64,000 bases of DNA from Rhizobium sp. 18065 (lineage in GTDB: Bacteria > Pseudomonadota > Alphaproteobacteria > Rhizobiales > Rhizobiaceae), in assembly GCF_902706095.1 (NCBI RefSeq), contig NZ_CACSJP010000004.1:124001-188000 (forward strand). The letters run 5' to 3'. The notes under the pieces are model-generated. The model searched no databases. It was given only the letters and a program-made list of their open reading frames with translations, and was not told the origin of the DNA. Position numbers and translations under genes: made by a program. Positions 1 through 64,000 of the stretch are shown here, piece after piece. The stretch's first letter is position 1. Every line of letters starts with the position of its first letter.

Positions 1-1
1 G

Positions 2-616
2 CGTATCGAGCTGACCAAGCTGCACAGCGATCTGAAGGCAACCATGATCTACGTGACCCACGATCAGATCGAGGCCATGACCATGGCGGATCGCATCGTA
101 GTGCTGAATGCTGGCGATATCGCTCAGGTCGGCGCGCCGCTTGAGCTTTATCACAAGCCGCAGAACCTGTTCGTTGCCGGCTTTATCGGCAATCCGAAGA
201 TGAACTTCGTGCCGGTGACCTGTACCGCCATCGATCCGACCGGCGTGACCGTTTCCTATGAAGGCCAGAGCGTTACCCTGCCCGTCGAACCGCGGACCGA
301 CCTTGTTGGCCAGACGCTGACACTCGGCATTCGGCCGGAACACACGACGCTTGCGCGCGGTGACGTCAACATCACTGTCCTTCCGTCGGTCATCGAGCGA
401 TTGGGCATCAATACGATCGCCTATGCCGCCCTGCCATCCGGCGAACCGTATTGCGCGCTGCTGCCGGGATCGGCGCCCGTGCGTGCGGAAGAGCCGCTGG
501 TCACCGGCATTATGGCAGCGGACTGCCATCTGTTCGATGGCAATGGCCAGGCGCTGGAGCGTCAGGTCGATTGGCGCACCCTGGAACTTCCGGCTGCGGT
601 CACCGCTGCCGAGTAA
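2..616 (+). CDS. Sugar ABC transporter ATP-binding protein, C-terminal part (UgpC/MalK type)
   Basis: The reading frame is open from the window edge and ends with TAA at 614-616, so only the last ~204 residues are present. The visible part starts after the Walker B region. It contains the H-loop ([15 protein letters not shown]) followed by the regulatory TOBE/MOP-like domain usual in MalK/UgpC/MsmK ATPases ('[10 protein letters not shown]' and 'LGIRPEH' are typical landmarks). These ATPases energise import of sugars or glycerol phosphate at the inner membrane. A hairpin terminator follows directly, so this is the last gene of its operon. The substrate cannot be read from this fragment; the neighbouring amino-sugar-type genes may belong to the same system. 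Confidence 0.93.
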
Positions 617-648
617 GACTTCGCTTCAGGTCCCCCGACCTTAACTCT

Positions 649-677
649 GGTCCGCCTTCGGGCGGGCCATTTTTATT
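649..677 (+). terminator. Rho-independent terminator after the ABC ATPase gene
   Basis: An 8-bp stem (649-656 with 661-668, one G-T pair) closes a TTCG tetraloop and is followed by ATTTTTATT. It lies 32 bases past the stop codon of the ABC ATPase gene, which converges on the next gene. Confidence 0.85.
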
Positions 678-693
678 CATGCCGTGATCGACC

Positions 694-1125
694 TCATGGA
701 AATCCCTGGTACTGGGGCAGATCGTCGGTGATTTCATACCACGGCGCTTTCGATCCGACGAAGATGTGCATGCTGGGGCGCGATGATGGTGGATCCATCA
801 GCGTTCCCATCGGGATATGGATCTTCACGCTGCCATTTTCGGCGATCCAGGAATAGATCAGCGATCCGCATAGGCGGCAGTGCCGGTCGTGGATGCCGTC
901 CGGATTGCCGTGTGTAAACAGCTCCTCCTTGCCGTGGACAATCCTGAAATCATCCGGACGGAGGCCTGCAATGGGCTTGAAGGCGGAGCCTGTGGTTCGG
1001 CGGCATTTCGAGCAATGGCAGTTGAGCGCATAGAGGAACCGATCCTCGGCCTCGTATTCCACGGCGCCGCACATGCATCCGCCACGTAACGGCCTGGCAT
1101 GGGGTCTCTGTTGTTTGTCCGACAC
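694..1125 (-). CDS. GFA / CENP-V-fold zinc protein
   Basis: 143 aa protein of the glutathione-dependent formaldehyde-activating enzyme (Gfa) family. The zinc-binding cysteine motifs are all visible: GGCMCGAVEYE near residue 16, NCHCSKCRRTTGSAF near residue 36, and CRLCGSLIY near residue 83. The start is GTG at 1125, chosen because GGAGGACC sits eight bases upstream. Family members bind zinc and in some cases glutathione; most paralogues have no proven substrate, so formaldehyde activation should not be assumed. It is probably the last gene of the leftward operon, 60 bases after the PLP enzyme. Confidence 0.85.
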   Translation of the reverse strand: MSDKQQRPHARPLRGGCMCGAVEYEAEDRFLYALNCHCSKCRRTTGSAFKPIAGLRPDDFRIVHGKEELFTHGNPDGIHDRHCRLCGSLIYSWIAENGSVKIHIPMGTLMDPPSSRPSMHIFVGSKAPWYEITDDLPQYQGFP

Positions 1126-1185
1126 GACCGGTCCTCCTGCTGCGCAAGCTAGGGAAGGTCGATCGGTGTAGCAACCGAAAGCTTG

Positions 1186-2274
1186 TTACCAGACGAGGCC
1201 ACGGGCGGCGACATTCTCAACACGCGTCACCAAACCATTGCGATGGAAGGTCATGCTGTCGAACAGATTGGAGACCACACAGGTGTGGTTCGGCACGATG
1301 CGTACCTTTTCGCCGATCTCGGGGCGCTTGCCTTCGATCTTGGACAGGTCGACCGTGCCATGTTCTTCCGACAGGCCGGTAATCGACGCTTGCGGATACT
1401 CGACAATCAGGCCGAAATCGGCAAAGCCGAGAAGATCCGAAGTCAGCGTCTTGGAGCCGGCATCGAGAATGGCGCGGTCAGCGGTCGGGCGCGAAACCAC
1501 GGTCGCCAGAATATGCATGGCGCAATCTTCCAGCGTGCAGTGTCCCGCCCGGAACATCGAGCGATCGTTGTAGACATAGGTTCCCGCCCGGTGCTCCGTG
1601 GCCGAGGGCACGAGATGGGCGGAGAACAGGCTTGGCGAGCCGCCATTGGAGACGATGGGGCAGGGGATGCCAAATCCCGCAAGCGTGGCTACGGTTTCTG
1701 CAAAGAAAGCCTCAACTTCGGTCTCGGTATTCGCCTTGGGATAGGTCAGCAGGCCGGCGAAGGTCAGTGATGTTGTGGCCACGATCATCTGCGCCAATGC
1801 CACGGCCTCGGCCGGGGTCTGGACGCCGCAGCGCCCGCCACCGGTATCGCACTCGACCAGAACAGTGAGTGGCTTGCGGGGAGCGAAATAGTCGGCCAGG
1901 CCCTGAACGGTGGTTGCACTGTCGGCCACGACCTTGAGACCCGAGATACGCTCGTTCAAGGCGGCGAGTCGCTCGAGCTTTTCAGCGCCGAGAATGTTGA
2001 AGGTGATCAGCAGGTCTTCGAAACCGGCATCGGCAAAGACTTCCGCCTCGGTGATCTTCTGGCAGTTAATGCCTCTCGCTCCGGCCTCGACCTGGGCCTT
2101 GGCGATCGACGGGATCTTGTGGGTCTTGATATGCGGGCGAAAGGCGATGCCGCTGGCGTCCATGTAGGACTGAACGCGGGCAATATTGCCCTCCAGGCGG
2201 GTCTCGTCGATCAGCGGCAGGGGCGTCGACAAGGAGTGCAGCGGTGCGCCGATTTTTGGGCGTAGATCAAGCAT
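1186..2274 (-). CDS. DSD1-family PLP enzyme (D-serine dehydratase / D-threonine aldolase-like)
   Basis: 362 aa fold-type III (alanine-racemase-like) PLP enzyme. The PLP lysine lies in RPHIKTHK (Lys50), and the C-terminal metal site His330-x-Cys332 in NHTCVVSN is the zinc pair of eukaryotic-type D-serine dehydratases. Known members act on D-beta-hydroxy amino acids (D-Ser, D-Thr and relatives), either eliminating ammonia or cleaving the C-alpha/C-beta bond. The start codon overlaps the stop of the M81 gene by one base (TGATG), so the two are translationally coupled. A RidA protein in the divergent operon fits a dehydratase activity, because RidA removes the reactive enamine such enzymes release. 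The exact substrate is unknown. Confidence 0.88.
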   Translation of the reverse strand: MLDLRPKIGAPLHSLSTPLPLIDETRLEGNIARVQSYMDASGIAFRPHIKTHKIPSIAKAQVEAGARGINCQKITEAEVFADAGFEDLLITFNILGAEKLERLAALNERISGLKVVADSATTVQGLADYFAPRKPLTVLVECDTGGGRCGVQTPAEAVALAQMIVATTSLTFAGLLTYPKANTETEVEAFFAETVATLAGFGIPCPIVSNGGSPSLFSAHLVPSATEHRAGTYVYNDRSMFRAGHCTLEDCAMHILATVVSRPTADRAILDAGSKTLTSDLLGFADFGLIVEYPQASITGLSEEHGTVDLSKIEGKRPEIGEKVRIVPNHTCVVSNLFDSMTFHRNGLVTRVENVAARGLVW

Positions 2275-3755
2275 CAGGCGGCCTCGTGTCCTTCAGGTGT
2301 GCCATGCGGATCCGCCATGATCGGCCAGATGTCATGGCGTACGCGGCGATAGGCGGTTTTGGCCGGGTTGTTCGGGTAGGGTGTGCCGGCCGAGCAGTAC
2401 AATATCTCCGAGGCGATCTTTGAAAAGGCCGCATAGAAGTGATTGGTCGATTTGATCACAAGGATATGCTTGCTGGTCGGGTCTATGCCGAGCGCTGTAA
2501 ACAGCGACGGGTCGTAGCTCTGCACGCGCACGCTGCTCAGGATGATATCGATGCCGTTCAAATGAATATGGGCCGCATCGCCGAATGGCGCGACGCTTTC
2601 GCCGAAATGCATCTCGGCATTCGGCACCACCTTGACCACTTTCACCAGTCCATCGATCGGATTGCCGGTACCGGGCGCCGATTTCGCCCCGAAACGCAGG
2701 GGTATTTCTGCCCCTTCACCGGCGGCCATGCAGATCTGCACGGCGATCGGGTCCCAGATCATGCCGACGGCGACATTGGTGATGCCCTGCGCCAGTATTT
2801 CTGCCAGGACAACGGTTGCGTCGCCTGCCGTGCCGCCGCCGGGATTGTCCCACATGTCGGCGAGCACCACCGGGCCATTGGGATAGGCAGCAGCGCGGGC
2901 AACGGCTTCCCGCTCGTCGATCTGCGGCATCATGAAGGTGCCGCGCTTGGAGAACAGGTCAAGACCGAGTTCGCGGGCAAGCGCTGCCCCCTTGTCCGGC
3001 CTTGCATTGGTCACGGCGATGGTCTTGGTGCCCATTTCCGGAACGTCACCTGCCATGAAGCCATGGATGACCGATAGCGAGAGCACATCGTCATCTTCGT
3101 TTTCGATGGCCATAAGCCTGTCAACAAAGCTGCGCATCGGCTCGCGTGACGTCGGAAAGACGTCGATCATCCGGCAGTCGAAGACCGACATTGCAGGTTT
3201 AACGCGGCCTTCCAGCGTGTCTACGGCGATCGCCCACAGATCTTCGGCGCGATCGACGAAATCGGTGTGCGGAAACTCCTTGAAGACGACAAAGAAATCG
3301 GCGGCGGCAACACGTTTGGCGGTCAGATGGCTGTGCGGATCCAGTTCGGCGCAGAGAAGAATGTCCGAACCGATAATCTCGCGGATACGGGTGAGCAGAT
3401 CGCCTTCCGGGTCGATGTAGCCGTCGGCGACCATGGCGCCATGCAGGCCGAGCACAACGGCATCGACCGGCATGGCGGCCTTCAACTGGCCGAGGATCTC
3501 GTCGCGCAGGCCTTCATAGGTCTGCTTGTTGATGAGGCCTGCCGGATCGGCCCAGGTCGCTGTGCCTTCGATCAGCGTCCAGCCTTTCCGCGCGCAGACC
3601 TTGCGACCGACTGTGATCGGCGCCGTGCACAGCGTCGGTGTTTCCGGATGCTGCCCGGGTGCTGCATAGAGCGACTCTTCGAAGGCGCGCCGGTCGATGC
3701 AGATCGGAGAGAAGGTGTTTGTTTCCGTTGCAAGAGCGGCTGTGAAGATGCGCAC
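2274..3755 (-). CDS. M81-family metallopeptidase (MlrC-like), copy 1
   Basis: 493 aa protein matching the MlrC/M81 family (DUF1485 plus MlrC C-terminal domain). Conserved positions seen are Glu11 in ATETNTFSP, the segment ELDPHSHLT (where many members have DLHGN), FPHTD, and the C-terminal half with DMWDNPGGGTAGD and KSTNHFYAAF. Microcystinase C is the characterised member and is a zinc enzyme that cleaves a linear D-amino-acid-containing peptide; most homologues have unknown substrates. The start is GTG at 3755 (GTG CGC ATC); no better start lies upstream before the NTF2-like gene, 39 bases away. It is coupled to the DSD1-type gene downstream. A second M81 gene lies at 8444 in the divergent operon. 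Confidence 0.88.
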   Translation of the reverse strand: MRIFTAALATETNTFSPICIDRRAFEESLYAAPGQHPETPTLCTAPITVGRKVCARKGWTLIEGTATWADPAGLINKQTYEGLRDEILGQLKAAMPVDAVVLGLHGAMVADGYIDPEGDLLTRIREIIGSDILLCAELDPHSHLTAKRVAAADFFVVFKEFPHTDFVDRAEDLWAIAVDTLEGRVKPAMSVFDCRMIDVFPTSREPMRSFVDRLMAIENEDDDVLSLSVIHGFMAGDVPEMGTKTIAVTNARPDKGAALARELGLDLFSKRGTFMMPQIDEREAVARAAAYPNGPVVLADMWDNPGGGTAGDATVVLAEILAQGITNVAVGMIWDPIAVQICMAAGEGAEIPLRFGAKSAPGTGNPIDGLVKVVKVVPNAEMHFGESVAPFGDAAHIHLNGIDIILSSVRVQSYDPSLFTALGIDPTSKHILVIKSTNHFYAAFSKIASEILYCSAGTPYPNNPAKTAYRRVRHDIWPIMADPHGTPEGHEAA

Positions 3756-3794
3756 GGGCTGGCTTTCTGATCTGTTGTCGGAGCGGACGGTGTT

Positions 3795-4280
3795 TTAACC
3801 CATCGGGTTGGGCAGGTAGCCGGTAAAGCCGGAGATCTTCCAGCGGCCTTCGTGCAGGCGGCAGTAGTAGAGCGTTTGCCACTTCATTACGTCAAAGCTG
3901 CCGTCGGCCTTCTTGATGCCGCCATCGAACTTCTTGCGCACCAGCGCCGTTTCGCCTTCGACTTCAATCACTTCCAGTGTCGTGGTGGTAAAGATCGCGG
4001 TGCGTGTGTCTTCGCCATAGCTTTCGCCGGCAAATTCCTTGGCCTGTTTCAGCCATTCGTCGCGATAGGCGGGGAGATTGGGGAAGGCGAGGCGCCAGTT
4101 GTCGGCATTCTGGTCGCGGTTGCCGCTGACGGCGAGGAAGCCTTCCTCGACGAAATCATCCGCAACCATGCCCCAGTCTGCAGCTAGAAAGGCATCGATG
4201 TCGCGCGGAACCAGCATCTCCCAGATGCTGTGACGGGCCGTGTCGCTTTCGGGAAAGGGATTCTTGAACGGATCGCGCAT
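3795..4280 (-). CDS. NTF2-like / SnoaL-like small protein
   Basis: 161 aa protein without signal peptide or membrane segment. Its alternating aromatic and charged pattern and the C-terminal 'TLYYCRLHEGRWKISGFTGYLP' type ending resemble the NTF2-like (SnoaL) cone fold, which serves as small hydrolases, isomerases or binding domains. It is first in the leftward operon, ahead of the M81 and DSD1-type genes, with GGCGAGACC before the ATG. I can assign the fold only tentatively and no reaction. Linkage to RidA, M81 and DSD1-type genes suggests a part in the same catabolic pathway. Confidence 0.7.
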   Translation of the reverse strand: MRDPFKNPFPESDTARHSIWEMLVPRDIDAFLAADWGMVADDFVEEGFLAVSGNRDQNADNWRLAFPNLPAYRDEWLKQAKEFAGESYGEDTRTAIFTTTTLEVIEVEGETALVRKKFDGGIKKADGSFDVMKWQTLYYCRLHEGRWKISGFTGYLPNPMG

Positions 4281-4354
4281 TCTAGGTCTCGCCTTTAAAA
4301 TCTTTTCATGGATTGCGTTTTTCTCTGGTCAAATTCGGTTTTTTATGGTCGTTT

Positions 4355-4367
4355 GTCAACGATTGAC
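4355..4367. promoter_or_regulatory. Inverted repeat in the divergent promoter region (candidate RpiR operator)
   Basis: GTCAA-CGA-TTGAC is a perfect 5-bp inverted repeat lying 26 bases before the RidA start and 75 bases before the leftward NTF2-like start. The whole 112-base gap is AT-rich compared with its surroundings. The RpiR-family regulator encoded at 4796 is the obvious candidate ligand. The assignment rests on position and symmetry only. Confidence 0.4.
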
Positions 4368-4392
4368 GAAAATAATTTGCATGGAGAGCCCT

Positions 4393-4779
4393 ATGACGAT
4401 CAAACGTTACGGCGCTGAAAAGGCTGGCGCCGGTGGCCAGCGTCTTCCTTTTGCGCGGGCGGTCGAAGCCGACGGCTGGCTGCATGTTTCCGGCCAGGTT
4501 GCCATGGAAAACGGCGAAATCATCAATGGCGGCATTGTCGAACAGACCCACAAGACGATCGCCAATGTCATCGAGATCCTGCACGAGGCCGGATATGGCG
4601 TCGAGCATGTGGTGCGCTGTGGCGTCTGGCTTGATGATCCGCGTGATTTCTGGACCTTCAACAAGATCTACCAGCAGTATTTCGGCGAGCATCCGCCAGC
4701 GCGTGCCTGCGTACAGGCGTCGATGATGGTCGATTGCAAGGTCGAGATCGACTGCATAGCCTACAAATCTTCGAAATAG
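4393..4779 (+). CDS. RidA / YjgF family imine deaminase
   Basis: 128 aa protein with the YjgF/UK114 fold. RidA enzymes hydrolyse reactive enamine/imine intermediates such as 2-aminoacrylate released by PLP-dependent dehydratases. The conserved arginine lies in HPPARACVQ and the C-terminal KVEIDCIAY strand is typical. The start at 4393 is preferred over the in-frame ATG at 4381 because GGAGAG at 4383-4388 precedes it and the family start (MTIKRYG) fits. It opens the rightward operon and is 16 bases from the RpiR gene. Together with the divergent DSD1-type enzyme it suggests turnover of a D-hydroxy amino acid. Confidence 0.92.
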   Translation: MTIKRYGAEKAGAGGQRLPFARAVEADGWLHVSGQVAMENGEIINGGIVEQTHKTIANVIEILHEAGYGVEHVVRCGVWLDDPRDFWTFNKIYQQYFGEHPPARACVQASMMVDCKVEIDCIAYKSSK

Positions 4780-4795
4780 AGAAGAGGGCAGGCCA

Positions 4796-5659
4796 GTGGA
4801 TATCTTTGCGACGATACAGGAAGAGGGGCCGCAGTTTTCGGCCTCCGAGCAACGCATCGCGGATATCCTGCTCAGCCAGTTCGACTTTGCCGTCAACGCC
4901 TCGATCATCGAGCTTGCCGAGCGCGCCGAAGTTTCGCCGCCGACGGTGACGCGGTTCTGCCGGCGCCTCGGCTGCCAGAGCTTTGCCGATTTCAAGGTTA
5001 ATCTGGCGCGCACCGCCTATGTCGGTGTGCGGTATCTCAACCCGGAAGCCGAGAGCACCGAACCGGCCGATGTCGCAACCGACGTGATCACCAAGGCGCA
5101 GAATGCGCTGTTCATGGTGCATCGTTCGCTGGATGCCTCGGTGATGGAAAAGGTCGCAGATCGCGTGTCGCGTGCCGAGATGGTTTACGCCTTCGGCTCG
5201 GGCGGCAATTCCTCGCTGATCGCCGGGGAGTTCCAGAACCGACTGTTCCGGCTGGGTTCGCGTGTCAGTGTCAGTACCGACCATGGACTGCAGCTGATGC
5301 TGACGGCGGCGGCGCGTCCCAATGATGTGCTCATCGGCTCGTCGTTTTCGGGTCGCAATGCCGAGCTGGTCAAATGCTTCAACCTGGCGCGCGAAAACGG
5401 GATTACCACGATCGCACTGACCCAGAGCGACAGTCCGGTGGCCAAGGCGGCAGAACTGGTGATCGGCATCGACCTGCCGGAGGGCGACAATATCTTCCGC
5501 CCGACTTCCACGCGTTTTGCCTATCTGGCGGTGGTCGATGTGATTGCCAGCCTGGTTGCCTATCGCAATCGCAAGCTCTCGCAGGTGACGCTGCGCCATA
5601 TCAAGCAACAACTGGTCGAGCACCGCGATGGTGACGACCGCCAGCTTCTGGGAGACTGA
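4796..5659 (+). CDS. MurR/RpiR-family transcriptional regulator
   Basis: 287 aa regulator with an N-terminal RpiR helix-turn-helix (about residues 5-80, 'VSPPTVTRFCRRLGCQSFADFK') and a SIS domain (about 125-265) that binds a phosphosugar or related ligand. The start is GTG at 4796 with GAAGAGGG upstream. RpiR proteins usually repress their neighbours until a sugar phosphate binds; MurR itself senses N-acetylmuramic acid 6-phosphate. Here it sits between RidA and an SDR in the rightward operon and probably controls both divergent operons through the gap at 4281-4392. The ligand is not known. Confidence 0.9.
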   Translation: MDIFATIQEEGPQFSASEQRIADILLSQFDFAVNASIIELAERAEVSPPTVTRFCRRLGCQSFADFKVNLARTAYVGVRYLNPEAESTEPADVATDVITKAQNALFMVHRSLDASVMEKVADRVSRAEMVYAFGSGGNSSLIAGEFQNRLFRLGSRVSVSTDHGLQLMLTAAARPNDVLIGSSFSGRNAELVKCFNLARENGITTIALTQSDSPVAKAAELVIGIDLPEGDNIFRPTSTRFAYLAVVDVIASLVAYRNRKLSQVTLRHIKQQLVEHRDGDDRQLLGD

Positions 5660-5709
5660 CCCGTGTCCAGCCTGTTTCTGCCGTCGTTTTGCCTGAAGGC
5701 GGACCGCTG

Positions 5710-6483
5710 ATGTCTTCCGTCGCAGTTGTAACTGGTGCTGCCGGGGATATCGGCCGGGCGATCGCGCTTCGTCTTGCCGACAGCCACGATGTCGTGGTGC
5801 TGGTCGATATCGACGTCGTTGCGGCGGAAAAGGCGGCGCGCGATCTTGGACCCGCAGAGCGCTTTGTGGCGCTCGGCTGCGACGTGACCAGCGAGGCAGA
5901 GCTTGCCGCGCTGGCGACAAGGATTGCCGGGTTCGGGCTCGTGCATACGCTGGTCAACAACGCAGGCGCTGCGCGTGCCGTCAGCCTGCATGACACGGAC
6001 GGCGATATCTGGCGCAAAGACAATGCGCTGAACCTTGAGGCACCATTCCTCTGCTTCAGGGCTTTCTCCGAGGCGTTGAAGCAATCGCAGGGATCGGTGA
6101 TCAACATCTCCTCGGTCAATGGCATGGCCGTGTTCGGCCACCCGGCCTATAGCGCAGCCAAGGCCGGTCTCATTCACCTGACCAAGCTGATTGCCGTCGA
6201 ATACGGCAAGTTCGGCATCCGCGCGAATGCCGTGGCGCCCGGCACGGTGCGCACGCAGGCCTGGGAAGTGCGGGCTGCGGCCAATCCTGAGGTCTTCGAG
6301 GAAGCCAAGCGCTGGTACGCATTGCGGCGTATTGCAACCGCTGAGGACATTGCCAATGCCGTGTTCTTCCTGTCGGGCGACCAGGCGGCGGCAATTACCG
6401 GCGTCTGCCTTCCGGTCGATTGTGGCCTCACCGCAGGCCAGGCGGAACTCGCGCGCACCTTCTCGCAATCCGAACATTACTGA
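5710..6483 (+). CDS. Short-chain dehydrogenase/reductase (SDR)
   Basis: 257 aa classical SDR. The NAD(P)-binding TGAAGDIG motif is at residues 8-15, NNAG at 83-86, and the catalytic Ser135 with Tyr147-x3-Lys151. An in-frame TTG at 5689 would add seven residues, but ATG 5710 is preferred because GAAGGCGGA precedes it and the Rossmann strand then starts normally. It oxidises or reduces a hydroxyl/keto group on an unidentified small substrate, perhaps a sugar or hydroxy acid from the same pathway. It is cotranscribed with the hexosaminidase 26 bases downstream. Confidence 0.88.
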   Translation: MSSVAVVTGAAGDIGRAIALRLADSHDVVVLVDIDVVAAEKAARDLGPAERFVALGCDVTSEAELAALATRIAGFGLVHTLVNNAGAARAVSLHDTDGDIWRKDNALNLEAPFLCFRAFSEALKQSQGSVINISSVNGMAVFGHPAYSAAKAGLIHLTKLIAVEYGKFGIRANAVAPGTVRTQAWEVRAAANPEVFEEAKRWYALRRIATAEDIANAVFFLSGDQAAAITGVCLPVDCGLTAGQAELARTFSQSEHY

Positions 6484-6509
6484 TCCAACGATAAGCCAGG
6501 GGAACCATC

Positions 6510-8432
6510 ATGGCACCAGTCCTTTTCCGTCTTGAAAACGCATGGCACCCGACCGAAGGTGGCCAGAACGGTCGTTTCACCTTCACGCTGGTCAACCTGT
6601 CCGACGCTGCCATCAGCGGCTTCAAGGTCGCCTATACGTCCTTGACCCGTGTCATCGACAAGGCGGCCTGCAGCAATGCTGTGTTCGTCAATCGCAATGC
6701 CAACTTCCATCAATTCGCGCCGCCGCAGGGTTTCGTGCTCGAGCCCGGCGCTTCGTGGTGCTTTACGGTCGCTGGGCTGCATCGGCCGGCAGTCCATCGC
6801 ACGGATGGGGCGAAATCCGCCTATCTGACCTTGGCAGATGGTAGCCACATGGCGGTGGCGGTGGCCGACCTGATGCTGGAAGGCAAACATAGCGAGCCGG
6901 CGCCGGCTCTCCTGCCGGAAGGCAAGGTTAGCGAACCCTTCGCCATGCTGCCCTGGCCGGCAGAGGCGACGCTCGTTGCCGGTGACAGCTTTCCTGTTGC
7001 GCTCTATCCGGCGGAGGGTGCCTCGCTTGCCGAATTGCGCACGGTCGAAAATGCGTTGCGGCTTTTCTGCCGACTGTTTTCCGTCGGACATGCGCCGCTG
7101 GCGCTCGCTCCTGTGCATGAGGGTCGTGCGCTGCGTTTCGAAGAAAAGCCAAGCCTCGGCGCTTCCGCTTATGGGATTGTCTTCTCGCAGAGCGACGTTA
7201 CCATTTCCTATGGCGATATCGCCGGCCTGCAATACGGCCTGACCATCCTCGCCCAGATGTTACATGGCGCGCGCATCAAGCCTGATCTGTTCCGGTTCCC
7301 GGTTTCGGGCAACATTTCCGACCAGCCGCGCTACGGCTGGCGCGGTTGCCATCTCGATGTCTCGCGCCAGTTCTATCCGACCCATGACGTCAAGCGGCTG
7401 ATCGACATTCTCGCCTGGTTCCGGATGAACATCTTCCACTGGCACCTGAGCGATGACGAAGCCTGGCGGCTTGAGATCAAGGCCTATCCGGAACTGACCA
7501 CGCTCGGCGTGCTGCGTGGCCCGGACGAACCGCTTCTGCCGCAGCTCGGCAACGGCGCGGAGCCGGTCGGCGGCTTCTATAGCCAGGAAGAGGTCAAAGA
7601 CGTGGTGGCGCACGCCACGGCGCTGCATGTCGAGGTCATTCCGGAAATCGATATTCCCGGTCACAGCACGGCAACACTTGTCGCTCTGCCGGACCTGGTC
7701 GATGGACAGGAAGCGCCAGACAGCTATCGTTCGGTGCAGGGTTATCCCAACAATGCGCTGAACCCGGCGATCGAATATACCTATGAAGTGCTCGGCAAGG
7801 TGTTCGACGAGATGGTCGAACTCTTCCCCTCGGTGCTGATCCATATCGGCGGCGACGAAGTGGCGTCCAATACCTGGATGGCGTCTCCGCTGGCAAAGAA
7901 GCTTATGGAAGACGAAGGCATCGAAGGCACTTTCGGATTGCAGAGCTATTTCATGAAACGCATCCAGCAGATGCTCGCCGAGCGTGGCAAGAAACTAGCC
8001 GGCTGGGACGAAGTCAGCCATGGCGGCGGCGTCGATCCGGAAGGCACGCTGCTGATGGCCTGGCAGAAGCCCGAAGTCGGCCTGGAACTGGCAAAGCAGG
8101 GTTATGATGTCGTGATGACGCCCGGCCAGGCCTATTACCTCGACATGGTGCAGGCAACGGAATGGCAGGAGCCGGGCGCGAGCTGGGCCGGGACCGTGCC
8201 ACCGCATCACACCTACACCTATGAAGCCGTCGCGGAATTCCCGGCGGAACTGGCGGCGCGCATGCGTGGCGTGCAGGCCTGCATCTGGTCAGAGCATTTC
8301 CTCAATCGCGACTATTTCAACCATCTCGTCTTCCCGCGCCTGCCGGCCATCGCCGAGGCAGCGTGGACGCCGAAGGCGCGGAAGGACTGGCTGCGCTTTG
8401 CCGCCATCGTGCCGCTCAGCCCACGCTACTGA
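6510..8432 (+). CDS. Beta-N-acetylhexosaminidase, GH20, apparently cytosolic
   Basis: 640 aa glycoside hydrolase family 20 enzyme. An N-terminal ~130-residue beta-sandwich-like region precedes a GH20b domain (about 150-270) and the catalytic barrel (about 275-620). The substrate-assisted catalytic pair is Asp449-Glu450 in HIGGDEV, and FHWHLSDDEAWR and GWRGCHLDVSRQF are diagnostic barrel motifs. It hydrolyses terminal beta-linked GlcNAc or GalNAc. No signal peptide is visible (MAPVLFRLENAW), so it probably acts on imported oligosaccharides or glycoconjugates. The start ATG follows AGGGGAACC. It sits mid-operon between the SDR and the second M81 gene. Confidence 0.94.
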   Translation: MAPVLFRLENAWHPTEGGQNGRFTFTLVNLSDAAISGFKVAYTSLTRVIDKAACSNAVFVNRNANFHQFAPPQGFVLEPGASWCFTVAGLHRPAVHRTDGAKSAYLTLADGSHMAVAVADLMLEGKHSEPAPALLPEGKVSEPFAMLPWPAEATLVAGDSFPVALYPAEGASLAELRTVENALRLFCRLFSVGHAPLALAPVHEGRALRFEEKPSLGASAYGIVFSQSDVTISYGDIAGLQYGLTILAQMLHGARIKPDLFRFPVSGNISDQPRYGWRGCHLDVSRQFYPTHDVKRLIDILAWFRMNIFHWHLSDDEAWRLEIKAYPELTTLGVLRGPDEPLLPQLGNGAEPVGGFYSQEEVKDVVAHATALHVEVIPEIDIPGHSTATLVALPDLVDGQEAPDSYRSVQGYPNNALNPAIEYTYEVLGKVFDEMVELFPSVLIHIGGDEVASNTWMASPLAKKLMEDEGIEGTFGLQSYFMKRIQQMLAERGKKLAGWDEVSHGGGVDPEGTLLMAWQKPEVGLELAKQGYDVVMTPGQAYYLDMVQATEWQEPGASWAGTVPPHHTYTYEAVAEFPAELAARMRGVQACIWSEHFLNRDYFNHLVFPRLPAIAEAAWTPKARKDWLRFAAIVPLSPRY

Positions 8433-8443
8433 GGAGAAAACAT

Positions 8444-9889
8444 ATGACCTTGCGTATCGCCGTTGGCGGCATTCACACCGAATGCAGCACCTCCTCGCCG
8501 GTCCTGATGCAGCCGGACGATTTCCGCGTGCTGCGCGGCGAGGAACTGCTGGGAGCCGAATACTTCAACTTCCTCGACGCCGAGGATATCGAGCATCATC
8601 CTTTGCTGCATGCGCGTGCCGTTCCGGGTGGTCCGATTGCACGCGCCACCTATGAAGGCTTCAAGGCGCAGTTCCTCGAACTGCTGCGCGATGCGTTGCC
8701 TGTAGATGGCCTCTATCTGGCCATGCACGGCGCGATGAATGTCGAAGGCATGGATGATGCCGAAGGCGACTGGATTTCGGCTGCGCGCGCGGTGGTCGGC
8801 CCCGATATCCCCGTGGCAGCAAGCTATGATCTGCATGGCAATGTAACGCAGAAGATCATCGACCAGCTCGACATCTTCGCCGGCTATCGCACGGCGCCGC
8901 ATATCGATGTGCGCGAAACCATGGTGCGGGCGTGGTCGATGCTGGTTCGGGCTCTTTCCACCGGCGAGAAGCCCGGCGTTGCCTGGGCGCCTGTGCCGGT
9001 GCTGTTGCCGGGTGAGCGGACCTCGACCGAGGACGAGCCGGCCAAGGGGCTCTATCTCAAGCTGCCGGAGCACGACAAGGTTGCCGGCATCTGGGACGCC
9101 AATCTGATGGTCGGTTACGTTTGGGCGGACGAGCCACGCGGCACCGCCTGTGCCGTCGTGACTGCGATCGATAAGGTGGCTGCGGAAACTGCGGCGACTG
9201 CTATTGCCCAGTCCTACTGGGATGCACGCTCCGACTTCCAGTTCGGACCGGTGACCGGGTCGCTGGATGACATGCTCGACATTGCCGAGAAGACCGAGAC
9301 CCGTCCGGTGATCCTCGCCGATTCCGGCGACAACCCGACCGGCGGCGGTGTCGGCGATCGCGGCGATGTGCTGAAAGCACTGATTGCCCGCAATTTCGAC
9401 GGCGCTCTGGTCGGCGGTATTACCGACAGGCCGGCGGTGGAGGCCTGCTTTGCGGCCGGCGAAGGGGCGGAGATCAGCGTGAAAATCGGCGGCTCGCTCG
9501 ACCCGGCCAGTCCGTTCGTCGAAACGACGGCAAAGGTGCTGCGGCTCGATGATACAGGCGTTCCGGCCGAGCGTCAGGCTGTGGTGAAGATCGGTGGCAT
9601 TACAGTTATCCTGGCGGCGAAACGCCGTCCGTATCACAACATCGCCGATTTCGCCCGTCACGGGCTCGACCCGCAGACGGCCAGGCTTCTGGTGGTGAAA
9701 TCGGGCTATCTTTCGCCTGAACTGAGCCCGATCGCCAATCCCAATCTGATGGCGCTCACCGATGGCGTGATCAATCAGGATATCGAGGCTCTGCCGAGCA
9801 AACGTCGCCAGCAACCGACCTATCCCTTCGTCAAGGATTTCGAGTATACACCCCTGGTTCGCCTGTCCGCACGATTCCCCGGCGCCTAG
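8444..9889 (+). CDS. M81-family metallopeptidase (MlrC-like), copy 2
   Basis: 481 aa MlrC-family protein. Expected metal-site positions are visible: Glu13 in GGIHTECSTSSP, the Asp/His pair in SYDLHGN, and His in TAPHIDVRE. The C-terminal domain shows DSGDNPTGGGVGDRGD and KSGYLSPEL. The start at 8444 follows GAGGAGAAAACAT and is 11 bases after the hexosaminidase stop; an upstream in-frame start inside the hexosaminidase gene is not credible. It is only distantly similar to the copy at 2274-3755, which has LDPHSH at the metal motif, so the two probably have different substrates rather than being a recent duplication. Confidence 0.9.
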   Translation: MTLRIAVGGIHTECSTSSPVLMQPDDFRVLRGEELLGAEYFNFLDAEDIEHHPLLHARAVPGGPIARATYEGFKAQFLELLRDALPVDGLYLAMHGAMNVEGMDDAEGDWISAARAVVGPDIPVAASYDLHGNVTQKIIDQLDIFAGYRTAPHIDVRETMVRAWSMLVRALSTGEKPGVAWAPVPVLLPGERTSTEDEPAKGLYLKLPEHDKVAGIWDANLMVGYVWADEPRGTACAVVTAIDKVAAETAATAIAQSYWDARSDFQFGPVTGSLDDMLDIAEKTETRPVILADSGDNPTGGGVGDRGDVLKALIARNFDGALVGGITDRPAVEACFAAGEGAEISVKIGGSLDPASPFVETTAKVLRLDDTGVPAERQAVVKIGGITVILAAKRRPYHNIADFARHGLDPQTARLLVVKSGYLSPELSPIANPNLMALTDGVINQDIEALPSKRRQQPTYPFVKDFEYTPLVRLSARFPGA

Positions 9890-9902
9890 CGAAGCATCTT
9901 TT

Positions 9903-9925
9903 GCGTGCCGCCTGAGGTGGCACGC
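9903..9925 (+). other. Intercistronic stem-loop
   Basis: A 10-bp stem (9903-9912 with 9916-9925, one G-T pair) with a TGA loop lies between the second M81 gene and the MFS gene. No T-run follows, so it looks more like an mRNA-stability or attenuating hairpin than a strong terminator. Confidence 0.5.
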
Positions 9926-9950
9926 TCCCTCCATGTGAACGTATTGTCCG

Positions 9951-11162
9951 ATGCTGTCGACCCTGACGCTTGTCTATCGCCATCCACCCATCCGGGTGAG
10001 TGCGCTTGCGATCTTCTTCTTCGGATTCTCCGGAGCGGCGACCTCGCCGTATATGTCGCTCGTCGGCATTCGTGAGCTGGGACTTTCGGACGTCGTCTAT
10101 TCGGCGTTGATGTTTGCGGCTGCCATCGTCAATGTCAGCGCCAGTGTGACCGCCGGCATTCTCGCCGACCGGCTTGGACACTTTCGCTCACCGATGTTGT
10201 TTGCCGGAACATTCGGCGTTGTCGGCTTCGGCATCGTCTATCTGCTGCCGTCCCAGCTTGTTTTCATTGTCGCGGCATTGATCTTCATTCCGGTGTTCAA
10301 TTCGGTCAATTCGCTGATCTTCGCCAATGTACGGGCGGTCTCGGCCGGAATGCCGGTTCGCGAACTGATCGCAGTCAATTCGGCGATCCGCGCTGTTCTT
10401 TCTCTCTCTTGGGTTCTCGTTCCGGGTGTCGTCGGTGCCGCTCTTGCCGGTGGCCCGAGCATGCTGCCGGCCTATCTTTTGGCGGCCCTTGCCTGCCTGA
10501 TCTGTCTGGCGCTGTTCTATTTCGGCATGCCGAAGGAGCCGCCGCCGGTTGCCGAAAACCGGCCGCACTATTCCTTCTTCGCGTCAATCCGCCAGATCGG
10601 CTCTCGCTCTGTCGTGTCACGGCTGCTGGCAATCGCCTTGATTTCCTCCATGCTGCATATCAATGGCGCAGTGCTGCCGCTGGTCATCACCGGCAAGGCG
10701 GGAGGCACGACGGCGGATGTCGGGGTGATCGTCGGCATCGTCGCGTTTCTCGAGATCATTTTTATCCTGTTCTGGGGCTGGGTCGAAGCCAGAACTTCGA
10801 CCGTGCTGGCGATGTCGGCCGGGGCGGTCGTCTACTGTGTCTACCTGATCTTCCTCGGCCTCGCCGACCAGCCGAGAGATGTCTATGTCCTGACATTGGT
10901 GAGCGGCCTCGGCGCTGCCGGTATCATCGCCATTCCGATCACCTATCTGCAGAACCTGATTGCCGACCGGGCCGGGCTCGGCAGTTCGCTGATCGCGGTG
11001 AATATCTTTGTCAGCGGTGGACTGAGTTCCTTGCTGTTTGCCGTCGGTACCGCTGTCAGCGACTATGCGGGAACGGCTATATTGGGGGCTGTCGCGGGCC
11101 TGACCGGTATTTTCCTTCTCTGGTTCTTGGACAAACCATTTGCCGCCGCGACGGACAGGTAA
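9951..11162 (+). CDS. MFS transporter (sugar-efflux/SetA-like group)
   Basis: 403 aa integral membrane protein with about 12 hydrophobic segments and the MFS loop 2-3 signature-like stretch GILADRLGHFRSP. The overall pattern resembles sugar efflux transporters of the Set family, but that subgroup call is weak. The start codon has no strong ribosome site. It is followed by cutC after only nine bases, so both are in the rightward operon. In a catabolic cluster it could import the substrate or export an unused product. Confidence 0.83.
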   Translation: MLSTLTLVYRHPPIRVSALAIFFFGFSGAATSPYMSLVGIRELGLSDVVYSALMFAAAIVNVSASVTAGILADRLGHFRSPMLFAGTFGVVGFGIVYLLPSQLVFIVAALIFIPVFNSVNSLIFANVRAVSAGMPVRELIAVNSAIRAVLSLSWVLVPGVVGAALAGGPSMLPAYLLAALACLICLALFYFGMPKEPPPVAENRPHYSFFASIRQIGSRSVVSRLLAIALISSMLHINGAVLPLVITGKAGGTTADVGVIVGIVAFLEIIFILFWGWVEARTSTVLAMSAGAVVYCVYLIFLGLADQPRDVYVLTLVSGLGAAGIIAIPITYLQNLIADRAGLGSSLIAVNIFVSGGLSSLLFAVGTAVSDYAGTAILGAVAGLTGIFLLWFLDKPFAAATDR

Positions 11163-11171
11163 GGGCGCAGG

Positions 11172-11888
11172 ATGCAGACGAGAATTCTGGAAGTGTGTGT
11201 CGATGATGCCGATGGCCTTGCCGCAGCAATTGCCGGCGGAGCTGATCGCATCGAGCTGTGTTCCGCGCTTGGCGTGGGCGGCCTGACGCCGACACGCGGC
11301 TTCATGGCGCTGGCTGCCAAATGCCATATCCCGGTCAACGCCATCATCCGCCCGCGCATCGGCGGCTTCGTCTATTCGGACGATGAGATTTCAATCATGC
11401 TCGCCGATATCCAAGCCGCGTGCGAGGCAGGGCTTGCGGGCGTCGTCATCGGTGCTTCGCGGCCAGACGGTACTCTGGATCGTGCAGTTCTGGAGCGGCT
11501 GATCAAAGCTGCTTTGAAACTCGACGTTACGCTGCATCGCGCCTTCGATCTGGTGCCGGATTTTGATGCTGCTGTGGAAATGGCGATCCATCTCGGTTTT
11601 TCGCGTATTCTGACCTCCGGTGGTGCGCGACATGCCGAGGCCGGATTGCCGGTGCTGCAGCACGCTGCGGAGGTGGGACGCGGGCGCATTTCAATCATGC
11701 CCGGTGGCGGCGTGCGCCCAGGTAATGCGGCCGCTTTCCTCGCCATTCCGGGGATTTTCGAGCTGCACGCTTCCTGCAGCCAACCGATGGAACCGAATGC
11801 CGATCTGGTCGATTTCGGCTTTTCGCCCGCCAATGCGCGGCGGACCGATGCCGATACGGTGCGGCAGATGAAAGCGATCTTGGCGTGA
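11172..11888 (+). CDS. cutC: CutC-family TIM-barrel protein
   Basis: 238 aa protein of the CutC family. LEVCVDDADGLAAAIAGGADRIELCSALGVGGLTPT at the N-terminus, the HRAFD motif and the C-terminal GGGVRPGN are characteristic. The family was named for copper tolerance in E. coli, but a direct copper role is doubtful for many members and the fold is that of a TIM-barrel enzyme. Here it ends an operon with a hexosaminidase, SDR and M81 protein and no copper gene is nearby, which favours a catabolic role. That functional reading is inference. Confidence 0.87.
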   Translation: MQTRILEVCVDDADGLAAAIAGGADRIELCSALGVGGLTPTRGFMALAAKCHIPVNAIIRPRIGGFVYSDDEISIMLADIQAACEAGLAGVVIGASRPDGTLDRAVLERLIKAALKLDVTLHRAFDLVPDFDAAVEMAIHLGFSRILTSGGARHAEAGLPVLQHAAEVGRGRISIMPGGGVRPGNAAAFLAIPGIFELHASCSQPMEPNADLVDFGFSPANARRTDADTVRQMKAILA

Positions 11889-11944
11889 GGTTGCTGACTG
11901 CGCCAGTGGAGCGGCTTCCCTTCAAGCGGGAATGGCACTAAATC

Positions 11945-12571
11945 ATGCGGGCCTTGCCAACGATCGGAAGTCGCGTGATCCTTCTTTCCAGAACCAGCCT
12001 TGTTCTTGCCTTTGCCGTATTGACCTGCACAACCGCGGCTCGTGCGGACTGGGTCGCGACCGAAAAGATAGAGAGCTACAAGATCAGCGGCACCGCGCCG
12101 ATGGAGCTCTACACCTCGATCGGCGAGCGAGGGCCTAAGCTTGGCGGCGGCCGGGCGATAGCGCATACAAATTTCAAGCTGACCTGGCAGCGCGACTACC
12201 AGCCGCAGGGCACGGCCTGTGTGCTCGTTTCGGCCAAACCGAAGTTGATCATTACCTATACGCTGCCGAAACCCAGTCAGAAACTGCCGGCGGAGACCAA
12301 GGCCAAGTGGGATCGGTTCTACGAGGGGATCGTCAAGCATGAAAAGCTGCACGGCGAGTTCATTCGTGACCTCGTGCGGCAGATCGAGCAGATCTCGGTC
12401 GGACTACGGGCCGAGAATGACCCGCAATGCCAGAAAGTGCGCCAGGCATTGCAGGCGCAGTTGAAGCCCATTTCCGATGCGCATGTGGCGCGCCATGGCG
12501 ACTACGACCGGGTCGAAATGTCGCCCGGCGGCGCGGTTCACCAGTTGATCCTGACATTTCTCAATCCGTAA
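11945..12571 (+). CDS. Secreted DUF922 predicted zinc protease
   Basis: 208 aa protein with an N-terminal signal peptide (hydrophobic residues ~15-33, likely cut after ARA) and the DUF922 domain. The zinc motif HEKLH is at residues 132-136 (HExxH form), followed by two conserved acidic/His positions in GEFIRDL. DUF922 proteins are predicted secreted zinc-dependent proteases with no established substrate. The reading frame starts 56 bases after cutC; whether it belongs to that operon is unclear. Downstream it converges with pcaF. Confidence 0.78.
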   Translation: MRALPTIGSRVILLSRTSLVLAFAVLTCTTAARADWVATEKIESYKISGTAPMELYTSIGERGPKLGGGRAIAHTNFKLTWQRDYQPQGTACVLVSAKPKLIITYTLPKPSQKLPAETKAKWDRFYEGIVKHEKLHGEFIRDLVRQIEQISVGLRAENDPQCQKVRQALQAQLKPISDAHVARHGDYDRVEMSPGGAVHQLILTFLNP

Positions 12572-12619
12572 CGCAGGCCTCAAGCCATAAGCACGGACAC
12601 GCCGACGGGAATTCTGGTA

Positions 12620-13825
<1,206 letters not shown>

Positions 13826-13837
13826 ATCGCAGATCCT

Positions 13838-14542
13838 TCAGAGTGCCGGGACGACGAGGTCGGCCACGGGGCCGTCGGTATGAAGCGGTGCGCCGGTCAT
13901 CGCCTGCAATTCTTCCATGGTCATTGCGGCGAGCTTTTCGCGCACGATGAAGCGGCCGTCCTTGATGTCGATCACGGCATGGCTCGTGTAGACGCGGGTG
14001 ATGCAGCCGACGCCGGTCAGCGGGAAGGTGCAGGCCGCGACCAGCTTCGGCTTGCCATCCTTGGTCACATGCTCGGTGATGACAAAGACCTGCTTGGCGC
14101 CATGCACCAGATCCATGGCGCCGCCGACAGCGGGCACGCCCTTTGATCCGACACGCCAATTGGCAAGATCGCCGTTCTGGGCAACCTGATAGGCACCGAG
14201 GATGGCGACATCCAGATGGCCGCCGCGCACCATGGCGAAGCTGTCGGCATGGTGGAAGAATGCCGCGCCCGGCTTCAGCGTCACGGCCTTCTTGCCGGCG
14301 TTGATCAGGTCCCAGTCCTCTTCGCCTTCGGCCGGTGGTTCGCCGAAATTGAGAATACCGTTTTCGGTGTGGAAGATCGCTTCGCGGCCGGGCGGCTGGT
14401 AGCGCGCGACCATTTCCGGAAAGCCGATGCCGAGGTTCACATAGGCGCCGTCTTCGATGTCCTGGGCAGCGCGCCAGGCGATCTGGGCATTGGAAAGCTT
14501 GATGTCTTCACGGGTATCGATTGCGTGTGTGTCGATGGTCAT
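13838..14542 (-). CDS. pcaJ: 3-oxoadipate CoA-transferase subunit B
   Basis: 234 aa beta subunit of succinyl-CoA:3-oxoadipate CoA-transferase. The catalytic glutamate is in HTENGILNFGE, preceded by VNLGIGFPEMV. The start at 14542 overlaps the pcaI stop as ATGA; the longer open frame running into pcaI is not real. With PcaI it forms the heteromeric enzyme that activates 3-oxoadipate. The N-terminal ~15 residues (MTIDTHAIDTRED) are a short extension to the usual start. Confidence 0.95.
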   Translation of the reverse strand: MTIDTHAIDTREDIKLSNAQIAWRAAQDIEDGAYVNLGIGFPEMVARYQPPGREAIFHTENGILNFGEPPAEGEEDWDLINAGKKAVTLKPGAAFFHHADSFAMVRGGHLDVAILGAYQVAQNGDLANWRVGSKGVPAVGGAMDLVHGAKQVFVITEHVTKDGKPKLVAACTFPLTGVGCITRVYTSHAVIDIKDGRFIVREKLAAMTMEELQAMTGAPLHTDGPVADLVVPAL

Positions 14543-15261
14543 GCGTATACCACTCCGGCCCGGATGAGCTCTTCTTCCTGCTGCGGGTTGGCAACCTCGA
14601 CGACGCCATTGACGAAGATGCCGGGCGTGATCACCTGCTCGGGATCGATCTCGCCAGCGGCCACGATGCTCGATACCTGCGCGATGGTTCTGGCTGCTGC
14701 CATGCACATCAGCGGGTTAAAGTTGCGGCCCGCCTTGTTGTAGGTGAGGTTGCCGTGCACGTCGCCGACATGCGCCTTGACGATGGCGAAATCGGCCTTC
14801 AGCCAGCGCTCCTGCACATAAGGACGGCCATCGAATTCGGCGATGACCTTGCCATTGGCAAGTTCCGTTCCGTAGGCTGTGGGCGTGTAGAAGGCCGGAA
14901 TTCCAGCGCCACCGGCGCGGATGCGTTCGGCGAGCGTTCCTTGCGGCACAAGCTCAAGCTCGATTTCACCGGCCAGATAACGATCGGTGAACGCGCGGGG
15001 ATCGGATGAGCGCGGGAAGGAGCAGATCATCTTTCTGACCATGCCGGCATCGATCATGGCCGCGATGCCGATGCGGCCGTTGCCGGCATTGTTGTTGATC
15101 ACCGTCAGGTTCTTCGGGCTCCCCGTCTGCTGAAATCTGTCGATGAGGGCGTGGATTAGTTCGATGGGCGCGCCGGAGCCACCAAAACCACCGATCATGA
15201 CGGTCGCCCCGTCGCCGATATCCGCGACGGCTTCCGCCGTGCTCGTAATTGTCTTGTCCAT
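14539..15261 (-). CDS. pcaI: 3-oxoadipate CoA-transferase subunit A
   Basis: 240 aa alpha subunit of succinyl-CoA:3-oxoadipate CoA-transferase. The glycine-rich GGFGGSGAP loop near residue 27 and NNNAGNGRIG are family landmarks. ATG 15261 is chosen over the in-frame ATG 15282 because GGGAGA precedes it at normal spacing and MDKTITS is the usual start. It leads the pcaIJF operon and is divergent from the IclR-type regulator, with a repeated operator-like sequence in between. Confidence 0.95.
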   Translation of the reverse strand: MDKTITSTAEAVADIGDGATVMIGGFGGSGAPIELIHALIDRFQQTGSPKNLTVINNNAGNGRIGIAAMIDAGMVRKMICSFPRSSDPRAFTDRYLAGEIELELVPQGTLAERIRAGGAGIPAFYTPTAYGTELANGKVIAEFDGRPYVQERWLKADFAIVKAHVGDVHGNLTYNKAGRNFNPLMCMAAARTIAQVSSIVAAGEIDPEQVITPGIFVNGVVEVANPQQEEELIRAGVVYA

Positions 15262-15363
15262 GCGGGGTCTCCCGTTTCCCATGCGGTAAGCTTCATTCCA
15301 CTGACCGAACTGGCTCGCCTCTGCCTTCAGAAATAGATCCGGACCGCATCGACAGCAAGAAAT

Positions 15364-15400
15364 TTGTGCGATATACGATATTTGTACGATTATCGCACAA
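15364..15400. promoter_or_regulatory. Triple 10-bp operator for the IclR-type Pca regulator
   Basis: TTGTGCGATA (15364-15373) and TATCGCACAA (15391-15400) are perfect inverted repeats. A third copy, TTGTACGATT (15382-15391, 8 of 10 matches), is in direct orientation with the first and forms a 19-bp near-palindrome with the last. Two direct plus one inverted 10-bp motif is the operator plan described for PcaU/PobR-type IclR regulators of aromatic catabolism. It lies in the pcaI/regulator gap, 12 bases before the regulator start. Confidence 0.75.
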
Positions 15401-15411
15401 GTGAGAATGAT

Positions 15412-16173
15412 ATGCAGATCAGGGAGCGGGACCTGATGGGCGGGCTCGCCAAGGGCCTGAGCATCATCGAGGCGTTCAGCGCCGAGCGCCAGAGGTTGAG
15501 CATTTCAGAGGCTGCAGAGATCGCCGGGCTGGACCGCGCGACGGCGCGGCGCTGCCTGCTGACGCTGTCGGAGCTTGGCTATGCCCGCTATGACGGCAAG
15601 TATTTCGAGCTGACGCCGCGCATCCTGCGGCTGGGCAATGCCTATCTGTCGGGCACGTCGCTGCCGGCGCTGCTGCAACCCTATCTCGATCAGTTGTCGG
15701 AAAGGCTCGGGCACAGCGCCTCGGCATCGGTGCTCGACGGAAGCGAGATCGTCTATATTGCCCGCGCGTCACAAAAACGGGTGATGTCGATCAATCTCAT
15801 GCCGGGTTCGCGCCTGCCGGCCTATTGCGCCTCGATGGGCCGGGTTCTGCTGGCTGCCCTTGGCGATGCCGACGTTGCGGCCATTCTGGCAACGAGCGTG
15901 CTCACGGCCAATACGCCGTTCACCAAGACGGATCCTGCGGAATTGCTGACAGAGATCGGCCGGGTGCGAGGTCAGGGCTATGCCGTGATTGATCAGGAAC
16001 TCGAGATCGGCCTTTGCTCGATCGGCGTTGCGGTTCATGACGCGCGCGGACGTGTTGTCGCCGCGATCAATGTCGGCGCGCCGTCCGCCGTGCTGCCTGC
16101 GGCCGATCTGGCCGGCCATTGCCTTGACGCCATGCGCGAGGTCCAGGCACGCTTGAGATCTTTGCTGACTTGA
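15412..16173 (+). CDS. pcaR: IclR-family regulator of the pca genes (PcaR type)
   Basis: 253 aa IclR-family protein: winged helix at about residues 12-70 ('RLSISEAAEIAGLDRATARRCLLTL') and an effector-binding IclR domain at about 80-250. PcaR/PcaU-type members respond to beta-ketoadipate or protocatechuate and control pcaIJF. ATG 15412 is used because the upstream in-frame start would lie inside the operator repeats. It is divergent from pcaI and ends 14 bases from the convergent pcaQ stop. A symbol is given because gene order matches rhizobial pca loci. Confidence 0.88.
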   Translation: MQIRERDLMGGLAKGLSIIEAFSAERQRLSISEAAEIAGLDRATARRCLLTLSELGYARYDGKYFELTPRILRLGNAYLSGTSLPALLQPYLDQLSERLGHSASASVLDGSEIVYIARASQKRVMSINLMPGSRLPAYCASMGRVLLAALGDADVAAILATSVLTANTPFTKTDPAELLTEIGRVRGQGYAVIDQELEIGLCSIGVAVHDARGRVVAAINVGAPSAVLPAADLAGHCLDAMREVQARLRSLLT

Positions 16174-16187
16174 TTGCGGGCAGCGCT

Positions 16188-17111
16188 TTAATTGCTCTTC
16201 GCCTCGCGGGCCGCCTGGCGGATGGTACCCATCAGTACGGTGAGCGGCATGGACGGAATGGCGTCGGTGCGAACGGTCAGGCCGACAGGGCCTTTGGTCT
16301 CGCTGGTGTCGATCGGCAGGCTCGCCAAGGTGCCATCGTCGAGATCGGCGGCAACCACGCCTGCGGAAATGATCCAGATCGCATCGGTCTGGCGGACAAA
16401 GGCGCGCCCGAACGAATCCGACACGGTTTCGATCTGGGTCGGCAGGGCCGAGATACCGTTGGCAATCAGGTAACGCTCGACAAATGGCCGGATGATCGAG
16501 GCGCGGGTGGGCATAAGTACTGGATAGCGCTCGAGCGCTGCAAAGACCGCCGAGCCTTCGGTCAGCAGCGGATGCCCGGCGCGAACACAGAAGATCACCT
16601 GCTCGGAATAAAGGTGCTCAAAGGAAAATCCGGTCATCTGTTCCGGTGCTGCTAACCGACCGACCACGAGATCGAGATCGCCGATGCGCAGTTGTTCGAG
16701 CAGAACTGCATTCTCGCCCGTGACGATCTTGATGCGCGCCGGAATGTCCTCCTGCAGAAAGAGGGTCATGGCGCGCGGCATGATGCGGGTCGAGACCGTC
16801 GGCAGCGCGCCGACGCGGATCGGCGGGGCATCCGCGTGCACGGCATGGGAGACGGAATCGAAACCCTGGCGCAGGGCAGTCAGCGCCGCGCCGGCATGTT
16901 TCAGGAAGGCTTCGCCATAGCGGGTGATGCGGATGCCGCGGCCGTCGCGTTCGAACACAGCAACGCCCAGAACCTCTTCCAGCTCCCGGATCGTCTTGGT
17001 CACGGCGGGCTGACTGATGTTGAGCAACTGAGCCGCCTTCATCACGCTTTTCTGGCGGGCAACTTCGACGAAAGTTTGCAGGTGGCGAAACTTGATGCGG
17101 TTGTCGATCAT
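16188..17111 (-). CDS. pcaQ: LysR-type activator of pcaDCHGB
   Basis: 307 aa LysR-type regulator. The N-terminal helix-turn-helix ('KAAQLLNISQPAVTKTIRELEEVLG', about residues 25-50) and substrate-binding domain from about residue 95 are intact. PcaQ in Agrobacterium and Sinorhizobium activates pcaDCHGB with beta-carboxymuconolactone as co-inducer. The gene is divergent from pcaD, and a dyad of PcaQ-box form lies nine bases upstream of its start. Length and context match PcaQ closely. Confidence 0.93.
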   Translation of the reverse strand: MIDNRIKFRHLQTFVEVARQKSVMKAAQLLNISQPAVTKTIRELEEVLGVAVFERDGRGIRITRYGEAFLKHAGAALTALRQGFDSVSHAVHADAPPIRVGALPTVSTRIMPRAMTLFLQEDIPARIKIVTGENAVLLEQLRIGDLDLVVGRLAAPEQMTGFSFEHLYSEQVIFCVRAGHPLLTEGSAVFAALERYPVLMPTRASIIRPFVERYLIANGISALPTQIETVSDSFGRAFVRQTDAIWIISAGVVAADLDDGTLASLPIDTSETKGPVGLTVRTDAIPSMPLTVLMGTIRQAAREAKSN

Positions 17112-17119
17112 GAAGATTC

Positions 17120-17135
17120 ATAACTCATGAGTTAA
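17120..17135. promoter_or_regulatory. PcaQ-box
   Basis: ATAACTCATGAGTTAA is a 16-bp sequence with the form ATAAC-N6-GTTAA, matching the ATAACC-N4-GGTTAA box reported for PcaQ in Sinorhizobium and showing the T-N11-A feature of LysR sites. It lies in the 96-base pcaQ/pcaD gap, 72 bases before the pcaD start, where it can both activate pcaD and autoregulate pcaQ. Confidence 0.8.
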
Positions 17136-17207
17136 TGATTGATTGGAAAACATCATTTTACCTAACCAAACGCCGCAAGCAATATGGCAGCGTTGGAGGA
17201 GACATTC

Positions 17208-18012
17208 GTGCAATTCGTTCGTGTTAACGGCATCACGCTGCATCACCAGATCATTGGTGGTCCTGCGAACCGCCCCGTCATTGTGTTCATCAATTCACTC
17301 GGCACCGACTACCGTATCTGGCGAGATGTGCTGGTGCGGCTGGCAGGCGACTATCCACTGGTCGCGTATGACATGCGTGGCCATGGCCTGTCGGATGTCG
17401 GTACAGCTCCCTACAGCATCGACGATCATGTCGATGATCTGATCGGGCTTCTGGAGCATCTGAACGTGAGCCAGGCGGTGCTCTGCGGTCTTTCGGTTGG
17501 TGGACTGATTGCGCAAGGGCTCTATGCGCGTCGTCCTGATCTTGTGCGGGCTCTGGTGCTTTGCGACACGGCACCGAAGATCGGTTCCTCCGAGATGTGG
17601 GACACCCGCATTGCTGCCGTGCAGACCAATGGCATCGAGCACATTGCCGATCTGGTGATGGAGCGCTGGTTTACCGCGCATTTCCGCCGAGCCGACAATC
17701 TGGATTATCCCGGCTATCGCAACATGATGATCCGCCAGCCGGCAGATGGATACATCGGTACCTGTGCTGCCATTCGCGATGCTGACTTTACAGAAGAGGC
17801 GGCCCGCATCGCGGTTCCGACGCTTTGCGTCGTCGGCGATCAGGACGGCGCGACGCCGCCGGATGTTGTGCTGGCTATGGCCAGGCTCATTCCCGATGCC
17901 CGTTACGAGGTTGTCTCCGGGGCCGGACACCTTCCCTGCATCGAGCAGCCGGAGATGCTGGCCGCAATGATAACCGCTTTTCTCACGCCGCATGTTTCAG
18001 GAGAAAAACAGC

Positions 18013-18020
<8 letters not shown>
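17208..18020 (+). CDS. pcaD: 3-oxoadipate enol-lactonase
   Basis: 270 aa alpha/beta-hydrolase that opens 3-oxoadipate enol-lactone to 3-oxoadipate. Nucleophile Ser96 is in CGLSVGGL, the acid is in VVGDQDGATPP (~211-213) and His241 is in GAGHLPCIEQPEM. GTG 17208 is preferred to ATG 17184 because a strong GGAGGAG lies at 17195-17201 and the protein then begins MQFVRVNG as expected for the family. It is the first gene of pcaDCHGB and overlaps pcaC by eight bases. Confidence 0.94.
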
Positions 18021-19173
<1,153 letters not shown>

Positions 19174-19174
<1 letters not shown>

Positions 19175-19788
19175 TGGTTCAGCCTCTCGGTTATCTGAAG
19201 GAAAGCGCGTCGCAGACCGCCGGTCCTTATGTGCATATTGGGTTGACGCCCAATTTCGCCGAGATCACCGGCGTCTATCCGGTCGATCTCGGGACTGCGA
19301 TGGTCAATGACAGGACGCAGGGTGAACGCATCACGGTCACCGGGCGGGTGATCGACGGTTCGGGTACGCCGCTCCGGGATGCGTTGATCGAGATCTGGCA
19401 GGCGGATGCTGCGGGGCTCTACAACAGCCCGTCCGAGATGCGCGGCAGTGCGGATTCGAATTTCACCGGCTGGGGACGTTGCCCCTGCGATCTCGCGACC
19501 GGCGAATACCGTTTCGAGACGATCAAGCCGGGCCGAGTTCCGTTCAAGGACGGTCGCCTGATGGCGCCGCATATCTCGTTCTGGATCGTTGCGCGCGGCA
19601 TTAATCTCGGGCTGAATACGCGAATGTATTTCGGCGACGAGGAGACGGCCAATGCCGAGGATCCCATTCTGGCGCGTGTGGAGCACCGGGTTCGCGTACC
19701 CACCCTGATTGCCAGCCAAGAAGGTTCCACATATCGTTTCGACATCCATCTCCAGGGAGACAGGGAAACGGTGTTCTTCGACATCTGA
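19174..19788 (+). CDS. pcaG: Protocatechuate 3,4-dioxygenase alpha subunit
   Basis: 204 aa non-iron subunit of protocatechuate 3,4-dioxygenase. It shares the intradiol beta-sandwich with PcaH but lacks the ligand set, as normal for PcaG, which completes the active-site pocket. Landmarks are TPSQTAGPYVHIG-like SASQTAGPYVHIGLTP near the N-terminus, ALIEIWQADAAG and MAPHISFWIVARGINLGL. ATG 19174 shares bases with the pcaH stop; GGAGGG is upstream. Confidence 0.95.
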
Positions 19789-19808
19789 TCTCGATCCAGC
19801 AGGGCTTA

Positions 19809-20858
19809 ATGAGCATTTCTGTCTTCGACCATTCAATCTTGTCCGGTCTTCTCGGTGACGCGGAGATTGCCGCGCAGTTTACCGTTGCGGCAGAACTGTC
19901 GGCGATGCTTGCCTTCGAGGTTGCCTTGGCGAAGGCCGAGGCGGAGGTGGGGTTGATCCCGCAAGCGGCGGCCGATGCGATCCTTGCGCTGCCGGAGCGT
20001 TTCGTGCCGGATGTCGATGCCATTCGCGAGGCCACCATGCGCGACGGCGTCGTCATTCCCGAACTTGTGCGGCAGTGGCGCGCAGCGCTGGGTGAGCAAG
20101 GCAAGCACATTCATTTTGGCGCGACCAGCCAGGACGCGATCGATACCGGTCTGATGTTACGTCTGATGCAGGTGGCTAGCTTGCTCGATCGACGGCTGGA
20201 AACGGTCATCGGTGCGGTCGATGTGCTTGAAGCACGGTTCGGTCCGATTCCCCTGATGGGCCAGACCCGGATGCAGGCGGCAATCGAGATCTCCGTTGGA
20301 GACCGCCTGGCATCCTGGCGTGCGCCGCTGGCGCGTTATCGCCAGATGCTGAAGCGCTGGCTTGAAGGAGGTTTCCCCGTTCAGTTCGGCGGTGCTGCCG
20401 GGACACTGGAAAAGTTGGGCGACAAGGCGGACACAGTCCGGGCACGGCTTGCCGCCGATCTGGCACTGGCCGACCGGCCGCAATGGCACAGCCAACGAGA
20501 CGTGATTGCCGAGTTTGGCGGACTGCTGTCGCTGATCAGCGGCAGTCTCGGCAAGATGGGGCAGGATCTGTCGCTGATGGCCAGTGCGGGGACGGCACTG
20601 ATCGGCGGCGGCGGCGGATCCTCGGCCATGCCGCACAAGCGCAATCCGGTCAAAGCCGAGGTGCTTGTGACCCTGGCGCGCTTCAATGCTGTCCAGCTGT
20701 CAGGGCTGCATCAGTCTATGGTGCATGAGCAGGAGCGGTCCGGCAGTGCCTGGACGCTGGAATGGTTGATCCTGCCGCAGATGGTAGTCGCAACGGGTAC
20801 GGCACTTCGAACCGCTGCCGATGTGCTTGGTTCCGTCGAGCGGATCGGGGACGCCTGA
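19809..20858 (+). CDS. pcaB: 3-carboxy-cis,cis-muconate cycloisomerase
   Basis: 349 aa member of the fumarase/aspartase superfamily that lactonises 3-carboxymuconate to gamma-carboxymuconolactone. The superfamily signature GGSSAMPHKRNPVK is at about residues 270-283, and HFGATSQDAIDTG at about 101-113. The protein is shorter than the ~450 aa Pseudomonas enzyme, as in other rhizobial PcaB, lacking the C-terminal domain. It closes the pcaDCHGB operon and its stop abuts the stop of the convergent anti-sigma gene. Confidence 0.93.
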   Translation: MSISVFDHSILSGLLGDAEIAAQFTVAAELSAMLAFEVALAKAEAEVGLIPQAAADAILALPERFVPDVDAIREATMRDGVVIPELVRQWRAALGEQGKHIHFGATSQDAIDTGLMLRLMQVASLLDRRLETVIGAVDVLEARFGPIPLMGQTRMQAAIEISVGDRLASWRAPLARYRQMLKRWLEGGFPVQFGGAAGTLEKLGDKADTVRARLAADLALADRPQWHSQRDVIAEFGGLLSLISGSLGKMGQDLSLMASAGTALIGGGGGSSAMPHKRNPVKAEVLVTLARFNAVQLSGLHQSMVHEQERSGSAWTLEWLILPQMVVATGTALRTAADVLGSVERIGDA

Positions 20859-21059
20859 TCAATCGGATGCCGGGTCATCTTCGGCCGTGCCTGATGCGAA
20901 GCGTCGGCTCATGCGGCTGATCATGCGGATCTGGCGGCTGAAGTTGCGACATTTTTCGCAGGCAAGCAGATGCAGCCGCAAGCCGATCGTTTCGCGCGTA
21001 TTCAGCCGACGGTCGAGGCTGTCGGAAGCGAACTTGGTCGCGTCTTCGCATTTCAGCAT
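20859..21059 (-). CDS. Small zinc-finger anti-sigma factor (zf-HC2 type), soluble
   Basis: 66 aa protein with the HxxxCxxC motif of zinc anti-sigma domains (LHLLACEKCRNFSRQIR, about residues 30-46). There is no membrane segment, so the partner is held in the cytosol and may respond to redox or metal changes at the cysteines; that sensing role is inference. The start at 21059 is chosen because AAGGAGACC precedes it and it overlaps the sigma-factor stop by one base. Coupling to the ECF gene gives the strongest support for its function. Confidence 0.82.
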   Translation of the reverse strand: MLKCEDATKFASDSLDRRLNTRETIGLRLHLLACEKCRNFSRQIRMISRMSRRFASGTAEDDPASD

Positions 21060-21685
21060 CAGCAGGTCTCCTTCGGGGCGAACCAATGGCCTTCTAGGCA
21101 GTTTCTCAACCGCAGCCGTGCGCGATGCATGAGCACATGCAGGTTGGAGATGCTGATGCCGACCTCGGCGCAGATTTCAGGTGTCTGCATGTCGACAAAT
21201 TCCCGCATCATGAACACGCGGCCCTGATCCGGCGGCAGATGATCGAGGCAGGTCTCGAAGACCCGCCAGAAATCCTTGCCCAGCAATTCCGCTTCCGGGT
21301 TCCCCCAGTCACTGGGCGCGTGTTCCGGCAGCCAGTGGCGGCGCATGTCGAAGAAAGCCGGCTCCACATCGTCGCTGGTGGGTGACGGCAACGGAATGAT
21401 CGTTGCCTGCCGGCGCTTGAAACGAAGCTGGTCGGCGATCTTGTTGCGCAGGATGGCAAATACCCAGGTGCGGAAAGCCGAACGTCCGGCAAAGGCGCTG
21501 GCATTGCGCAAGGCTCCGGCCAGCGCTTCCTGTACGGCATCCTCTGCCAGAGAGATATCGGAGAGCTGAAGTGCCGCGAATTTCAGCATGCGTTCGCGCA
21601 ATTCGGCCAAATAGGTGCCGTCAGACAGAAAGGTAGCTGCCGGAAGCGCTGATGGCGCTTCAACCCGCCCGCTGTTTTTCATCAT
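21059..21685 (-). CDS. ECF-type RNA polymerase sigma factor
   Basis: 208 aa extracytoplasmic-function sigma factor. Region 2 contains DAVQEALAGALRNASAFAGRSAFRTWVFAILRNKIADQLR; region 4 contains MREFVDMQTPEICAEVGISISNLHVLMHRARLRLR with the DNA-binding helix. The start MMKNSG at 21685 (or 21682) follows GGGG and is preferred over an upstream in-frame start. It is cotranscribed with a zf-HC2 anti-sigma factor. The regulon is unknown; none of the adjacent pca or pectin genes is an obvious target. Confidence 0.9.
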   Translation of the reverse strand: MMKNSGRVEAPSALPAATFLSDGTYLAELRERMLKFAALQLSDISLAEDAVQEALAGALRNASAFAGRSAFRTWVFAILRNKIADQLRFKRRQATIIPLPSPTSDDVEPAFFDMRRHWLPEHAPSDWGNPEAELLGKDFWRVFETCLDHLPPDQGRVFMMREFVDMQTPEICAEVGISISNLHVLMHRARLRLRNCLEGHWFAPKETC

Positions 21686-21753
21686 CGCAAATCCCCTCGC
21701 CAAAGCCCAGACTAACCTTCGCAGGGCGCCTTGCAAACTCGGCTCTTCCCGAT

Positions 21754-21771
21754 ATTCGTCGTCTGACGAAT
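21754..21771. promoter_or_regulatory. 18-bp inverted repeat upstream of the ECF sigma gene
   Basis: ATTCGTC-GTCT-GACGAAT is a perfect 7-4-7 inverted repeat 69 bases upstream of the sigma-factor start. A second, looser repeat (GCCGGATGC at 21804-21812 with GCATCCGGC at 21850-21858) follows towards the GH105 gene and may be an mRNA 3' structure for the pectin operon. The first could be an operator or overlap the ECF promoter. Confidence 0.4.
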
Positions 21772-21891
21772 TCAGTTCTTACACAAGGGACGAAAGAAAT
21801 TCAGCCGGATGCGTTTGCCGGAGGCGAAAAGGTGCGTTGCGGCGATGCTGCATCCGGCAACAACCGGCATGTGTGGAACTCCGGCGAAAGG

Positions 21892-23028
21892 CTATCCGTC
21901 GGAGCGTATACGCTCCATTGCCGGCGCAATTGCAGGTGCGATCTTTGTGGCAACCTGATGCCGGCGCTCTTCGGCATAGGCCATCATCAGCGGCGCAACA
22001 CCCTTGATATCGTCGGCACGCAGTTCCTCCGTCAGATAGTAGGCGACGCTGCCGTCTCGATAGATACCCTGAAACGGGCCAAGACCTGCAACGCAGCAGA
22101 TGCCGTTCAACTGAACGCGGTCATCAACGCCGGCGCGCAGTTCATGTTCGACGAGCGAATGCAACGCCTTGCGACCAAGGTCGGCATTGGCGCCGATCCC
22201 CAGCCGTTCCGCTTTCTGCAAGGCATAGGCAAACATCGCTGTCGCCGAACTTTCCGGATAATTGCCGGCGATCTCCGGATGATCGATCACCTGCAGCCAC
22301 CGGTGGTCGGGTGTGGTGCATGCTGTGAGCTGCTCGTTCAGGGCTACAAGGCGGCTGGCGAGCGCGTCGCGATCGGGGCCGTTCGGCAGGTTTTCGATGA
22401 TATCCACGAAGGCCATTGCAAGCCAGCCAATCGAGCGAGCCCAATGGGCGGGCGACAGGCCGGTCCTGTCATCGGCCCAGGCCTGGAGCCGGGCCTCGTC
22501 GTAGCCGTGGCGATAGAGACCCGATGCCTTGTCGAACGTGAGATCAAGCGCTGTCTTGAATTGATCGATCGCGTCGGACGCCATGTCGGTCGCCGCAAGC
22601 AAGTTGGCGAGTTCGAGCTTGAAGGGCAGGGCCATATATAGCCCGTCCAGCCAGATCTGATGCGGATAGCGCAGCTTGTGCCAGTAGGGGCCTGCCTTGG
22701 TGCGGGGATGATGCTGCAACTGCAGGCCGAGCGGACGAACTGCGTCGAGATAGCGTCCCTCTCCGGTCATGCGGTGGAGATAGATCAGCGCGCGTCCGGC
22801 CAGCACATTGTCGATGTTGAATTCATCGATCCGGTATCCGGCAAGTGCGCCGTCCGGTCCGATCTGGCCGTCGACGAGACGGGTCAGGTGCTCAAGCCAG
22901 CGGGCTTCTCCTGTCGCCTCGTGCAGACTGATCAGGCCGCGATACAGGCAGCCGTCCTCGTAGCACCAGGCGCCACCTTTGTAATAGTCATAGTCGCGGG
23001 CGTAATTGTCGAAATAGGTGGTCAACAT
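21892..23028 (-). CDS. GH105 unsaturated galacturonidyl/rhamnogalacturonyl hydrolase
   Basis: 378 aa (alpha/alpha)6-barrel of family GH105 (YteR/YesR-like). Two key aspartates are visible: Asp73 in NIDNVLAGRAL and Asp128 in QIWLDGLYMALPF. The enzyme hydrates and removes the unsaturated uronic acid left at the non-reducing end of oligosaccharides by pectin or rhamnogalacturonan lyases. No signal peptide is present, so it acts on imported oligomers. It is the last gene of the leftward pectin operon, six bases from the GH28 gene. The product feeds KduI, encoded at 30124. Confidence 0.9.
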   Translation of the reverse strand: MLTTYFDNYARDYDYYKGGAWCYEDGCLYRGLISLHEATGEARWLEHLTRLVDGQIGPDGALAGYRIDEFNIDNVLAGRALIYLHRMTGEGRYLDAVRPLGLQLQHHPRTKAGPYWHKLRYPHQIWLDGLYMALPFKLELANLLAATDMASDAIDQFKTALDLTFDKASGLYRHGYDEARLQAWADDRTGLSPAHWARSIGWLAMAFVDIIENLPNGPDRDALASRLVALNEQLTACTTPDHRWLQVIDHPEIAGNYPESSATAMFAYALQKAERLGIGANADLGRKALHSLVEHELRAGVDDRVQLNGICCVAGLGPFQGIYRDGSVAYYLTEELRADDIKGVAPLMMAYAEERRHQVATKIAPAIAPAMERIRSDG

Positions 23029-23034
23029 GGATCT

Positions 23035-24546
23035 TCACAAGCTCGGGTGAATGGATTGTGGTGACAGCCTTGCGAGCAGGCTGAATCGGGTGTTTTCAGC
23101 GATGATGCCCGCATGGAGCATTTGTGGAAGGTGGCAGGCCATTTCCGGAAGTCCGGGTTTGGCGCCTTCGGCATAGGCAACACTCAGTCCATCGACGGAC
23201 ACCGCGTCGATTTGACATTCGGGCAAGCCGTAGAAGACGGCGGCTGCAGTTTCGGCACCTGATATCACCACGTCCCGGATTGTGATGTTGGCGATGCGCG
23301 GTGTCTCGATCGATAGCGGCAGAGGCTTGCGCGACTGGACATAGTCAGAATGTCCATCGGCATCGCAGAAATAGAATGCATTGACGGCGATCGGGGTTGC
23401 GACACCGTCCATACGGCAATGGCTGAGGTGGATGTCCGAAATGGCGCCGCCCCGTCCGCGCCGTGTCTTGATACGCAGGCCGCGGTCGGTCCCGACAAAA
23501 TGGCAACGGCTGATCGATACATCATGAATGCCACGGCTCATCTCGCTGCCCATGACCACGGCGCCATGGCCACGCTGCATCAGGCAGTTGCGGATCTCGA
23601 CGCGCTGAGTCGGGCGATCCGGTCCGCCGCGCGGATCACGTTTGCCAGCCTTGATCGCGATGCAGTCGTCGCCGACGGAGATATCCAGGCCGATCAGCCG
23701 GATATCGCTGCTGGATTCGGGGTTCAGCCCATCGGTGTTCGGCGAGAGTGGATCGTTGCGGATCGTCAGGCCAGCTGCGAGCACGTGCTGGCACAGGACC
23801 GGATGCACCGTCCATGACGGAGAATTGCGCACCGTGATCCCGGACAAGGTGACGTGCCTGCAGCCGGACAGGAAGATCGTGCGCGGACGGCGCGCGCCGT
23901 CGCGGGTATCCTTCGGCCATGTCCACCAGTCGCCGCGGTCGCCGCCGCCATCGATTATGCCGTGACCGGTGATCGTCAGGTTGTCACAGTCGATGGCGTT
24001 GACCAGGCTGGCAAAACACGGTTCGGCAACCCCTTCCCACGTGCCGAGTACGCGGCCATCTGCATGACGGGCTGGCAGAACCCTACGGCCCTGGCGGGAA
24101 CCGGTATCGGCAAGAATTGCGCCTTCCTCGAGCAGAATCGTCATCTCGCTTTTGAGGAAGATCGGGCCGCTCGACCATAGACCGGCGGGCAGACGCAGTA
24201 TGCCGCCTGCGGGTATCGCGGCGATCGCGGACTGGATCGAGCGTGCATTGTCTTCGCTGCCTGTCTTCGCTCCGAAATCGCGGATGTCGAGCAGGGCTGT
24301 TTCAGTTGCGGTGGCGAAGGTCAGCGCGCCATCCGCTGTTTCAAGTCGGTAGTGGCTTTCAGGCTCGAGATTGCCAAGGTTGAGCACGACGGAATGTAGC
24401 CGCCCTGTCGCGACAACCAGGCCATCACTCTTGCTGAGCCGCCAGTCGAGGACGCTGTCGCGGGCAAACAGAAACCTGTCCGGTGCGATCAACAGCGTTG
24501 CCGTGCGGGCGCTGACGGTCAGTAGAGTGATGAGCTGGCTGGTCAC
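23035..24546 (-). CDS. GH28 polygalacturonase-family protein, apparently cytosolic
   Basis: 503 aa right-handed beta-helix of family GH28. Catalytic motifs are complete: NTDG (Asp272), GDD (Asp293-Asp294), GHG (His327) and RIK (358-360). It hydrolyses alpha-1,4 bonds of galacturonan or alternating rhamnogalacturonan. An extra ~85-residue fibronectin-like N-terminal part precedes the helix, as in exo-acting GH28 enzymes. The N-terminus has no clear signal peptide, so an intracellular exo-enzyme on imported oligogalacturonides is the likely role. It is linked to GH105 and to the ABC transporter. Confidence 0.9.
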   Translation of the reverse strand: MTSQLITLLTVSARTATLLIAPDRFLFARDSVLDWRLSKSDGLVVATGRLHSVVLNLGNLEPESHYRLETADGALTFATATETALLDIRDFGAKTGSEDNARSIQSAIAAIPAGGILRLPAGLWSSGPIFLKSEMTILLEEGAILADTGSRQGRRVLPARHADGRVLGTWEGVAEPCFASLVNAIDCDNLTITGHGIIDGGGDRGDWWTWPKDTRDGARRPRTIFLSGCRHVTLSGITVRNSPSWTVHPVLCQHVLAAGLTIRNDPLSPNTDGLNPESSSDIRLIGLDISVGDDCIAIKAGKRDPRGGPDRPTQRVEIRNCLMQRGHGAVVMGSEMSRGIHDVSISRCHFVGTDRGLRIKTRRGRGGAISDIHLSHCRMDGVATPIAVNAFYFCDADGHSDYVQSRKPLPLSIETPRIANITIRDVVISGAETAAAVFYGLPECQIDAVSVDGLSVAYAEGAKPGLPEMACHLPQMLHAGIIAENTRFSLLARLSPQSIHPSL

Positions 24547-24556
24547 GATGTTCCTC

Positions 24557-25813
24557 TCAGATGCCGGTCAGGGCGTCGTTGATGCCGTCGATGATTTCCT
24601 GCGCAGCATCGGCTGCCGATGCCTGCCCATAGGCATAGGCCTCGAACGTGCTGTCAAAAACGTCGGTGACGCGCGGATGTTCGTTGAGTGGGGAGACCCC
24701 GGCGCCGCTTGCGTCCAGAACGATCTTGTTGGCCTCGATCTGGACCGGCTTGATCTTGCCTTCCTTACCCAGCACTTCAAGTGCGACCTTGCTCGACGGT
24801 ATTCCGCGCGTGGCGCCGAGAATCTTGATCGCTTCCGGGTCATTCAGCATGCAGTTGACCACCTGCGCCGCCGCCTTCGGATCCTTGCTGTTCTTCGAGA
24901 TGGCAAACAGCATGGATGGCTTGCGGTAGACGCCTTCTGTGGTCGCGCCTTCGACCGTCAGCAGCTTGACTGGAACGAGCACCTGGCCGTCTTCCATTGG
25001 GCCGGAAATCTTGCCGTATGTGCTGTCCCATTGATAGGTGCCGGCGATCTTGCCCTTGGCCCATTCCGGGTTCTCATGCAGCGGGGCGTTGCCGCCAGCA
25101 GCAACGGTCTTCCACGATTCGATGACGCCCTTGTCGACCATGGTCTGGTAGAATTCCAGGCCTTCGGCAAGCTCTTCCGGTGTCCATGCAACCTTGTGCG
25201 TGGTCGGATCGATCAGGTCCTTCCCGGTCTTTTGCGTGGTGCGCAGGATGACGAGGAGCCTGGCGTCGAGTGCAGCGCCCTCGAAGGGATAATAATCCTT
25301 GCCGAGCTTTTCCTTCATCACCGGGGCCGCGGCGATCAGCTCGTCCCATGTGGTCGGGATGGCAAGGCCGGCCTTTTCATAAGTTGTCTTGTTGAACATG
25401 AAGACACGGCCTGTCGTCGATACCGGCAAGCCGTTGAGTTTGCCATCGACGGAACCGCTGTTCAGGTCATTGTCCGACCACTGGCTGAGATCGATAATGT
25501 CCTTGTACTGGTTGAGATCGGCAAAGCCGTCGCCGCTCTTTGAAAAGATCGGCAGCCACGGCCAGTTGATCTGCATAATGTCGGCCTCGGTCCTGCCGGC
25601 GAGTTGGGTCGTGACCTTTTCCTGGTGGCCAGTCCAGCCGGTGAATTCCGGGGCGATGGTGTGGCCGAACTTGCCGCCGCAGAGTTTCAGGGCTTCCTGC
25701 GTCGCCAGGTGGCGATCGTCGCTGCCCCACCAGGACATGCGAAGATCGCTGGCATAGGCAGTGCCGAGGCTGGTGGCTGCGAGCAGTGCAGCGGTTGCAA
25801 TCAAGGTTCTCAT
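24557..25813 (-). CDS. Carbohydrate ABC transporter substrate-binding protein (pectin oligomers)
   Basis: 418 aa periplasmic binding protein of the extracellular family 1 type. A signal peptide (residues 1-21, cleavage after AYA) precedes SDLRMSWWGSDDRH. The start MRTLIAT at 25813 is chosen because GGGAGGAGCC lies just upstream. Aromatic-rich segments such as INWPWLP suggest sugar stacking. It is the receptor of the ABC importer encoded next door, and linkage to GH28 and GH105 indicates oligogalacturonide or rhamnogalacturonan oligomers. Confidence 0.9.
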   Translation of the reverse strand: MRTLIATAALLAATSLGTAYASDLRMSWWGSDDRHLATQEALKLCGGKFGHTIAPEFTGWTGHQEKVTTQLAGRTEADIMQINWPWLPIFSKSGDGFADLNQYKDIIDLSQWSDNDLNSGSVDGKLNGLPVSTTGRVFMFNKTTYEKAGLAIPTTWDELIAAAPVMKEKLGKDYYPFEGAALDARLLVILRTTQKTGKDLIDPTTHKVAWTPEELAEGLEFYQTMVDKGVIESWKTVAAGGNAPLHENPEWAKGKIAGTYQWDSTYGKISGPMEDGQVLVPVKLLTVEGATTEGVYRKPSMLFAISKNSKDPKAAAQVVNCMLNDPEAIKILGATRGIPSSKVALEVLGKEGKIKPVQIEANKIVLDASGAGVSPLNEHPRVTDVFDSTFEAYAYGQASAADAAQEIIDGINDALTGI

Positions 25814-25846
25814 TTTGGCTCCTCCCAAGTTGAAACGATGAAGATG

Positions 25847-26959
25847 TCAGTTGGCCAGAGAGATGTTCTCCCCGCTCTGGCGGTCGAAGATATGCATCTG
25901 GGCAATGTCGGGGGTCAGCCAGACACGATCGTCGCGGATGGCGCTGCGGTCGAACTGACTCGATGGGACAACGGCAATGACGCGCTCCGGGCCGATGTCG
26001 ACATAGAGATAAACCTCGTGTCCCATGAATTCGACATGGCTGATCCTGCCGTTCAGCGTGCCGGGAGTTTCGGGGGCAGCGACGCGCAGATGTTGCGGGC
26101 GGATGCCCATCGTCACCTGTTGCGGTGCATTGGCGATCAGGCGGTTGCTCAGGCCGGCGATGAGCGGCACCGTCTGGCCGGCTGTTATGATCTCGTCGCG
26201 CGCCGTGAGATCGGCTGAAATCAGGTTCATCTCCGGACTGCCAATGAAGCCGGCGACAAAGGCGTTGGCGGGACGGTTGTAGAGTGTGACCGGGTCGGCG
26301 ACCTGCATGATGTGGCCATCCTTCATCACGCAGATGCGGTCGCCCATGGTCATGGCTTCGGTCTGGTCGTGGGTGACATAGATGACCGTTGCGGCCATGC
26401 CGTCGGCCTTCAGTTGCTTGTGCAGGTCGGTGATGCGCACGCGCATAGAGGCGCGCAGCTTGGCGTCGAGGTTCGATAGGGGCTCGTCGAAGAGGAAGAC
26501 TTGCGGCTTCTTGATCAGCGCGCGGCCAACGGCAACACGCTGGGCCTGGCCACCGGACAGCTGTTTCGGCAGGCGCTCAAGCAAGGCTCCAATTTCCAGG
26601 GTGTCTGCGACCTTGTCCGTTTCTGCGTCGATCTCGCTGGCCGGCCGGCGCTTCAGGCGCATGCTGAAGGAGAGGTTCTTCTTCACCTTCATATGCGGAT
26701 AAAGCGCATAGTTCTGGAAAACCATGGAAATGCCGCGGTCTCCGGGAGAGCGGTCATTGACCAGCTGGCCGCCTATGCGGATCTCGCCGCCGGTGACCTG
26801 CTCCAGCCCGGCGATCATGCGCAGTGTCGTCGACTTGGCACAACCGGACGGACCGACCAGCACCATGAACTCGCCGTCTTCGACATCGAGATTGATGCCA
26901 TGTACGGCGCGAAAGGATCCGTAGTCTTTTTCGAGGTTCTTCAATTGCAGCCTGGCCAT
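25847..26959 (-). CDS. Carbohydrate ABC transporter ATP-binding protein (UgpC/MsmK type)
   Basis: 370 aa ATPase with Walker A GPSGCAKST, signature LSGGQAQRVAVGRAL, Walker B VFLFDEP, H-loop YVTHDQTEAMTM and a C-terminal TOBE/MOP domain from about residue 240. The residue before the Walker A lysine is Ala where Gly is standard. MARLQLKN at 26959 is the start, with AAGGATAAT upstream; the longer frame runs into the permease gene. It powers the pectin-oligomer importer. Confidence 0.92.
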   Translation of the reverse strand: MARLQLKNLEKDYGSFRAVHGINLDVEDGEFMVLVGPSGCAKSTTLRMIAGLEQVTGGEIRIGGQLVNDRSPGDRGISMVFQNYALYPHMKVKKNLSFSMRLKRRPASEIDAETDKVADTLEIGALLERLPKQLSGGQAQRVAVGRALIKKPQVFLFDEPLSNLDAKLRASMRVRITDLHKQLKADGMAATVIYVTHDQTEAMTMGDRICVMKDGHIMQVADPVTLYNRPANAFVAGFIGSPEMNLISADLTARDEIITAGQTVPLIAGLSNRLIANAPQQVTMGIRPQHLRVAAPETPGTLNGRISHVEFMGHEVYLYVDIGPERVIAVVPSSQFDRSAIRDDRVWLTPDIAQMHIFDRQSGENISLAN

Positions 26960-26963
26960 CGGA

Positions 26964-27872
26964 TTATCCTTTGATGCCGCCGGCGGAGATGCCGTCGATG
27001 AAGTATTTCTGGGCAAGGAAGAAGACTGCGAGTGCCGGCGTCAGCGCCAGCACCGACATGGCCAGCACACGGTTCCATTCGAAGGCTTCGGTCGTGTCGA
27101 TCGACAGTTTGAGCGCCAGCGATACCGGGAATTTTTCGACCGAAGAGATGTAGATCAGCGGTCCGAGGAAGTCGTTCATCGTCCACATGAACTGGAACAG
27201 GCAGACGGAGATCAGCGCCGGCATCAGCAGTGGAATGATGATGAAGACGAGAACCTGCCATGTGTTGGCGCCATCGACGCGGGCGGCCTCTTCCATGTCG
27301 CGCGGGATGGCGCGCAGGAACTGGACCAGCATGAAGACGAAGAAGGCGTCGCCGGCGAGCGCCGAAGGCACCCAGAGCGGCAGGAAGGTGTCGAGCCAGC
27401 CGAGATCGCGAAACAGGAGATATTGCGGAATGCGGGTGACGACATTCGGCAGCAGCAGGGTGGCGATCAAGGTGGCGAAGAGAAGCTTCTTGAACGGGAA
27501 GTCGAAGCGGGCAAAGCCATAGGCGACTGCCGTGCAGGAAATTGCCGTGCCGATCATCTTCGGCAGGACGATCCACAGCGTGTTCAGAAAGAACGTGCCG
27601 AAGCTATAGGGCGTCGATGTCTTCCAGCCCTTGATGTAGCCATCGATCGTCGGGTTCTGGGGCCAGAAGCCGGGATTGGCAAAGATTTCCGAATTGGTCT
27701 TGAACGAGGCGCCGATCAGCCAGACCAGCGGGTAGATCATGATCAGGCCGACGATTGTCAGCACCGCATAGCGGATCGCTGTGGCAACCTTCTGTCGGCG
27801 CAAGTCGCGACGGCGGGTCAGGGATACCTCGTCCAGTTCGGTGGCCAGAGGGAAAAGCGCGTGGTCAGTCAT
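26964..27872 (-). CDS. Carbohydrate ABC transporter permease (MalG type)
   Basis: 302 aa inner-membrane permease with six predicted segments and the EAA motif EEAARVDGANTWQVLVFIIIP near residue 197. Its C-terminal GGIKG is typical of MalG-type subunits. AGGAGCTGATC precedes ATG 27872, two bases after the partner permease. It forms the translocation pore with that partner. Confidence 0.92.
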   Translation of the reverse strand: MTDHALFPLATELDEVSLTRRRDLRRQKVATAIRYAVLTIVGLIMIYPLVWLIGASFKTNSEIFANPGFWPQNPTIDGYIKGWKTSTPYSFGTFFLNTLWIVLPKMIGTAISCTAVAYGFARFDFPFKKLLFATLIATLLLPNVVTRIPQYLLFRDLGWLDTFLPLWVPSALAGDAFFVFMLVQFLRAIPRDMEEAARVDGANTWQVLVFIIIPLLMPALISVCLFQFMWTMNDFLGPLIYISSVEKFPVSLALKLSIDTTEAFEWNRVLAMSVLALTPALAVFFLAQKYFIDGISAGGIKG

Positions 27873-27874
27873 GA

Positions 27875-28759
27875 TCAGCTCCTCTTGTCGCCGGCGTAAT
27901 AGACCCAGTGGCGCGAGGACCAGAAGGCGATGAGCGTCAACGCCATGATGATGACGAAGAGCACCCAGGCGATGGCCGAGGCATAACCCATGTCGAAGCG
28001 CTTGAAGGCCTCGTCATAGATGTAGATCGGCAGCAGATAGGTGGCTTTCAGCGGCCCGCCCTGGGTAATGATGTAGGGGCCGTTGAATTCCTGGAATGCC
28101 TGGACCATCTGCATGATCAGATTGAAGAAGATGACCGGTGTGATCAGCGGCAGGGTGATGTGGACGAAGCTCTTCCACTTGCCGGCGCCATCGATGGAGG
28201 CGGCTTCGTAGAGGCTCTTGTCGATGCTCTGCAGCGCGGCAAGAAAGATCACCATGGCCGAGCCGAACTGCCAGAGACGCAGAAGCGTGATGGTGAACAG
28301 CGCGTTGACCGGATCGCCGAACCAGTTGACCGGTTCGAGGCCGATCATGCCAAGTCCCATGTTGACCAGGCCGACATCGGCAAACATGTAGCGCCACAGC
28401 ACCGCGATGGCGATCGAGCCGCCGAGGATCGATGGCACGTAGAAGGCGGTACGGAAGACGTTGATGAATTTCAGCTTGGAATTCAGGATCACGGCGACGA
28501 AGAGCGCGAAGGCAAGCTTCAGCGGTACCGTGGTGAAGACATAGAGCAGTGTCACCCAGAGCGACTTGCGGAACGTGCGGTCGGCGGTAAACAGGCGGAT
28601 GTAATTGTCCAGCCCGGTGAAGATCGGTGCACTCATCAGATTATAGTCGGTAAAGCTCAGATAGAGCGAAATGACGAAGGGCACTGTGGTGAAGACCAGC
28701 AGGCCGAGAATGTAGGGCGACAGATAGAGCAGCCCGAGATAACGGCTGTCTCCGCTCAT
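27875..28759 (-). CDS. Carbohydrate ABC transporter permease (MalF type)
   Basis: 294 aa inner-membrane permease with six predicted segments and the EAA motif YEAASIDGAGKWKSFVHITLP near residue 192. The start MSGDSRYLG at 28759 follows GAGGAGCG; the much longer open frame upstream crosses the AraC promoter region and is not coding. It is the first gene of the leftward pectin operon, divergent from the AraC regulator. The 276-base gap (28760-29035) holds the divergent promoters; I saw no strong dyad in it. Confidence 0.92.
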   Translation of the reverse strand: MSGDSRYLGLLYLSPYILGLLVFTTVPFVISLYLSFTDYNLMSAPIFTGLDNYIRLFTADRTFRKSLWVTLLYVFTTVPLKLAFALFVAVILNSKLKFINVFRTAFYVPSILGGSIAIAVLWRYMFADVGLVNMGLGMIGLEPVNWFGDPVNALFTITLLRLWQFGSAMVIFLAALQSIDKSLYEAASIDGAGKWKSFVHITLPLITPVIFFNLIMQMVQAFQEFNGPYIITQGGPLKATYLLPIYIYDEAFKRFDMGYASAIAWVLFVIIMALTLIAFWSSRHWVYYAGDKRS

Positions 28760-29035
28760 GGTACGCTCCTCGCTGCGTTGCCATGCACTGGCGCGCAATC
28801 GGTATCGCACCGGCAGTTTTCGATGGGCCGGCGCGCATGGATGGCCTGGGCTCGATGTTCTCTTTTCTGCATCGCAATGTGCGGGGATACGCCTTCTGCC
28901 GCTCCTGCTCCTCCGCAGGGCTTGCCGCCGTGTCCCGTCTCCTCCCGATTTCCTCGCCGGCCTTTTCAAACTGGCCGCTTCTGTGGCTAATATCCGGCGG
29001 AAGTCTCTGCGCGGAAATTGACGAATAGGGGGAAA

Positions 29036-29950
29036 ATGATGGAGGAAACTGAAGGTCATGTTCTGGCCGGCATTCCGATGAATGCGCTGGCGCTCAACCT
29101 GACGCGCTCGACAATCCGGATGCAGCACACTCAGACATGGCGGATCGACAAGTCCAACCGGGTCCACGATCTGGTTGTGTGCCTGACGGGCAGCGCGCAG
29201 TACGATATTGAGGGCGAGACGGTCTCGATGGTGCCAGGCTGTGCGATGCTGCTGAACGCCGATACCCGGTTCGTCGGATATTCGACCTCGGTCGAGCCCT
29301 ACACGGGCATTGCGCAGCATTTCACGCTTGATCTGTTCGGGCGTCTGGATCTGATGGGGCAGATGCAGTTGAAGCGTGCCGTTGCGCTGTCGCGTTGGGA
29401 CATGCTGGAAAAGGTGGTCCGGCATTACCGCGAAACCGCGCCGCCCTATTCAACGACGCTGCAGCAGCATCACGTTTTCATGTTCCTGCTGACCGAATTC
29501 ATCGAGCAGGCATTTGTCGGGTGGCGCGAGCAGTCGGTCGGCAATGTCGCCAACCCCGATCAACTGTCTCTGGCGATCATGGTGGCGGCAAGCCAGATTG
29601 CCGCGGATCCGCTCAGCGAGCATATCGTCCAGCAGGTGCTGGACGCCGCGCCGTACAATCTGGACTATTTCAAGCGCGAATTCCGCCGGAAAGTCGGCTG
29701 GACGCCTGACAAGTTCCAGGAGTTCAAGCGCATGGAGCGGGCCATGGGGCTTCTCGCCGGCGGCTGCACCGTGAAGCGGGCGGCGGCGCTTTCAGGCTAC
29801 GGCGATGCCTATTATTTCTCGCGGATGTTCAAACGCTATATCGGTGTGAGCCCGCAAGGGTATCGCGACGCCGAACGCATGAGCCGGGAAGGGGCTTTCC
29901 CGCGTGGTGAGGAGGACGGACAGATCGTTTATCCTCTCGCGAGGTCCTGA
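29036..29950 (+). CDS. AraC-family regulator of the pectin operon
   Basis: 304 aa regulator with an N-terminal cupin-like sensing region and a C-terminal AraC/XylS double helix-turn-helix (about residues 205-285: 'LDYFKREFRRKVGWTPDKFQEFKRMERAMGLL' and 'VKRAAALSGYGDAYYFSRMFKRYIGVSPQGYR'). Start ATG 29036 follows AGGGGGAAA (ATG 29039 is equally possible). It is divergent from the ABC transporter operon and upstream of kduI, so it most likely activates pectin uptake in response to a galacturonate derivative. Confidence 0.88.
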   Translation: MMEETEGHVLAGIPMNALALNLTRSTIRMQHTQTWRIDKSNRVHDLVVCLTGSAQYDIEGETVSMVPGCAMLLNADTRFVGYSTSVEPYTGIAQHFTLDLFGRLDLMGQMQLKRAVALSRWDMLEKVVRHYRETAPPYSTTLQQHHVFMFLLTEFIEQAFVGWREQSVGNVANPDQLSLAIMVAASQIAADPLSEHIVQQVLDAAPYNLDYFKREFRRKVGWTPDKFQEFKRMERAMGLLAGGCTVKRAAALSGYGDAYYFSRMFKRYIGVSPQGYRDAERMSREGAFPRGEEDGQIVYPLARS

Positions 29951-30046
29951 CAAACCTGTCATATGTTTTCAGTCACACGCCCTTTTTTGCAGGCGCCTTC
30001 TCGGTCAAATTCACCTCTGTCTCTTCGCTAGATTCAAGTTGCGCCC

Positions 30047-30087
30047 CTGCATATGCAGCTTTCCGGCTTGTGGTTGCTTCGGCAACC
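30047..30087. promoter_or_regulatory. Palindrome and UUCG stem-loop in the kduI leader
   Basis: CTGCATATGCAG (30047-30058) is a perfect 12-bp palindrome, and GGTTGC-TTCG-GCAACC (30072-30087) is a perfect 6-bp stem with a tetraloop. Both are in the 173-base AraC/kduI gap. No T-run follows the stem-loop, so it is not an obvious terminator. One may be an operator and the other an mRNA structure. Confidence 0.4.
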
Positions 30088-30123
30088 TGTATGATGAGTT
30101 TAAATACATGTTCGGGAGGCATT

Positions 30124-30966
30124 ATGACGCATACTGATTTCACCAACCGGTTTGCAATCGATCCTATGACCGCGGCAAGCTTCGGCACCGATCAGTTGCG
30201 CGAGCATTTTCTGCTGCCGCCGTTGTTCGTGATGGGGCGAATTCAACTGCATTACACCAACTATGACCGGATGATCGTGGGCGGTGCCATGCCTGGAGCC
30301 GAGCCATTGGTCCTTGAAACGATCAAGCCGGCCGGCACGCCGGAGCTTCTGGCTCGGCGCGAATTGATTGCCGTCAATATCGGCGGCCCTGGTGTCGTGA
30401 CTGTGAGCGGCGAGGCTTTCGCAACCGGCCCGCGCGATATGGTTTATGCCGGCATGGGAACGTCAGTGACGTTTGCATCCATGTCCGCCGAAAATCCGGC
30501 AAAATTCTATCTGCTCAGTGCGCCGGCTCATGCTTCTTTTCCGGCCCGCCATATCGGCATATCAGACGCCAAGCGCATCGATCTGGGCGCGCAGGAGACC
30601 AGCAACGAGCGCTCGATCTTCCAGTTTGTTCATCCGGAAGGCGTGAAGACATGCCAGCTTGTGGTCGGCATGACCAGCCTTGCCAAGGGTTCCGTTTGGA
30701 ACACAATGCCCTGCCACGTCCATGATCGGCGCATGGAAGCCTATCTCTATTTCGACATGACGGAAAAGACGCGCGTCTTCCATCTGCTTGGCGAGCCCGA
30801 TGAAACACGCCATGTGGCGATGAAGAACGAGGAGGCGGTCCTGTCTCCCGGTTGGTCGATCCATTCCGGCGCCGGAACGGCGAATTACTCCTTCATCTGG
30901 GCGATGGCCGGCGACAATGTCGATTATACCGATGTCGATCTGGTTGCGATTGAAGAGCTGCGTTGA
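30124..30966 (+). CDS. kduI: 5-dehydro-4-deoxy-D-glucuronate isomerase
   Basis: 280 aa bicupin that isomerises 5-keto-4-deoxyuronate to 2,5-diketo-3-deoxygluconate in the intracellular pectin pathway. The zinc ligands of E. coli KduI are all present with a constant +2 offset: His198, His200, Glu205 and His247. ATG 30124 follows CGGGAGGC. The substrate is the unsaturated uronate released by the GH105 enzyme. The next enzyme, KduD, is not in this window. A hairpin terminator candidate follows at 31056. Confidence 0.95.
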   Translation: MTHTDFTNRFAIDPMTAASFGTDQLREHFLLPPLFVMGRIQLHYTNYDRMIVGGAMPGAEPLVLETIKPAGTPELLARRELIAVNIGGPGVVTVSGEAFATGPRDMVYAGMGTSVTFASMSAENPAKFYLLSAPAHASFPARHIGISDAKRIDLGAQETSNERSIFQFVHPEGVKTCQLVVGMTSLAKGSVWNTMPCHVHDRRMEAYLYFDMTEKTRVFHLLGEPDETRHVAMKNEEAVLSPGWSIHSGAGTANYSFIWAMAGDNVDYTDVDLVAIEELR

Positions 30967-31304
30967 GCCCTCCCTCGGTTACATTCATGCTCTTCGTATG
31001 GTCCTGACTGACGAATGACAGCTCGGGGAGCTTGATCTGCGCCATGTGCGGGGCGGTGTGCGGGATTGTCCATCCCGCCCACACTTTTGGGCGCGATCTC
31101 ATGACGTGATCGCTGACATTGATTGTGTTTTGGAATGTGCCGAAACCAACGACATCAGGCCAATCGACCGCTACTTTAGTTATGGGCCATTAAGGCGGCG
31201 TTAGCTATCCGTCACCTACTCTCGAACGATTAGGCGTGAATGTCTCCTGTTCGCTGGCTCACTTTTGTTGCCGCGATTGCGACATTCGGAGGAGAGGGTA
31301 GTCC
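30967..31304. other. 338-base intergenic region between kduI and the chemoreceptor gene
   Basis: I find no gene here. The first part holds a terminator-like hairpin (31056-31088). The second part is less GC-rich and presumably carries the chemoreceptor promoter, though I could not place convincing -35/-10 boxes. GGAGGAGAGGG at 31290-31300 is the ribosome site for the GTG start at 31305. Confidence 0.5.
31056..31088 (+). terminator. Probable terminator downstream of kduI
   Basis: GTGTGCGGGAT pairs with ATCCCG..CACAC (two-base bulge) around a TGTCC loop, followed by TTTT at 31085-31088. It lies 90 bases beyond the kduI stop. Confidence 0.5.
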
Positions 31305-33845
31305 GTGTTTATTGATCGTATATTGTCGCGGTTTAACATCCAGACCAAGGTGTTGATCTTCATCCTTCCCTTTGTCATCAGCATTTCAGCCGTCGGGTTT
31401 ACCGGCCTTTATGCCTCCGGACTTCTCCAGGGCCGCATCGAAATCTCCAACAGTGTCTTGCAGTCGCTGAGCGGCTTCCGCGATGTGTCGGCTGCGATGA
31501 GCAGTTTCCTCGCCGAGACGACCGCCGCCGGACGCGATGACGTGACCAGCCGGCTGAAGCAGCAGCAGCAGGTTCTCAAAGACACGCTTGCGCAATTGCC
31601 GGCCAATGCCGATGGCCGCAAGGAACTTGAGCAGGCCGGAAATCTGGTCGACCAGGTGGTCAAGCATATCGACGAACTCTGGCGTTTGCATGAAACCGAA
31701 TCCGGCCTCGTCCAGTCGCTACAGCAGGGCGTGGGCGTGGTTGTCGCCTCGCAGGCATTGGCGACCGATGCCATGGCCAAGGTGGAAAGCGCCGTTCAGG
31801 CCGATGATACCGCCGCGAAGTCGATGCTTCGCGATGCCGATCGCATCCGCAGCACCGGCACATTCCTGACAGAAACCAACTCGGCCTATACCAAGGCCAA
31901 GTTGCCGGATGAAAAGTTTGCGGTCATCGCTTCGCGTCTGGACGAGATGAAGCAGCGCCACAGCGTTCTGGTGACGGCTTTGCCTGAAGCCAACAAGTCG
32001 GCCGCCAAGACAATCGACAAGATCATGGGCGAGTTGACGGTCATCCTGGCCGCAAACGACAAGTCAGAAGCCGTCATCACCGACGTCACCGGCAAGCTGC
32101 GCAATTTCACCCAGCTGAATGCCTATCTCGGTCTTGCCGCTCAGCAGAAGATGAAAGAAGCAACGATCAAGTTCGGCGAACTGGATGCGCCGCTGGCAAA
32201 GGCCCAGGCTGTATTGAGCGATGGCCGTGTACTTGTCAGCTCCAGCTATCAGACGCAGATCATGATGGCGCGCTTCCTGCTGGAACCAACCGAAGAAAAC
32301 CGCATCCTTCTCGACAGCCGGGTCGCAGCCATGCGCGATGACCTGGCGACACTGGAGAAATCCGCAGCCGAGCTGCCGTTCATGGCGCAGCTCCAGGCCG
32401 ATCTGTCTCCGGCCATTGAGGTCATGCAGACCGCCAGTGTCGACCTGGTCAAGATCAGCCAGGATCGCAAGGCGAGCTACGGTCAGGCCGGTGCCGATCT
32501 CAACACGATCTGGACGCAGCTGACATCGTTTGCCGAGTTGCAGAAGGTCAGCGCCGGTGAAGAGCGCCGTGATGCCAATTCGATTTCGATCGGTGCCACC
32601 GGCCTCGGCATCCTGATTTCCATCTTCGCCGGCATCGGTCTGGTCCTGACCTTCAAGGGGCCGATCGGTCAGATCACCGCAGCCATGCGGCGCCTCGCCG
32701 ATGGCGTGCTCGATACCAAGATCAACGGCGAAGCCCGGGTCGATGAAATCGGCGAGATGGCGCGTGCGCTTGGCGTGTTCAAGCAGAATGCCCTTTCGAA
32801 GATCGAAATCGAAACCCGCAGCGAGGCGGAGCGGGCCGAAGCCGAGGAAGACCGTCGGCGCAACGACCGTGAGAAGCAGGATGTCGACAGGCAGATCGAC
32901 TTTGCCGTCAACGCTCTTGCCGCCGGTCTCGGTCGCATGGCGCAGGGCGACATTTCAAAGACGATCGATACGCCGTTCCATGGCCGTCTGGAACAGTTGC
33001 GCACCGACTTCAACCAGTCGCTCGAGCGGCTGCAGGACACGGTAACGCGTATCCGGTCCAACACCTATATGATCCAGCGCAATGCTGCGGAAATGAGCAG
33101 TGCCGCCGACCAGCTGGCCAAGCGCACGGAACAGCAGGCTGCTTCGCTTGAGGAAACCGCGGCTGCGGTCGATGAGATTACCGTGACCGTCAAGTCGTCG
33201 GCCGAGCAGGCCGAGGAGGCCAACAGCATAGTTGCCGACACCAAGGGTCGGGCGGACACCTCGTCGGTGGTCGTTGCCAGTGCGATCGACGCCATGGGTC
33301 GGATCGAGGATGCGTCCGGCCAGATCGTGCAGATCATCGACGTGATCGACGAAATTGCCTTCCAGACAAACCTTCTGGCTCTGAATGCCGGGATCGAAGC
33401 GGCCCGCGCTGGCGAAGCCGGCAAGGGCTTTGCGGTCGTCGCCCAGGAAGTCCGCGAGCTCGCCCAGCGTTCTGCGGGCGCCGCCCAGCAGATCAAGGAC
33501 CTGATCCACAAGTCGAGCACCGAAGTTTCCTCGGGCGCCAAGCTGGTCCAGCAGACCGGTGCCGTTCTCGCCGAGATTTCTGCCAATATCATCACCGTGT
33601 CCGAGCGGGTCTCGATCATTGCCATGGCGAGCCGCGACCAGTCGAACGCCCTGGGCGAGGTCAATTCCTCGGTCAACGAGATGGACCAGATGACCCAGCG
33701 CAATGCGGCAATGGTGGAAGAAACCAATGCCGCCACGCGCCAGCTGGCAGACGAGGCGGATGCGCTGATGCAGTTGGTCGATCAGTTCAAGCTCGCACCT
33801 GAAAGCCAGCGACGCGCTACCAGCTCGCATTCCCGGGCAGCCTGA
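31305..33845 (+). CDS. Methyl-accepting chemotaxis protein
   Basis: 846 aa inner-membrane chemoreceptor. Order: cytoplasmic N-terminus, TM1 (about 15-37), a ~385-residue periplasmic helical ligand domain, TM2 (about 425-447), HAMP (about 448-500), a second HAMP-like segment (about 535-590), and the MCP signalling domain (about 600-815) with the hairpin tip [22 protein letters not shown]. The start is GTG at 31305 with GGAGGAGAGG upstream. No NWETF-type CheR-docking tail is present (ends SHSRAA). The ligand is unknown; the neighbouring organic-acid transport genes are one possible hint. Confidence 0.94.
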
Positions 33846-33866
33846 CCGTCCACCTGCTTCAAGATC

Positions 33867-33896
33867 AAGCCGCCAGCGACCACTGGCGGCTTTTTT
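33867..33896 (+). terminator. Rho-independent terminator after the chemoreceptor gene
   Basis: A perfect 8-bp GCCGCCAG/CTGGCGGC stem (33869-33890) with a six-base loop is followed by six T's, 24 bases past the stop. Confidence 0.9.
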
Positions 33897-33991
33897 CGTT
33901 CGGCTGACGCGGGACCGACGGGTTGATGTGCGGTCGGCCCTTGGAAAGTTGCGTGGGGCTCGATATCCTTGATGCCGGAGGAGGACCGAGT

Positions 33992-35830
33992 TTGACGACA
34001 TCGAAGGCCGCAGGAAAGGCCGCAAGACCATGGCAGCGCGTGGCGATGGCACGGCGCACGATTGGCGTTCTGGTCGTCCTGCTGGTGATTGCAGCTATCG
34101 GTGTCATGACTGCGGGTCAAAGGCTTCTTACCCGCAGCGTGATGGACGAGGCCTCCTTGCAGGCCGAAAGTGCGTTGCGACTGGCGGCGGCGGCACTCAG
34201 CGGTCATCTCAAGCGTTATGAGCCACTGCCGGCGCTGATCGCAGACGATCCAGACATGAAGGAACTGGCGCGCCGGCCCGATGATGCCGGCCTGCGCGCG
34301 CATGCCAATGCCTATCTGAAGGCGATCAACGCGCTGCTCAAGTCCTCCGACATCTACATCATGACCATGGACGGCGTAACCATCGCGGCCAGCAATTACG
34401 ATGGCCCGGCGAGCTTCGTCGGCGAGAATTTCAGCTATCGTCCCTATTTCCAGGAGGCCGCGGCCGGGCGGCAATCGCGCTTTTACGCGCTTGGCACGAC
34501 ATCGGCAAAACGCGGCTATTATTTCGCCTCACCCATCAATGTCGATGGCGACGTTCGCGGGGTTATCGTCTTCAAGGTCGATATCGACAGTATCGAGGCA
34601 TCCTGGCGTGGCGGCGAGTACAAGATCCTCGTCTCCGATCCGGAGGGCATCATCTTCATGACCGGCAGTCCGGGCTGGCTCTATTCGTCGGTGCTGCCGC
34701 TAACGACTGAGCGACTGGAGCGCACGACTGCATCGCGGCGCTATTCCGATGCCGTGCTCAAGGAACTGCCGATCAAGCGCAGTCAATTCGACAATCATGA
34801 ACTGATGACGGTTCCGACGAATGGCGTTTTCCGCGAATACCTGGTCAAGTCGGACTACATGATCGATGCCGGCTGGAACGTCAGCGTTCTCCTGGACACG
34901 GGCTCGATCCGTGCCCAGGCACGCACCATGCAGATCGCCATTCTTCTGTCTTTGTGCCTGATGTTTCTCCTGCTTGCGGTGGTGATCCAGCGCCGTGCGC
35001 GGCTGGAGGAGCGGATGCTGATGCAGGTCGAGGCACAGGCGGAGCTGGAGCGGCGTGTCGAGGAGCGCACCGCCGATCTGGCGCGGGTCAACTCTCAGCT
35101 TCGGCAGACCCAGGCCGACCTGATCCAGGCCGGGAAACTGGCGGGGCTTGGCCAGATGTCGGCAGCCCTTTCACACGAGTTCAACCAGCCGCTCGCCGCC
35201 GCCAAGACCTATGCGGATAGCGCCGCCATGCTGATCGATCGTCAGCGGGTGGGCGAGGCGCGCGAGAACCTGACGCGTATTTCCGGCCTGATCGACCGCA
35301 TGGCCTCGATCAGCCGGCATTTGCGCAACTTCGCCCGCAAGCCGAACGAGAAGCTTGCGGCGGTGGCGCTGGACGATGTGGTACAGGATACGCTGGAAAT
35401 CATATCCGCGCGCCTGTCCACGGCCGATGCTGAACTGGTCATCGATATCGCGCCTGGCCTGCCGCCGATCCATGGCGGTTCGGTGCGCCTGCAGCAGGTT
35501 CTGGTCAACCTCCTCTCAAATGCCTGCGATGCCGTGGAAGGGCTCGGCGATCGGACAATCCATCTCGAGGGGTGGCGCGAAGGGGACCGTGTCGTGATCG
35601 AGATCGGCGATCGGGGTCCGGGCGTGCCACCGGCAATCACCGAGCGCATCTTCGATCCGTTCTTCACCACGAAGGGTGTCGGCCGGGGGCTGGGGCTGGG
35701 CTTGTCGATCTCCTACAATATCATCAAGGACTTCGGCGGCAGCCTGACGGTTGGGCCACGTGACGGCGGTGGTGCCCTTTTCAGGATCGAGCTTGGCGTG
35801 GCCGAACCGGTCAGCGAGGCTGCGGAATGA
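33992..35830 (+). CDS. DctB-like sensor histidine kinase
   Basis: 612 aa membrane kinase. TM1 (about residues 22-44) and TM2 (about 308-330) flank a periplasmic double-PAS (dCache) domain of the DctB type; a coiled coil (EERMLMQVEAQAELERRVEER) links to the kinase core. His395 in ALSHEFNQPLAAAKTY is the phosphorylated residue; N, G1 (GDRGPGVP) and G2 (GRGLGLGLS) boxes are intact. TTG 33992 is chosen because GGAGGAGG lies seven bases upstream; ATG 33926 in frame is the alternative. It overlaps the response-regulator gene as ATGA. DctB proteins sense C4-dicarboxylates; next to TctCBA a di- or tricarboxylate signal is likely. Confidence 0.9.
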   Translation: MTTSKAAGKAARPWQRVAMARRTIGVLVVLLVIAAIGVMTAGQRLLTRSVMDEASLQAESALRLAAAALSGHLKRYEPLPALIADDPDMKELARRPDDAGLRAHANAYLKAINALLKSSDIYIMTMDGVTIAASNYDGPASFVGENFSYRPYFQEAAAGRQSRFYALGTTSAKRGYYFASPINVDGDVRGVIVFKVDIDSIEASWRGGEYKILVSDPEGIIFMTGSPGWLYSSVLPLTTERLERTTASRRYSDAVLKELPIKRSQFDNHELMTVPTNGVFREYLVKSDYMIDAGWNVSVLLDTGSIRAQARTMQIAILLSLCLMFLLLAVVIQRRARLEERMLMQVEAQAELERRVEERTADLARVNSQLRQTQADLIQAGKLAGLGQMSAALSHEFNQPLAAAKTYADSAAMLIDRQRVGEARENLTRISGLIDRMASISRHLRNFARKPNEKLAAVALDDVVQDTLEIISARLSTADAELVIDIAPGLPPIHGGSVRLQQVLVNLLSNACDAVEGLGDRTIHLEGWREGDRVVIEIGDRGPGVPPAITERIFDPFFTTKGVGRGLGLGLSISYNIIKDFGGSLTVGPRDGGGALFRIELGVAEPVSEAAE

Positions 35831-37200
35831 GCGAAGGTCTGGTGCTTCTGGTCGATGACGAGGAGGAGTTGCGGTTCTCCACCGCGCAGGCGCTTGAACT
35901 GCACGGATTGAAAGTGAAGGCCTTTGCCTCGGGAGAGGATATACTCGAGCGGGTCGGTTACGGTTTCGATGGTGTCGTGGTCACGGATATCCGCATGCCG
36001 GGGATCGATGGCATGACGCTGCTGCACCGGATCCGGGAACTCGACCATGAAATACCGGTGATCCTCGTCACCGGCCATGGCGATGTGCAACTGGCCGTCA
36101 AGGCCATGCGCGAGGGCGCTTATGACTTCATAGAGAAGCCGTTTGCCAGTCAGGGTCTGGCGGGTGTCGTGCGACATGCGCTGGATCGTCGGTCGCTGGT
36201 GCTGGAAAACCGGCGTCTCAGGGCCGTGGCCGGCAAGCGCGACGACATTGAGAGCCGGCTTCCGGGTCGGACACCGGTCATGGTCGACCTGCGCTATCGG
36301 CTACGGGCGATCGGAGCGACGGAGGCCGACACGCTGATCATCGGTGAAACCGGCGCGGGCAAGGAAGTGGTGGCGCGGAGCCTGCATGATATCAGTGCGC
36401 GTGCCAAGGGGCCGTTTCTGGCTATCAATTGCGCCTCTCTGCCGGAAACATTGATCGAGAGCGAGCTGTTCGGCCATGAGGCCGGTGCGTTTCCAGGTGC
36501 GCTCAGGGCGCGCTACGGCAAGTTCGAGCATGGCCGCGGCGGGACAATCCTGCTCGACGAAATCGGCTCCATGCCGATCGATCTGCAGGCGAAATTCCTG
36601 CGGGTGCTGCAGGAGCGGACGATCACGCGGCTCGGATCAAACGAGGTTGTTCCGCTCGACGTGCGCTTCCTGGCAACCAGCAAGGTCGACCTGGCCGAGG
36701 AGGTGGCTGCGGGACGGTTTCGTGCCGATCTCTTCTACCGCCTGAATGTGGTGACCATCCGCGTGCCGTCGCTTGTCCAGAGGCGCGCGGATGTTCCCCT
36801 GCTGTTTCTCCAATTGGTGCGGGAAGCCTGCGCCCGTTATGGCCGTGACGATATGCAGGTCGCACCGGAGATCATTTCCGAGATTGCCGAAAGAGACTGG
36901 CCGGGTAACGTGCGCGAACTGCGCAACGCAGCCGACCGCCTGGTTCTTGGGCTGGAAACAGGGCTCGATTCCGCCGCTGCCGATGCGCGCGCCGGCCTGA
37001 GGCTGATCGACAAGGTCGGCGCCTATGAGAAACAGGTCATTGCGGGCACCATCGCTGCGCATGGCGGTAGCCTGCGACCGGTCTATGAGCAGCTCGGGAT
37101 CTCGCGCAAGACCCTCTACGAGAAGATGCAGAAATACGGCCTCGACAAAAAGCTGGCGCTTGGCGAGCGTGATTCCGAGGCTTACGGCCCGGAAAATTGA
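35827..37200 (+). CDS. DctD/NtrC-like response regulator with GAFPGA instead of GAFTGA
   Basis: 457 aa protein with receiver domain (Asp54 in VVTDIRMPG), AAA+ domain (Walker A GETGAGKE 173-180, Walker B ILLDEI 241-246) and a C-terminal Fis-type helix-turn-helix ('GSLRPVYEQLGISRKTLYEKMQKYG'). Residues 220-225 read GAFPGA, with Pro replacing the Thr that contacts sigma-54 in the GAFTGA loop; the codon is CCA in a clean frame. Such a change can abolish sigma-54 activation, so this may be a sigma-54-independent regulator. It is coupled to the DctB-like kinase and lies 40 bases before tandem palindromes ahead of tctC. Confidence 0.9.
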   Translation: MSEGLVLLVDDEEELRFSTAQALELHGLKVKAFASGEDILERVGYGFDGVVVTDIRMPGIDGMTLLHRIRELDHEIPVILVTGHGDVQLAVKAMREGAYDFIEKPFASQGLAGVVRHALDRRSLVLENRRLRAVAGKRDDIESRLPGRTPVMVDLRYRLRAIGATEADTLIIGETGAGKEVVARSLHDISARAKGPFLAINCASLPETLIESELFGHEAGAFPGALRARYGKFEHGRGGTILLDEIGSMPIDLQAKFLRVLQERTITRLGSNEVVPLDVRFLATSKVDLAEEVAAGRFRADLFYRLNVVTIRVPSLVQRRADVPLLFLQLVREACARYGRDDMQVAPEIISEIAERDWPGNVRELRNAADRLVLGLETGLDSAAADARAGLRLIDKVGAYEKQVIAGTIAAHGGSLRPVYEQLGISRKTLYEKMQKYGLDKKLALGERDSEAYGPEN

Positions 37201-37239
37201 GCCTTGCTCTCCCGCGGTTGACGACAATTTTCTTGGGAT

Positions 37240-37287
37240 GGGTGGATTTCCACCCGTTGCTTCGGTCGCATGGGCGGGAAACCACCC
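37240..37287. promoter_or_regulatory. Tandem palindromes upstream of the TctCBA operon
   Basis: GGGTGG-ATTT-CCACCC (37240-37255) and GGGCGG-GAAA-CCACCC (37272-37287) share the form GGGYGG-N4-CCACCC. Their centres are 32 bp apart, about three helical turns, so bound dimers would lie on one DNA face. They sit 145-193 bases before the tctC start, a usual distance for an enhancer-type activator such as the DctD-like protein encoded just upstream. I found no convincing GG-N10-GC sigma-54 promoter between them and tctC. Confidence 0.65.
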
Positions 37288-37432
37288 ATGATGCGGCGCA
37301 GCACGCGCCATAAGTTTGTTCGACGGATCTTCCGAGCATTGCGCGATGGGTAAATGCGGCAAAAAACTCATCCATCCGAGACCGGCCTGGGAGGAGCCAT
37401 GCCGGCGGGGGACGTCATATCGGGAGGATTCG

Positions 37433-38413
37433 ATGACATTTCTGAAGTCGCTGTTCAGCGCAACCGCCATTGCCGCCACGCTTTTTTCCGCACAGGCATC
37501 CGCCCAGGGTTATCCTGAGCGTTCGATCACCATGGTCGTGCCCTTTGCCGCCGGCGGTCCGACGGATACCGTTGCCCGCCTCGTGGCGGAAGCCATGTCC
37601 AAGGATCTCGGCCAGCAGGTCCTGGTGGAAAATGTCGGTGGAGCCGGTGGCACGCTGGGTGCCGGTCGCGTCGCTTCATCCGAGCCGGACGGCTATACGA
37701 TGCTGCTGCATCACATCGGCATGGCAACCTCTGCCAGCCTGTACCGCAAGCTCGCCTATGATCCGCTCAATGCCTTCGACTATGTCGGCCTTGTCACCGA
37801 TGTGCCGATGACGATCGTCGCGCGCAAGGATTTCGAGCCAGCCGATCTCAAGAGCCTGGTCGAATATGTGAAGGCGAACAAGGACACAGTGACCGTCGCC
37901 AATGCCGGCATCGGGGCTGCCTCGCATCTTTGCGGCATGTTGCTGATGAGCCAGATCGAAACGCCGCTGGTCACTGTTCCCTACAAGGGCACCGGGCCTG
38001 CGATGACCGATCTGCTCGGTGGCCAGGTCGATATCATGTGCGACCAGACCACCAACACGACCAAACAGATCCAGGGCGGAACGATCAAGGCCTATGCCGT
38101 GACGTCGCCAGCGCGCCTCGACGTGCTGCCGGATGTGCCGACGGCTGCTGAAGGCGGACTGGCCGATTTCCAGGTCGGCATCTGGCACGGCGTCTACGTG
38201 CCGAAGGGCACGCCGGGCGAGGCAATCGACAAGCTCAATGCATCGCTGAAGAAGGCACTGGCCGACGAGAACGTGGTTGCCCGCTTTGCCGAACTCGGCA
38301 CGGCACCTTCGCCGGACGCCGATGTGACACCGGCTGCACTGAAGGCAAAGCTCGAAAGTGAAATTGCCCGCTGGAAGCCTGTCATCGAAGCTGCCGGCCA
38401 GTACGCCGACTGA
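37433..38413 (+). CDS. tctC: Tripartite tricarboxylate transporter binding protein
   Basis: 326 aa periplasmic receptor (Bug family). A signal peptide (residues 1-24, cleavage after ASA) precedes QGYPERSITMVVPFAAGGPTDTVARL, the family hallmark. ATG 37433 follows CGGGAGGATT. Bug proteins bind carboxylates such as citrate, tartrate, adipate or nicotinate through two water-bridged loops; the particular ligand cannot be read here. It leads a three-gene transporter operon with tctB and tctA. Confidence 0.92.
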   Translation: MTFLKSLFSATAIAATLFSAQASAQGYPERSITMVVPFAAGGPTDTVARLVAEAMSKDLGQQVLVENVGGAGGTLGAGRVASSEPDGYTMLLHHIGMATSASLYRKLAYDPLNAFDYVGLVTDVPMTIVARKDFEPADLKSLVEYVKANKDTVTVANAGIGAASHLCGMLLMSQIETPLVTVPYKGTGPAMTDLLGGQVDIMCDQTTNTTKQIQGGTIKAYAVTSPARLDVLPDVPTAAEGGLADFQVGIWHGVYVPKGTPGEAIDKLNASLKKALADENVVARFAELGTAPSPDADVTPAALKAKLESEIARWKPVIEAAGQYAD

Positions 38414-38522
38414 GACCTGATAGTCGAAGCATGCGCGGATCCGGTCATCTGGCCGGGTCCGCCAGTCGTTTCGCCGGGGCTTGCCAAACCCCGTCGCGGA
38501 ACCATTCATTTCGGGGGACCCA

Positions 38523-38984
38523 ATGAAATCTGTTCGTCTCGATCCAGCCAATGCGCTTTGCGGCCTGCTCTTCATCGGGCTCGGCCTGTTCTTCACCTAT
38601 CAATCCTTCCAGCTCGAACTCGGCACCGCTTTCCGCATGGGGCCGGGATATTTCCCGCTGGTGCTGGCAATCATCCTCGCATTGCTGGGGATCGTCATTC
38701 TCGTTCAGGCGACCCGCGTCGAGGGTGAACCGATCGGGCCGGTTGCCTGGCGCGGCATGATGTTCATCCTGCCTGCCCCGGTCGTCTTCGGGCTTCTGGT
38801 GCGTGGTGCGGGCTTCGTGCCGGCGCTGTTCGTCGCGGCCTTCATCGCGAGTTTCGCGTCCGAGCGGCTGCGCGTGCCGGCGGCGCTGCTGCTGGCGATC
38901 GGCATCACCTTCTTCTCCGTGCTCGTGTTCAGCTATGGCCTCGGCCTGCCGTTCGAGCGTTTCGGCCCCTGGCTCCGCTTCTGA
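38523..38984 (+). CDS. tctB: Tripartite tricarboxylate transporter small membrane subunit
   Basis: 153 aa protein with four hydrophobic segments, matching the TctB family (MGPGYFPLVLAIILALLGIVIL is the typical first part). ATG 38523 follows GGGGGACCCA. It pairs with TctA in the inner membrane. Nine bases separate it from tctA. Confidence 0.9.
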   Translation: MKSVRLDPANALCGLLFIGLGLFFTYQSFQLELGTAFRMGPGYFPLVLAIILALLGIVILVQATRVEGEPIGPVAWRGMMFILPAPVVFGLLVRGAGFVPALFVAAFIASFASERLRVPAALLLAIGITFFSVLVFSYGLGLPFERFGPWLRF

Positions 38985-38993
38985 GGTCCCGAC

Positions 38994-40499
38994 ATGGAAT
39001 TCATCGATAATCTTGCGCTTGGCTTTTCGACGGCCGGCTCGATCGAAAATCTCTTCTTCTGCCTGGTGGGTGTCATTCTCGGCACATTGATCGGCGTGCT
39101 TCCCGGCATCGGCGCGACGGCGACCATTGCCATGCTGCTGCCGATCACCTTCCAGCTTGAACCGGTCTCGTCGCTGATCATGCTGGCCGGCATCTACTAT
39201 GGCGCGCAGTATGGCGGCTCGACCACCGCGATCCTGATCAACATGCCGGGGGAATCATCATCCGCGGTGACTGCAATCGACGGTTACCAGATGGCCCGCA
39301 AGGGACGGGCGGGGGCGGCACTAGCAATTGCAGCTATAGGTTCCTTCTTCGCCGGAACAGTCTCCACCTTCCTGGTTGCGATCTTTGCCCCGCCGCTAAC
39401 CGCTATCGCACTGCAGTTCGGCTCTGCTGAATATTTCTCGCTGATGATCGTCGGTCTGGTGTCGTCCATTGCGCTGGCGCATGGTTCGATCATCAAGGCG
39501 CTGGCCATGGTGTCGCTCGGCCTGCTGCTCGGTCTCGTTGGCACCGACATCTATTCCGGCACGCCGCGTTTCACCATGGGGATTACGGAATATGCCGATG
39601 GCCTGAATTTCGTCGCCGTGGCCGTTGGTGTCTTCGGGGTCGCGGAAATCCTGCGCAACCTGGAAAGCGACCGGAACCGCACGGTTCTTATCTCCAAGGT
39701 CAGCGGATTGATGCCGACACGGGATGACTTCCGCCGGATGTTCTGGCCCGTTCTGCGTGGCACGGGCATTGGCTCCGCACTTGGCATCCTGCCGGGGGGC
39801 GGCGCGATCCTGGCGTCTTTTGCCTCCTATACCGTGGAAAAGCGGATGTCGAAGACGCCGGAGGAATTCGGCCACGGCGCCATCGAAGGCGTCGCCGGTC
39901 CGGAATCGGCCAATAATGCCGGCGCGCAGACTTCCTTCATTCCGCTGCTGACACTCGGCATTCCGGCCAATCCGGTCATGGCGCTGATGGTTGGCGCGAT
40001 GATCATCCAGGGCATCGTGCCCGGCCCCAATGTCGCTGTTGAACAGCCGGCGTTGTTCTGGGGTATCATTGCGTCGATGTGGATCGGCAATCTGATGCTG
40101 CTGGTGCTGAACCTGCCGCTGATCGGGCTCTGGGTGAAGCTGCTGACCATCCCTTACTACGTGCTGTTCCCGATCATCATGGCTTTCTGCTCGATCGGGG
40201 TCTACAGCGTCAACGCCAATATCTACGACCTCTATGCCGTGGCCTTCTTCGGCTTCATCGGTTACATGCTGGTCAAGTTGCGCTGTGAACCGGCGCCGCT
40301 GTTGCTCGGTTTTGTTCTCGGGCCGCTGCTGGAGGAAAACCTGCGCCGTGCGATGATCCTGTCGCGTGGCGATCCGTCAACCTTCGTGACCCGGCCGATC
40401 AGTGCCACCCTGCTTTTGATCGCGCTCGCCGTGCTGATCATCGTCTTCCTGCCCAGCGTGAAGAAGAAGCGCGAGGAGGTTTTCCAGGAGGAGGACTGA
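38994..40499 (+). CDS. tctA: Tripartite tricarboxylate transporter large membrane subunit
   Basis: 501 aa integral membrane protein of the TctA family with about 11-12 segments. Family landmarks include GTLIGVLPGIGATATIAMLLPITF near residue 27, YYGAQYGGSTTAILINMPGE, and GPESANNAGAQTSFIPLLTLGIP in the C-terminal half. It carries out sodium- or proton-coupled uptake of the carboxylate delivered by TctC. A strong terminator follows. Confidence 0.94.
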   Translation: MEFIDNLALGFSTAGSIENLFFCLVGVILGTLIGVLPGIGATATIAMLLPITFQLEPVSSLIMLAGIYYGAQYGGSTTAILINMPGESSSAVTAIDGYQMARKGRAGAALAIAAIGSFFAGTVSTFLVAIFAPPLTAIALQFGSAEYFSLMIVGLVSSIALAHGSIIKALAMVSLGLLLGLVGTDIYSGTPRFTMGITEYADGLNFVAVAVGVFGVAEILRNLESDRNRTVLISKVSGLMPTRDDFRRMFWPVLRGTGIGSALGILPGGGAILASFASYTVEKRMSKTPEEFGHGAIEGVAGPESANNAGAQTSFIPLLTLGIPANPVMALMVGAMIIQGIVPGPNVAVEQPALFWGIIASMWIGNLMLLVLNLPLIGLWVKLLTIPYYVLFPIIMAFCSIGVYSVNANIYDLYAVAFFGFIGYMLVKLRCEPAPLLLGFVLGPLLEENLRRAMILSRGDPSTFVTRPISATLLLIALAVLIIVFLPSVKKKREEVFQEED

Positions 40500-40521
40500 T
40501 CGACGTCCTCGGTCATTCCTG

Positions 40522-40557
40522 CAAGGCCCGGCCCCATGTGCCGGGCCTTGTTTCTTT
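40522..40557 (+). terminator. Rho-independent terminator after tctA
   Basis: A perfect 10-bp stem CAAGGCCCGG/CCGGGCCTTG (40522-40531, 40541-40550) is followed by TTTCTTT. It separates tctA from the convergent binding-protein gene. Confidence 0.88.
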
Positions 40558-41639
40558 CATGGGTCCGGCGCTGTGAACAGGGCCGTCCAGTTGCGGATGA
40601 AGCGTTCACGCGTGGCGCGGTCCTGGGCTGCCAGCAATGCCGGTCCGATACGGATTGGACGGCCAATACCGGATTCGATCAGTGAGGCCGGGCCTTCGAC
40701 ACCTTCGGGCAATGGGTCATCTTCGGAGAGGAAGAAGGCCTCTTCGCGCGCAACCCTCTTGCCACGGGATGAGAGAAGATAATCGATAAAGCGGCGGGCG
40801 AGATCGGTTTGCTGCGATTTTACGGGGATCAGGGCTGCGCGCGGCAGGATCAGCGCATAGTCGCGCGGTATGACGACGCGCAGGTTCGGGTTCTTCAAGA
40901 AGGCCGCATAGGCGTAGGAGCCGAGAATATTGTAGGCGATGCGCAAGCGCCCGCTGGCGATCTGATCCAGCACCTCGTTGTTGCAACACCCTGTTACGAC
41001 CTCGGCGCGACTGAAGCTTTCCAGCAATCGGCCATAGATTGTTGGCGCCTGAAGCGCGTCATGAAAGGCAAGCAGGTATCCCACGCCGGAGAGCTGGATG
41101 TTGTAGGTTCCGATCCGGTTGCGATAGTCCTCCGGCTTGCGGCGCAGGAGATCGGCAATGTCCGCATGGCTGCGCGGCACATCCGCTTGCGGAACACGCG
41201 ATGCATCATAGACGATGACGGCGGGCTCGAAGACAAAGCCGAAGACTTCGTTTCGCCAATTCGCCCAGCTTGCGAGCGCATCGGTCTCTGCGGAACTATG
41301 AGGAATGGCACAGCCGTCATTGGCAAGTTTGACGAGTTGGTCTGCCGAGGATGAGATCAGCAGATCACCGTAATTCTGCCCGGTGCTGCAAGCCCGCTCG
41401 GCCTCACGAAAAAGATCGTTGGAAACGTAGTCGTTGAACTCGACGGTGACGTCCGGTGCTAGCTGCTGAAAATCCTCTATCAGCGGTTTGATGGCATCGG
41501 CGTCGGTCACGCCGTTGATGACCAGCCGGGATCTTTCAGCGCCGGGCGACTGGAAGACGGTCTTCTCACCCTCGATCGCTGTGGCATGATTGGGCATACA
41601 AAGGATGAGACTGGCGCATAAAAGGGTTTTCTTGAGCAT
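40557..41639 (-). CDS. Lone periplasmic binding protein in a two-component operon (PgtC/SBP_bac_11-like)
   Basis: 360 aa protein with signal peptide (cleavage after ATA, about residue 21) and a periplasmic binding-protein fold of the iron/phosphoglycerate-type group (LVINGVTDADAIKPLIEDFQQLAPDVTVEFNDY; 'AYNILGSYA'). No ABC permease or ATPase is adjacent. Instead it overlaps the histidine-kinase gene by one base (TGATG). In the Salmonella Pgt system a periplasmic PgtC protein works with a kinase, so a signal-input role for this protein is more likely than transport. Residues 218-219 are a CysCys pair (VVTGCCNNEV). Confidence 0.83.
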   Translation of the reverse strand: MLKKTLLCASLILCMPNHATAIEGEKTVFQSPGAERSRLVINGVTDADAIKPLIEDFQQLAPDVTVEFNDYVSNDLFREAERACSTGQNYGDLLISSSADQLVKLANDGCAIPHSSAETDALASWANWRNEVFGFVFEPAVIVYDASRVPQADVPRSHADIADLLRRKPEDYRNRIGTYNIQLSGVGYLLAFHDALQAPTIYGRLLESFSRAEVVTGCCNNEVLDQIASGRLRIAYNILGSYAYAAFLKNPNLRVVIPRDYALILPRAALIPVKSQQTDLARRFIDYLLSSRGKRVAREEAFFLSEDDPLPEGVEGPASLIESGIGRPIRIGPALLAAQDRATRERFIRNWTALFTAPDP

Positions 41640-43030
41640 CAGCTTATGGTCTCTGCCTGGAGCGGCAATTCAAGGACAACGGTAAAGCCTTTTTCCGGCG
41701 TCTTTTCGCGGAAGGAGAGGCCGCCCCTCAAGGCAATTGCGACCTCCGAGGCGATAGCAAATCCAAGGCCGGAGCTGCCACTGCCTGATTTCGACGACAC
41801 GAAGCGTTTGGTGACCTGACCCCAGTCGGCCGGGGGGATGCCGGGTCCGTCATCTTCAACTTCGACCAGAGCAAAATTGCCGCGTCTGAGGACACGCACA
41901 TCCAGCTTGAACCGGGTGCCGTGGCGCAGGGAGTTGTCGATGATGTTGACGATGGCCTCGCGCAGGCTGAGGCCATCACCGAGCACGACCAAGGTTTCGT
42001 CCGGCCCTTCGAACGATACGACCGTATCCGGATCGATGGTGATGGGCACAGCGGCACGGAACGCTTTTCGCGCAATTTCGGTGACGTCGAGCGGACCCAG
42101 TTGCGCGCTGTCGAAGCGGTGAATGACCATGGCATGGTTAAGCAACTGTCCGGTGAAATGGGCGAGTTCGCCGGCGCGGTCCTTGACCCGTTCCAGATGG
42201 CGCCGGTCATTGTCGGAGAGCGCATCTTCGTGGATCAGGCTGACCTGGGCTGACAGTGCCGTCAGTGGGGTCCTGATCTGGTGGGCGCTGTCGGCAATGA
42301 AGCGCTGCAGCAGGCGGACGCGTTCATCGAGCCGTCGCATGAAGTGATTGATGGAATCGACGAAGGGAGAGAGTTCGCCCGGCACGGCGACGGATAGCGG
42401 TGTCAGGTCCTGCGGATCACGGCGCAGCAGCATATCGCCGAGCTGATTGACGGGGCGCAGCGAATAGCGGATGGCAAGCGCCGTACCGGCGAGCGCCAGC
42501 GCACTCATGATCAGGACAATGACGAGCGCGCGGGTGGTAAGTTCAGTGACGAACTCCTTTCGAGCCTCGGTCGTTTGCCCGACGAGCACATAGGCCCAGC
42601 CACCGGCTGCTGCTTCGCTGATGGCGCGGCCGACAATGCCGATGCGCAATGGTACGTTGCGGTAGTCCTCGGAAAAGAAGACGGGACCAGAACGGGCCGG
42701 GGTGAGATCGGCCGACGGCGCCAGATCGTCATAGCCGGTCAGCGTCGATCCATCCGGCGAGACGACGCGGTAGAATATCCGGTCGCGCGGGGCCTGGCCG
42801 AGGAGTTCAAAGGCGGCCGGCGGCAGGTTTATGCCGATCCGCCCGTCCTCTACGGACAGGCCGTCGAGAATCTGGATCGCTGCTCCTTGTAGCAACCGGT
42901 CATAGGCTTCGTCGGCCGCAGCCTTGGCATAAAACCATGCAGCCGTGATCAGGACGGCGGCGCCAAAGAAAAGAACCAGGGCGACGCGGACGACCAGCCG
43001 GTAAAAGAGCGAGCGTCTAGTCTTCGTCAT
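41639..43030 (-). CDS. TctE/QseC-like sensor histidine kinase
   Basis: 463 aa membrane kinase: TM1 about residues 13-35, periplasmic region of ~125 residues (2CSK-N type), TM2 about 166-190, HAMP, phospho-accepting His250 in IADSAHQIRTPLTAL, then an ATPase domain with NIIDNSLRHG, DDGPGIP and GSSGLGFAIA. MTKTRRS at 43030 is taken as start; it overlaps the response-regulator gene by 14 bases. Partner of the OmpR-type regulator upstream. It faces the TctCBA operon, which TctDE systems normally control. Confidence 0.9.
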   Translation of the reverse strand: MTKTRRSLFYRLVVRVALVLFFGAAVLITAAWFYAKAAADEAYDRLLQGAAIQILDGLSVEDGRIGINLPPAAFELLGQAPRDRIFYRVVSPDGSTLTGYDDLAPSADLTPARSGPVFFSEDYRNVPLRIGIVGRAISEAAAGGWAYVLVGQTTEARKEFVTELTTRALVIVLIMSALALAGTALAIRYSLRPVNQLGDMLLRRDPQDLTPLSVAVPGELSPFVDSINHFMRRLDERVRLLQRFIADSAHQIRTPLTALSAQVSLIHEDALSDNDRRHLERVKDRAGELAHFTGQLLNHAMVIHRFDSAQLGPLDVTEIARKAFRAAVPITIDPDTVVSFEGPDETLVVLGDGLSLREAIVNIIDNSLRHGTRFKLDVRVLRRGNFALVEVEDDGPGIPPADWGQVTKRFVSSKSGSGSSGLGFAIASEVAIALRGGLSFREKTPEKGFTVVLELPLQAETIS

Positions 43031-43694
43031 CAGACACCAGTTGATAACCCAGGCCACGCACGGTCACGATTCTCGCCCTTGCGCCTTCCAGCTTCTTGCG
43101 CAGCCGGCCGACATAAAGTTCGATCGCGTTTGGCCCGGCGGGTTCGTCGAAGCCGAAAATCTGATCGAGCAACTGGTCCTTGCTGAACACGCGGCCGGGA
43201 CGCGAGGCGAGGATTTCAAGCAGCGTCATCTCGCGGCGCTTAAGCTGGACCTCGCGCTTGCCGACATGAACCGACCGATTGGTGCGATCGAGCATGACGT
43301 CGCCGCAGGCAATCACATTGGTCGCCTCGCCGCCGGAGCTTCTGCGCAACAAGACACGCGCTCTGGCCTCGAGTTCGCGAAAGTCGAAAGGTTTGACCAG
43401 ATAGTCGTCCGCCCCGAGATCAAGGGCACTGACGCGGTCATCGATTTCCGAGCGGGCCGTCAGGACCATCACGGGCACGGCATTGCGGTTCTGACGCAGC
43501 CGCTTGAGGATTTCGAAACCGTCCAGGCCGGGCAGCATCACGTCAAGGATGACAAGATCGTAGTCGGTGAAATCGAGGATCTCCGAGGCGGCACGGCCAT
43601 CCGTTTGCCAATCGACCGTATGACCGGTCGTCTCGAACCGGCGACTGATCGCCTCTCCCACGTCGTGTGTGTCTTCCACCAGCAATATTCGCAT
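43017..43694 (-). CDS. OmpR-family response regulator (TctD-like)
   Basis: 225 aa regulator: receiver domain with Asp51 in LVILDVMLPGLDG and Lys in VKPFDF; winged helix at about 128-222 (REMTLLEILASRPGRVFSKDQLLDQIFG, AIELYVGRLRKKLEGA). It is first of three overlapping genes with the kinase and the lone binding protein. TctD-type regulators activate tricarboxylate uptake, so TctCBA is the likely target. Confidence 0.93.
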   Translation of the reverse strand: MRILLVEDTHDVGEAISRRFETTGHTVDWQTDGRAASEILDFTDYDLVILDVMLPGLDGFEILKRLRQNRNAVPVMVLTARSEIDDRVSALDLGADDYLVKPFDFRELEARARVLLRRSSGGEATNVIACGDVMLDRTNRSVHVGKREVQLKRREMTLLEILASRPGRVFSKDQLLDQIFGFDEPAGPNAIELYVGRLRKKLEGARARIVTVRGLGYQLVSDDED

Positions 43695-43753
43695 GGCTCA
43701 AAACCTGTCACGGATCGCCGAGGCGATCAAGGTGGAGCAGGTTGCGTCGGCAT

Positions 43754-43990
43754 CTAGAAGGAAGCGACGCCGGCTTTCGGGTGGTGTGTTTCGGTGCCGG
43801 GTTTCGCTGGAGGCGTGGACATCGCCTCGATCAGTGAATTCATGATGGCTGCCCGCAGGGCATAAGTGTTCGCAGTCGTTTTCTTGTGATCCAGTCGTTG
43901 GGCTGAAACCACGAGATTGGCACCATGATGCATGATAATCTGTTGAGCCCGGACCATCGCCCAGGTCTCCAAGTCTGCTTGCCGTTCCAT
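43754..43990 (-). CDS. Small hypothetical protein
   Basis: 78 aa, not recognised. It is soluble, with a helical N-terminal half (ETWAMVRAQQIIMHHGANLVVSAQRL) and a low-complexity proline/histidine tail. GAGGTG lies at a normal distance before ATG 43990, and a perfect 15-bp palindrome is 12 bases upstream, which together support a real, regulated gene. It is monocistronic between the TctD-like gene and the polysaccharide genes. Confidence 0.55.
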   Translation of the reverse strand: MERQADLETWAMVRAQQIIMHHGANLVVSAQRLDHKKTTANTYALRAAIMNSLIEAMSTPPAKPGTETHHPKAGVASF

Positions 43991-44002
43991 ATCCGCACCT
44001 CA

Positions 44003-44017
44003 GCTAAATCATTTAGC
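44003..44017. promoter_or_regulatory. Perfect 15-bp palindrome before the small gene
   Basis: GCTAAAT-C-ATTTAGC is a perfect 7-1-7 palindrome ending 12 bases upstream of the small protein start. It overlaps the likely ribosome-site/5' leader, so binding there would block expression. No regulator can be named. Confidence 0.5.
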
Positions 44018-44135
44018 CTGCGAGACTTTTTCGAATCAGTCTCTATTGGGTAGAGTATTCGATTATGCGCATCTGATAAATCGGGGGCCAAAAAAGGTCA
44101 TGCAAGAGCCAGGCCAGTTCCGATTGTTCTGACTG

Positions 44136-44693
44136 TCAACGGGTCGCCGCGTCGCCTCGGCCGCCACCAAGCACAGTCTGGAACAGCAGCTTGATGTCGC
44201 CGATCAAAGTCTGGTTTTCAACGTAGCTTCGGTCTGCCGCTGCAAGGCGTGCTGGTTCCGACATGTCAATGCCAGCAACCTGGGCAGGCCCCGTAATGCC
44301 AGGACGAACCGAAAAGACGTCCTGGGCACGGCGTGCGGCAATCACATCCGCCTGATTTGGCAGGCAGGGTCTTGGGCCGACAAGGCTCATTTCACCTTTC
44401 AGCACATTGATGAGTTGCGGAAGCTCGTCGAGCTTGTAAGCGCGCAGCCAGCGACCGGTGGGGGTTATCCAACTTGTGGACGCGGCATGTGAGGCAACGT
44501 CGGGCGTGCCCGTCGCCATGGTGCGAAACTTCAGGCAGGTGAAGGGCACTTCATCGCGCCCAACTCTTGTCTGAACGAAAAGGGCCGGGCCAGGAGATGT
44601 CCGACGAATAATGACGACAAGGATCACCATGATCGGACTTGCTATGATCAGTCCGAAGAGCGCGGCGAGGAAGTCGAATAGACGCTTCAGCAT
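44136..44693 (-). CDS. Bacterial sugar transferase (undecaprenyl-phosphate glycosyl-1-phosphate transferase type)
   Basis: 185 aa membrane-anchored transferase of the WcaJ/ExoY C-terminal family. One hydrophobic segment near residues 4-30 (FLAALFGLIIASPIMVILVV) precedes the conserved core with RVGRDEVPFTCLKFRTM, KLDELPQLINVLKGEMSLVGPRP and RPGITGPAQV. It loads the first sugar phosphate on undecaprenyl phosphate to start a surface glycan. Start ATG 44693 lies four bases after the upstream stop and has no clear ribosome site; ATG 44732 in frame is the alternative. Confidence 0.88.
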   Translation of the reverse strand: MLKRLFDFLAALFGLIIASPIMVILVVIIRRTSPGPALFVQTRVGRDEVPFTCLKFRTMATGTPDVASHAASTSWITPTGRWLRAYKLDELPQLINVLKGEMSLVGPRPCLPNQADVIAARRAQDVFSVRPGITGPAQVAGIDMSEPARLAAADRSYVENQTLIGDIKLLFQTVLGGGRGDAATR

Positions 44694-44697
44694 GGGG

Positions 44698-46038
44698 TCA
44701 CGCAGTTGTTTTAGGCGCGGATGGTTTAACATCGGCGCGGAGCATGATGGAAATGGCAAAGACCGCAGCGCCGGCCAGCAGGAAAAAGCTTTCTCCGATC
44801 GCGATGCGGTTGTTCGAATTCGAGGCCATAGTGATGAAGAAAAACAGGCTCATGCTGAACAGATAAAGCATCAGACTGGATGGGATCAGGCCGCGTTTCC
44901 ATGCCAGCCTGATGCGGAAGAAGGCAGTTGCAACGAAGACCAGCAGCATCGCCATTCCCAGCAAGCCGTGACGCACGAGGATTTCGAGGTATCCATTGTG
45001 GATCAGGGTAAACCGGACGTTTGCGTATTTCGCGTGCTGCCAGCGTTCCAGCCAAAGGTTCCCGGACCCTGTGAGGGGGGTTTCGAGGAATATGTCGATG
45101 GCATTAGTCCAGAGCATTAAGCGCTCGCGCATCGAATTTGGTGTGTCTGCCTTGTCCACGGAGTTTTCCATGGCTGTTTCGATTTCCTCCTGGCTCACGG
45201 CCTGCTCGGAAAGGCGCAGCGCTGCGGATACCGTCGGGCCGGCATAGTGCTTTATGTTGTCGTAAGTGGCCAAAGCTGCAAGCAAACAGAGCAACAGAGC
45301 CAGAGCACCAGCAACGAGCATGCGGCGGCGACCATAGTGGATGACAGCCGTGACGCTCATGAAGCCGAATACAAGCGAGAAAGCCAGCCATACACCTTTG
45401 GATTTGGCGGCAAAGATGCCGACGAGACAGAGCATGGCAGTTGTGATCGCGATGGCCGCCAGAGCTTTTCCGCGAATGGTTTTCAGAGCATTTGTGTCCG
45501 CAGCATAGGCCAGCCAGTAGACGCAGGAAATGAACAGCAGTCCGCAGCCGACTGCGGCATGGATGGAATTGTGATGATAAAGCGGGCTGAAACGTTCGCC
45601 GTGAATGAGTGCTGGGAAATCCAGCGTCAAAAGCAGACCGATGAAACCCGCAACCATCACAAATGTTACTGCAGCGAAGATACGGTCACGCGTCGCATAT
45701 AGACAGACGCCAAGCCATGGGATCAATAGTGGAAAGACGTAAAGCCATTCGGATGCGCCCCTTTCGCCATAGGCCGCAATGCCCCAGGAAAAACGGAGAA
45801 ACGCATAAACCGCCCAGATGACGCATAGTTGAGCCAACCAGTCGCCTTTGACGAGGTTCAGGTCGTCCCGATGAAACATGCAGCAAAAAATAAGTAGGGC
45901 GATTGCCGCGTAGCGGTAGAGGTCGCTCTCCAGCAACATTGCGGATGCGAAAAATGCCCATAGTATAGAGACTATGTACGGCAGATAGGGGGCCTGTTCT
46001 AGCCTCATGATCGCTGAGGTTCGTTTCAAGATAGGCAA
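44698..46038 (-). CDS. O-antigen ligase / Wzy-type polymerase
   Basis: 446 aa integral membrane protein with about 11-12 segments and the large periplasmic loop that defines the Wzy_C/WaaL family (residues ~270-340, including FLETPLTGSGNLWLERWQHAKY). It either polymerises repeat units or ligates glycan to the lipid anchor; the sequence does not decide. Start is TTG 46038 with AGGAT upstream and a 13-base overlap with the GT25 gene, or ATG 46008. Confidence 0.83.
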   Translation of the reverse strand: MPILKRTSAIMRLEQAPYLPYIVSILWAFFASAMLLESDLYRYAAIALLIFCCMFHRDDLNLVKGDWLAQLCVIWAVYAFLRFSWGIAAYGERGASEWLYVFPLLIPWLGVCLYATRDRIFAAVTFVMVAGFIGLLLTLDFPALIHGERFSPLYHHNSIHAAVGCGLLFISCVYWLAYAADTNALKTIRGKALAAIAITTAMLCLVGIFAAKSKGVWLAFSLVFGFMSVTAVIHYGRRRMLVAGALALLLCLLAALATYDNIKHYAGPTVSAALRLSEQAVSQEEIETAMENSVDKADTPNSMRERLMLWTNAIDIFLETPLTGSGNLWLERWQHAKYANVRFTLIHNGYLEILVRHGLLGMAMLLVFVATAFFRIRLAWKRGLIPSSLMLYLFSMSLFFFITMASNSNNRIAIGESFFLLAGAAVFAISIMLRADVKPSAPKTTA

Positions 46039-46763
46039 TATCGTATCCTGCGGATGTAGTCTAAGGCGCGCAGGAGGTGGGTAATCGTGCGACGAGGGCC
46101 ACGGAACTTACCTATTCGATAGTCGTCACGCGTGGCGATTTCGGTCGTCTTGCTCGCTGGGCTCAGATTTAGCACGTTGTCGCGCACGGTGAAAACCGCA
46201 AGACCGGTATGCCAGCCACGCTCGAGGGCGACATCCACGGGATAACGCATGACTTGCATGCTTTTCAGGATTTTCTCGGCCCCAGCGCGGGTGATGAGAT
46301 AACACGCGGCGGAACCCTGCGGGCCGTGGATGCTACGCCCAATCTCGTCGCCCAGCCGGCTGGTTGCTGTTTTGCGGAACCACTTCGTCCGATGATTGAG
46401 TAGCTTGACTAAATCGGCATCGGGCATGGCTTCTCGAATGGCAATTGCCCTCTCGATAAGGCCTACTGCCAACTCGACATCGTCTTCCAGAATGATCGCG
46501 GCATCATAGTTACTGGCTAGGAAGGTCGAGACAGCAAGAATGTGACTGCGATAGCAGCCATATTCGCCAGGCAAAACGGTCCGTCCGTTCTCGCGCAGAA
46601 AATGCTTCATATCGAGATCACTACGGGCGCCCTTTGCAAGGGCCGCGCCATCGACTCCTTCGACGCGCTCAAGAGTTACGCCAAGTTCATATGCTCTTTG
46701 GCTCAAGCCATCCCAGCGTGCACGCGATCGCGCGAGATTTATGACATAGATGCCGATTTTCAT
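46026..46763 (-). CDS. Glycosyltransferase family 25
   Basis: 245 aa GT25 (LOS/LPS-type) transferase. The N-terminal MKIGIYVINLARSRARW, GEYGCYRSH and the metal-binding AIILEDDVEL motifs are diagnostic. It adds a single sugar, usually galactose, to a lipooligosaccharide or exopolysaccharide. No signal peptide. It overlaps the ligase/polymerase gene downstream, forming a three-gene unit with the sugar transferase. Confidence 0.88.
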   Translation of the reverse strand: MKIGIYVINLARSRARWDGLSQRAYELGVTLERVEGVDGAALAKGARSDLDMKHFLRENGRTVLPGEYGCYRSHILAVSTFLASNYDAAIILEDDVELAVGLIERAIAIREAMPDADLVKLLNHRTKWFRKTATSRLGDEIGRSIHGPQGSAACYLITRAGAEKILKSMQVMRYPVDVALERGWHTGLAVFTVRDNVLNLSPASKTTEIATRDDYRIGKFRGPRRTITHLLRALDYIRRIRYCLS

Positions 46764-46832
46764 ATTTTCGCTCAGTTCTTGCCCGGCTCTCCGGCCGGGA
46801 TCGCCATGTCATAATGTCGGTTGCGTGTATTA

Positions 46833-46844
46833 GCAATCGATTGC
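46833..46844. promoter_or_regulatory. 12-bp palindrome upstream of the GT25 gene
   Basis: GCAATCGATTGC is a perfect palindrome 70 bases upstream of the GT25 start, in the 266-base gap after the WbpM-like gene. A short GC hairpin (CCCGGC/GCCGGG, 46782-46799) lies between it and the start. The region is AT-rich enough to hold a promoter. I saw no gene in it. Confidence 0.35.
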
Positions 46845-47029
46845 GGTTTTAGTCGTCCCAGGATGGCGTTGCAACGTTTAGGCGTCACATTCGATCTCGC
46901 GTTTCCGTCATACTTTTTGGGAGTTGCCGTCAATCGTGTCGATGACGTTATCCGTCCAATCGGGTGACCGGCTAGCTGCGTGGATGGCGTGGTTCTGCGC
47001 GCGAGACATTTCTCTGGTAACCAGATCCA

Positions 47030-49000
47030 TCACAGCCGTCCGTAGCTGGTGGTGTCGGGATTGGGGAGTTCTGTGGAGTCCTCGGTTTGCTCGGCATTGC
47101 GCAGGACAACGAGGTCAACGACTTCGGCACTTGGCCGATAGCCTGTTACCAGTGACGACAGAATTTCCCGGCTTCCTGCTGCGTCGCCGGCATCCATCGT
47201 CTGCTCCAAATGCCGCAATTTTTCTTCGAGCGTTTTCCATGGAAGAAACTCGTCGCGCGCTTTCATGATCAGCGGATGCAACGTTGGTCCGGGATTGTCG
47301 CCTATCAACAATTCCTCGTAAAGCTTTTCAGCCGGGCGAAGACCCGTCATGACAAATGCGATGTCACCATCCGGATGCTGGTCGTCCCTGACCGTCAGGC
47401 CGGAAAGTTCGACCATCCGGCGCGCTAGGTCGATGATCTTGACCGGCTCGCCCATGTCGAGAACGAAGACATCGCCGCCTTCAGCCATTGCGCCAGCTTG
47501 AATTACCAACTGCGAGGCTTCGGGAATGGTCATGAAGAAGCGCGTAATTTCAGGATGGGTCAAGGTAAGGGGACCGCCGCTCCGGATCTGTTGGCGGAAA
47601 AGCGGGACGACGGATCCCGACGAGCCCAGCACATTGCCGAAACGAACCATGCAAAATGTGGTGGTCCGGCAATTTTGTGCCAGGGCCTGAAGCAGCATTT
47701 CGGCAATGCGCTTGCTCGCACCCATGATGTTGGTCGGGCGGACGGCTTTGTCGGTGCTGATCAGGACGAATTGCGGCACCCCCATCTCAATGGCGGCTTT
47801 CGCCATTACCTCGGTGCCGAAGACATTGTTCTTGATGCCTTCTATCGGATTGTGTTCAACCAGCGGCACGTGCTTGTAGGCGGCTGCGTGGTAGATTGTG
47901 TCGACTGGCCAGGATTGCAGGATCTCGCGGATGCGACGGCGATCGCGCACGGAACCCAGCAACGGCAGTATTACATCGGCCCTTCCGCCATAGTCACGTG
48001 TGAGTTCGGCGTGAATCGCATAGAGGGCATATTCATTTTGCTCGACAAGGAGCAATCGATCGGCCCCCACGGCCATAATCTGTCTGCAGAGTTCACTACC
48101 GATCGAACCACCCGCGCCGGTAACCATCACAGTCTTGCCCGCAATGTTGCGGCTCAGGAGTTGCGGGTTTGGAGCGACTGCCTCGCGTCCCAGTAGATCC
48201 TTGATGTCGAGTTCGTGAAAATCTGAAAAATTGACACGACCCTGTGCGAGTTCGCTGACATTCGGCACAAGCCTGACGGCAACGTGAGCGCCGCGCAGGC
48301 TTTCGATGATCTCGTTGCGTCTGGCGGACGATATGTTGGGGATCGCCAGAAGAACAGTTCGAACGTCAAGCTTTTCTACGAGAGCGTTTAATTGTTTTGG
48401 ATCGTAAACCCGTACACTGCCGATCATCGAACCATGTAGGCTCTGGTCGTCGTCCAGAAACCCCTTCACCTTCAGATCGGCACCGTTTTCAAGTGCACTT
48501 GCAAGCTGACGACCCATCGTGCCCGCCCCGTAGATCAGGACATACGATTGATTTTCACTCCGCAGAATTCGGCGATAGGAATCGCCGAGCATGTAGCGGG
48601 CAATGAGACGCGATAGTCCGACTGCAAGCAGAAGAAGCAGTGGTTGAAGGATGCCGACGGTGCGTGGAATACCGGGAATGCTGATCGTCGTGAATATGGT
48701 CATGTAGATCAAGCCGTACAGCGATGTCGCCTTCAAGATCGATAGGAATGCGGCCCATCCGATGTAGCGGAAAATCGCGCGGTACAGTCCGAGTTTGATG
48801 AAAATTGGGATGGCAATGGCAATTGAGACGGGAATGGTCAACCATTGCACGCCAGACAAGATAACCCACTGATCCAGTCGAAAACAGAAAGCAAACCATA
48901 CCGTTAACGAGCAGAGCGCCATATCGACTACTAGCGCAACACAGCGCTTGAGCCAGCGCGGTAAACGCAAGATCTGAATTATGAATTCGTCCGGCATCAT
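47030..49000 (-). CDS. WbpM/CapD-like UDP-sugar 4,6-dehydratase
   Basis: 656 aa protein: four N-terminal membrane helices (about 15-140), a small Rossmann domain (about 150-270), and a C-terminal extended SDR domain with GAGGSIGSELCRQI near residue 295. The catalytic site has the WbpM form with Met in place of Tyr (STDKAVRPTNIMGASKR). It makes UDP-4-keto-6-deoxy-GlcNAc for surface glycans. MMPDEF at 49000 gives the usual ~660 aa length; the longer frame upstream crosses the DeoR gap. It sits 266 bases upstream of the GT25 gene, on the same strand. Confidence 0.9.
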   Translation of the reverse strand: MMPDEFIIQILRLPRWLKRCVALVVDMALCSLTVWFAFCFRLDQWVILSGVQWLTIPVSIAIAIPIFIKLGLYRAIFRYIGWAAFLSILKATSLYGLIYMTIFTTISIPGIPRTVGILQPLLLLLAVGLSRLIARYMLGDSYRRILRSENQSYVLIYGAGTMGRQLASALENGADLKVKGFLDDDQSLHGSMIGSVRVYDPKQLNALVEKLDVRTVLLAIPNISSARRNEIIESLRGAHVAVRLVPNVSELAQGRVNFSDFHELDIKDLLGREAVAPNPQLLSRNIAGKTVMVTGAGGSIGSELCRQIMAVGADRLLLVEQNEYALYAIHAELTRDYGGRADVILPLLGSVRDRRRIREILQSWPVDTIYHAAAYKHVPLVEHNPIEGIKNNVFGTEVMAKAAIEMGVPQFVLISTDKAVRPTNIMGASKRIAEMLLQALAQNCRTTTFCMVRFGNVLGSSGSVVPLFRQQIRSGGPLTLTHPEITRFFMTIPEASQLVIQAGAMAEGGDVFVLDMGEPVKIIDLARRMVELSGLTVRDDQHPDGDIAFVMTGLRPAEKLYEELLIGDNPGPTLHPLIMKARDEFLPWKTLEEKLRHLEQTMDAGDAAGSREILSSLVTGYRPSAEVVDLVVLRNAEQTEDSTELPNPDTTSYGRL

Positions 49001-49148
49001 TCCCAATACCAACTGCCTTGCGCGCGACCATGCCGCGGAGGGCAACACTTGTGGAGATCTTACGACATCCCTGCCACCAGAGCCACCGCAAAGCAACGCT
49101 TGGTTGGGCCTTTTCCCAGATATCGTTGTCGGATGTCGCGACCGTTGT

Positions 49149-49916
49149 TTAGCACGGCCGTGCAATGGTGCAGGCAACCCCCGCTGCTTCCAGTGCGCCG
49201 GTGATATCGGCGGGCGGTGTGCCGTCGGTGACGAGATGCGTCAGGTCGCTGAAGTCGCAAACCTTGACCAGGCCACTGCGATTGAATTTGCTCTGGTCGG
49301 TGACTGCGATCCGCCTGTCGCCGCGGGTCAGCAACGTCCGGGCGAACTCGGCTTCCTCGAAGTCGAAGTCCAGTATGCCCGAACCGGCACTCACGGCCCC
49401 CACCGAGATTACGGCATGCAGGACATGGAAACGGCCGATGAAGTCGATCGCTGTCGAGCCGAACGCGGCGCCATTGTCCGAGCGCAGTTCGCCGCCGGCC
49501 ATATACACCCGGTTTTCGTTGCTGGTCGCCAATGTTCTGGCGATGTCGGACGAGTTGGTGATCACTGTCAGGCGACGGTGACCGAGCAGTTCGCGCGCCA
49601 GGATGCTCGTTGTCGTTCCCGTGTCGAGCATGATGGAATCGCCGTCGCGGATGGTTGCAGCGAGTTCCCTGGCAATGGCTTTCTTTGCCTCGGGGTTGTC
49701 GCGCAGGCGTCGTTCAAAAGGTGCCTCGCCGAGCATCGAGGGCAGGGCGACGGCGCCGTGCATCCGAACAATCGCGTGGCTGTCGGCAAGCGGGCGCAAG
49801 TCGCGACGGACGGTTTCGAACGATACACCAAGGCGACCGGCCAGCTCGGCGATCGAGAGGGTGCCGTTTTGCTGCAGAAGATTCAGTATGTCCCGATGTC
49901 GTTTTGATTCCGCCAT
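49149..49916 (-). CDS. DeoR-family transcriptional regulator
   Basis: 255 aa regulator: N-terminal DeoR helix-turn-helix (about residues 5-55, 'LSIAELAGRLGVSFETVRRDLRPL') and C-terminal DeoRC sugar-phosphate sensor domain with LDTGTTT and VITNSSDIA motifs. MAESKRHR at 49916 is the start. It is divergent from the choline-kinase-like operon, with direct repeats between them. DeoR proteins commonly sense phosphorylated sugars, which here could also be a phosphorylated alcohol such as phosphocholine; that part is speculation. Confidence 0.9.
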   Translation of the reverse strand: MAESKRHRDILNLLQQNGTLSIAELAGRLGVSFETVRRDLRPLADSHAIVRMHGAVALPSMLGEAPFERRLRDNPEAKKAIARELAATIRDGDSIMLDTGTTTSILARELLGHRRLTVITNSSDIARTLATSNENRVYMAGGELRSDNGAAFGSTAIDFIGRFHVLHAVISVGAVSAGSGILDFDFEEAEFARTLLTRGDRRIAVTDQSKFNRSGLVKVCDFSDLTHLVTDGTPPADITGALEAAGVACTIARPC

Positions 49917-49973
49917 GCTGACGTCCCGGTGCTGTTGCCGTGTTAGCGATGCAATCCAGTGCGTCAAAAGTAA

Positions 49974-50002
49974 AGTCACAAAATCGGTCAATTAGTCACA
50001 AA
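49974..50002. promoter_or_regulatory. Direct repeats in the DeoR/choline-kinase-like gap
   Basis: AGTCACAAA occurs at 49974-49982 and 49994-50002, exactly 20 bp apart, so the copies lie two helical turns apart on one face. They are 58 bases from the DeoR start. DeoR-family proteins often bind multiple spaced repeats. No other repeat of this kind was seen nearby. Confidence 0.5.
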
Positions 50003-50077
50003 TATCCACACAGTCGATTGACAGCTTGATCTGGCTGCACGAAGCTTGGTCATCCTCCGGGTCTCCAAGAAAAACAC

Positions 50078-51091
50078 ATGGGAACGGATCCAGAGGCTGG
50101 ACTGAACCGTTTGAACCGCTGGGAGGTCATGCGTGCTGTATCCGAACAAGGCGTGGCGCCGATGAGCGTGACGGACGTTGCGACCGGCCAGGTTGGTGAG
50201 ACCAGTGCCAACAGGGATCGCATCCGGCACTTGCCCTGCTGGAACGGGTCGATCGAGATCGCCCTTCTCAAGGGTGGCATCAGCAATGAAAGTTATGTTG
50301 TCACCGATGCAATCGGCCGCCATGTCATACGTTTCGGCAAGGATTATCCGTTTCACCATGTCTCGCGGCAGCGTGAATTGATGGTGGCGCAAAGTGCGCA
50401 TGCGGCGGGTTTTGGACCGGAAGTCCGATATGCCGAGTCCGGCGTAATGGTGACGGCATTTCTGGGCGCCAAGACCTTTGGTGCCGAAGACGTTGTCGCC
50501 AATGCTGATGCTGTTGCCCGGCTGCTGAAACGTTTCCATGAGGTTATGGCCCGCTATGTCAGCGGCAGTGCCTATCTGTTCTGGCCTTTTCATGTCGTGC
50601 GCGACTATGCGCGGACGCTGGTTGCGGGCGACAGCCGGATGGTCCCGCAACTGCCCGACTACCTGAAACTGGCCGAGGAACTGGAGCATGCGCAGGTGCC
50701 GCTGCCGATCGTCTTTGGCCACAATGATCTGTTGCCTGCCAATATTCTCGATGATGGTGAAAGGCTCTGGCTGATCGATTTCGAATATGCCGGCTATTCG
50801 ACGGCCATGTTCGATCTGGCGGGCGCAACGTCGAATTCCGGCTTTTCTGACGATGCCAGCCTTGAATTCATCGCTCACTATCTTGGCCGACAGCCGGATC
50901 CCGATTTCCTCAAGGCCTTTGCCGCCATGCAGTGCGCGTCGCTGCTGCGCGAGGCGATGTGGAGCATGGTTTCGGAGCTTCATCTGAATGCGCCCGGTGC
51001 AGATTACGTCACCTATACCGGTGAAAATCTCGTCCGCCTTGAGGCGGCGCTCGACCGCTATCGTTCTCTCTATGGAAAGACATCTGCATGA
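50078..51091 (+). CDS. Choline/ethanolamine kinase-like phosphotransferase
   Basis: 337 aa kinase of the aminoglycoside-phosphotransferase/choline-kinase group. The Brenner motif is FGHNDLLPANIL and the metal-binding choline-kinase signature is WLIDFEYAGY. KGGISNESYVV is the nucleotide-loop start. It probably phosphorylates choline, ethanolamine or a similar amino alcohol. Start is uncertain: ATG 50078 gives ~50 extra residues; ATG 50129 or 50162 are possible, the domain itself starting near residue 50. It overlaps the flavoprotein gene as ATGA. Confidence 0.85.
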   Translation: MGTDPEAGLNRLNRWEVMRAVSEQGVAPMSVTDVATGQVGETSANRDRIRHLPCWNGSIEIALLKGGISNESYVVTDAIGRHVIRFGKDYPFHHVSRQRELMVAQSAHAAGFGPEVRYAESGVMVTAFLGAKTFGAEDVVANADAVARLLKRFHEVMARYVSGSAYLFWPFHVVRDYARTLVAGDSRMVPQLPDYLKLAEELEHAQVPLPIVFGHNDLLPANILDDGERLWLIDFEYAGYSTAMFDLAGATSNSGFSDDASLEFIAHYLGRQPDPDFLKAFAAMQCASLLREAMWSMVSELHLNAPGADYVTYTGENLVRLEAALDRYRSLYGKTSA

Positions 51092-53529
51092 CCACGCTTC
51101 CATCCCATGCCCAGATCGTCGTTATCGGCGGCGGCATCATCGGTTGCTCGACGGCCTATCATCTGGCGCGAGACCACAAGGCCGACGTGATCCTGCTGGA
51201 GCAGGGAACGCTGACGTCCGGCTCGACATGGCATGCCGCTGGTCTGGTCGGGCAACTGCGCTCGTCGGCCTCGATCACCCGGGTGCTCAAATATTCCGTC
51301 GATCTCTACAAGGGGCTTGAGGCCGAGACGGGTCTTGCCACCGGTTGGAAGATGACGGGTTGCCTGCGGCTGGCGACCAATCAGGACCGCTGGACGGAGT
51401 TCCGGCGGCTGGCGACGACGGCCGGCAGCTTCGGTATGGAGATGCATCTCGTGTCGCCGGAAGAAGTCAAGCGGATGTGGCCGCTGATGAATGTCGACGA
51501 TCTGGTCGGCGCTAGCTGGCTGCCGACCGATGGACAGGCGAGCCCGTCCGACATCACCCAGTCGCTCGCCCGCGGTGCGCGCATGCATGGTGCAAAAATC
51601 GTCGAGAATGTCCGTGTCACCGGCTTCGAGATGCAGGATGGCCGCATCCTCAAGGTCAAGACGACGCTCGGCGACATCGCTTGTGAAAAGGTAGTCAATT
51701 GTGCCGGGCAATGGGCCAGGCAGGTCGGCGCTATGGCGGGCATCAACGTGCCGCTGCAGCCGGTCAAGCATCAGTATATCATCACCGAGAAGCTGGATGG
51801 CCTTTCGACCGACGCGCCGACGATCCGCGATCCGGACCGGCTGACCTATTTCAAGGAGGAAGTGGGCGGTCTGGTGATGGGCGGCTATGAACCAAATCCA
51901 CAACCTTGGACGACGGGAGACGTGCCGGACGAATGGGCGTTCCGGCTGTTCGACGACGATTTCGATCATTTCGAGCAGCATATGGTGCAGGCGATCGAAC
52001 GCATTCCGGCGCTGGAGACGGCCGGGGTCAAGCAGATGATCAACGGCCCGGAAAGCTTCACGCCCGATGGAAACTTCATTCTCGGCGTGGCGCCGGAATG
52101 CAAGAACATGTTCGTCGGTGCCGGCTTCAACGCCTTCGGCATTGCGTCGGGTGGCGGCGCGGGCTGGGTGCTGGCGCAATGGGTCGTTGATGGCGAAGCG
52201 CCGCTCGATCTCTGGGTGGTCGATATTCGGCGTTTTGCCGGCATGCACCGCGATCGGCAATGGGTGCTCGATCGCACCCTTGAAGCCTATGGCAAGCATT
52301 ATACGATCGGCTTTCCGCATGAGGAATACCAGAGCGGCCGGCCAAGGCTTGTGTCACCGCTTTATGATCGACTGAAGGGGCACGGCGCCGTGTTCGGCTC
52401 GAAGCTCGGCTGGGAGCGACCGAACTGGTTTGCGCCTGCCGGCACCGAAGGCAGCGACGTCTATTCCATGGGCCGACAGAACTGGTTCGATGCGGTTGGT
52501 GCCGAGCATCATCATGTGCGCGAAGCAGTCGGGATCTTCGACCAATCCTCGTTTGCCAAATACGAGATGCGCGGTCCGGATGCGGTGCGCGTACTCGACC
52601 GCATCTGTGCCAATGATTTGACGAAGCCTGTCGGCCGGTTGAGCTATACTCAATTGCTCAATACGCGTGGCGGCATCGAGGCCGATCTGACGGTGGCCCG
52701 GATTGCCGAGGACAGGTTCTATATCGTGACCGGTACCGGATTTCGCACACATGACTTCGGCTGGATCGCCGATCATATTCCGGAAGATGCCACGGTCAGC
52801 TTCACCGATGTGACAGAGGAATGGGGGACATTGTCGCTGATGGGTCCACAGGCGCGTGACGTGCTTTCGGTGGTGACGACGGCAGATGTCAGCAATGCCG
52901 GGTTTCCATTCGGCCATGTCCGCGAAATCGATATCGCCGGCAGCTCTGTCCGGGCACTGCGCATCACCTATGTCGGTGAGCTTGGTTGGGAACTGCATGT
53001 GCCGATCGCGGCGATCGGTGAGGTTTTCGACGTGCTGATGGCAGCCGGTGCTGCGCACGGGATCAAACCGATCGGCTACCGGGCGCTGGAATCCTTGCGT
53101 CTGGAAAAAGGCTATCGCGCCTGGGGCTCGGACATCACGCCCAATGACACTCCGCTGGAAGCGGGCCTCGGGTTTGCCGTCAAGATGAAGACTGATGCCG
53201 ATTTCATCGGTCGTTCAGCCTTGTCTGCAGTCGCCGGTCAGCCGCTGAAAAAGCGGTTGGTGGGTTTTACTGCCGGCTCGGATGTGGTCCTGCTCGGACG
53301 CGAAACGATCCTGCGCAATGGCGAGCCTGTCGGTTATCTGACCAGCGGTGGTTATGGCTACACGCTCGGCAAGGCGATTGGCTATGGTTATGTCCGCCAT
53401 GCAGATGGGGTGTCTGATAGCTACCTCACCGATGCCACGTATGAGCTGGTTGTCGCCATGGATCGAGTGCCGGCGCAGGTTCATCTCGGCCCGATGTTCG
53501 ATCCGGCGATGGTCCGGATCAAGGCCTGA
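51088..53529 (+). CDS. Dimethylglycine/sarcosine dehydrogenase-like flavoprotein with GcvT domain
   Basis: 813 aa protein: N-terminal DAO-type FAD domain (VVIGGGIIGCSTAYHLARD, about residues 11-30; TSGSTWHAAGLVGQLR near 47), FAO_M bridging segment, then a glycine-cleavage T-protein fold (about 430-810; 'TNPVGRLSYTQLLN'-like KPVGRLSYTQLLNTRGGI). The family oxidatively demethylates N-methylglycines and passes formaldehyde to tetrahydrofolate. Coupled to a choline-kinase-like protein, it suggests catabolism of a choline-related N-methyl compound. The exact substrate is unassigned. Confidence 0.9.
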   Translation: MTTLPSHAQIVVIGGGIIGCSTAYHLARDHKADVILLEQGTLTSGSTWHAAGLVGQLRSSASITRVLKYSVDLYKGLEAETGLATGWKMTGCLRLATNQDRWTEFRRLATTAGSFGMEMHLVSPEEVKRMWPLMNVDDLVGASWLPTDGQASPSDITQSLARGARMHGAKIVENVRVTGFEMQDGRILKVKTTLGDIACEKVVNCAGQWARQVGAMAGINVPLQPVKHQYIITEKLDGLSTDAPTIRDPDRLTYFKEEVGGLVMGGYEPNPQPWTTGDVPDEWAFRLFDDDFDHFEQHMVQAIERIPALETAGVKQMINGPESFTPDGNFILGVAPECKNMFVGAGFNAFGIASGGGAGWVLAQWVVDGEAPLDLWVVDIRRFAGMHRDRQWVLDRTLEAYGKHYTIGFPHEEYQSGRPRLVSPLYDRLKGHGAVFGSKLGWERPNWFAPAGTEGSDVYSMGRQNWFDAVGAEHHHVREAVGIFDQSSFAKYEMRGPDAVRVLDRICANDLTKPVGRLSYTQLLNTRGGIEADLTVARIAEDRFYIVTGTGFRTHDFGWIADHIPEDATVSFTDVTEEWGTLSLMGPQARDVLSVVTTADVSNAGFPFGHVREIDIAGSSVRALRITYVGELGWELHVPIAAIGEVFDVLMAAGAAHGIKPIGYRALESLRLEKGYRAWGSDITPNDTPLEAGLGFAVKMKTDADFIGRSALSAVAGQPLKKRLVGFTAGSDVVLLGRETILRNGEPVGYLTSGGYGYTLGKAIGYGYVRHADGVSDSYLTDATYELVVAMDRVPAQVHLGPMFDPAMVRIKA

Positions 53530-53583
53530 ACCCAACGGAGGGCCCAGGCCTGCTGTGGCGCAGCGATCTCTGGAGCATCGTCC

Positions 53584-53883
53584 TCAAGCAACGGCCTTCC
53601 TGTGCGGCCGAAAGCTGATCAGGCGCGACGGGTCAGTACACTGGGGCATGCCTGCCTCGTCGGCGGCTGCAATGAAGGCCGCACGGGCCAATTCACTGGC
53701 GCGGGGACTGCGCAGGGCGTTGCGGCAGAGAAGAACTGCGCGTTGGTAAGCAATGCCTCTGCGTGTCGGCCATTCCGCTTCGAGAAAATCGAGCGCATCG
53801 TAGACATTGCAGAATCGTCTTGTCAGGCCGCAGTGCAGATCCAGCTCGACGGGAACGGTCCATGCGATATTTGCTTCGGTCAT
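53584..53883 (-). CDS. DUF982 domain protein
   Basis: 99 aa protein of the DUF982 family, small soluble proteins abundant in Rhizobiales and of unknown function. Typical positions are AWTVPVELDL, a WP motif, and CRNALRSPRASELARAAFIAAADEAG. ATG 53883 follows TGGAGGAC. It stands alone between the flavoprotein gene (convergent) and the PfkB kinase gene; its presence supports a rhizobial host. Confidence 0.85.
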   Translation of the reverse strand: MTEANIAWTVPVELDLHCGLTRRFCNVYDALDFLEAEWPTRRGIAYQRAVLLCRNALRSPRASELARAAFIAAADEAGMPQCTDPSRLISFRPHRKAVA

Positions 53884-53956
53884 GCAGTCCTCCATTTCGA
53901 TCCCACGAACTCGCAAGATGGGATGGAAGTTCCCGGCCGGCGCACAAATAAGTTAG

Positions 53957-54805
53957 TTATTTATTTGATTTTTCTGTGAACATTGCCTCGCGTTCCAAAA
54001 GCCATTCGGCTGTGGACCGGCTGGCATTCAAGGCTGCGTCGGTGATTTTGGCGCCGTTGAGCAGGCTGTCTATCAGGGCTCCGCTGAACGTGTCGCCGGC
54101 GCCGATGGTGTCTCGCACCGTGACGTGCATTGGCACCGGTATCCTGCTTTCCGTCCGACCGTCGAAGACGGATGTCGGTTCCGGACCGTCGGTCATGACG
54201 AGATGGCGAAGCCGGGCGCCGGCGAGCGCCTGCGCGTCCCGCCAGATGGCCTCGATCGGTTTTCCCGGCATATCCGCCTTGGAGCCGACGATGACGTCGG
54301 CAGGGCGCGGCTCGCCGTCGCGCAGCGGCAATTGTGAAACGACCAGCGGGGCGGCGTTCAGCGACTGGCGGATGGTTTCGCACAGATGCGGGCCATTGAT
54401 GTAGAAGGCATCGGCTGAGGCTGGTTGTGCCAGGGCGAAGGTGCGGGCGAGACGGCGCTCGTTGGAAAGAATGGTGCGTTCGCCGGTCGGGTCGAGGAGG
54501 ATATCGGCAAAATCCGTTTCTCCCTGCCGCTCCGTGATCAGGCTGGTGTCAAAGCCATCCTCTGCAAGCGAGGCGTACGCATTTTGACCATGGCTGTCAC
54601 TCATCAGGTTGGACAGGATGCGGACATGATGGCCGAAATCAAGCAGGCGTCTGGCCGTGAAGTAGCCGCCGCCGCCCAGCCTCGCCTCGCGAGCACGCCA
54701 GGCAATCCGGCCGCCTGCGCGCAATGGTTCGGTCAGGTGCCAGATCCTGTCGTGGTTGATGTGACCGATGACAATGACGGTCTTGCCGGTTCTGTTGGTA
54801 TTCAT
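53957..54805 (-). CDS. PfkB-family carbohydrate kinase
   Basis: 282 aa ribokinase-fold kinase. The C-terminal anion-hole and catalytic-base motif DTIGAGDTFSGALI is intact, as is the N-terminal GGGGYFTARRL glycine motif. It phosphorylates a sugar or sugar acid. ATG 54805 overlaps the LacI stop as ATGA, so it is cotranscribed with that regulator. A role downstream of the ThuA/dehydrogenase pair in the divergent operon is likely but unproven. Confidence 0.87.
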   Translation of the reverse strand: MNTNRTGKTVIVIGHINHDRIWHLTEPLRAGGRIAWRAREARLGGGGYFTARRLLDFGHHVRILSNLMSDSHGQNAYASLAEDGFDTSLITERQGETDFADILLDPTGERTILSNERRLARTFALAQPASADAFYINGPHLCETIRQSLNAAPLVVSQLPLRDGEPRPADVIVGSKADMPGKPIEAIWRDAQALAGARLRHLVMTDGPEPTSVFDGRTESRIPVPMHVTVRDTIGAGDTFSGALIDSLLNGAKITDAALNASRSTAEWLLEREAMFTEKSNK

Positions 54806-55842
54806 GCAGACAGGTCCCGTGGTGCAGGCTTGCTGGAGTCTCTGAGAATAAGCTCGACCGGCCACAGTTCCTGTATCCCGACCGGGTCGCGGCCGGCCAG
54901 AATTTGCAGCAGCAGGTCGGCAATCCGGGTGCCGGCGGCGCGGATCGACGAGCGTGTCGTCGACAGGGACGGGGCCATGTTGTCGGCGGTCAGATACGGA
55001 AAGACGTCGTCATGGGCGATGACCGAAATATCCGTGCCGATACCAAGGTTCATCGCGCGTGCTGCCCGGTAGACGCCCAATGCCGTCATCATCGAGCCGG
55101 CGACGAAGGCTGTCGGCTGTGGCCGCTTTTCCAGCGCCGCCCTGGCAAGCCGGAAACCGACTTCATCGGTGAAATTTCCATGAGCAACAATGCCGGCGTC
55201 GTAAGGGATGTCCCTTGCCTGTAGCGCTGAACGATAACCAAGATCGCGATGGCGGGTGAAGGTCAGGCCTTCGTTCCCATTGATCAGGGCGATCCGCCGG
55301 TGGCCGAGATCCAGTAAATGGTCCGTGGCACGGCGAATGGCGCCTTCGTTATCGATGTCGAGCCACGCATGCGGTACGTCCGTCTGCGAGCGGCCATGAA
55401 CGATGAAGGGTATCTTCAACTGGTGCAGCAGTGCGATGCGCGGATCATCCGGTCGCGGAGAGTGGATGACAACCGCGTCGACCCTGCGGCTTTCAGCCAG
55501 GCGCTTGTATATCTGAAGCTCGTCACGGCTGTCCTGCTCGGCCATGGGCGTCACGAGAATGTCGATGTCTTCGCGGCCCAGTCGCTCCGCCATGCCGCTC
55601 ATGAATTCGGAGAACTGGTACTCTCCAGCCTGGCTCATCACCACGCCAATGGCACCGGCGCGCCCTGTCGCCAGACGCACGGCGTTGATGTTCGGCCGAT
55701 AACCCAACCGATTGGCCTCGTCCATGACACGTGCGCGCGTCACTTCGCTGACCTCCGGATAACCGCTCAATGCACGACTGACCGTGGTTTGAGACAGGCC
55801 AACCTTCAGGGCAAATTCCTTGAGCTTCATTGCCTTGTTCAT
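54802..55842 (-). CDS. LacI-family transcriptional repressor
   Basis: 346 aa regulator: LacI helix-turn-helix (KLKEFALKVGLSQTTVSRALSGYPEV, first 30 residues) and periplasmic-binding-protein-like sensor domain from about residue 65. ATG 55842 is chosen; ATG 55830 (MKLKEFA) is also plausible, while ATG 55881 would add 13 residues not typical of the family. Two GAAAG-N2-CTTTC palindromes lie 72-106 bases upstream, the usual operator form, suggesting autoregulation and control of the divergent ThuA gene. Confidence 0.9.
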   Translation of the reverse strand: MNKAMKLKEFALKVGLSQTTVSRALSGYPEVSEVTRARVMDEANRLGYRPNINAVRLATGRAGAIGVVMSQAGEYQFSEFMSGMAERLGREDIDILVTPMAEQDSRDELQIYKRLAESRRVDAVVIHSPRPDDPRIALLHQLKIPFIVHGRSQTDVPHAWLDIDNEGAIRRATDHLLDLGHRRIALINGNEGLTFTRHRDLGYRSALQARDIPYDAGIVAHGNFTDEVGFRLARAALEKRPQPTAFVAGSMMTALGVYRAARAMNLGIGTDISVIAHDDVFPYLTADNMAPSLSTTRSSIRAAGTRIADLLLQILAGRDPVGIQELWPVELILRDSSKPAPRDLSA

Positions 55843-55913
55843 CGCTTCGACGGATTGAAATTCCTGCAGCATGCATGGCAAGATTTTGCTGGATGGGCAA
55901 GACGATAGGGAGC

Positions 55914-55948
55914 GAAAGCGCTTTCAATATTTCGCGGAAAGTTCTTTC
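55914..55948. promoter_or_regulatory. Tandem LacI-type operators
   Basis: GAAAGCGCTTTC (55914-55925) is a perfect 12-bp palindrome with the CG centre typical of LacI/GalR operators. GAAAGTTCTTTC (55937-55948) matches it in 10 of 12 positions, centres 23 bp apart. The gap between LacI and ThuA starts is 311 bases; the rest of it (55949-56153) is comparatively AT-rich and shows no gene. Confidence 0.8.
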
Positions 55949-56153
55949 AAAAGGAGAATTGACCTGTCCGTTCTGATCTTGCTCCTGTCCATTCTAGACG
56001 GAAATGTCTTTTGACAAAGACTGGAAGTTTTGCCAGTTTGCGAGAACCAAAGCGGTTTCAAGTCATCGAGTCCATGGATCCGTTTGTGCGATGAGACATT
56101 GTAGAGGCCAGTCAGCGCCGCATAGTCGTGGCGTGTGAAAAGGGAGAGTTTGC

Positions 56154-56951
56154 GTGCCAATCAGAACGCCAATCAGAACGGTTGTCTGGGGTGAGAACAT
56201 CCATGAGCGGGAAAATGCCGTTGTCCGCAGTATTTATCCCGACGGGATGCATGCGACGATTGCGGCTGCCCTCAACGTCGACGGTGACATCGAGGCGACG
56301 ACCGCGACGCTGCAGGAACCGGAGCATGGTCTGCCGGTCGAGCGGCTGGCGGAGACGGATGTGCTGGTCTGGTGGGGACACAAGGCGCATGGCGATGTGT
56401 CCGACGAAATCGTCGAGCGGGTGGCCCGGCGCGTGTGGGAGGGCATGGGTCTGCTCGTGCTGCATTCGGGCCATTTTTCCAAGCCGTTCAAGCGCTTGAT
56501 GGGTACGCCCTGCGCCTTGAAATGGCGTGAGGCAGGCGAGCGCGAGCGTCTCTGGACCGTCAATCCTGGCCATCCGATCGCAGCCGGCATTCCGGAAAAC
56601 TTCGTGCTGGAAAACGAAGAGATGTATGGTGAGTTCTTTTCGGTGCCGGAGCCACTGGAAACGGTGTTCATCTCCTGGTTTGCGGGCGGCGAAGTCTTCC
56701 GGTCGGGCCTGACCTGGCGGCGCGGGGCCGGCAATATCTTCTACTTCCGCCCCGGTCATGAGACCTATCCGACCTATCATGATGCCAACGTGCAGCAGGT
56801 CATCCGCAATGGGGTGAAATGGGCCTATAATCCGATGCCGCGCTACGGTGCGGTGCATGATGCACCGAATGTGCCGGTCGAACATGCGCTGGAGCCGATC
56901 ACCGAACGCGGCCCCCGTCTGCATCAGGCCGGCGAGGAAGGTTACAAATGA
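56154..56951 (+). CDS. ThuA-domain protein
   Basis: 265 aa protein of the ThuA family (class-I glutamine-amidotransferase-like fold). Landmarks are [37 protein letters not shown] and [13 protein letters not shown]. In Sinorhizobium ThuA works with ThuB in trehalose/disaccharide use; the reaction is related to 3-keto-sugar metabolism. GTG 56154 follows GGGAGAG. The N-terminus contains a 12-base tandem duplication (PIRTPIRT). It is coupled (ATGA) to the dehydrogenase gene. Confidence 0.9.
56157..56180 (+). repeat. 12-bp tandem duplication at the ThuA N-terminus
   Basis: CCAATCAGAACG is present twice head to tail directly after the GTG start, giving an in-frame PIRT-PIRT. Removing one copy leaves the N-terminus that ThuA homologues usually have (one short stretch before V-V-W). 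Confidence 0.9.
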
Positions 56952-58006
56952 CGAAGCCGATCCGTCTTCTGGTGCTTGGCACCGGTGGCATGGCCAATAC
57001 CCATGTGATGCATTTCTCGACCATCAGCGATGTTCAGATTGTCGCTGCGGTGGATCTGGATATCGCCACGGTTCGCGCCTTCGCCACGCGTCACGGCATA
57101 CCCAATACGTTCACGTCCCTGGAGGAGGCGATCGCCTGGGGCGAGTTCGATGCGGTGACCAATGTCACCCCTGATCGCATCCACTATCCGACGACGCTAC
57201 AGCTTCTGGCGGCGGGCAAGCATGTGATGTGTGAAAAGCCGCTTGCCGAAAACTATGCCAAGGCGGATGAAATGGCGAGGGCTGCCGAGACGTCAGGTCT
57301 GGTCAATATGGTCAACCTGACCTACCGCAATGTGGCGGAGGTTCAGAAGGCGCGGCAGATGGTGATCGGTGGCGAGATCGGCCAGGTTCGCCATATCGAG
57401 GCCTCCTATCTGCAGAGCTGGCTGGTGTCCAAGGCCTGGGGCGACTGGGCGACGGAGAGCCAATGGCTGTGGCGGCTGTCGACGAAGCATGGCTCGAACG
57501 GCGTGCTTGGCGATGTCGGCATTCATATCCTCGACTTCGCAGGATTTGGCGCCGCGACCGATATCGATCACATCTTCGCGCGGCTGAAGACCTTCGAAAA
57601 GGCGCCGGGCAACAAGATCGGCGAATATGACCTCGACGCCAATGACAGTTTCACCATGACGACCGAATTCACCAATGGCGCGATGGGTGTGATCCATGCC
57701 AGCCGCTGGGCGACCGGGCATCTGAACGAACTGCGGCTCAGGGTGCATGGCGACAAGGGTGCGTTGGAAGTGATCCACACGCCGGAAGGTTCCTCGCTTC
57801 GGGCCTGCCTGCAGGATGATGTTGAAACGGCAGTCTGGCGCGAGATCGAAGTCGATCCAGTCGAGACGAACTACCAGAAGTTCATCACCGCGATTCAGAC
57901 GCGCAACAATCTCCAGGAGCCCGGTTTTCGCCATGCCGCCGAGCTGCAAAAGGTCCTCGATCTTGCGATGCTCACGGAAGTCGAACGGCGCGAAATGGCG
58001 GTCTGA
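56948..58006 (+). CDS. Gfo/Idh/MocA-family oxidoreductase (ThuB-like)
   Basis: 352 aa NAD(P)-dependent dehydrogenase. Rossmann motif [14 protein letters not shown] near residue 10, catalytic-lysine motif CEKPLAEN near residue 94, and [10 protein letters not shown] in the C-terminal domain. It oxidises a sugar, sugar alcohol or 3-keto sugar. Its ATG overlaps the ThuA stop, the same order as thuAB, but this may be a paralogous pair rather than the trehalose genes. A bidirectional-looking hairpin follows. Confidence 0.88.
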
Positions 58007-58033
58007 TCGTCTGACGCCAACCAAACAACAAAA

Positions 58034-58063
58034 CGCCGCCCGAGGAGGTTCGGGCGGCGCTTC
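58034..58063 (+). terminator. Terminator between the ThuB-like gene and iolG (convergent)
   Basis: CGCCGCCCGA pairs perfectly with TCGGGCGGCG (58034-58043, 58050-58059) and is followed by CTTCTGTTT. Outer CCAAACA (58021-58027) and TGTTTGG (58064-58070) extend the symmetry, so it may work in both directions for the convergent genes. Confidence 0.82.
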
Positions 58064-58111
58064 TGTTTGGTGCGGTCACGATGACTGCGCCAAATTTCCC
58101 GATATGTCAGA

Positions 58112-59107
58112 TCAGTATGCGACCTTGATTGCGGTACCTTCCTTGGCGGCCTTGATGGCAGCGTCAGCCAGCGCCAGCGCGATCAAGCCGTCTTCTGCCG
58201 AGGGCGACATCGCCGTTCCCTGCTCGAGACTGTCGATGAAGGCCGAGATCTCGGCGGCATAGGCGGCGGTGTAGCGGGTCATGAAGAAGTCGTGCAGCGG
58301 CGGGCGGGTGTAACCGTCCTTGTTGGCGACTTCGATCGAGACCGGGCGCTGGTTTTCGGCAGACACCGAACCCAGCGAACCATGAACTTCGATGCGCTGG
58401 TCGTAGCCGTAGGATGCGCGGCGGGAATTGGAGATGATCGCCTGGCGGCCGGTCTTGGTCGTCAGGATCAGCGAGGCGCTGTCATAATCGCCGAGTTCGC
58501 CGATCTTCGGATCGACCAGTACGGAAGCCGAGGCCATGACGGTGTCGATTTCTTCGCCGAGCAGGAAGCGGGCCATGTCGAAGTCGTGAATGGTCATGTC
58601 GCGGAAGATGCCGCCGGAGACCTTGATGTATTCGGCCGGCGGTGCGCCCGGATCGCGGCTGGTGATCGTCACCATCTCGACCTTGCCGATCGAGCCCTTG
58701 TCGATCTCCTTGCGCACGGCCTGGAAATGCGGATCGAAGCGGCGGTTGAAGCCGAGCATGACCTTGCCGCCGACGGTGCGCACGGTTTCCAGGCAAGCCT
58801 TGGCCCGGGCGACGTCCAGATCGATCGGCTTTTCGCAGAAGATCGCCTTGCCGGCCTTGGCGAAGCGCTCGATCAGATCGGCATGGGTGTTGGTCGGCGT
58901 GCAGATGATGACTGCGTCGATGTCCTTGTCCGCCTCGATTTCCTCGATCGTCTTCACCTCGCAGCCGGTCTGGGTTGCGATGGCATTGGCGGCATCGGCA
59001 AACGCGTCGGCGACAGCTACCAGCTTGGCGCGCTTGTCTTCCGCGATGGCTTTCGCATGTACCTTGCCGATGCGGCCGGCGCCCAGAAGGGCCAATCTCG
59101 TGACCAT
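58112..59107 (-). CDS. iolG: Inositol 2-dehydrogenase
   Basis: 331 aa Gfo/Idh/MocA-type enzyme oxidising myo-inositol to 2-keto-myo-inositol. Rossmann motif LGAGRIGKVHAKAI, EKP motif with Lys93, and GGIFRDMTIHDFDMARFLLGEE with the Asp/His active-site pair are typical of IolG. ATG 59107 follows GGGAGGAAATGAC; the long open frame upstream extends into the divergent iolR gene and is not real. It is divergent from iolR with a dyad in between. Confidence 0.94.
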   Translation of the reverse strand: MVTRLALLGAGRIGKVHAKAIAEDKRAKLVAVADAFADAANAIATQTGCEVKTIEEIEADKDIDAVIICTPTNTHADLIERFAKAGKAIFCEKPIDLDVARAKACLETVRTVGGKVMLGFNRRFDPHFQAVRKEIDKGSIGKVEMVTITSRDPGAPPAEYIKVSGGIFRDMTIHDFDMARFLLGEEIDTVMASASVLVDPKIGELGDYDSASLILTTKTGRQAIISNSRRASYGYDQRIEVHGSLGSVSAENQRPVSIEVANKDGYTRPPLHDFFMTRYTAAYAAEISAFIDSLEQGTAMSPSAEDGLIALALADAAIKAAKEGTAIKVAY

Positions 59108-59228
59108 GTCATTTCCTCCCATGCTCGCTCTGCCGAGTTCCATCGGCGGCGGCGTCGTTGTTGCAGCGGACCCGACTTTCGGCAGGGGCCATCCCCGTGG
59201 CTGGTCCCGACGTTCATCTCCTCGATGA

Positions 59229-59266
59229 ATATTCCAGATCCGTATTTGGAATATACGTTCTATTTT
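59229..59266. promoter_or_regulatory. Candidate IolR operator in the iolG/iolR gap
   Basis: ATATTCCA (59229-59236) and TGGAATAT (59247-59254) form a perfect 8-bp inverted repeat. The right arm begins GGAATATACGTTCTATTTT (59248-59266), which recurs with 16 of 19 matches, on the opposite strand, upstream of iolC at 60158-60176. Shared placement at both iol promoters supports an IolR site. Confidence 0.68.
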
Positions 59267-59317
59267 GCTAGATTGTGATACGGTTTGTGTCAAGCGTGGT
59301 TCGTGGAAAGGATGTGA

Positions 59318-60136
59318 ATGGAAGAGATCGGCGGGCCGGTATCGGTGAAGGCGTTCGAGGAGCGGTTGCTGGAGGTATCCGGCAGTCTGCCGAAGCGGCT
59401 TCGGCAATGTGCAGATTATGTCGCGGCCAATCAGGATCGCATTGCTGTCTCGACGGTCGCAGAGATGGCGGAAGGGGCGGGCGTTCAGCCCTCGGCCTTC
59501 ATGCGCTTCTGCCAGATCATGGGTTTTTCCGGGTTTTCCGAAATGCAGCGGCTGTTTCGCGACAGCTTTGTCGGCGGCTGGCCGGACTATTCGACGCGGC
59601 TCGATCACCTGCGGGAAAAGGCCGAAGGTAGCCCCTCGGCATTGCTCGCCGAATTCGTCGAGGCGGGGCGACTGTCGCTGGAAAATCTGCTGAAAACCGT
59701 TGATCCGCAGGCGCTGGACAAGGCTGTCGCAACGCTTTCCTCCGCGCATATGATCCATATCGTCGGCCTGCGGCGATCCTTCCCGGTGGCAAGCTACATG
59801 GCCTATGCCTTCGAGAAGATGGGTGTTCCTGCGATGTTGCACAGCGTGGTCGGGCGTCTGGAAAATCATCATGCGATCCGAGATGGCGATGCGCTGCTGG
59901 CGATCACCTTTGCCCCCTATTCGGCCGAGACGATCGACCTGGTCGAGCAGGTCTGCGGGCGCGGCATTCCGGTGGTTGCGGTCACGGACACGGCGGTCAG
60001 TCCTCTGCGCCGGTTCGATGCGATTGCGCTCTCGGTTTCCGAGGTCGATTTCGGTGCCTTCCGCTCACTGTCTGCCACGCTATGTCTGGCAATCACGCTG
60101 TCCGTCGCTGTCGGGACGGCGCGACAAGATGGCTGA
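59318..60136 (+). CDS. iolR: RpiR-family repressor of inositol genes
   Basis: 272 aa regulator with RpiR helix-turn-helix (about residues 8-85, 'STVAEMAEGAGVQPSAFMRFCQIMGFSGFSEMQ') and SIS domain (about 120-255). In Sinorhizobium and related bacteria an RpiR-type IolR represses the iol genes until an inositol-pathway intermediate binds. It is divergent from iolG and 136 bases upstream of iolC-DUF2090. The iolR symbol rests on family and context. Confidence 0.9.
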   Translation: MEEIGGPVSVKAFEERLLEVSGSLPKRLRQCADYVAANQDRIAVSTVAEMAEGAGVQPSAFMRFCQIMGFSGFSEMQRLFRDSFVGGWPDYSTRLDHLREKAEGSPSALLAEFVEAGRLSLENLLKTVDPQALDKAVATLSSAHMIHIVGLRRSFPVASYMAYAFEKMGVPAMLHSVVGRLENHHAIRDGDALLAITFAPYSAETIDLVEQVCGRGIPVVAVTDTAVSPLRRFDAIALSVSEVDFGAFRSLSATLCLAITLSVAVGTARQDG

Positions 60137-60157
60137 ATATTTGTGTTGAAAGGTCTA

Positions 60158-60176
60158 AAAATAGAATTTATAGTCC
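60158..60176 (-). promoter_or_regulatory. Second candidate IolR site, upstream of iolC
   Basis: On the minus strand this reads GGACTATAAATTCTATTTT, matching the iolG/iolR-gap motif in 16 of 19 positions. It begins 21 bases after the iolR stop and ends 97 bases before the iolC start, so iolCD have their own regulated promoter in addition to any read-through from iolR. Confidence 0.6.
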
Positions 60177-60272
60177 ATTTCGGAAGAGGATCTTGATCGA
60201 CATTCCATTCGAATGCGATCGGCAGCGGCAGGCGAGGCTTCGAGACCTCGCGACCGTCAGGGAGGTTTCAGC

Positions 60273-62201
60273 GTGGCATCACTCGATCTCATCACGATCG
60301 GCCGATCATCCGTGGATTTGTACGGCGCCCAGGTGGGTGGGCGGCTGGAAGACATGGCCTCGTTCAACAAGTATATCGGCGGTTCTCCGACCAATATCGC
60401 TGCCGGCACGGCTCGGCTCGGCTTGAAGTCGGGCCTGATCACCCGGGTCGGCAATGAACATATGGGCCGGTTCATCCGCGAGCAGTTGGTGCGCGAGGGG
60501 GTCGATGTGCGCGGCGTGGTCACCGATCCGGAACGGCTGACGGCGCTTGTTCTTCTGGGCATCCGAGACGAACACCAGTTCCCGCTGATCTTCTACCGCG
60601 AAAACTGTGCCGACATGGCGCTGAGCGAAGACGATATCGATCCTGATTTCGTTTCAGAGTCGCGTTGTGTCTGCGTCACGGGAACGCATCTGTCCAATCC
60701 GCGCACCGAACAGGCCGTGCTGAAGGCGCTGGAGATTGCTCGCCAGCATGGCGGTCTGACCGCGCTTGATATCGATTATCGTCCCAATCTCTGGGGTCTC
60801 GCCGGGCATGGCGACGGCGAGAGCCGTTTTGTCGAATCCGCCAAAGTCACGGCCAAGCTGCAGTCGACCCTGCATCTGTTCAACCTGATCGTCGGCACGG
60901 AAGAGGAGTTCCACATTGCCGGCGGCTCGACCGATACGATCGAGGCGCTGAGGGCCGTTCGCCAGGTCTCGCCCGCCACCCTGGTCTGCAAGCGCGGACC
61001 GATGGGCGCAGTCGTGTTCGAGGATGCCATTCCCGACAGTCTCGACGAGGGGCAGACCGGAGAAGGTTTCCCGATCGAGGTGTTCAATGTGCTTGGCGCC
61101 GGCGACGGCTTCATGTCCGGCCTGCTCAAGGGCTGGCTGACTGGCGAAGACTGGCCGACATCGCTGAAGTTCGCCAATGCCTGCGGCGCCTTCGCCGTCT
61201 CCCGCCATGGCTGCACGCCGGCCTATCCGAGCTGGGAAGAGCTGCAGTATTTCTTCAAGACCGGCATTCAGAACAAGGCGCTGCGCAAGGACAAGGCGCT
61301 GGAACAGGTGCATTGGTCGACCAACCGCAAGGGCGACTGGTCGACAATGCGGGTGTTTGCCTTCGACCATCGCATGCAGCTTGAAACCATGGCGAAGGAA
61401 GCCGGTGTTACCGACGGCCGGATCGGTGAGTTCAAGAAGCTTTGCCTGAAAGCTGCGTTGAACGTTTCGGGCAGCAAGCCCGGCTATGGCATTCTCTGCG
61501 ACAGCCGCGTCGGTCGCGATGCGCTTTATGCCGCCAGCGGAACAGGTCTGTGGATCGGCCGTCCGGTCGAATGGCCGGGTTCGCGACCTCTGACACTTGA
61601 GCCGGAGATCGGTCCCGATTTCGGTGGGCTCAACGAATGGCCGGTCGAAAATGTCGTCAAGGTCCTGTGCTTCTATCACCCCGACGATACGGCCGAGATG
61701 AAGGCCGAGCAGGAGCAGACGGTCATCCGCCTCTTCCACGCCGCGCGGCGCAACAATCTGGAATTCCTGCTTGAGATCATTCCATCGAAGGTCGGACCGG
61801 TCGATGACCATACGGCTGCCACGATCATCGAGCGTTTCTATGAAATCGGTGTCTATCCGGACTGGTGGAAGCTGGAGCCGATGAAGACCAAGGCATCCTG
61901 GGCCAATGCCTGTGCGGCCATCGAACACAACGATGCCTATACGCGCGGTATCGTCGTGCTCGGGCTCGATGCACCGCAGGCGGAACTGGAGGAGAGTTTC
62001 GCGCTGGCGGCCGGGTTCGATCTGGTCAAGGGCTTTGCCGTTGGCCGGACGATCTTCGGCGATGCCGCGCGCAAGTGGTTGTCGGGCGCGATCAGCGACG
62101 GCGAAGCAGTGGAGGATATGGTGCAGCGCTATCGCAGTCTCTGTGAGATCTGGGACAAGGCTCGCAACGGAGCAGGCGCGGCCAAGGGAGAGACGGCATG
62201 A
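60273..62201 (+). CDS. iolC: 5-dehydro-2-deoxygluconokinase fused to DUF2090 aldolase-like domain
   Basis: 642 aa fusion. The N-terminal PfkB kinase (about 1-325; GAGDGFMSGLLKGW) phosphorylates 5-dehydro-2-deoxygluconate. The C-terminal DUF2090 domain (about 330-640; 'RVFAFDHRMQLE') is a TIM-barrel aldolase-like domain thought to supply the following cleavage step (IolJ-type). GTG 60273 is the start, with AGGGAGG eight bases upstream; the earlier in-frame ATG lies in the promoter region. Such fusions are common in rhizobia. It overlaps iolD as ATGA. Confidence 0.94.
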   Translation: MASLDLITIGRSSVDLYGAQVGGRLEDMASFNKYIGGSPTNIAAGTARLGLKSGLITRVGNEHMGRFIREQLVREGVDVRGVVTDPERLTALVLLGIRDEHQFPLIFYRENCADMALSEDDIDPDFVSESRCVCVTGTHLSNPRTEQAVLKALEIARQHGGLTALDIDYRPNLWGLAGHGDGESRFVESAKVTAKLQSTLHLFNLIVGTEEEFHIAGGSTDTIEALRAVRQVSPATLVCKRGPMGAVVFEDAIPDSLDEGQTGEGFPIEVFNVLGAGDGFMSGLLKGWLTGEDWPTSLKFANACGAFAVSRHGCTPAYPSWEELQYFFKTGIQNKALRKDKALEQVHWSTNRKGDWSTMRVFAFDHRMQLETMAKEAGVTDGRIGEFKKLCLKAALNVSGSKPGYGILCDSRVGRDALYAASGTGLWIGRPVEWPGSRPLTLEPEIGPDFGGLNEWPVENVVKVLCFYHPDDTAEMKAEQEQTVIRLFHAARRNNLEFLLEIIPSKVGPVDDHTAATIIERFYEIGVYPDWWKLEPMKTKASWANACAAIEHNDAYTRGIVVLGLDAPQAELEESFALAAGFDLVKGFAVGRTIFGDAARKWLSGAISDGEAVEDMVQRYRSLCEIWDKARNGAGAAKGETA

Positions 62202-64000
62202 AGACGGTCAGACTGACGGCGGCACAGGCGCTGGTGCGCTATCTCGCCAACCAATATAACGAGCATGGCGAAACCTATATTGCCGGCATGTGGGCGATTT
62301 TCGGTCATGGCAATGTTGCCGGTCTCGGCGAGGCGCTGCACGGCATTCGCGACGAGTTCCAGACCTATCGCGGTCAGAACGAGCAGTCGATGGCGCATGC
62401 CGCGATTGCCTATACCAAGCAGATCGGCCGTCGCCGCGCGATGGCGGTGACCTCCTCGATCGGTCCGGGCGCGCTCAACATGGTGACGGCGGCGGCACTC
62501 GCCCATGTCAATCGTCTGCCGGTCCTTTTCATTCCGGGCGACGTGTTCGCCAATCGCGGTCCGGATCCGGTGCTGCAGCAGATCGAGGATTTCGGCGACG
62601 GTACGATGTCCGCCAATGACTGCTTCAAGCCGGTCAGCCGTTATTTTGACCGGATCATGCGTCCCGAACAGCTGCTGACGGCATTGCCACGGGCGCTACG
62701 CACGATGACCGATCCGGCCGATTGCGGCCCGGTGACGCTGGCCTTCTGCCAGGACGTGCAGGCGGAAGCCTATGGCTATCCGGAGAGCTTCTTCGACAAG
62801 AAGGTCTGGCACCAGCGCCGTCCCGAGCCTGACGCGCATGAATTTGCGGAAGCCGTTGCGGCGCTGAAGGCTGCCAAGAACCCGATCATCGTTGCCGGTG
62901 GCGGTGTGCATTTTGGCGGTGCGACCGAGACGCTGAAGGCTTTCGTCGAAAAGCACCAGATCCCGATCGTCGAGACACAGGCCGGCAAGTCGGCGCTGGC
63001 CTGGGATCACGCTCTCAATTTCGGACCGGTCGGCGTGACCGGTGCCGAGAGCGCCAATGCGATTGCTGAAAAGGCCGATCTGGTCATCGGTGTCGGCACA
63101 CGGTTCCAGGATTTCACCACCGGCTCCTGGGCGCTGTTCAAGAACCCTGATCGCAAGATCCTGGCGCTCAACGTTCAGCCCTATGACAGTGCCAAGCATG
63201 AGGCGATCCCGCTGACCGCCGATGCCAAGGTCGGCCTTGAGAAGCTGAGCAAGGCCCTCGGCGACCATCGCTTTGGTGCGCCGGACAGCAGCCTGAAGGA
63301 TAGCTGGTTTGCCAAGGCCGATGCGGTCACTGCTGCACCGACCGACGGCAACCAGCTGCCGACCGACATGCAGGTAATCGGCGCGGTGCAGCGATCCTCG
63401 CGCGACAATACGGTGGTGATGTGTGCGGCCGGCACGATGCCGGGCGAACTGCATCAGTTGTGGAAGGCCAAGCTGCCGCTGTCCTATCACATGGAATACG
63501 GCTTCTCCTGCATGGGGTATGAAGTGGCCGGTGGTCTCGGCATCAAGATGGCCGAGCCCGATCGTGACGTCATCGTCATGGTCGGCGACGGTTCCTACAT
63601 GATGATGAATTCGGAACTCGCCACTTCGGTTGCCATGGGGTTGAAGATCACCCTGGTGATCACCGACAATCGTGGTTACGGCTGCATCAACCGGCTGCAG
63701 ATGGGCACCGGCGGCGCCGAGTTCAACAATCTCTATGCCCATACGAATGTGAACCCGATCGCCATCGATTTTGCTGCCCATGCAGCCTCAATGGGGGCGG
63801 TGTCGCACAAGGTTGCATCGATTGCCGAGCTGGAAAAGGCGCTCGATGCCGCGCGCGAAAGCATGGCCACGACGGTGATCGTTATCGACACCGACCCTTA
63901 TCCGACGCCCGATGCCGGTGGTTACTGGTGGGATGTCGCGGTGCCGGAAGTCTCGGTCCGTCCGGAAGTCAACACGGCGCGTGCCGCCTATGAAGCATCG
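62198..64000 (+). CDS. iolD: 3D-(3,5/4)-trihydroxycyclohexane-1,2-dione hydrolase, 3' end missing
   Basis: ThDP-dependent enzyme that opens the trihydroxycyclohexanedione ring in myo-inositol catabolism. 601 codons are visible without a stop, so the last few residues lie beyond the window. The N-terminal Glu region (YIAGMWAIFGHGN), the central domain and the ThDP motif GDGSYMMMNSELATSV..ITDN are present. It starts with ATG overlapping the iolC stop. iolE and iolB would be expected next. Confidence 0.95.
   Translation, partial: MKTVRLTAAQALVRYLANQYNEHGETYIAGMWAIFGHGNVAGLGEALHGIRDEFQTYRGQNEQSMAHAAIAYTKQIGRRRAMAVTSSIGPGALNMVTAAALAHVNRLPVLFIPGDVFANRGPDPVLQQIEDFGDGTMSANDCFKPVSRYFDRIMRPEQLLTALPRALRTMTDPADCGPVTLAFCQDVQAEAYGYPESFFDKKVWHQRRPEPDAHEFAEAVAALKAAKNPIIVAGGGVHFGGATETLKAFVEKHQIPIVETQAGKSALAWDHALNFGPVGVTGAESANAIAEKADLVIGVGTRFQDFTTGSWALFKNPDRKILALNVQPYDSAKHEAIPLTADAKVGLEKLSKALGDHRFGAPDSSLKDSWFAKADAVTAAPTDGNQLPTDMQVIGAVQRSSRDNTVVMCAAGTMPGELHQLWKAKLPLSYHMEYGFSCMGYEVAGGLGIKMAEPDRDVIVMVGDGSYMMMNSELATSVAMGLKITLVITDNRGYGCINRLQMGTGGAEFNNLYAHTNVNPIAIDFAAHAASMGAVSHKVASIAELEKALDAARESMATTVIVIDTDPYPTPDAGGYWWDVAVPEVSVRPEVNTARAAYEAS

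Follow-up and report, generated by a model that had tools for sequence, protein, structure and literature searches.

Carboxylate uptake in Rhizobium/Sinorhizobium meliloti is controlled by a kinase, DctB, and an AAA+ Fis-type response regulator, DctD, and the inverted repeats of the dctA UAS, 18 bp each and in tandem, have a GGAAATCC-like core. The TctD protein of Salmonella is an OmpR-type regulator, and to our knowledge sigma54-independent bEBPs seem to be few. The published DctD site of R. meliloti reads TGTGCGgaaatCCGCACA (a passage of PMC11077940). A further DctD-like two-component regulator is MifR of Pseudomonas aeruginosa, which serves alpha-ketoglutarate uptake; passages of PMC4482717 state that alpha-ketoglutarate use requires RpoN in this system. 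GAFTGA is missing from the NtrC proteins of Rhodobacter capsulatus and Caulobacter, which work at sigma70 promoters according to passages of PMC10274813 and PMC12421884, and Salmonella TctD is described in a passage of PMC5812351 as the dedicated regulator of tctCBA. Here we describe an operator of the DctD type that has probably been rewired to a sigma70-type promoter, which is the best explanation overall of the locus. No description of such a system was found in the open-access literature searched (listings and some passages), which does not prove its absence.

The operator is a pair of sites located between a DctB/DctD-like two-component system and tctC-tctB-tctA, in a window of 64 kb (the whole stretch of DNA analysed, from Rhizobium sp. 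18065). The features of the region are the following:

33923–35830, forward strand: gene for a DctB-like sensor kinase (Pfam dCache_1, HisKA and HATPase_c), true start uncertain
35827–37200, forward strand: gene for a DctD-like response regulator (receiver, AAA+, GAFPGA, Fis-type HTH), the proposed binder of both sites
37240–37255, no strand: site 1, the perfect palindrome GGGTGGATTTCCACCC, proposed as the stronger site for the DctD-like regulator
37272–37287, forward strand: site 2, GGGCGGGAAACCACCC, the right half of which, CCACCCAT, is the part conserved across species
37339–37344, forward strand: proposed -35, TTGCGC, its first T lying 57 bp downstream of the C that opens the site 2 CCACCC; the start site is a prediction
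37363–37368, forward strand: proposed -10, AAAACT (spacing 18), weak; alternative AAAAAC at spacing 17
37382–37406, forward strand: hairpin in the leader, CCGGC...GCCGGC, its loop containing GAGGAG, close to the expected mRNA 5' end
37433–38413, forward strand: tctC, solute-binding protein of a tripartite tricarboxylate transporter (TTT), proposed first gene of the target operon
38523–38984, forward strand: tctB
38994–40499, forward strand: tctA

Beyond tctA, positions 40557–43694 of the reverse strand carry genes for a solute-binding protein, a TctE-like kinase and a TctD-like regulator. They probably form a second system for carboxylate sensing, convergent with tctCBA. TctE/TctD genes of this kind were not seen beside tctCBA in 21 related loci, which extend at most about 2.6 kb past tctA.

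Both GGGYGG-N4-CCACCC palindromes that the initial annotation had placed before tctC, at 37240–37287, are present there, with the 6+6 bp arms and one variant base it described: the arms of site 1 pair at 6/6 positions, and site 2 contains a single asymmetric arm base (GGGCGG/CCACCC). The two sites lie 32 bp apart, centre to centre, which corresponds to 3.05 turns at 10.5 bp per turn, so that the spacing and helical phasing also hold. In the 64 kb, GGGYGGNNNNCCACCC is found without mismatch only at sites 1 and 2 (three strand-matches at two places), and no exact match occurs in 100 dinucleotide shuffles of the window. With up to two mismatches, 11 matches are found in the window where 17 are expected, which is no enrichment, so the exact pair alone is special. 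The genome scan that had been suggested as a check returned, besides the pair in the window, one further exact match at C1:22160 with no partner seen beside it; since the reversed control pattern scores 1+1 matches in the whole genome, this lone match is at chance level.

The arrangement resembles that of R. meliloti in several respects. It comprises a kinase and an AAA+ Fis-type response regulator, and the sites are inverted repeats of the 18-bp TGTG..G-N4-C..CACA type, in the form TGGGTGG-N4-CCACMC, which grades into TGTG-type sites across relatives. They are in tandem about three helical turns apart, as in dctA-type UASs, where pairs 32–33 bp apart were measured at the dctA of this genome and at two other T-loop loci. 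The differences from the R. meliloti system are the GAFPGA loop instead of GAFTGA, the half-sites TGGGTGG instead of TGTGCGG, the lack of a -24/-12 match, the near-constant distance to a TTG -35, and the target, here a TTT operon and in some relatives a TAXI- or TRAP-like system. Two points go beyond the initial annotation: the threonine that contacts sigma54 is missing from the DctD-like protein, and the promoter has a sigma70-like appearance.

The conservation of the pair was followed in the best 80 named loci with regulator relatives among the matches listed, in 30 same-genus genomes with close orthologues of the regulator (the genome of the window included) and in 30 Paracoccus loci; loci were chosen by regulator similarity, and the counts are of non-independent samples. 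The pair occurs before a transporter gene beside the same DctD-like regulator in Rhizobiales and Rhodobacterales. In a search that left the distance free, both sites were found in 70 of the 78 entries with a P or A loop, and the spacing was 32 bp in 56 of these, 33 in 10, 31 in one and unrelated in three, so that 67/70 measurable entries fall at 31–33 bp. The eight entries not counted for spacing are L008, L009, L011, L013, L014, L015, L016 and L131, among which site 2 was not called in five (5/78; L008, L009, L013, L015 and L131). The pair of L008 lies elsewhere, before tctC, in L131 the regulator gene ends within the first site, the L015 sequence is too short, and no pair was found in the L009 locus. 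Sites are degenerate in L011, L013, L014 and L016, and poor or partial in L013, L014, L018 and L024. The loop pattern overlooked L124 and L140, which proved to be GAFPGA on later reading and stand outside the site counts; L127 and L046 are one locus, and L084 is the window itself.

Regarding the sequence of the sites, site 1 is a palindrome in the relatives, its arms reading GGGTGG or GTGTGG. At site 2 there is often just a half-site of the form GTTACG/GTTCCC-N4-CYACCCAT, the left half starting with GT in 50/73 entries and with GG in 23/73, and the right half, CYACCCAT, being nearly constant. The comparison supports the initial proposal of in-phase tandem sites before tctC for a dimeric activator, but a full palindrome at site 2 is not the rule. 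The sites track the transporter gene rather than the regulator gene. Extra DNA of about 1.1 kb separates the regulator from tctC in Rhizobium vallis (L008), where the pair is before tctC; L010 contains two tctC genes with a pair before each. In Rhodobacterales, a complete or partial pair stands before tctC or before a TAXI-type binding protein, and L016 has a partial one before a TRAP-type binding protein (TAXI and TRAP named by eye). A scan of 63 genomes of the genus found TGGGTGGN4CCACMC at the regulator locus in 29/30 genomes with the regulator, the thirtieth (G040) having one motif base changed, and anywhere in 8/33 of the others (the regulator having been searched for in all of the 63 but G241–G243), while its reversed control gave two matches across all 63 genomes. 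Three loci were checked from the eight motif-positive genomes without the regulator (L153, L154 and L164), and the motif is within an open frame in all three.

The sigma54-contact loop of the DctD-like protein of the window reads GAFPGA instead of GAFTGA, the threonine being absent. GAFPGA is found in 74 of the 78 entries, this protein included, and GAFAGA in the other four; all 30 fetched Paracoccus loci have GAFPGA. The Pfam domains of the regulator are Response_reg, Sigma54_activat and HTH_8, and the AAA+ domain, which gives the Sigma54_activat match, contains both Walker motifs. Across the entries Walker A is kept in 77/78, and the D[ED] of Walker B was recognised by pattern in 74 and by reading in the other four. 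The AAA+ motifs being kept, ATP binding may still drive oligomerisation. A midpoint-rooted tree of the regulators, made from 79 entries (part of the set) with the loop columns included, places all 36 P- or A-loop proteins and one S-loop entry (L023) in one clade with support 99/98; the second S-loop entry, L036, is placed elsewhere. The threonine is kept in a neighbouring group of five entries, joined at 93/91, three of which (L020, L027 and L041) have -24/-12 promoters scoring 12/13. A change of T to P in the loop of B. japonicum NifA yields an inactive protein and a GAFPGA protein of Desulfovibrio is termed “unclear” in passages of PMC4641369, so that P-loop proteins are not proven inactive in general by that source.

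These data make it fairly likely that a P/A-loop DctD clade of Rhizobiales and Rhodobacterales left sigma54 once, via a single-residue change (T to P or A), kept its ATPase and operators, and became a fixed-distance sigma70 activator for TTT, TAXI and TRAP uptake that persists without rpoN. The R. capsulatus and Caulobacter NtrC proteins offer a parallel, as bEBP-type response regulators without a working sigma54 loop, which the sequence also predicts here. Their loop is deleted, whereas here one residue is substituted (P or A), and the operators and targets are others, the protein belonging to the DctD subfamily. With respect to that precedent, the new elements are the other subfamily, the substitution in place of a deletion, and a visible path from sigma54-type neighbours. 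A single-residue loop change thus marks the clade, the tree neighbours keep the threonine, and some have clear -24/-12 promoters; because the two groups differ in this way, swapping a single residue and a single promoter would test the sigma54-to-sigma70 switch. A further consequence is the warning that the automatic label “sigma54-dependent” for Sigma54_activat proteins is unsafe.

With rpoN present in this genome, the pair could alternatively be an ordinary DctD-type UAS, with a proline loop that still works with sigma54 at the promoter CTGGGAGGAGCCATGCC (37387–37403). The position of the sites relative to this promoter would be normal for a UAS, and the sequence, the best -24/-12 match downstream of the regulator in the window, has the GG-N10-GC spacing and 9/13 consensus positions. 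However, it lies within the leader hairpin and is kept only in the close relatives L085–L087, being weaker in some others and not generally conserved; as a sigma54 promoter it was rejected. Scores of at least 11/13 were reached in 0/50 regions downstream of P/A-loop regulators versus 14/34 for GAFTGA, and in an enlarged set one of 77 entries reaches 11/13, inside the tctC coding sequence. The distribution of rpoN also speaks against this alternative, the regulator and the pair being found where no rpoN was detected. Although 19/23 genomes checked contain rpoN, the two sigma54 domains were not found in those of L012, L014, L019 and L046 (4/23; drafts or of unstated completeness, L019 being a MAG). 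In Paracoccus the regulator is present in 57/121 genomes (orthologues counted by E-value, 1.2e-158 or better, with the loop read in the 30 fetched), and among these 57 a sigma54 domain scores over the cut-off in 14, a weak partial match was obtained in one, and none in 42. The picture is complicated by rpoN being even rarer in Paracoccus genomes without the regulator (3/64 over the cut-off versus 14/57 with it), the regulator being commoner in rpoN-bearing genomes perhaps through genome size. The genomes of 18 of the 30 fetched Paracoccus loci have no sigma54 match at all; the pair was counted in 14 of the 18, with a TTG at 54–57 bp in 13 of those 14, and the other four comprise L127, which duplicates the L046 locus and does have the pair, L131, whose first site is interrupted by the end of the gene, and L124 and L140, which stand outside the count. 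Taken with the inactivation of NifA by T to P (in a passage of PMC4641369), this makes a working sigma54 loop unlikely. As a side observation, Sigma54_DBD exceeds the cut-off in only 17/121 Paracoccus genomes, at 87–191 bits compared with 152–240 in the 23 genomes checked.

The promoter pattern that accompanies the pair resembles the sigma70 type. A TTG, the proposed -35, is found 54–57 bp after site 2 in 72/73 entries (50/51 dereplicated), the miss being L136. In the dereplicated set it occupies a single window of four positions in 28/28 rhizobial and 22/23 Paracoccus promoters, with maxima of 8 and 7 in 500 shuffles; L012, L014, L019 and L024, outside the dereplicated rhizobial set, were later checked with all entries, and the distance agrees in L008, L131 and both L010 promoters. 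In the aligned leaders the TTG is followed after 16–18 bp by a weak hexamer, in which the second position is often A or the sixth T, the -10 being weakly conserved. A position-by-position logo anchored on site 2 is blurred because the distances vary by 1–3 bp. Transcription is expected to start near 37375, which would centre the sites near -127 and -95. The near-constant distance between sites and TTG contrasts with the spread at sigma54 promoters, and our guess is that it reflects direct contact with the polymerase. Related sites in T-loop relatives lie 46 to 135 bp before -24/-12 elements (without a shuffle control), and one further match lies 188 bp before such an element in L062, whose loop is unread.

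Rewiring of the operator to this promoter is supported at the sequence level by the presence and conservation of the pair, the changed loop, the lack of a -24/-12 element, the constant TTG and the genomes without detectable rpoN; from these we infer binding, relative site strength, phosphorylation control, activation as opposed to repression, sigma70 use, the start site and the ligand. In the mechanism that we propose, the DctB-like kinase would sense a carboxylate and trigger the DctD-like response regulator encoded directly upstream of the pair, which would be its operator and would accommodate two dimers separated by three turns on one DNA face. Binding would be strong at site 1 and weaker and cooperative at site 2, as it is at dctA. 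Having lost the sigma54-contact threonine, the regulator would not open a -24/-12 promoter; acting from about -95 and -127, it most likely activates the sigma70-type promoter, whose TTG -35 keeps a nearly constant distance, and it may do so through direct contact with RNA polymerase. Repression from the same sites, or action both ways, would have a parallel in Caulobacter NtrC, which without GAFTGA activates and represses at sigma70 promoters (passages of PMC12421884), but we consider it improbable, the sites ending about 50 bp upstream of the proposed -35 with no overlap of the promoter.

The protein that binds the pair is most likely the adjacent DctD-like regulator, and not TctD, in view of site similarity, co-occurrence, the tracking of the sites and the conserved neighbourhood; binding by the cognate regulator is suggested in particular by co-occurrence and tracking. 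The window motif TGGGTGGATTTCCACCCG resembles the R. meliloti DctD site. The dctA gene of this genome (named by eye) adjoins a dctB-dctD pair whose DctD reads GAFTGA, and has sites TGTGCGTCAATCCGCACG and TGTGCGGGTATCCGCACG, 33 bp apart, before a -24/-12 element scoring 11/13. This dctA-dctBD locus (L144, G000:C5:280500-290500), with its two TGTGCG...CGCACG sites, could be a useful internal control. T-loop pairs with spacings of 32 and 33 bp are found in one Aeromonas and one Nitrincola locus (without a shuffle control). The initial annotation had left the choice between the DctD-like and the TctD-like regulator to footprinting. The downstream-encoded, OmpR-family TctD-like protein would have in its favour that TctD controls tctCBA in Salmonella (a passage of PMC5812351) and that tctE- and tctD-like genes lie about 1.1–3.2 kb beyond tctA in the window, where, unlike in Salmonella, a DctD-type regulator is encoded upstream of tctC and the TctDE-like pair lies separately. 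Against it, the motif fits DctD sites, and 21 related loci of 7–13 kb that keep the DctB/DctD-like pair, with a reach of at most about 2.6 kb past tctA, contain no TctD/TctE-like neighbours, their only receiver-domain matches being at the regulator itself, plus one 25% match at the DctB-like kinase. TctD was rejected on this ground and is a very doubtful binder. As for chance GC-rich palindromes, the local G+C richness is all that would suggest them, and conservation of the pair with its spacing, together with the lack of exact matches in the shuffles, refutes them almost entirely.

The leaders that follow the promoter contain a second recurrent element. A GGAG-type run is present in 64/73 leaders, with stems of at least 7 pairs in 42/64 of these versus 22% of shuffles, and in 38 dereplicated leaders the figure is 66% for own arms versus 35% for crossed arms. 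The hairpin might be an RNA-level control element. For a known RNA family, the only match to the region was a microRNA at 24.1 bits against a gathering score of 95. Similar GGAGGA-loop leaders, with a second Shine-Dalgarno-like sequence, were seen at both targets (the second is described below), namely among L001–L143 and in L148, L162, L168, L169, L171, L176, L177 and L181–L186.

The genus scan also revealed pairs before a distant tctC paralogue, found in 14 genomes (E 1.2e-22 or better), this one included; the regulator is present in 14/14. The paralogue is on another contig in this genome, and roughly 285 kb from the regulator where one contig holds both. The 13/13 measured promoters of this second target combine a pair spaced by 32 or 33 bp with a TTG at exactly 55 bp downstream of site 2 and a leader hairpin that has a GGAGG loop; L170, the fourteenth, was inspected by eye. 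Since the first target had already set the TTG distance, its recurrence at the second is a real prediction, although the second promoter may be a duplicate, shared by descent and so incompletely independent. The motif offers a ready means to find further TTT uptake systems under such control. A regulon scan of this genome with the pair pattern gave three matches, the window locus included, versus one match for the reversed control; the other two are L178, within long open frames, and L180, outside any frame of at least 200 residues. This pattern would miss the second target, where a base of site 1 is changed. In this genome the second tctC-type gene with the same operator pair is at G000:C5:352596 (L181), with sites GGGTGAATTTTCACCC and GGGCAGAAATCCACCC, and the frame ending upstream of it resembles, by eye, an ABC-transporter ATPase.
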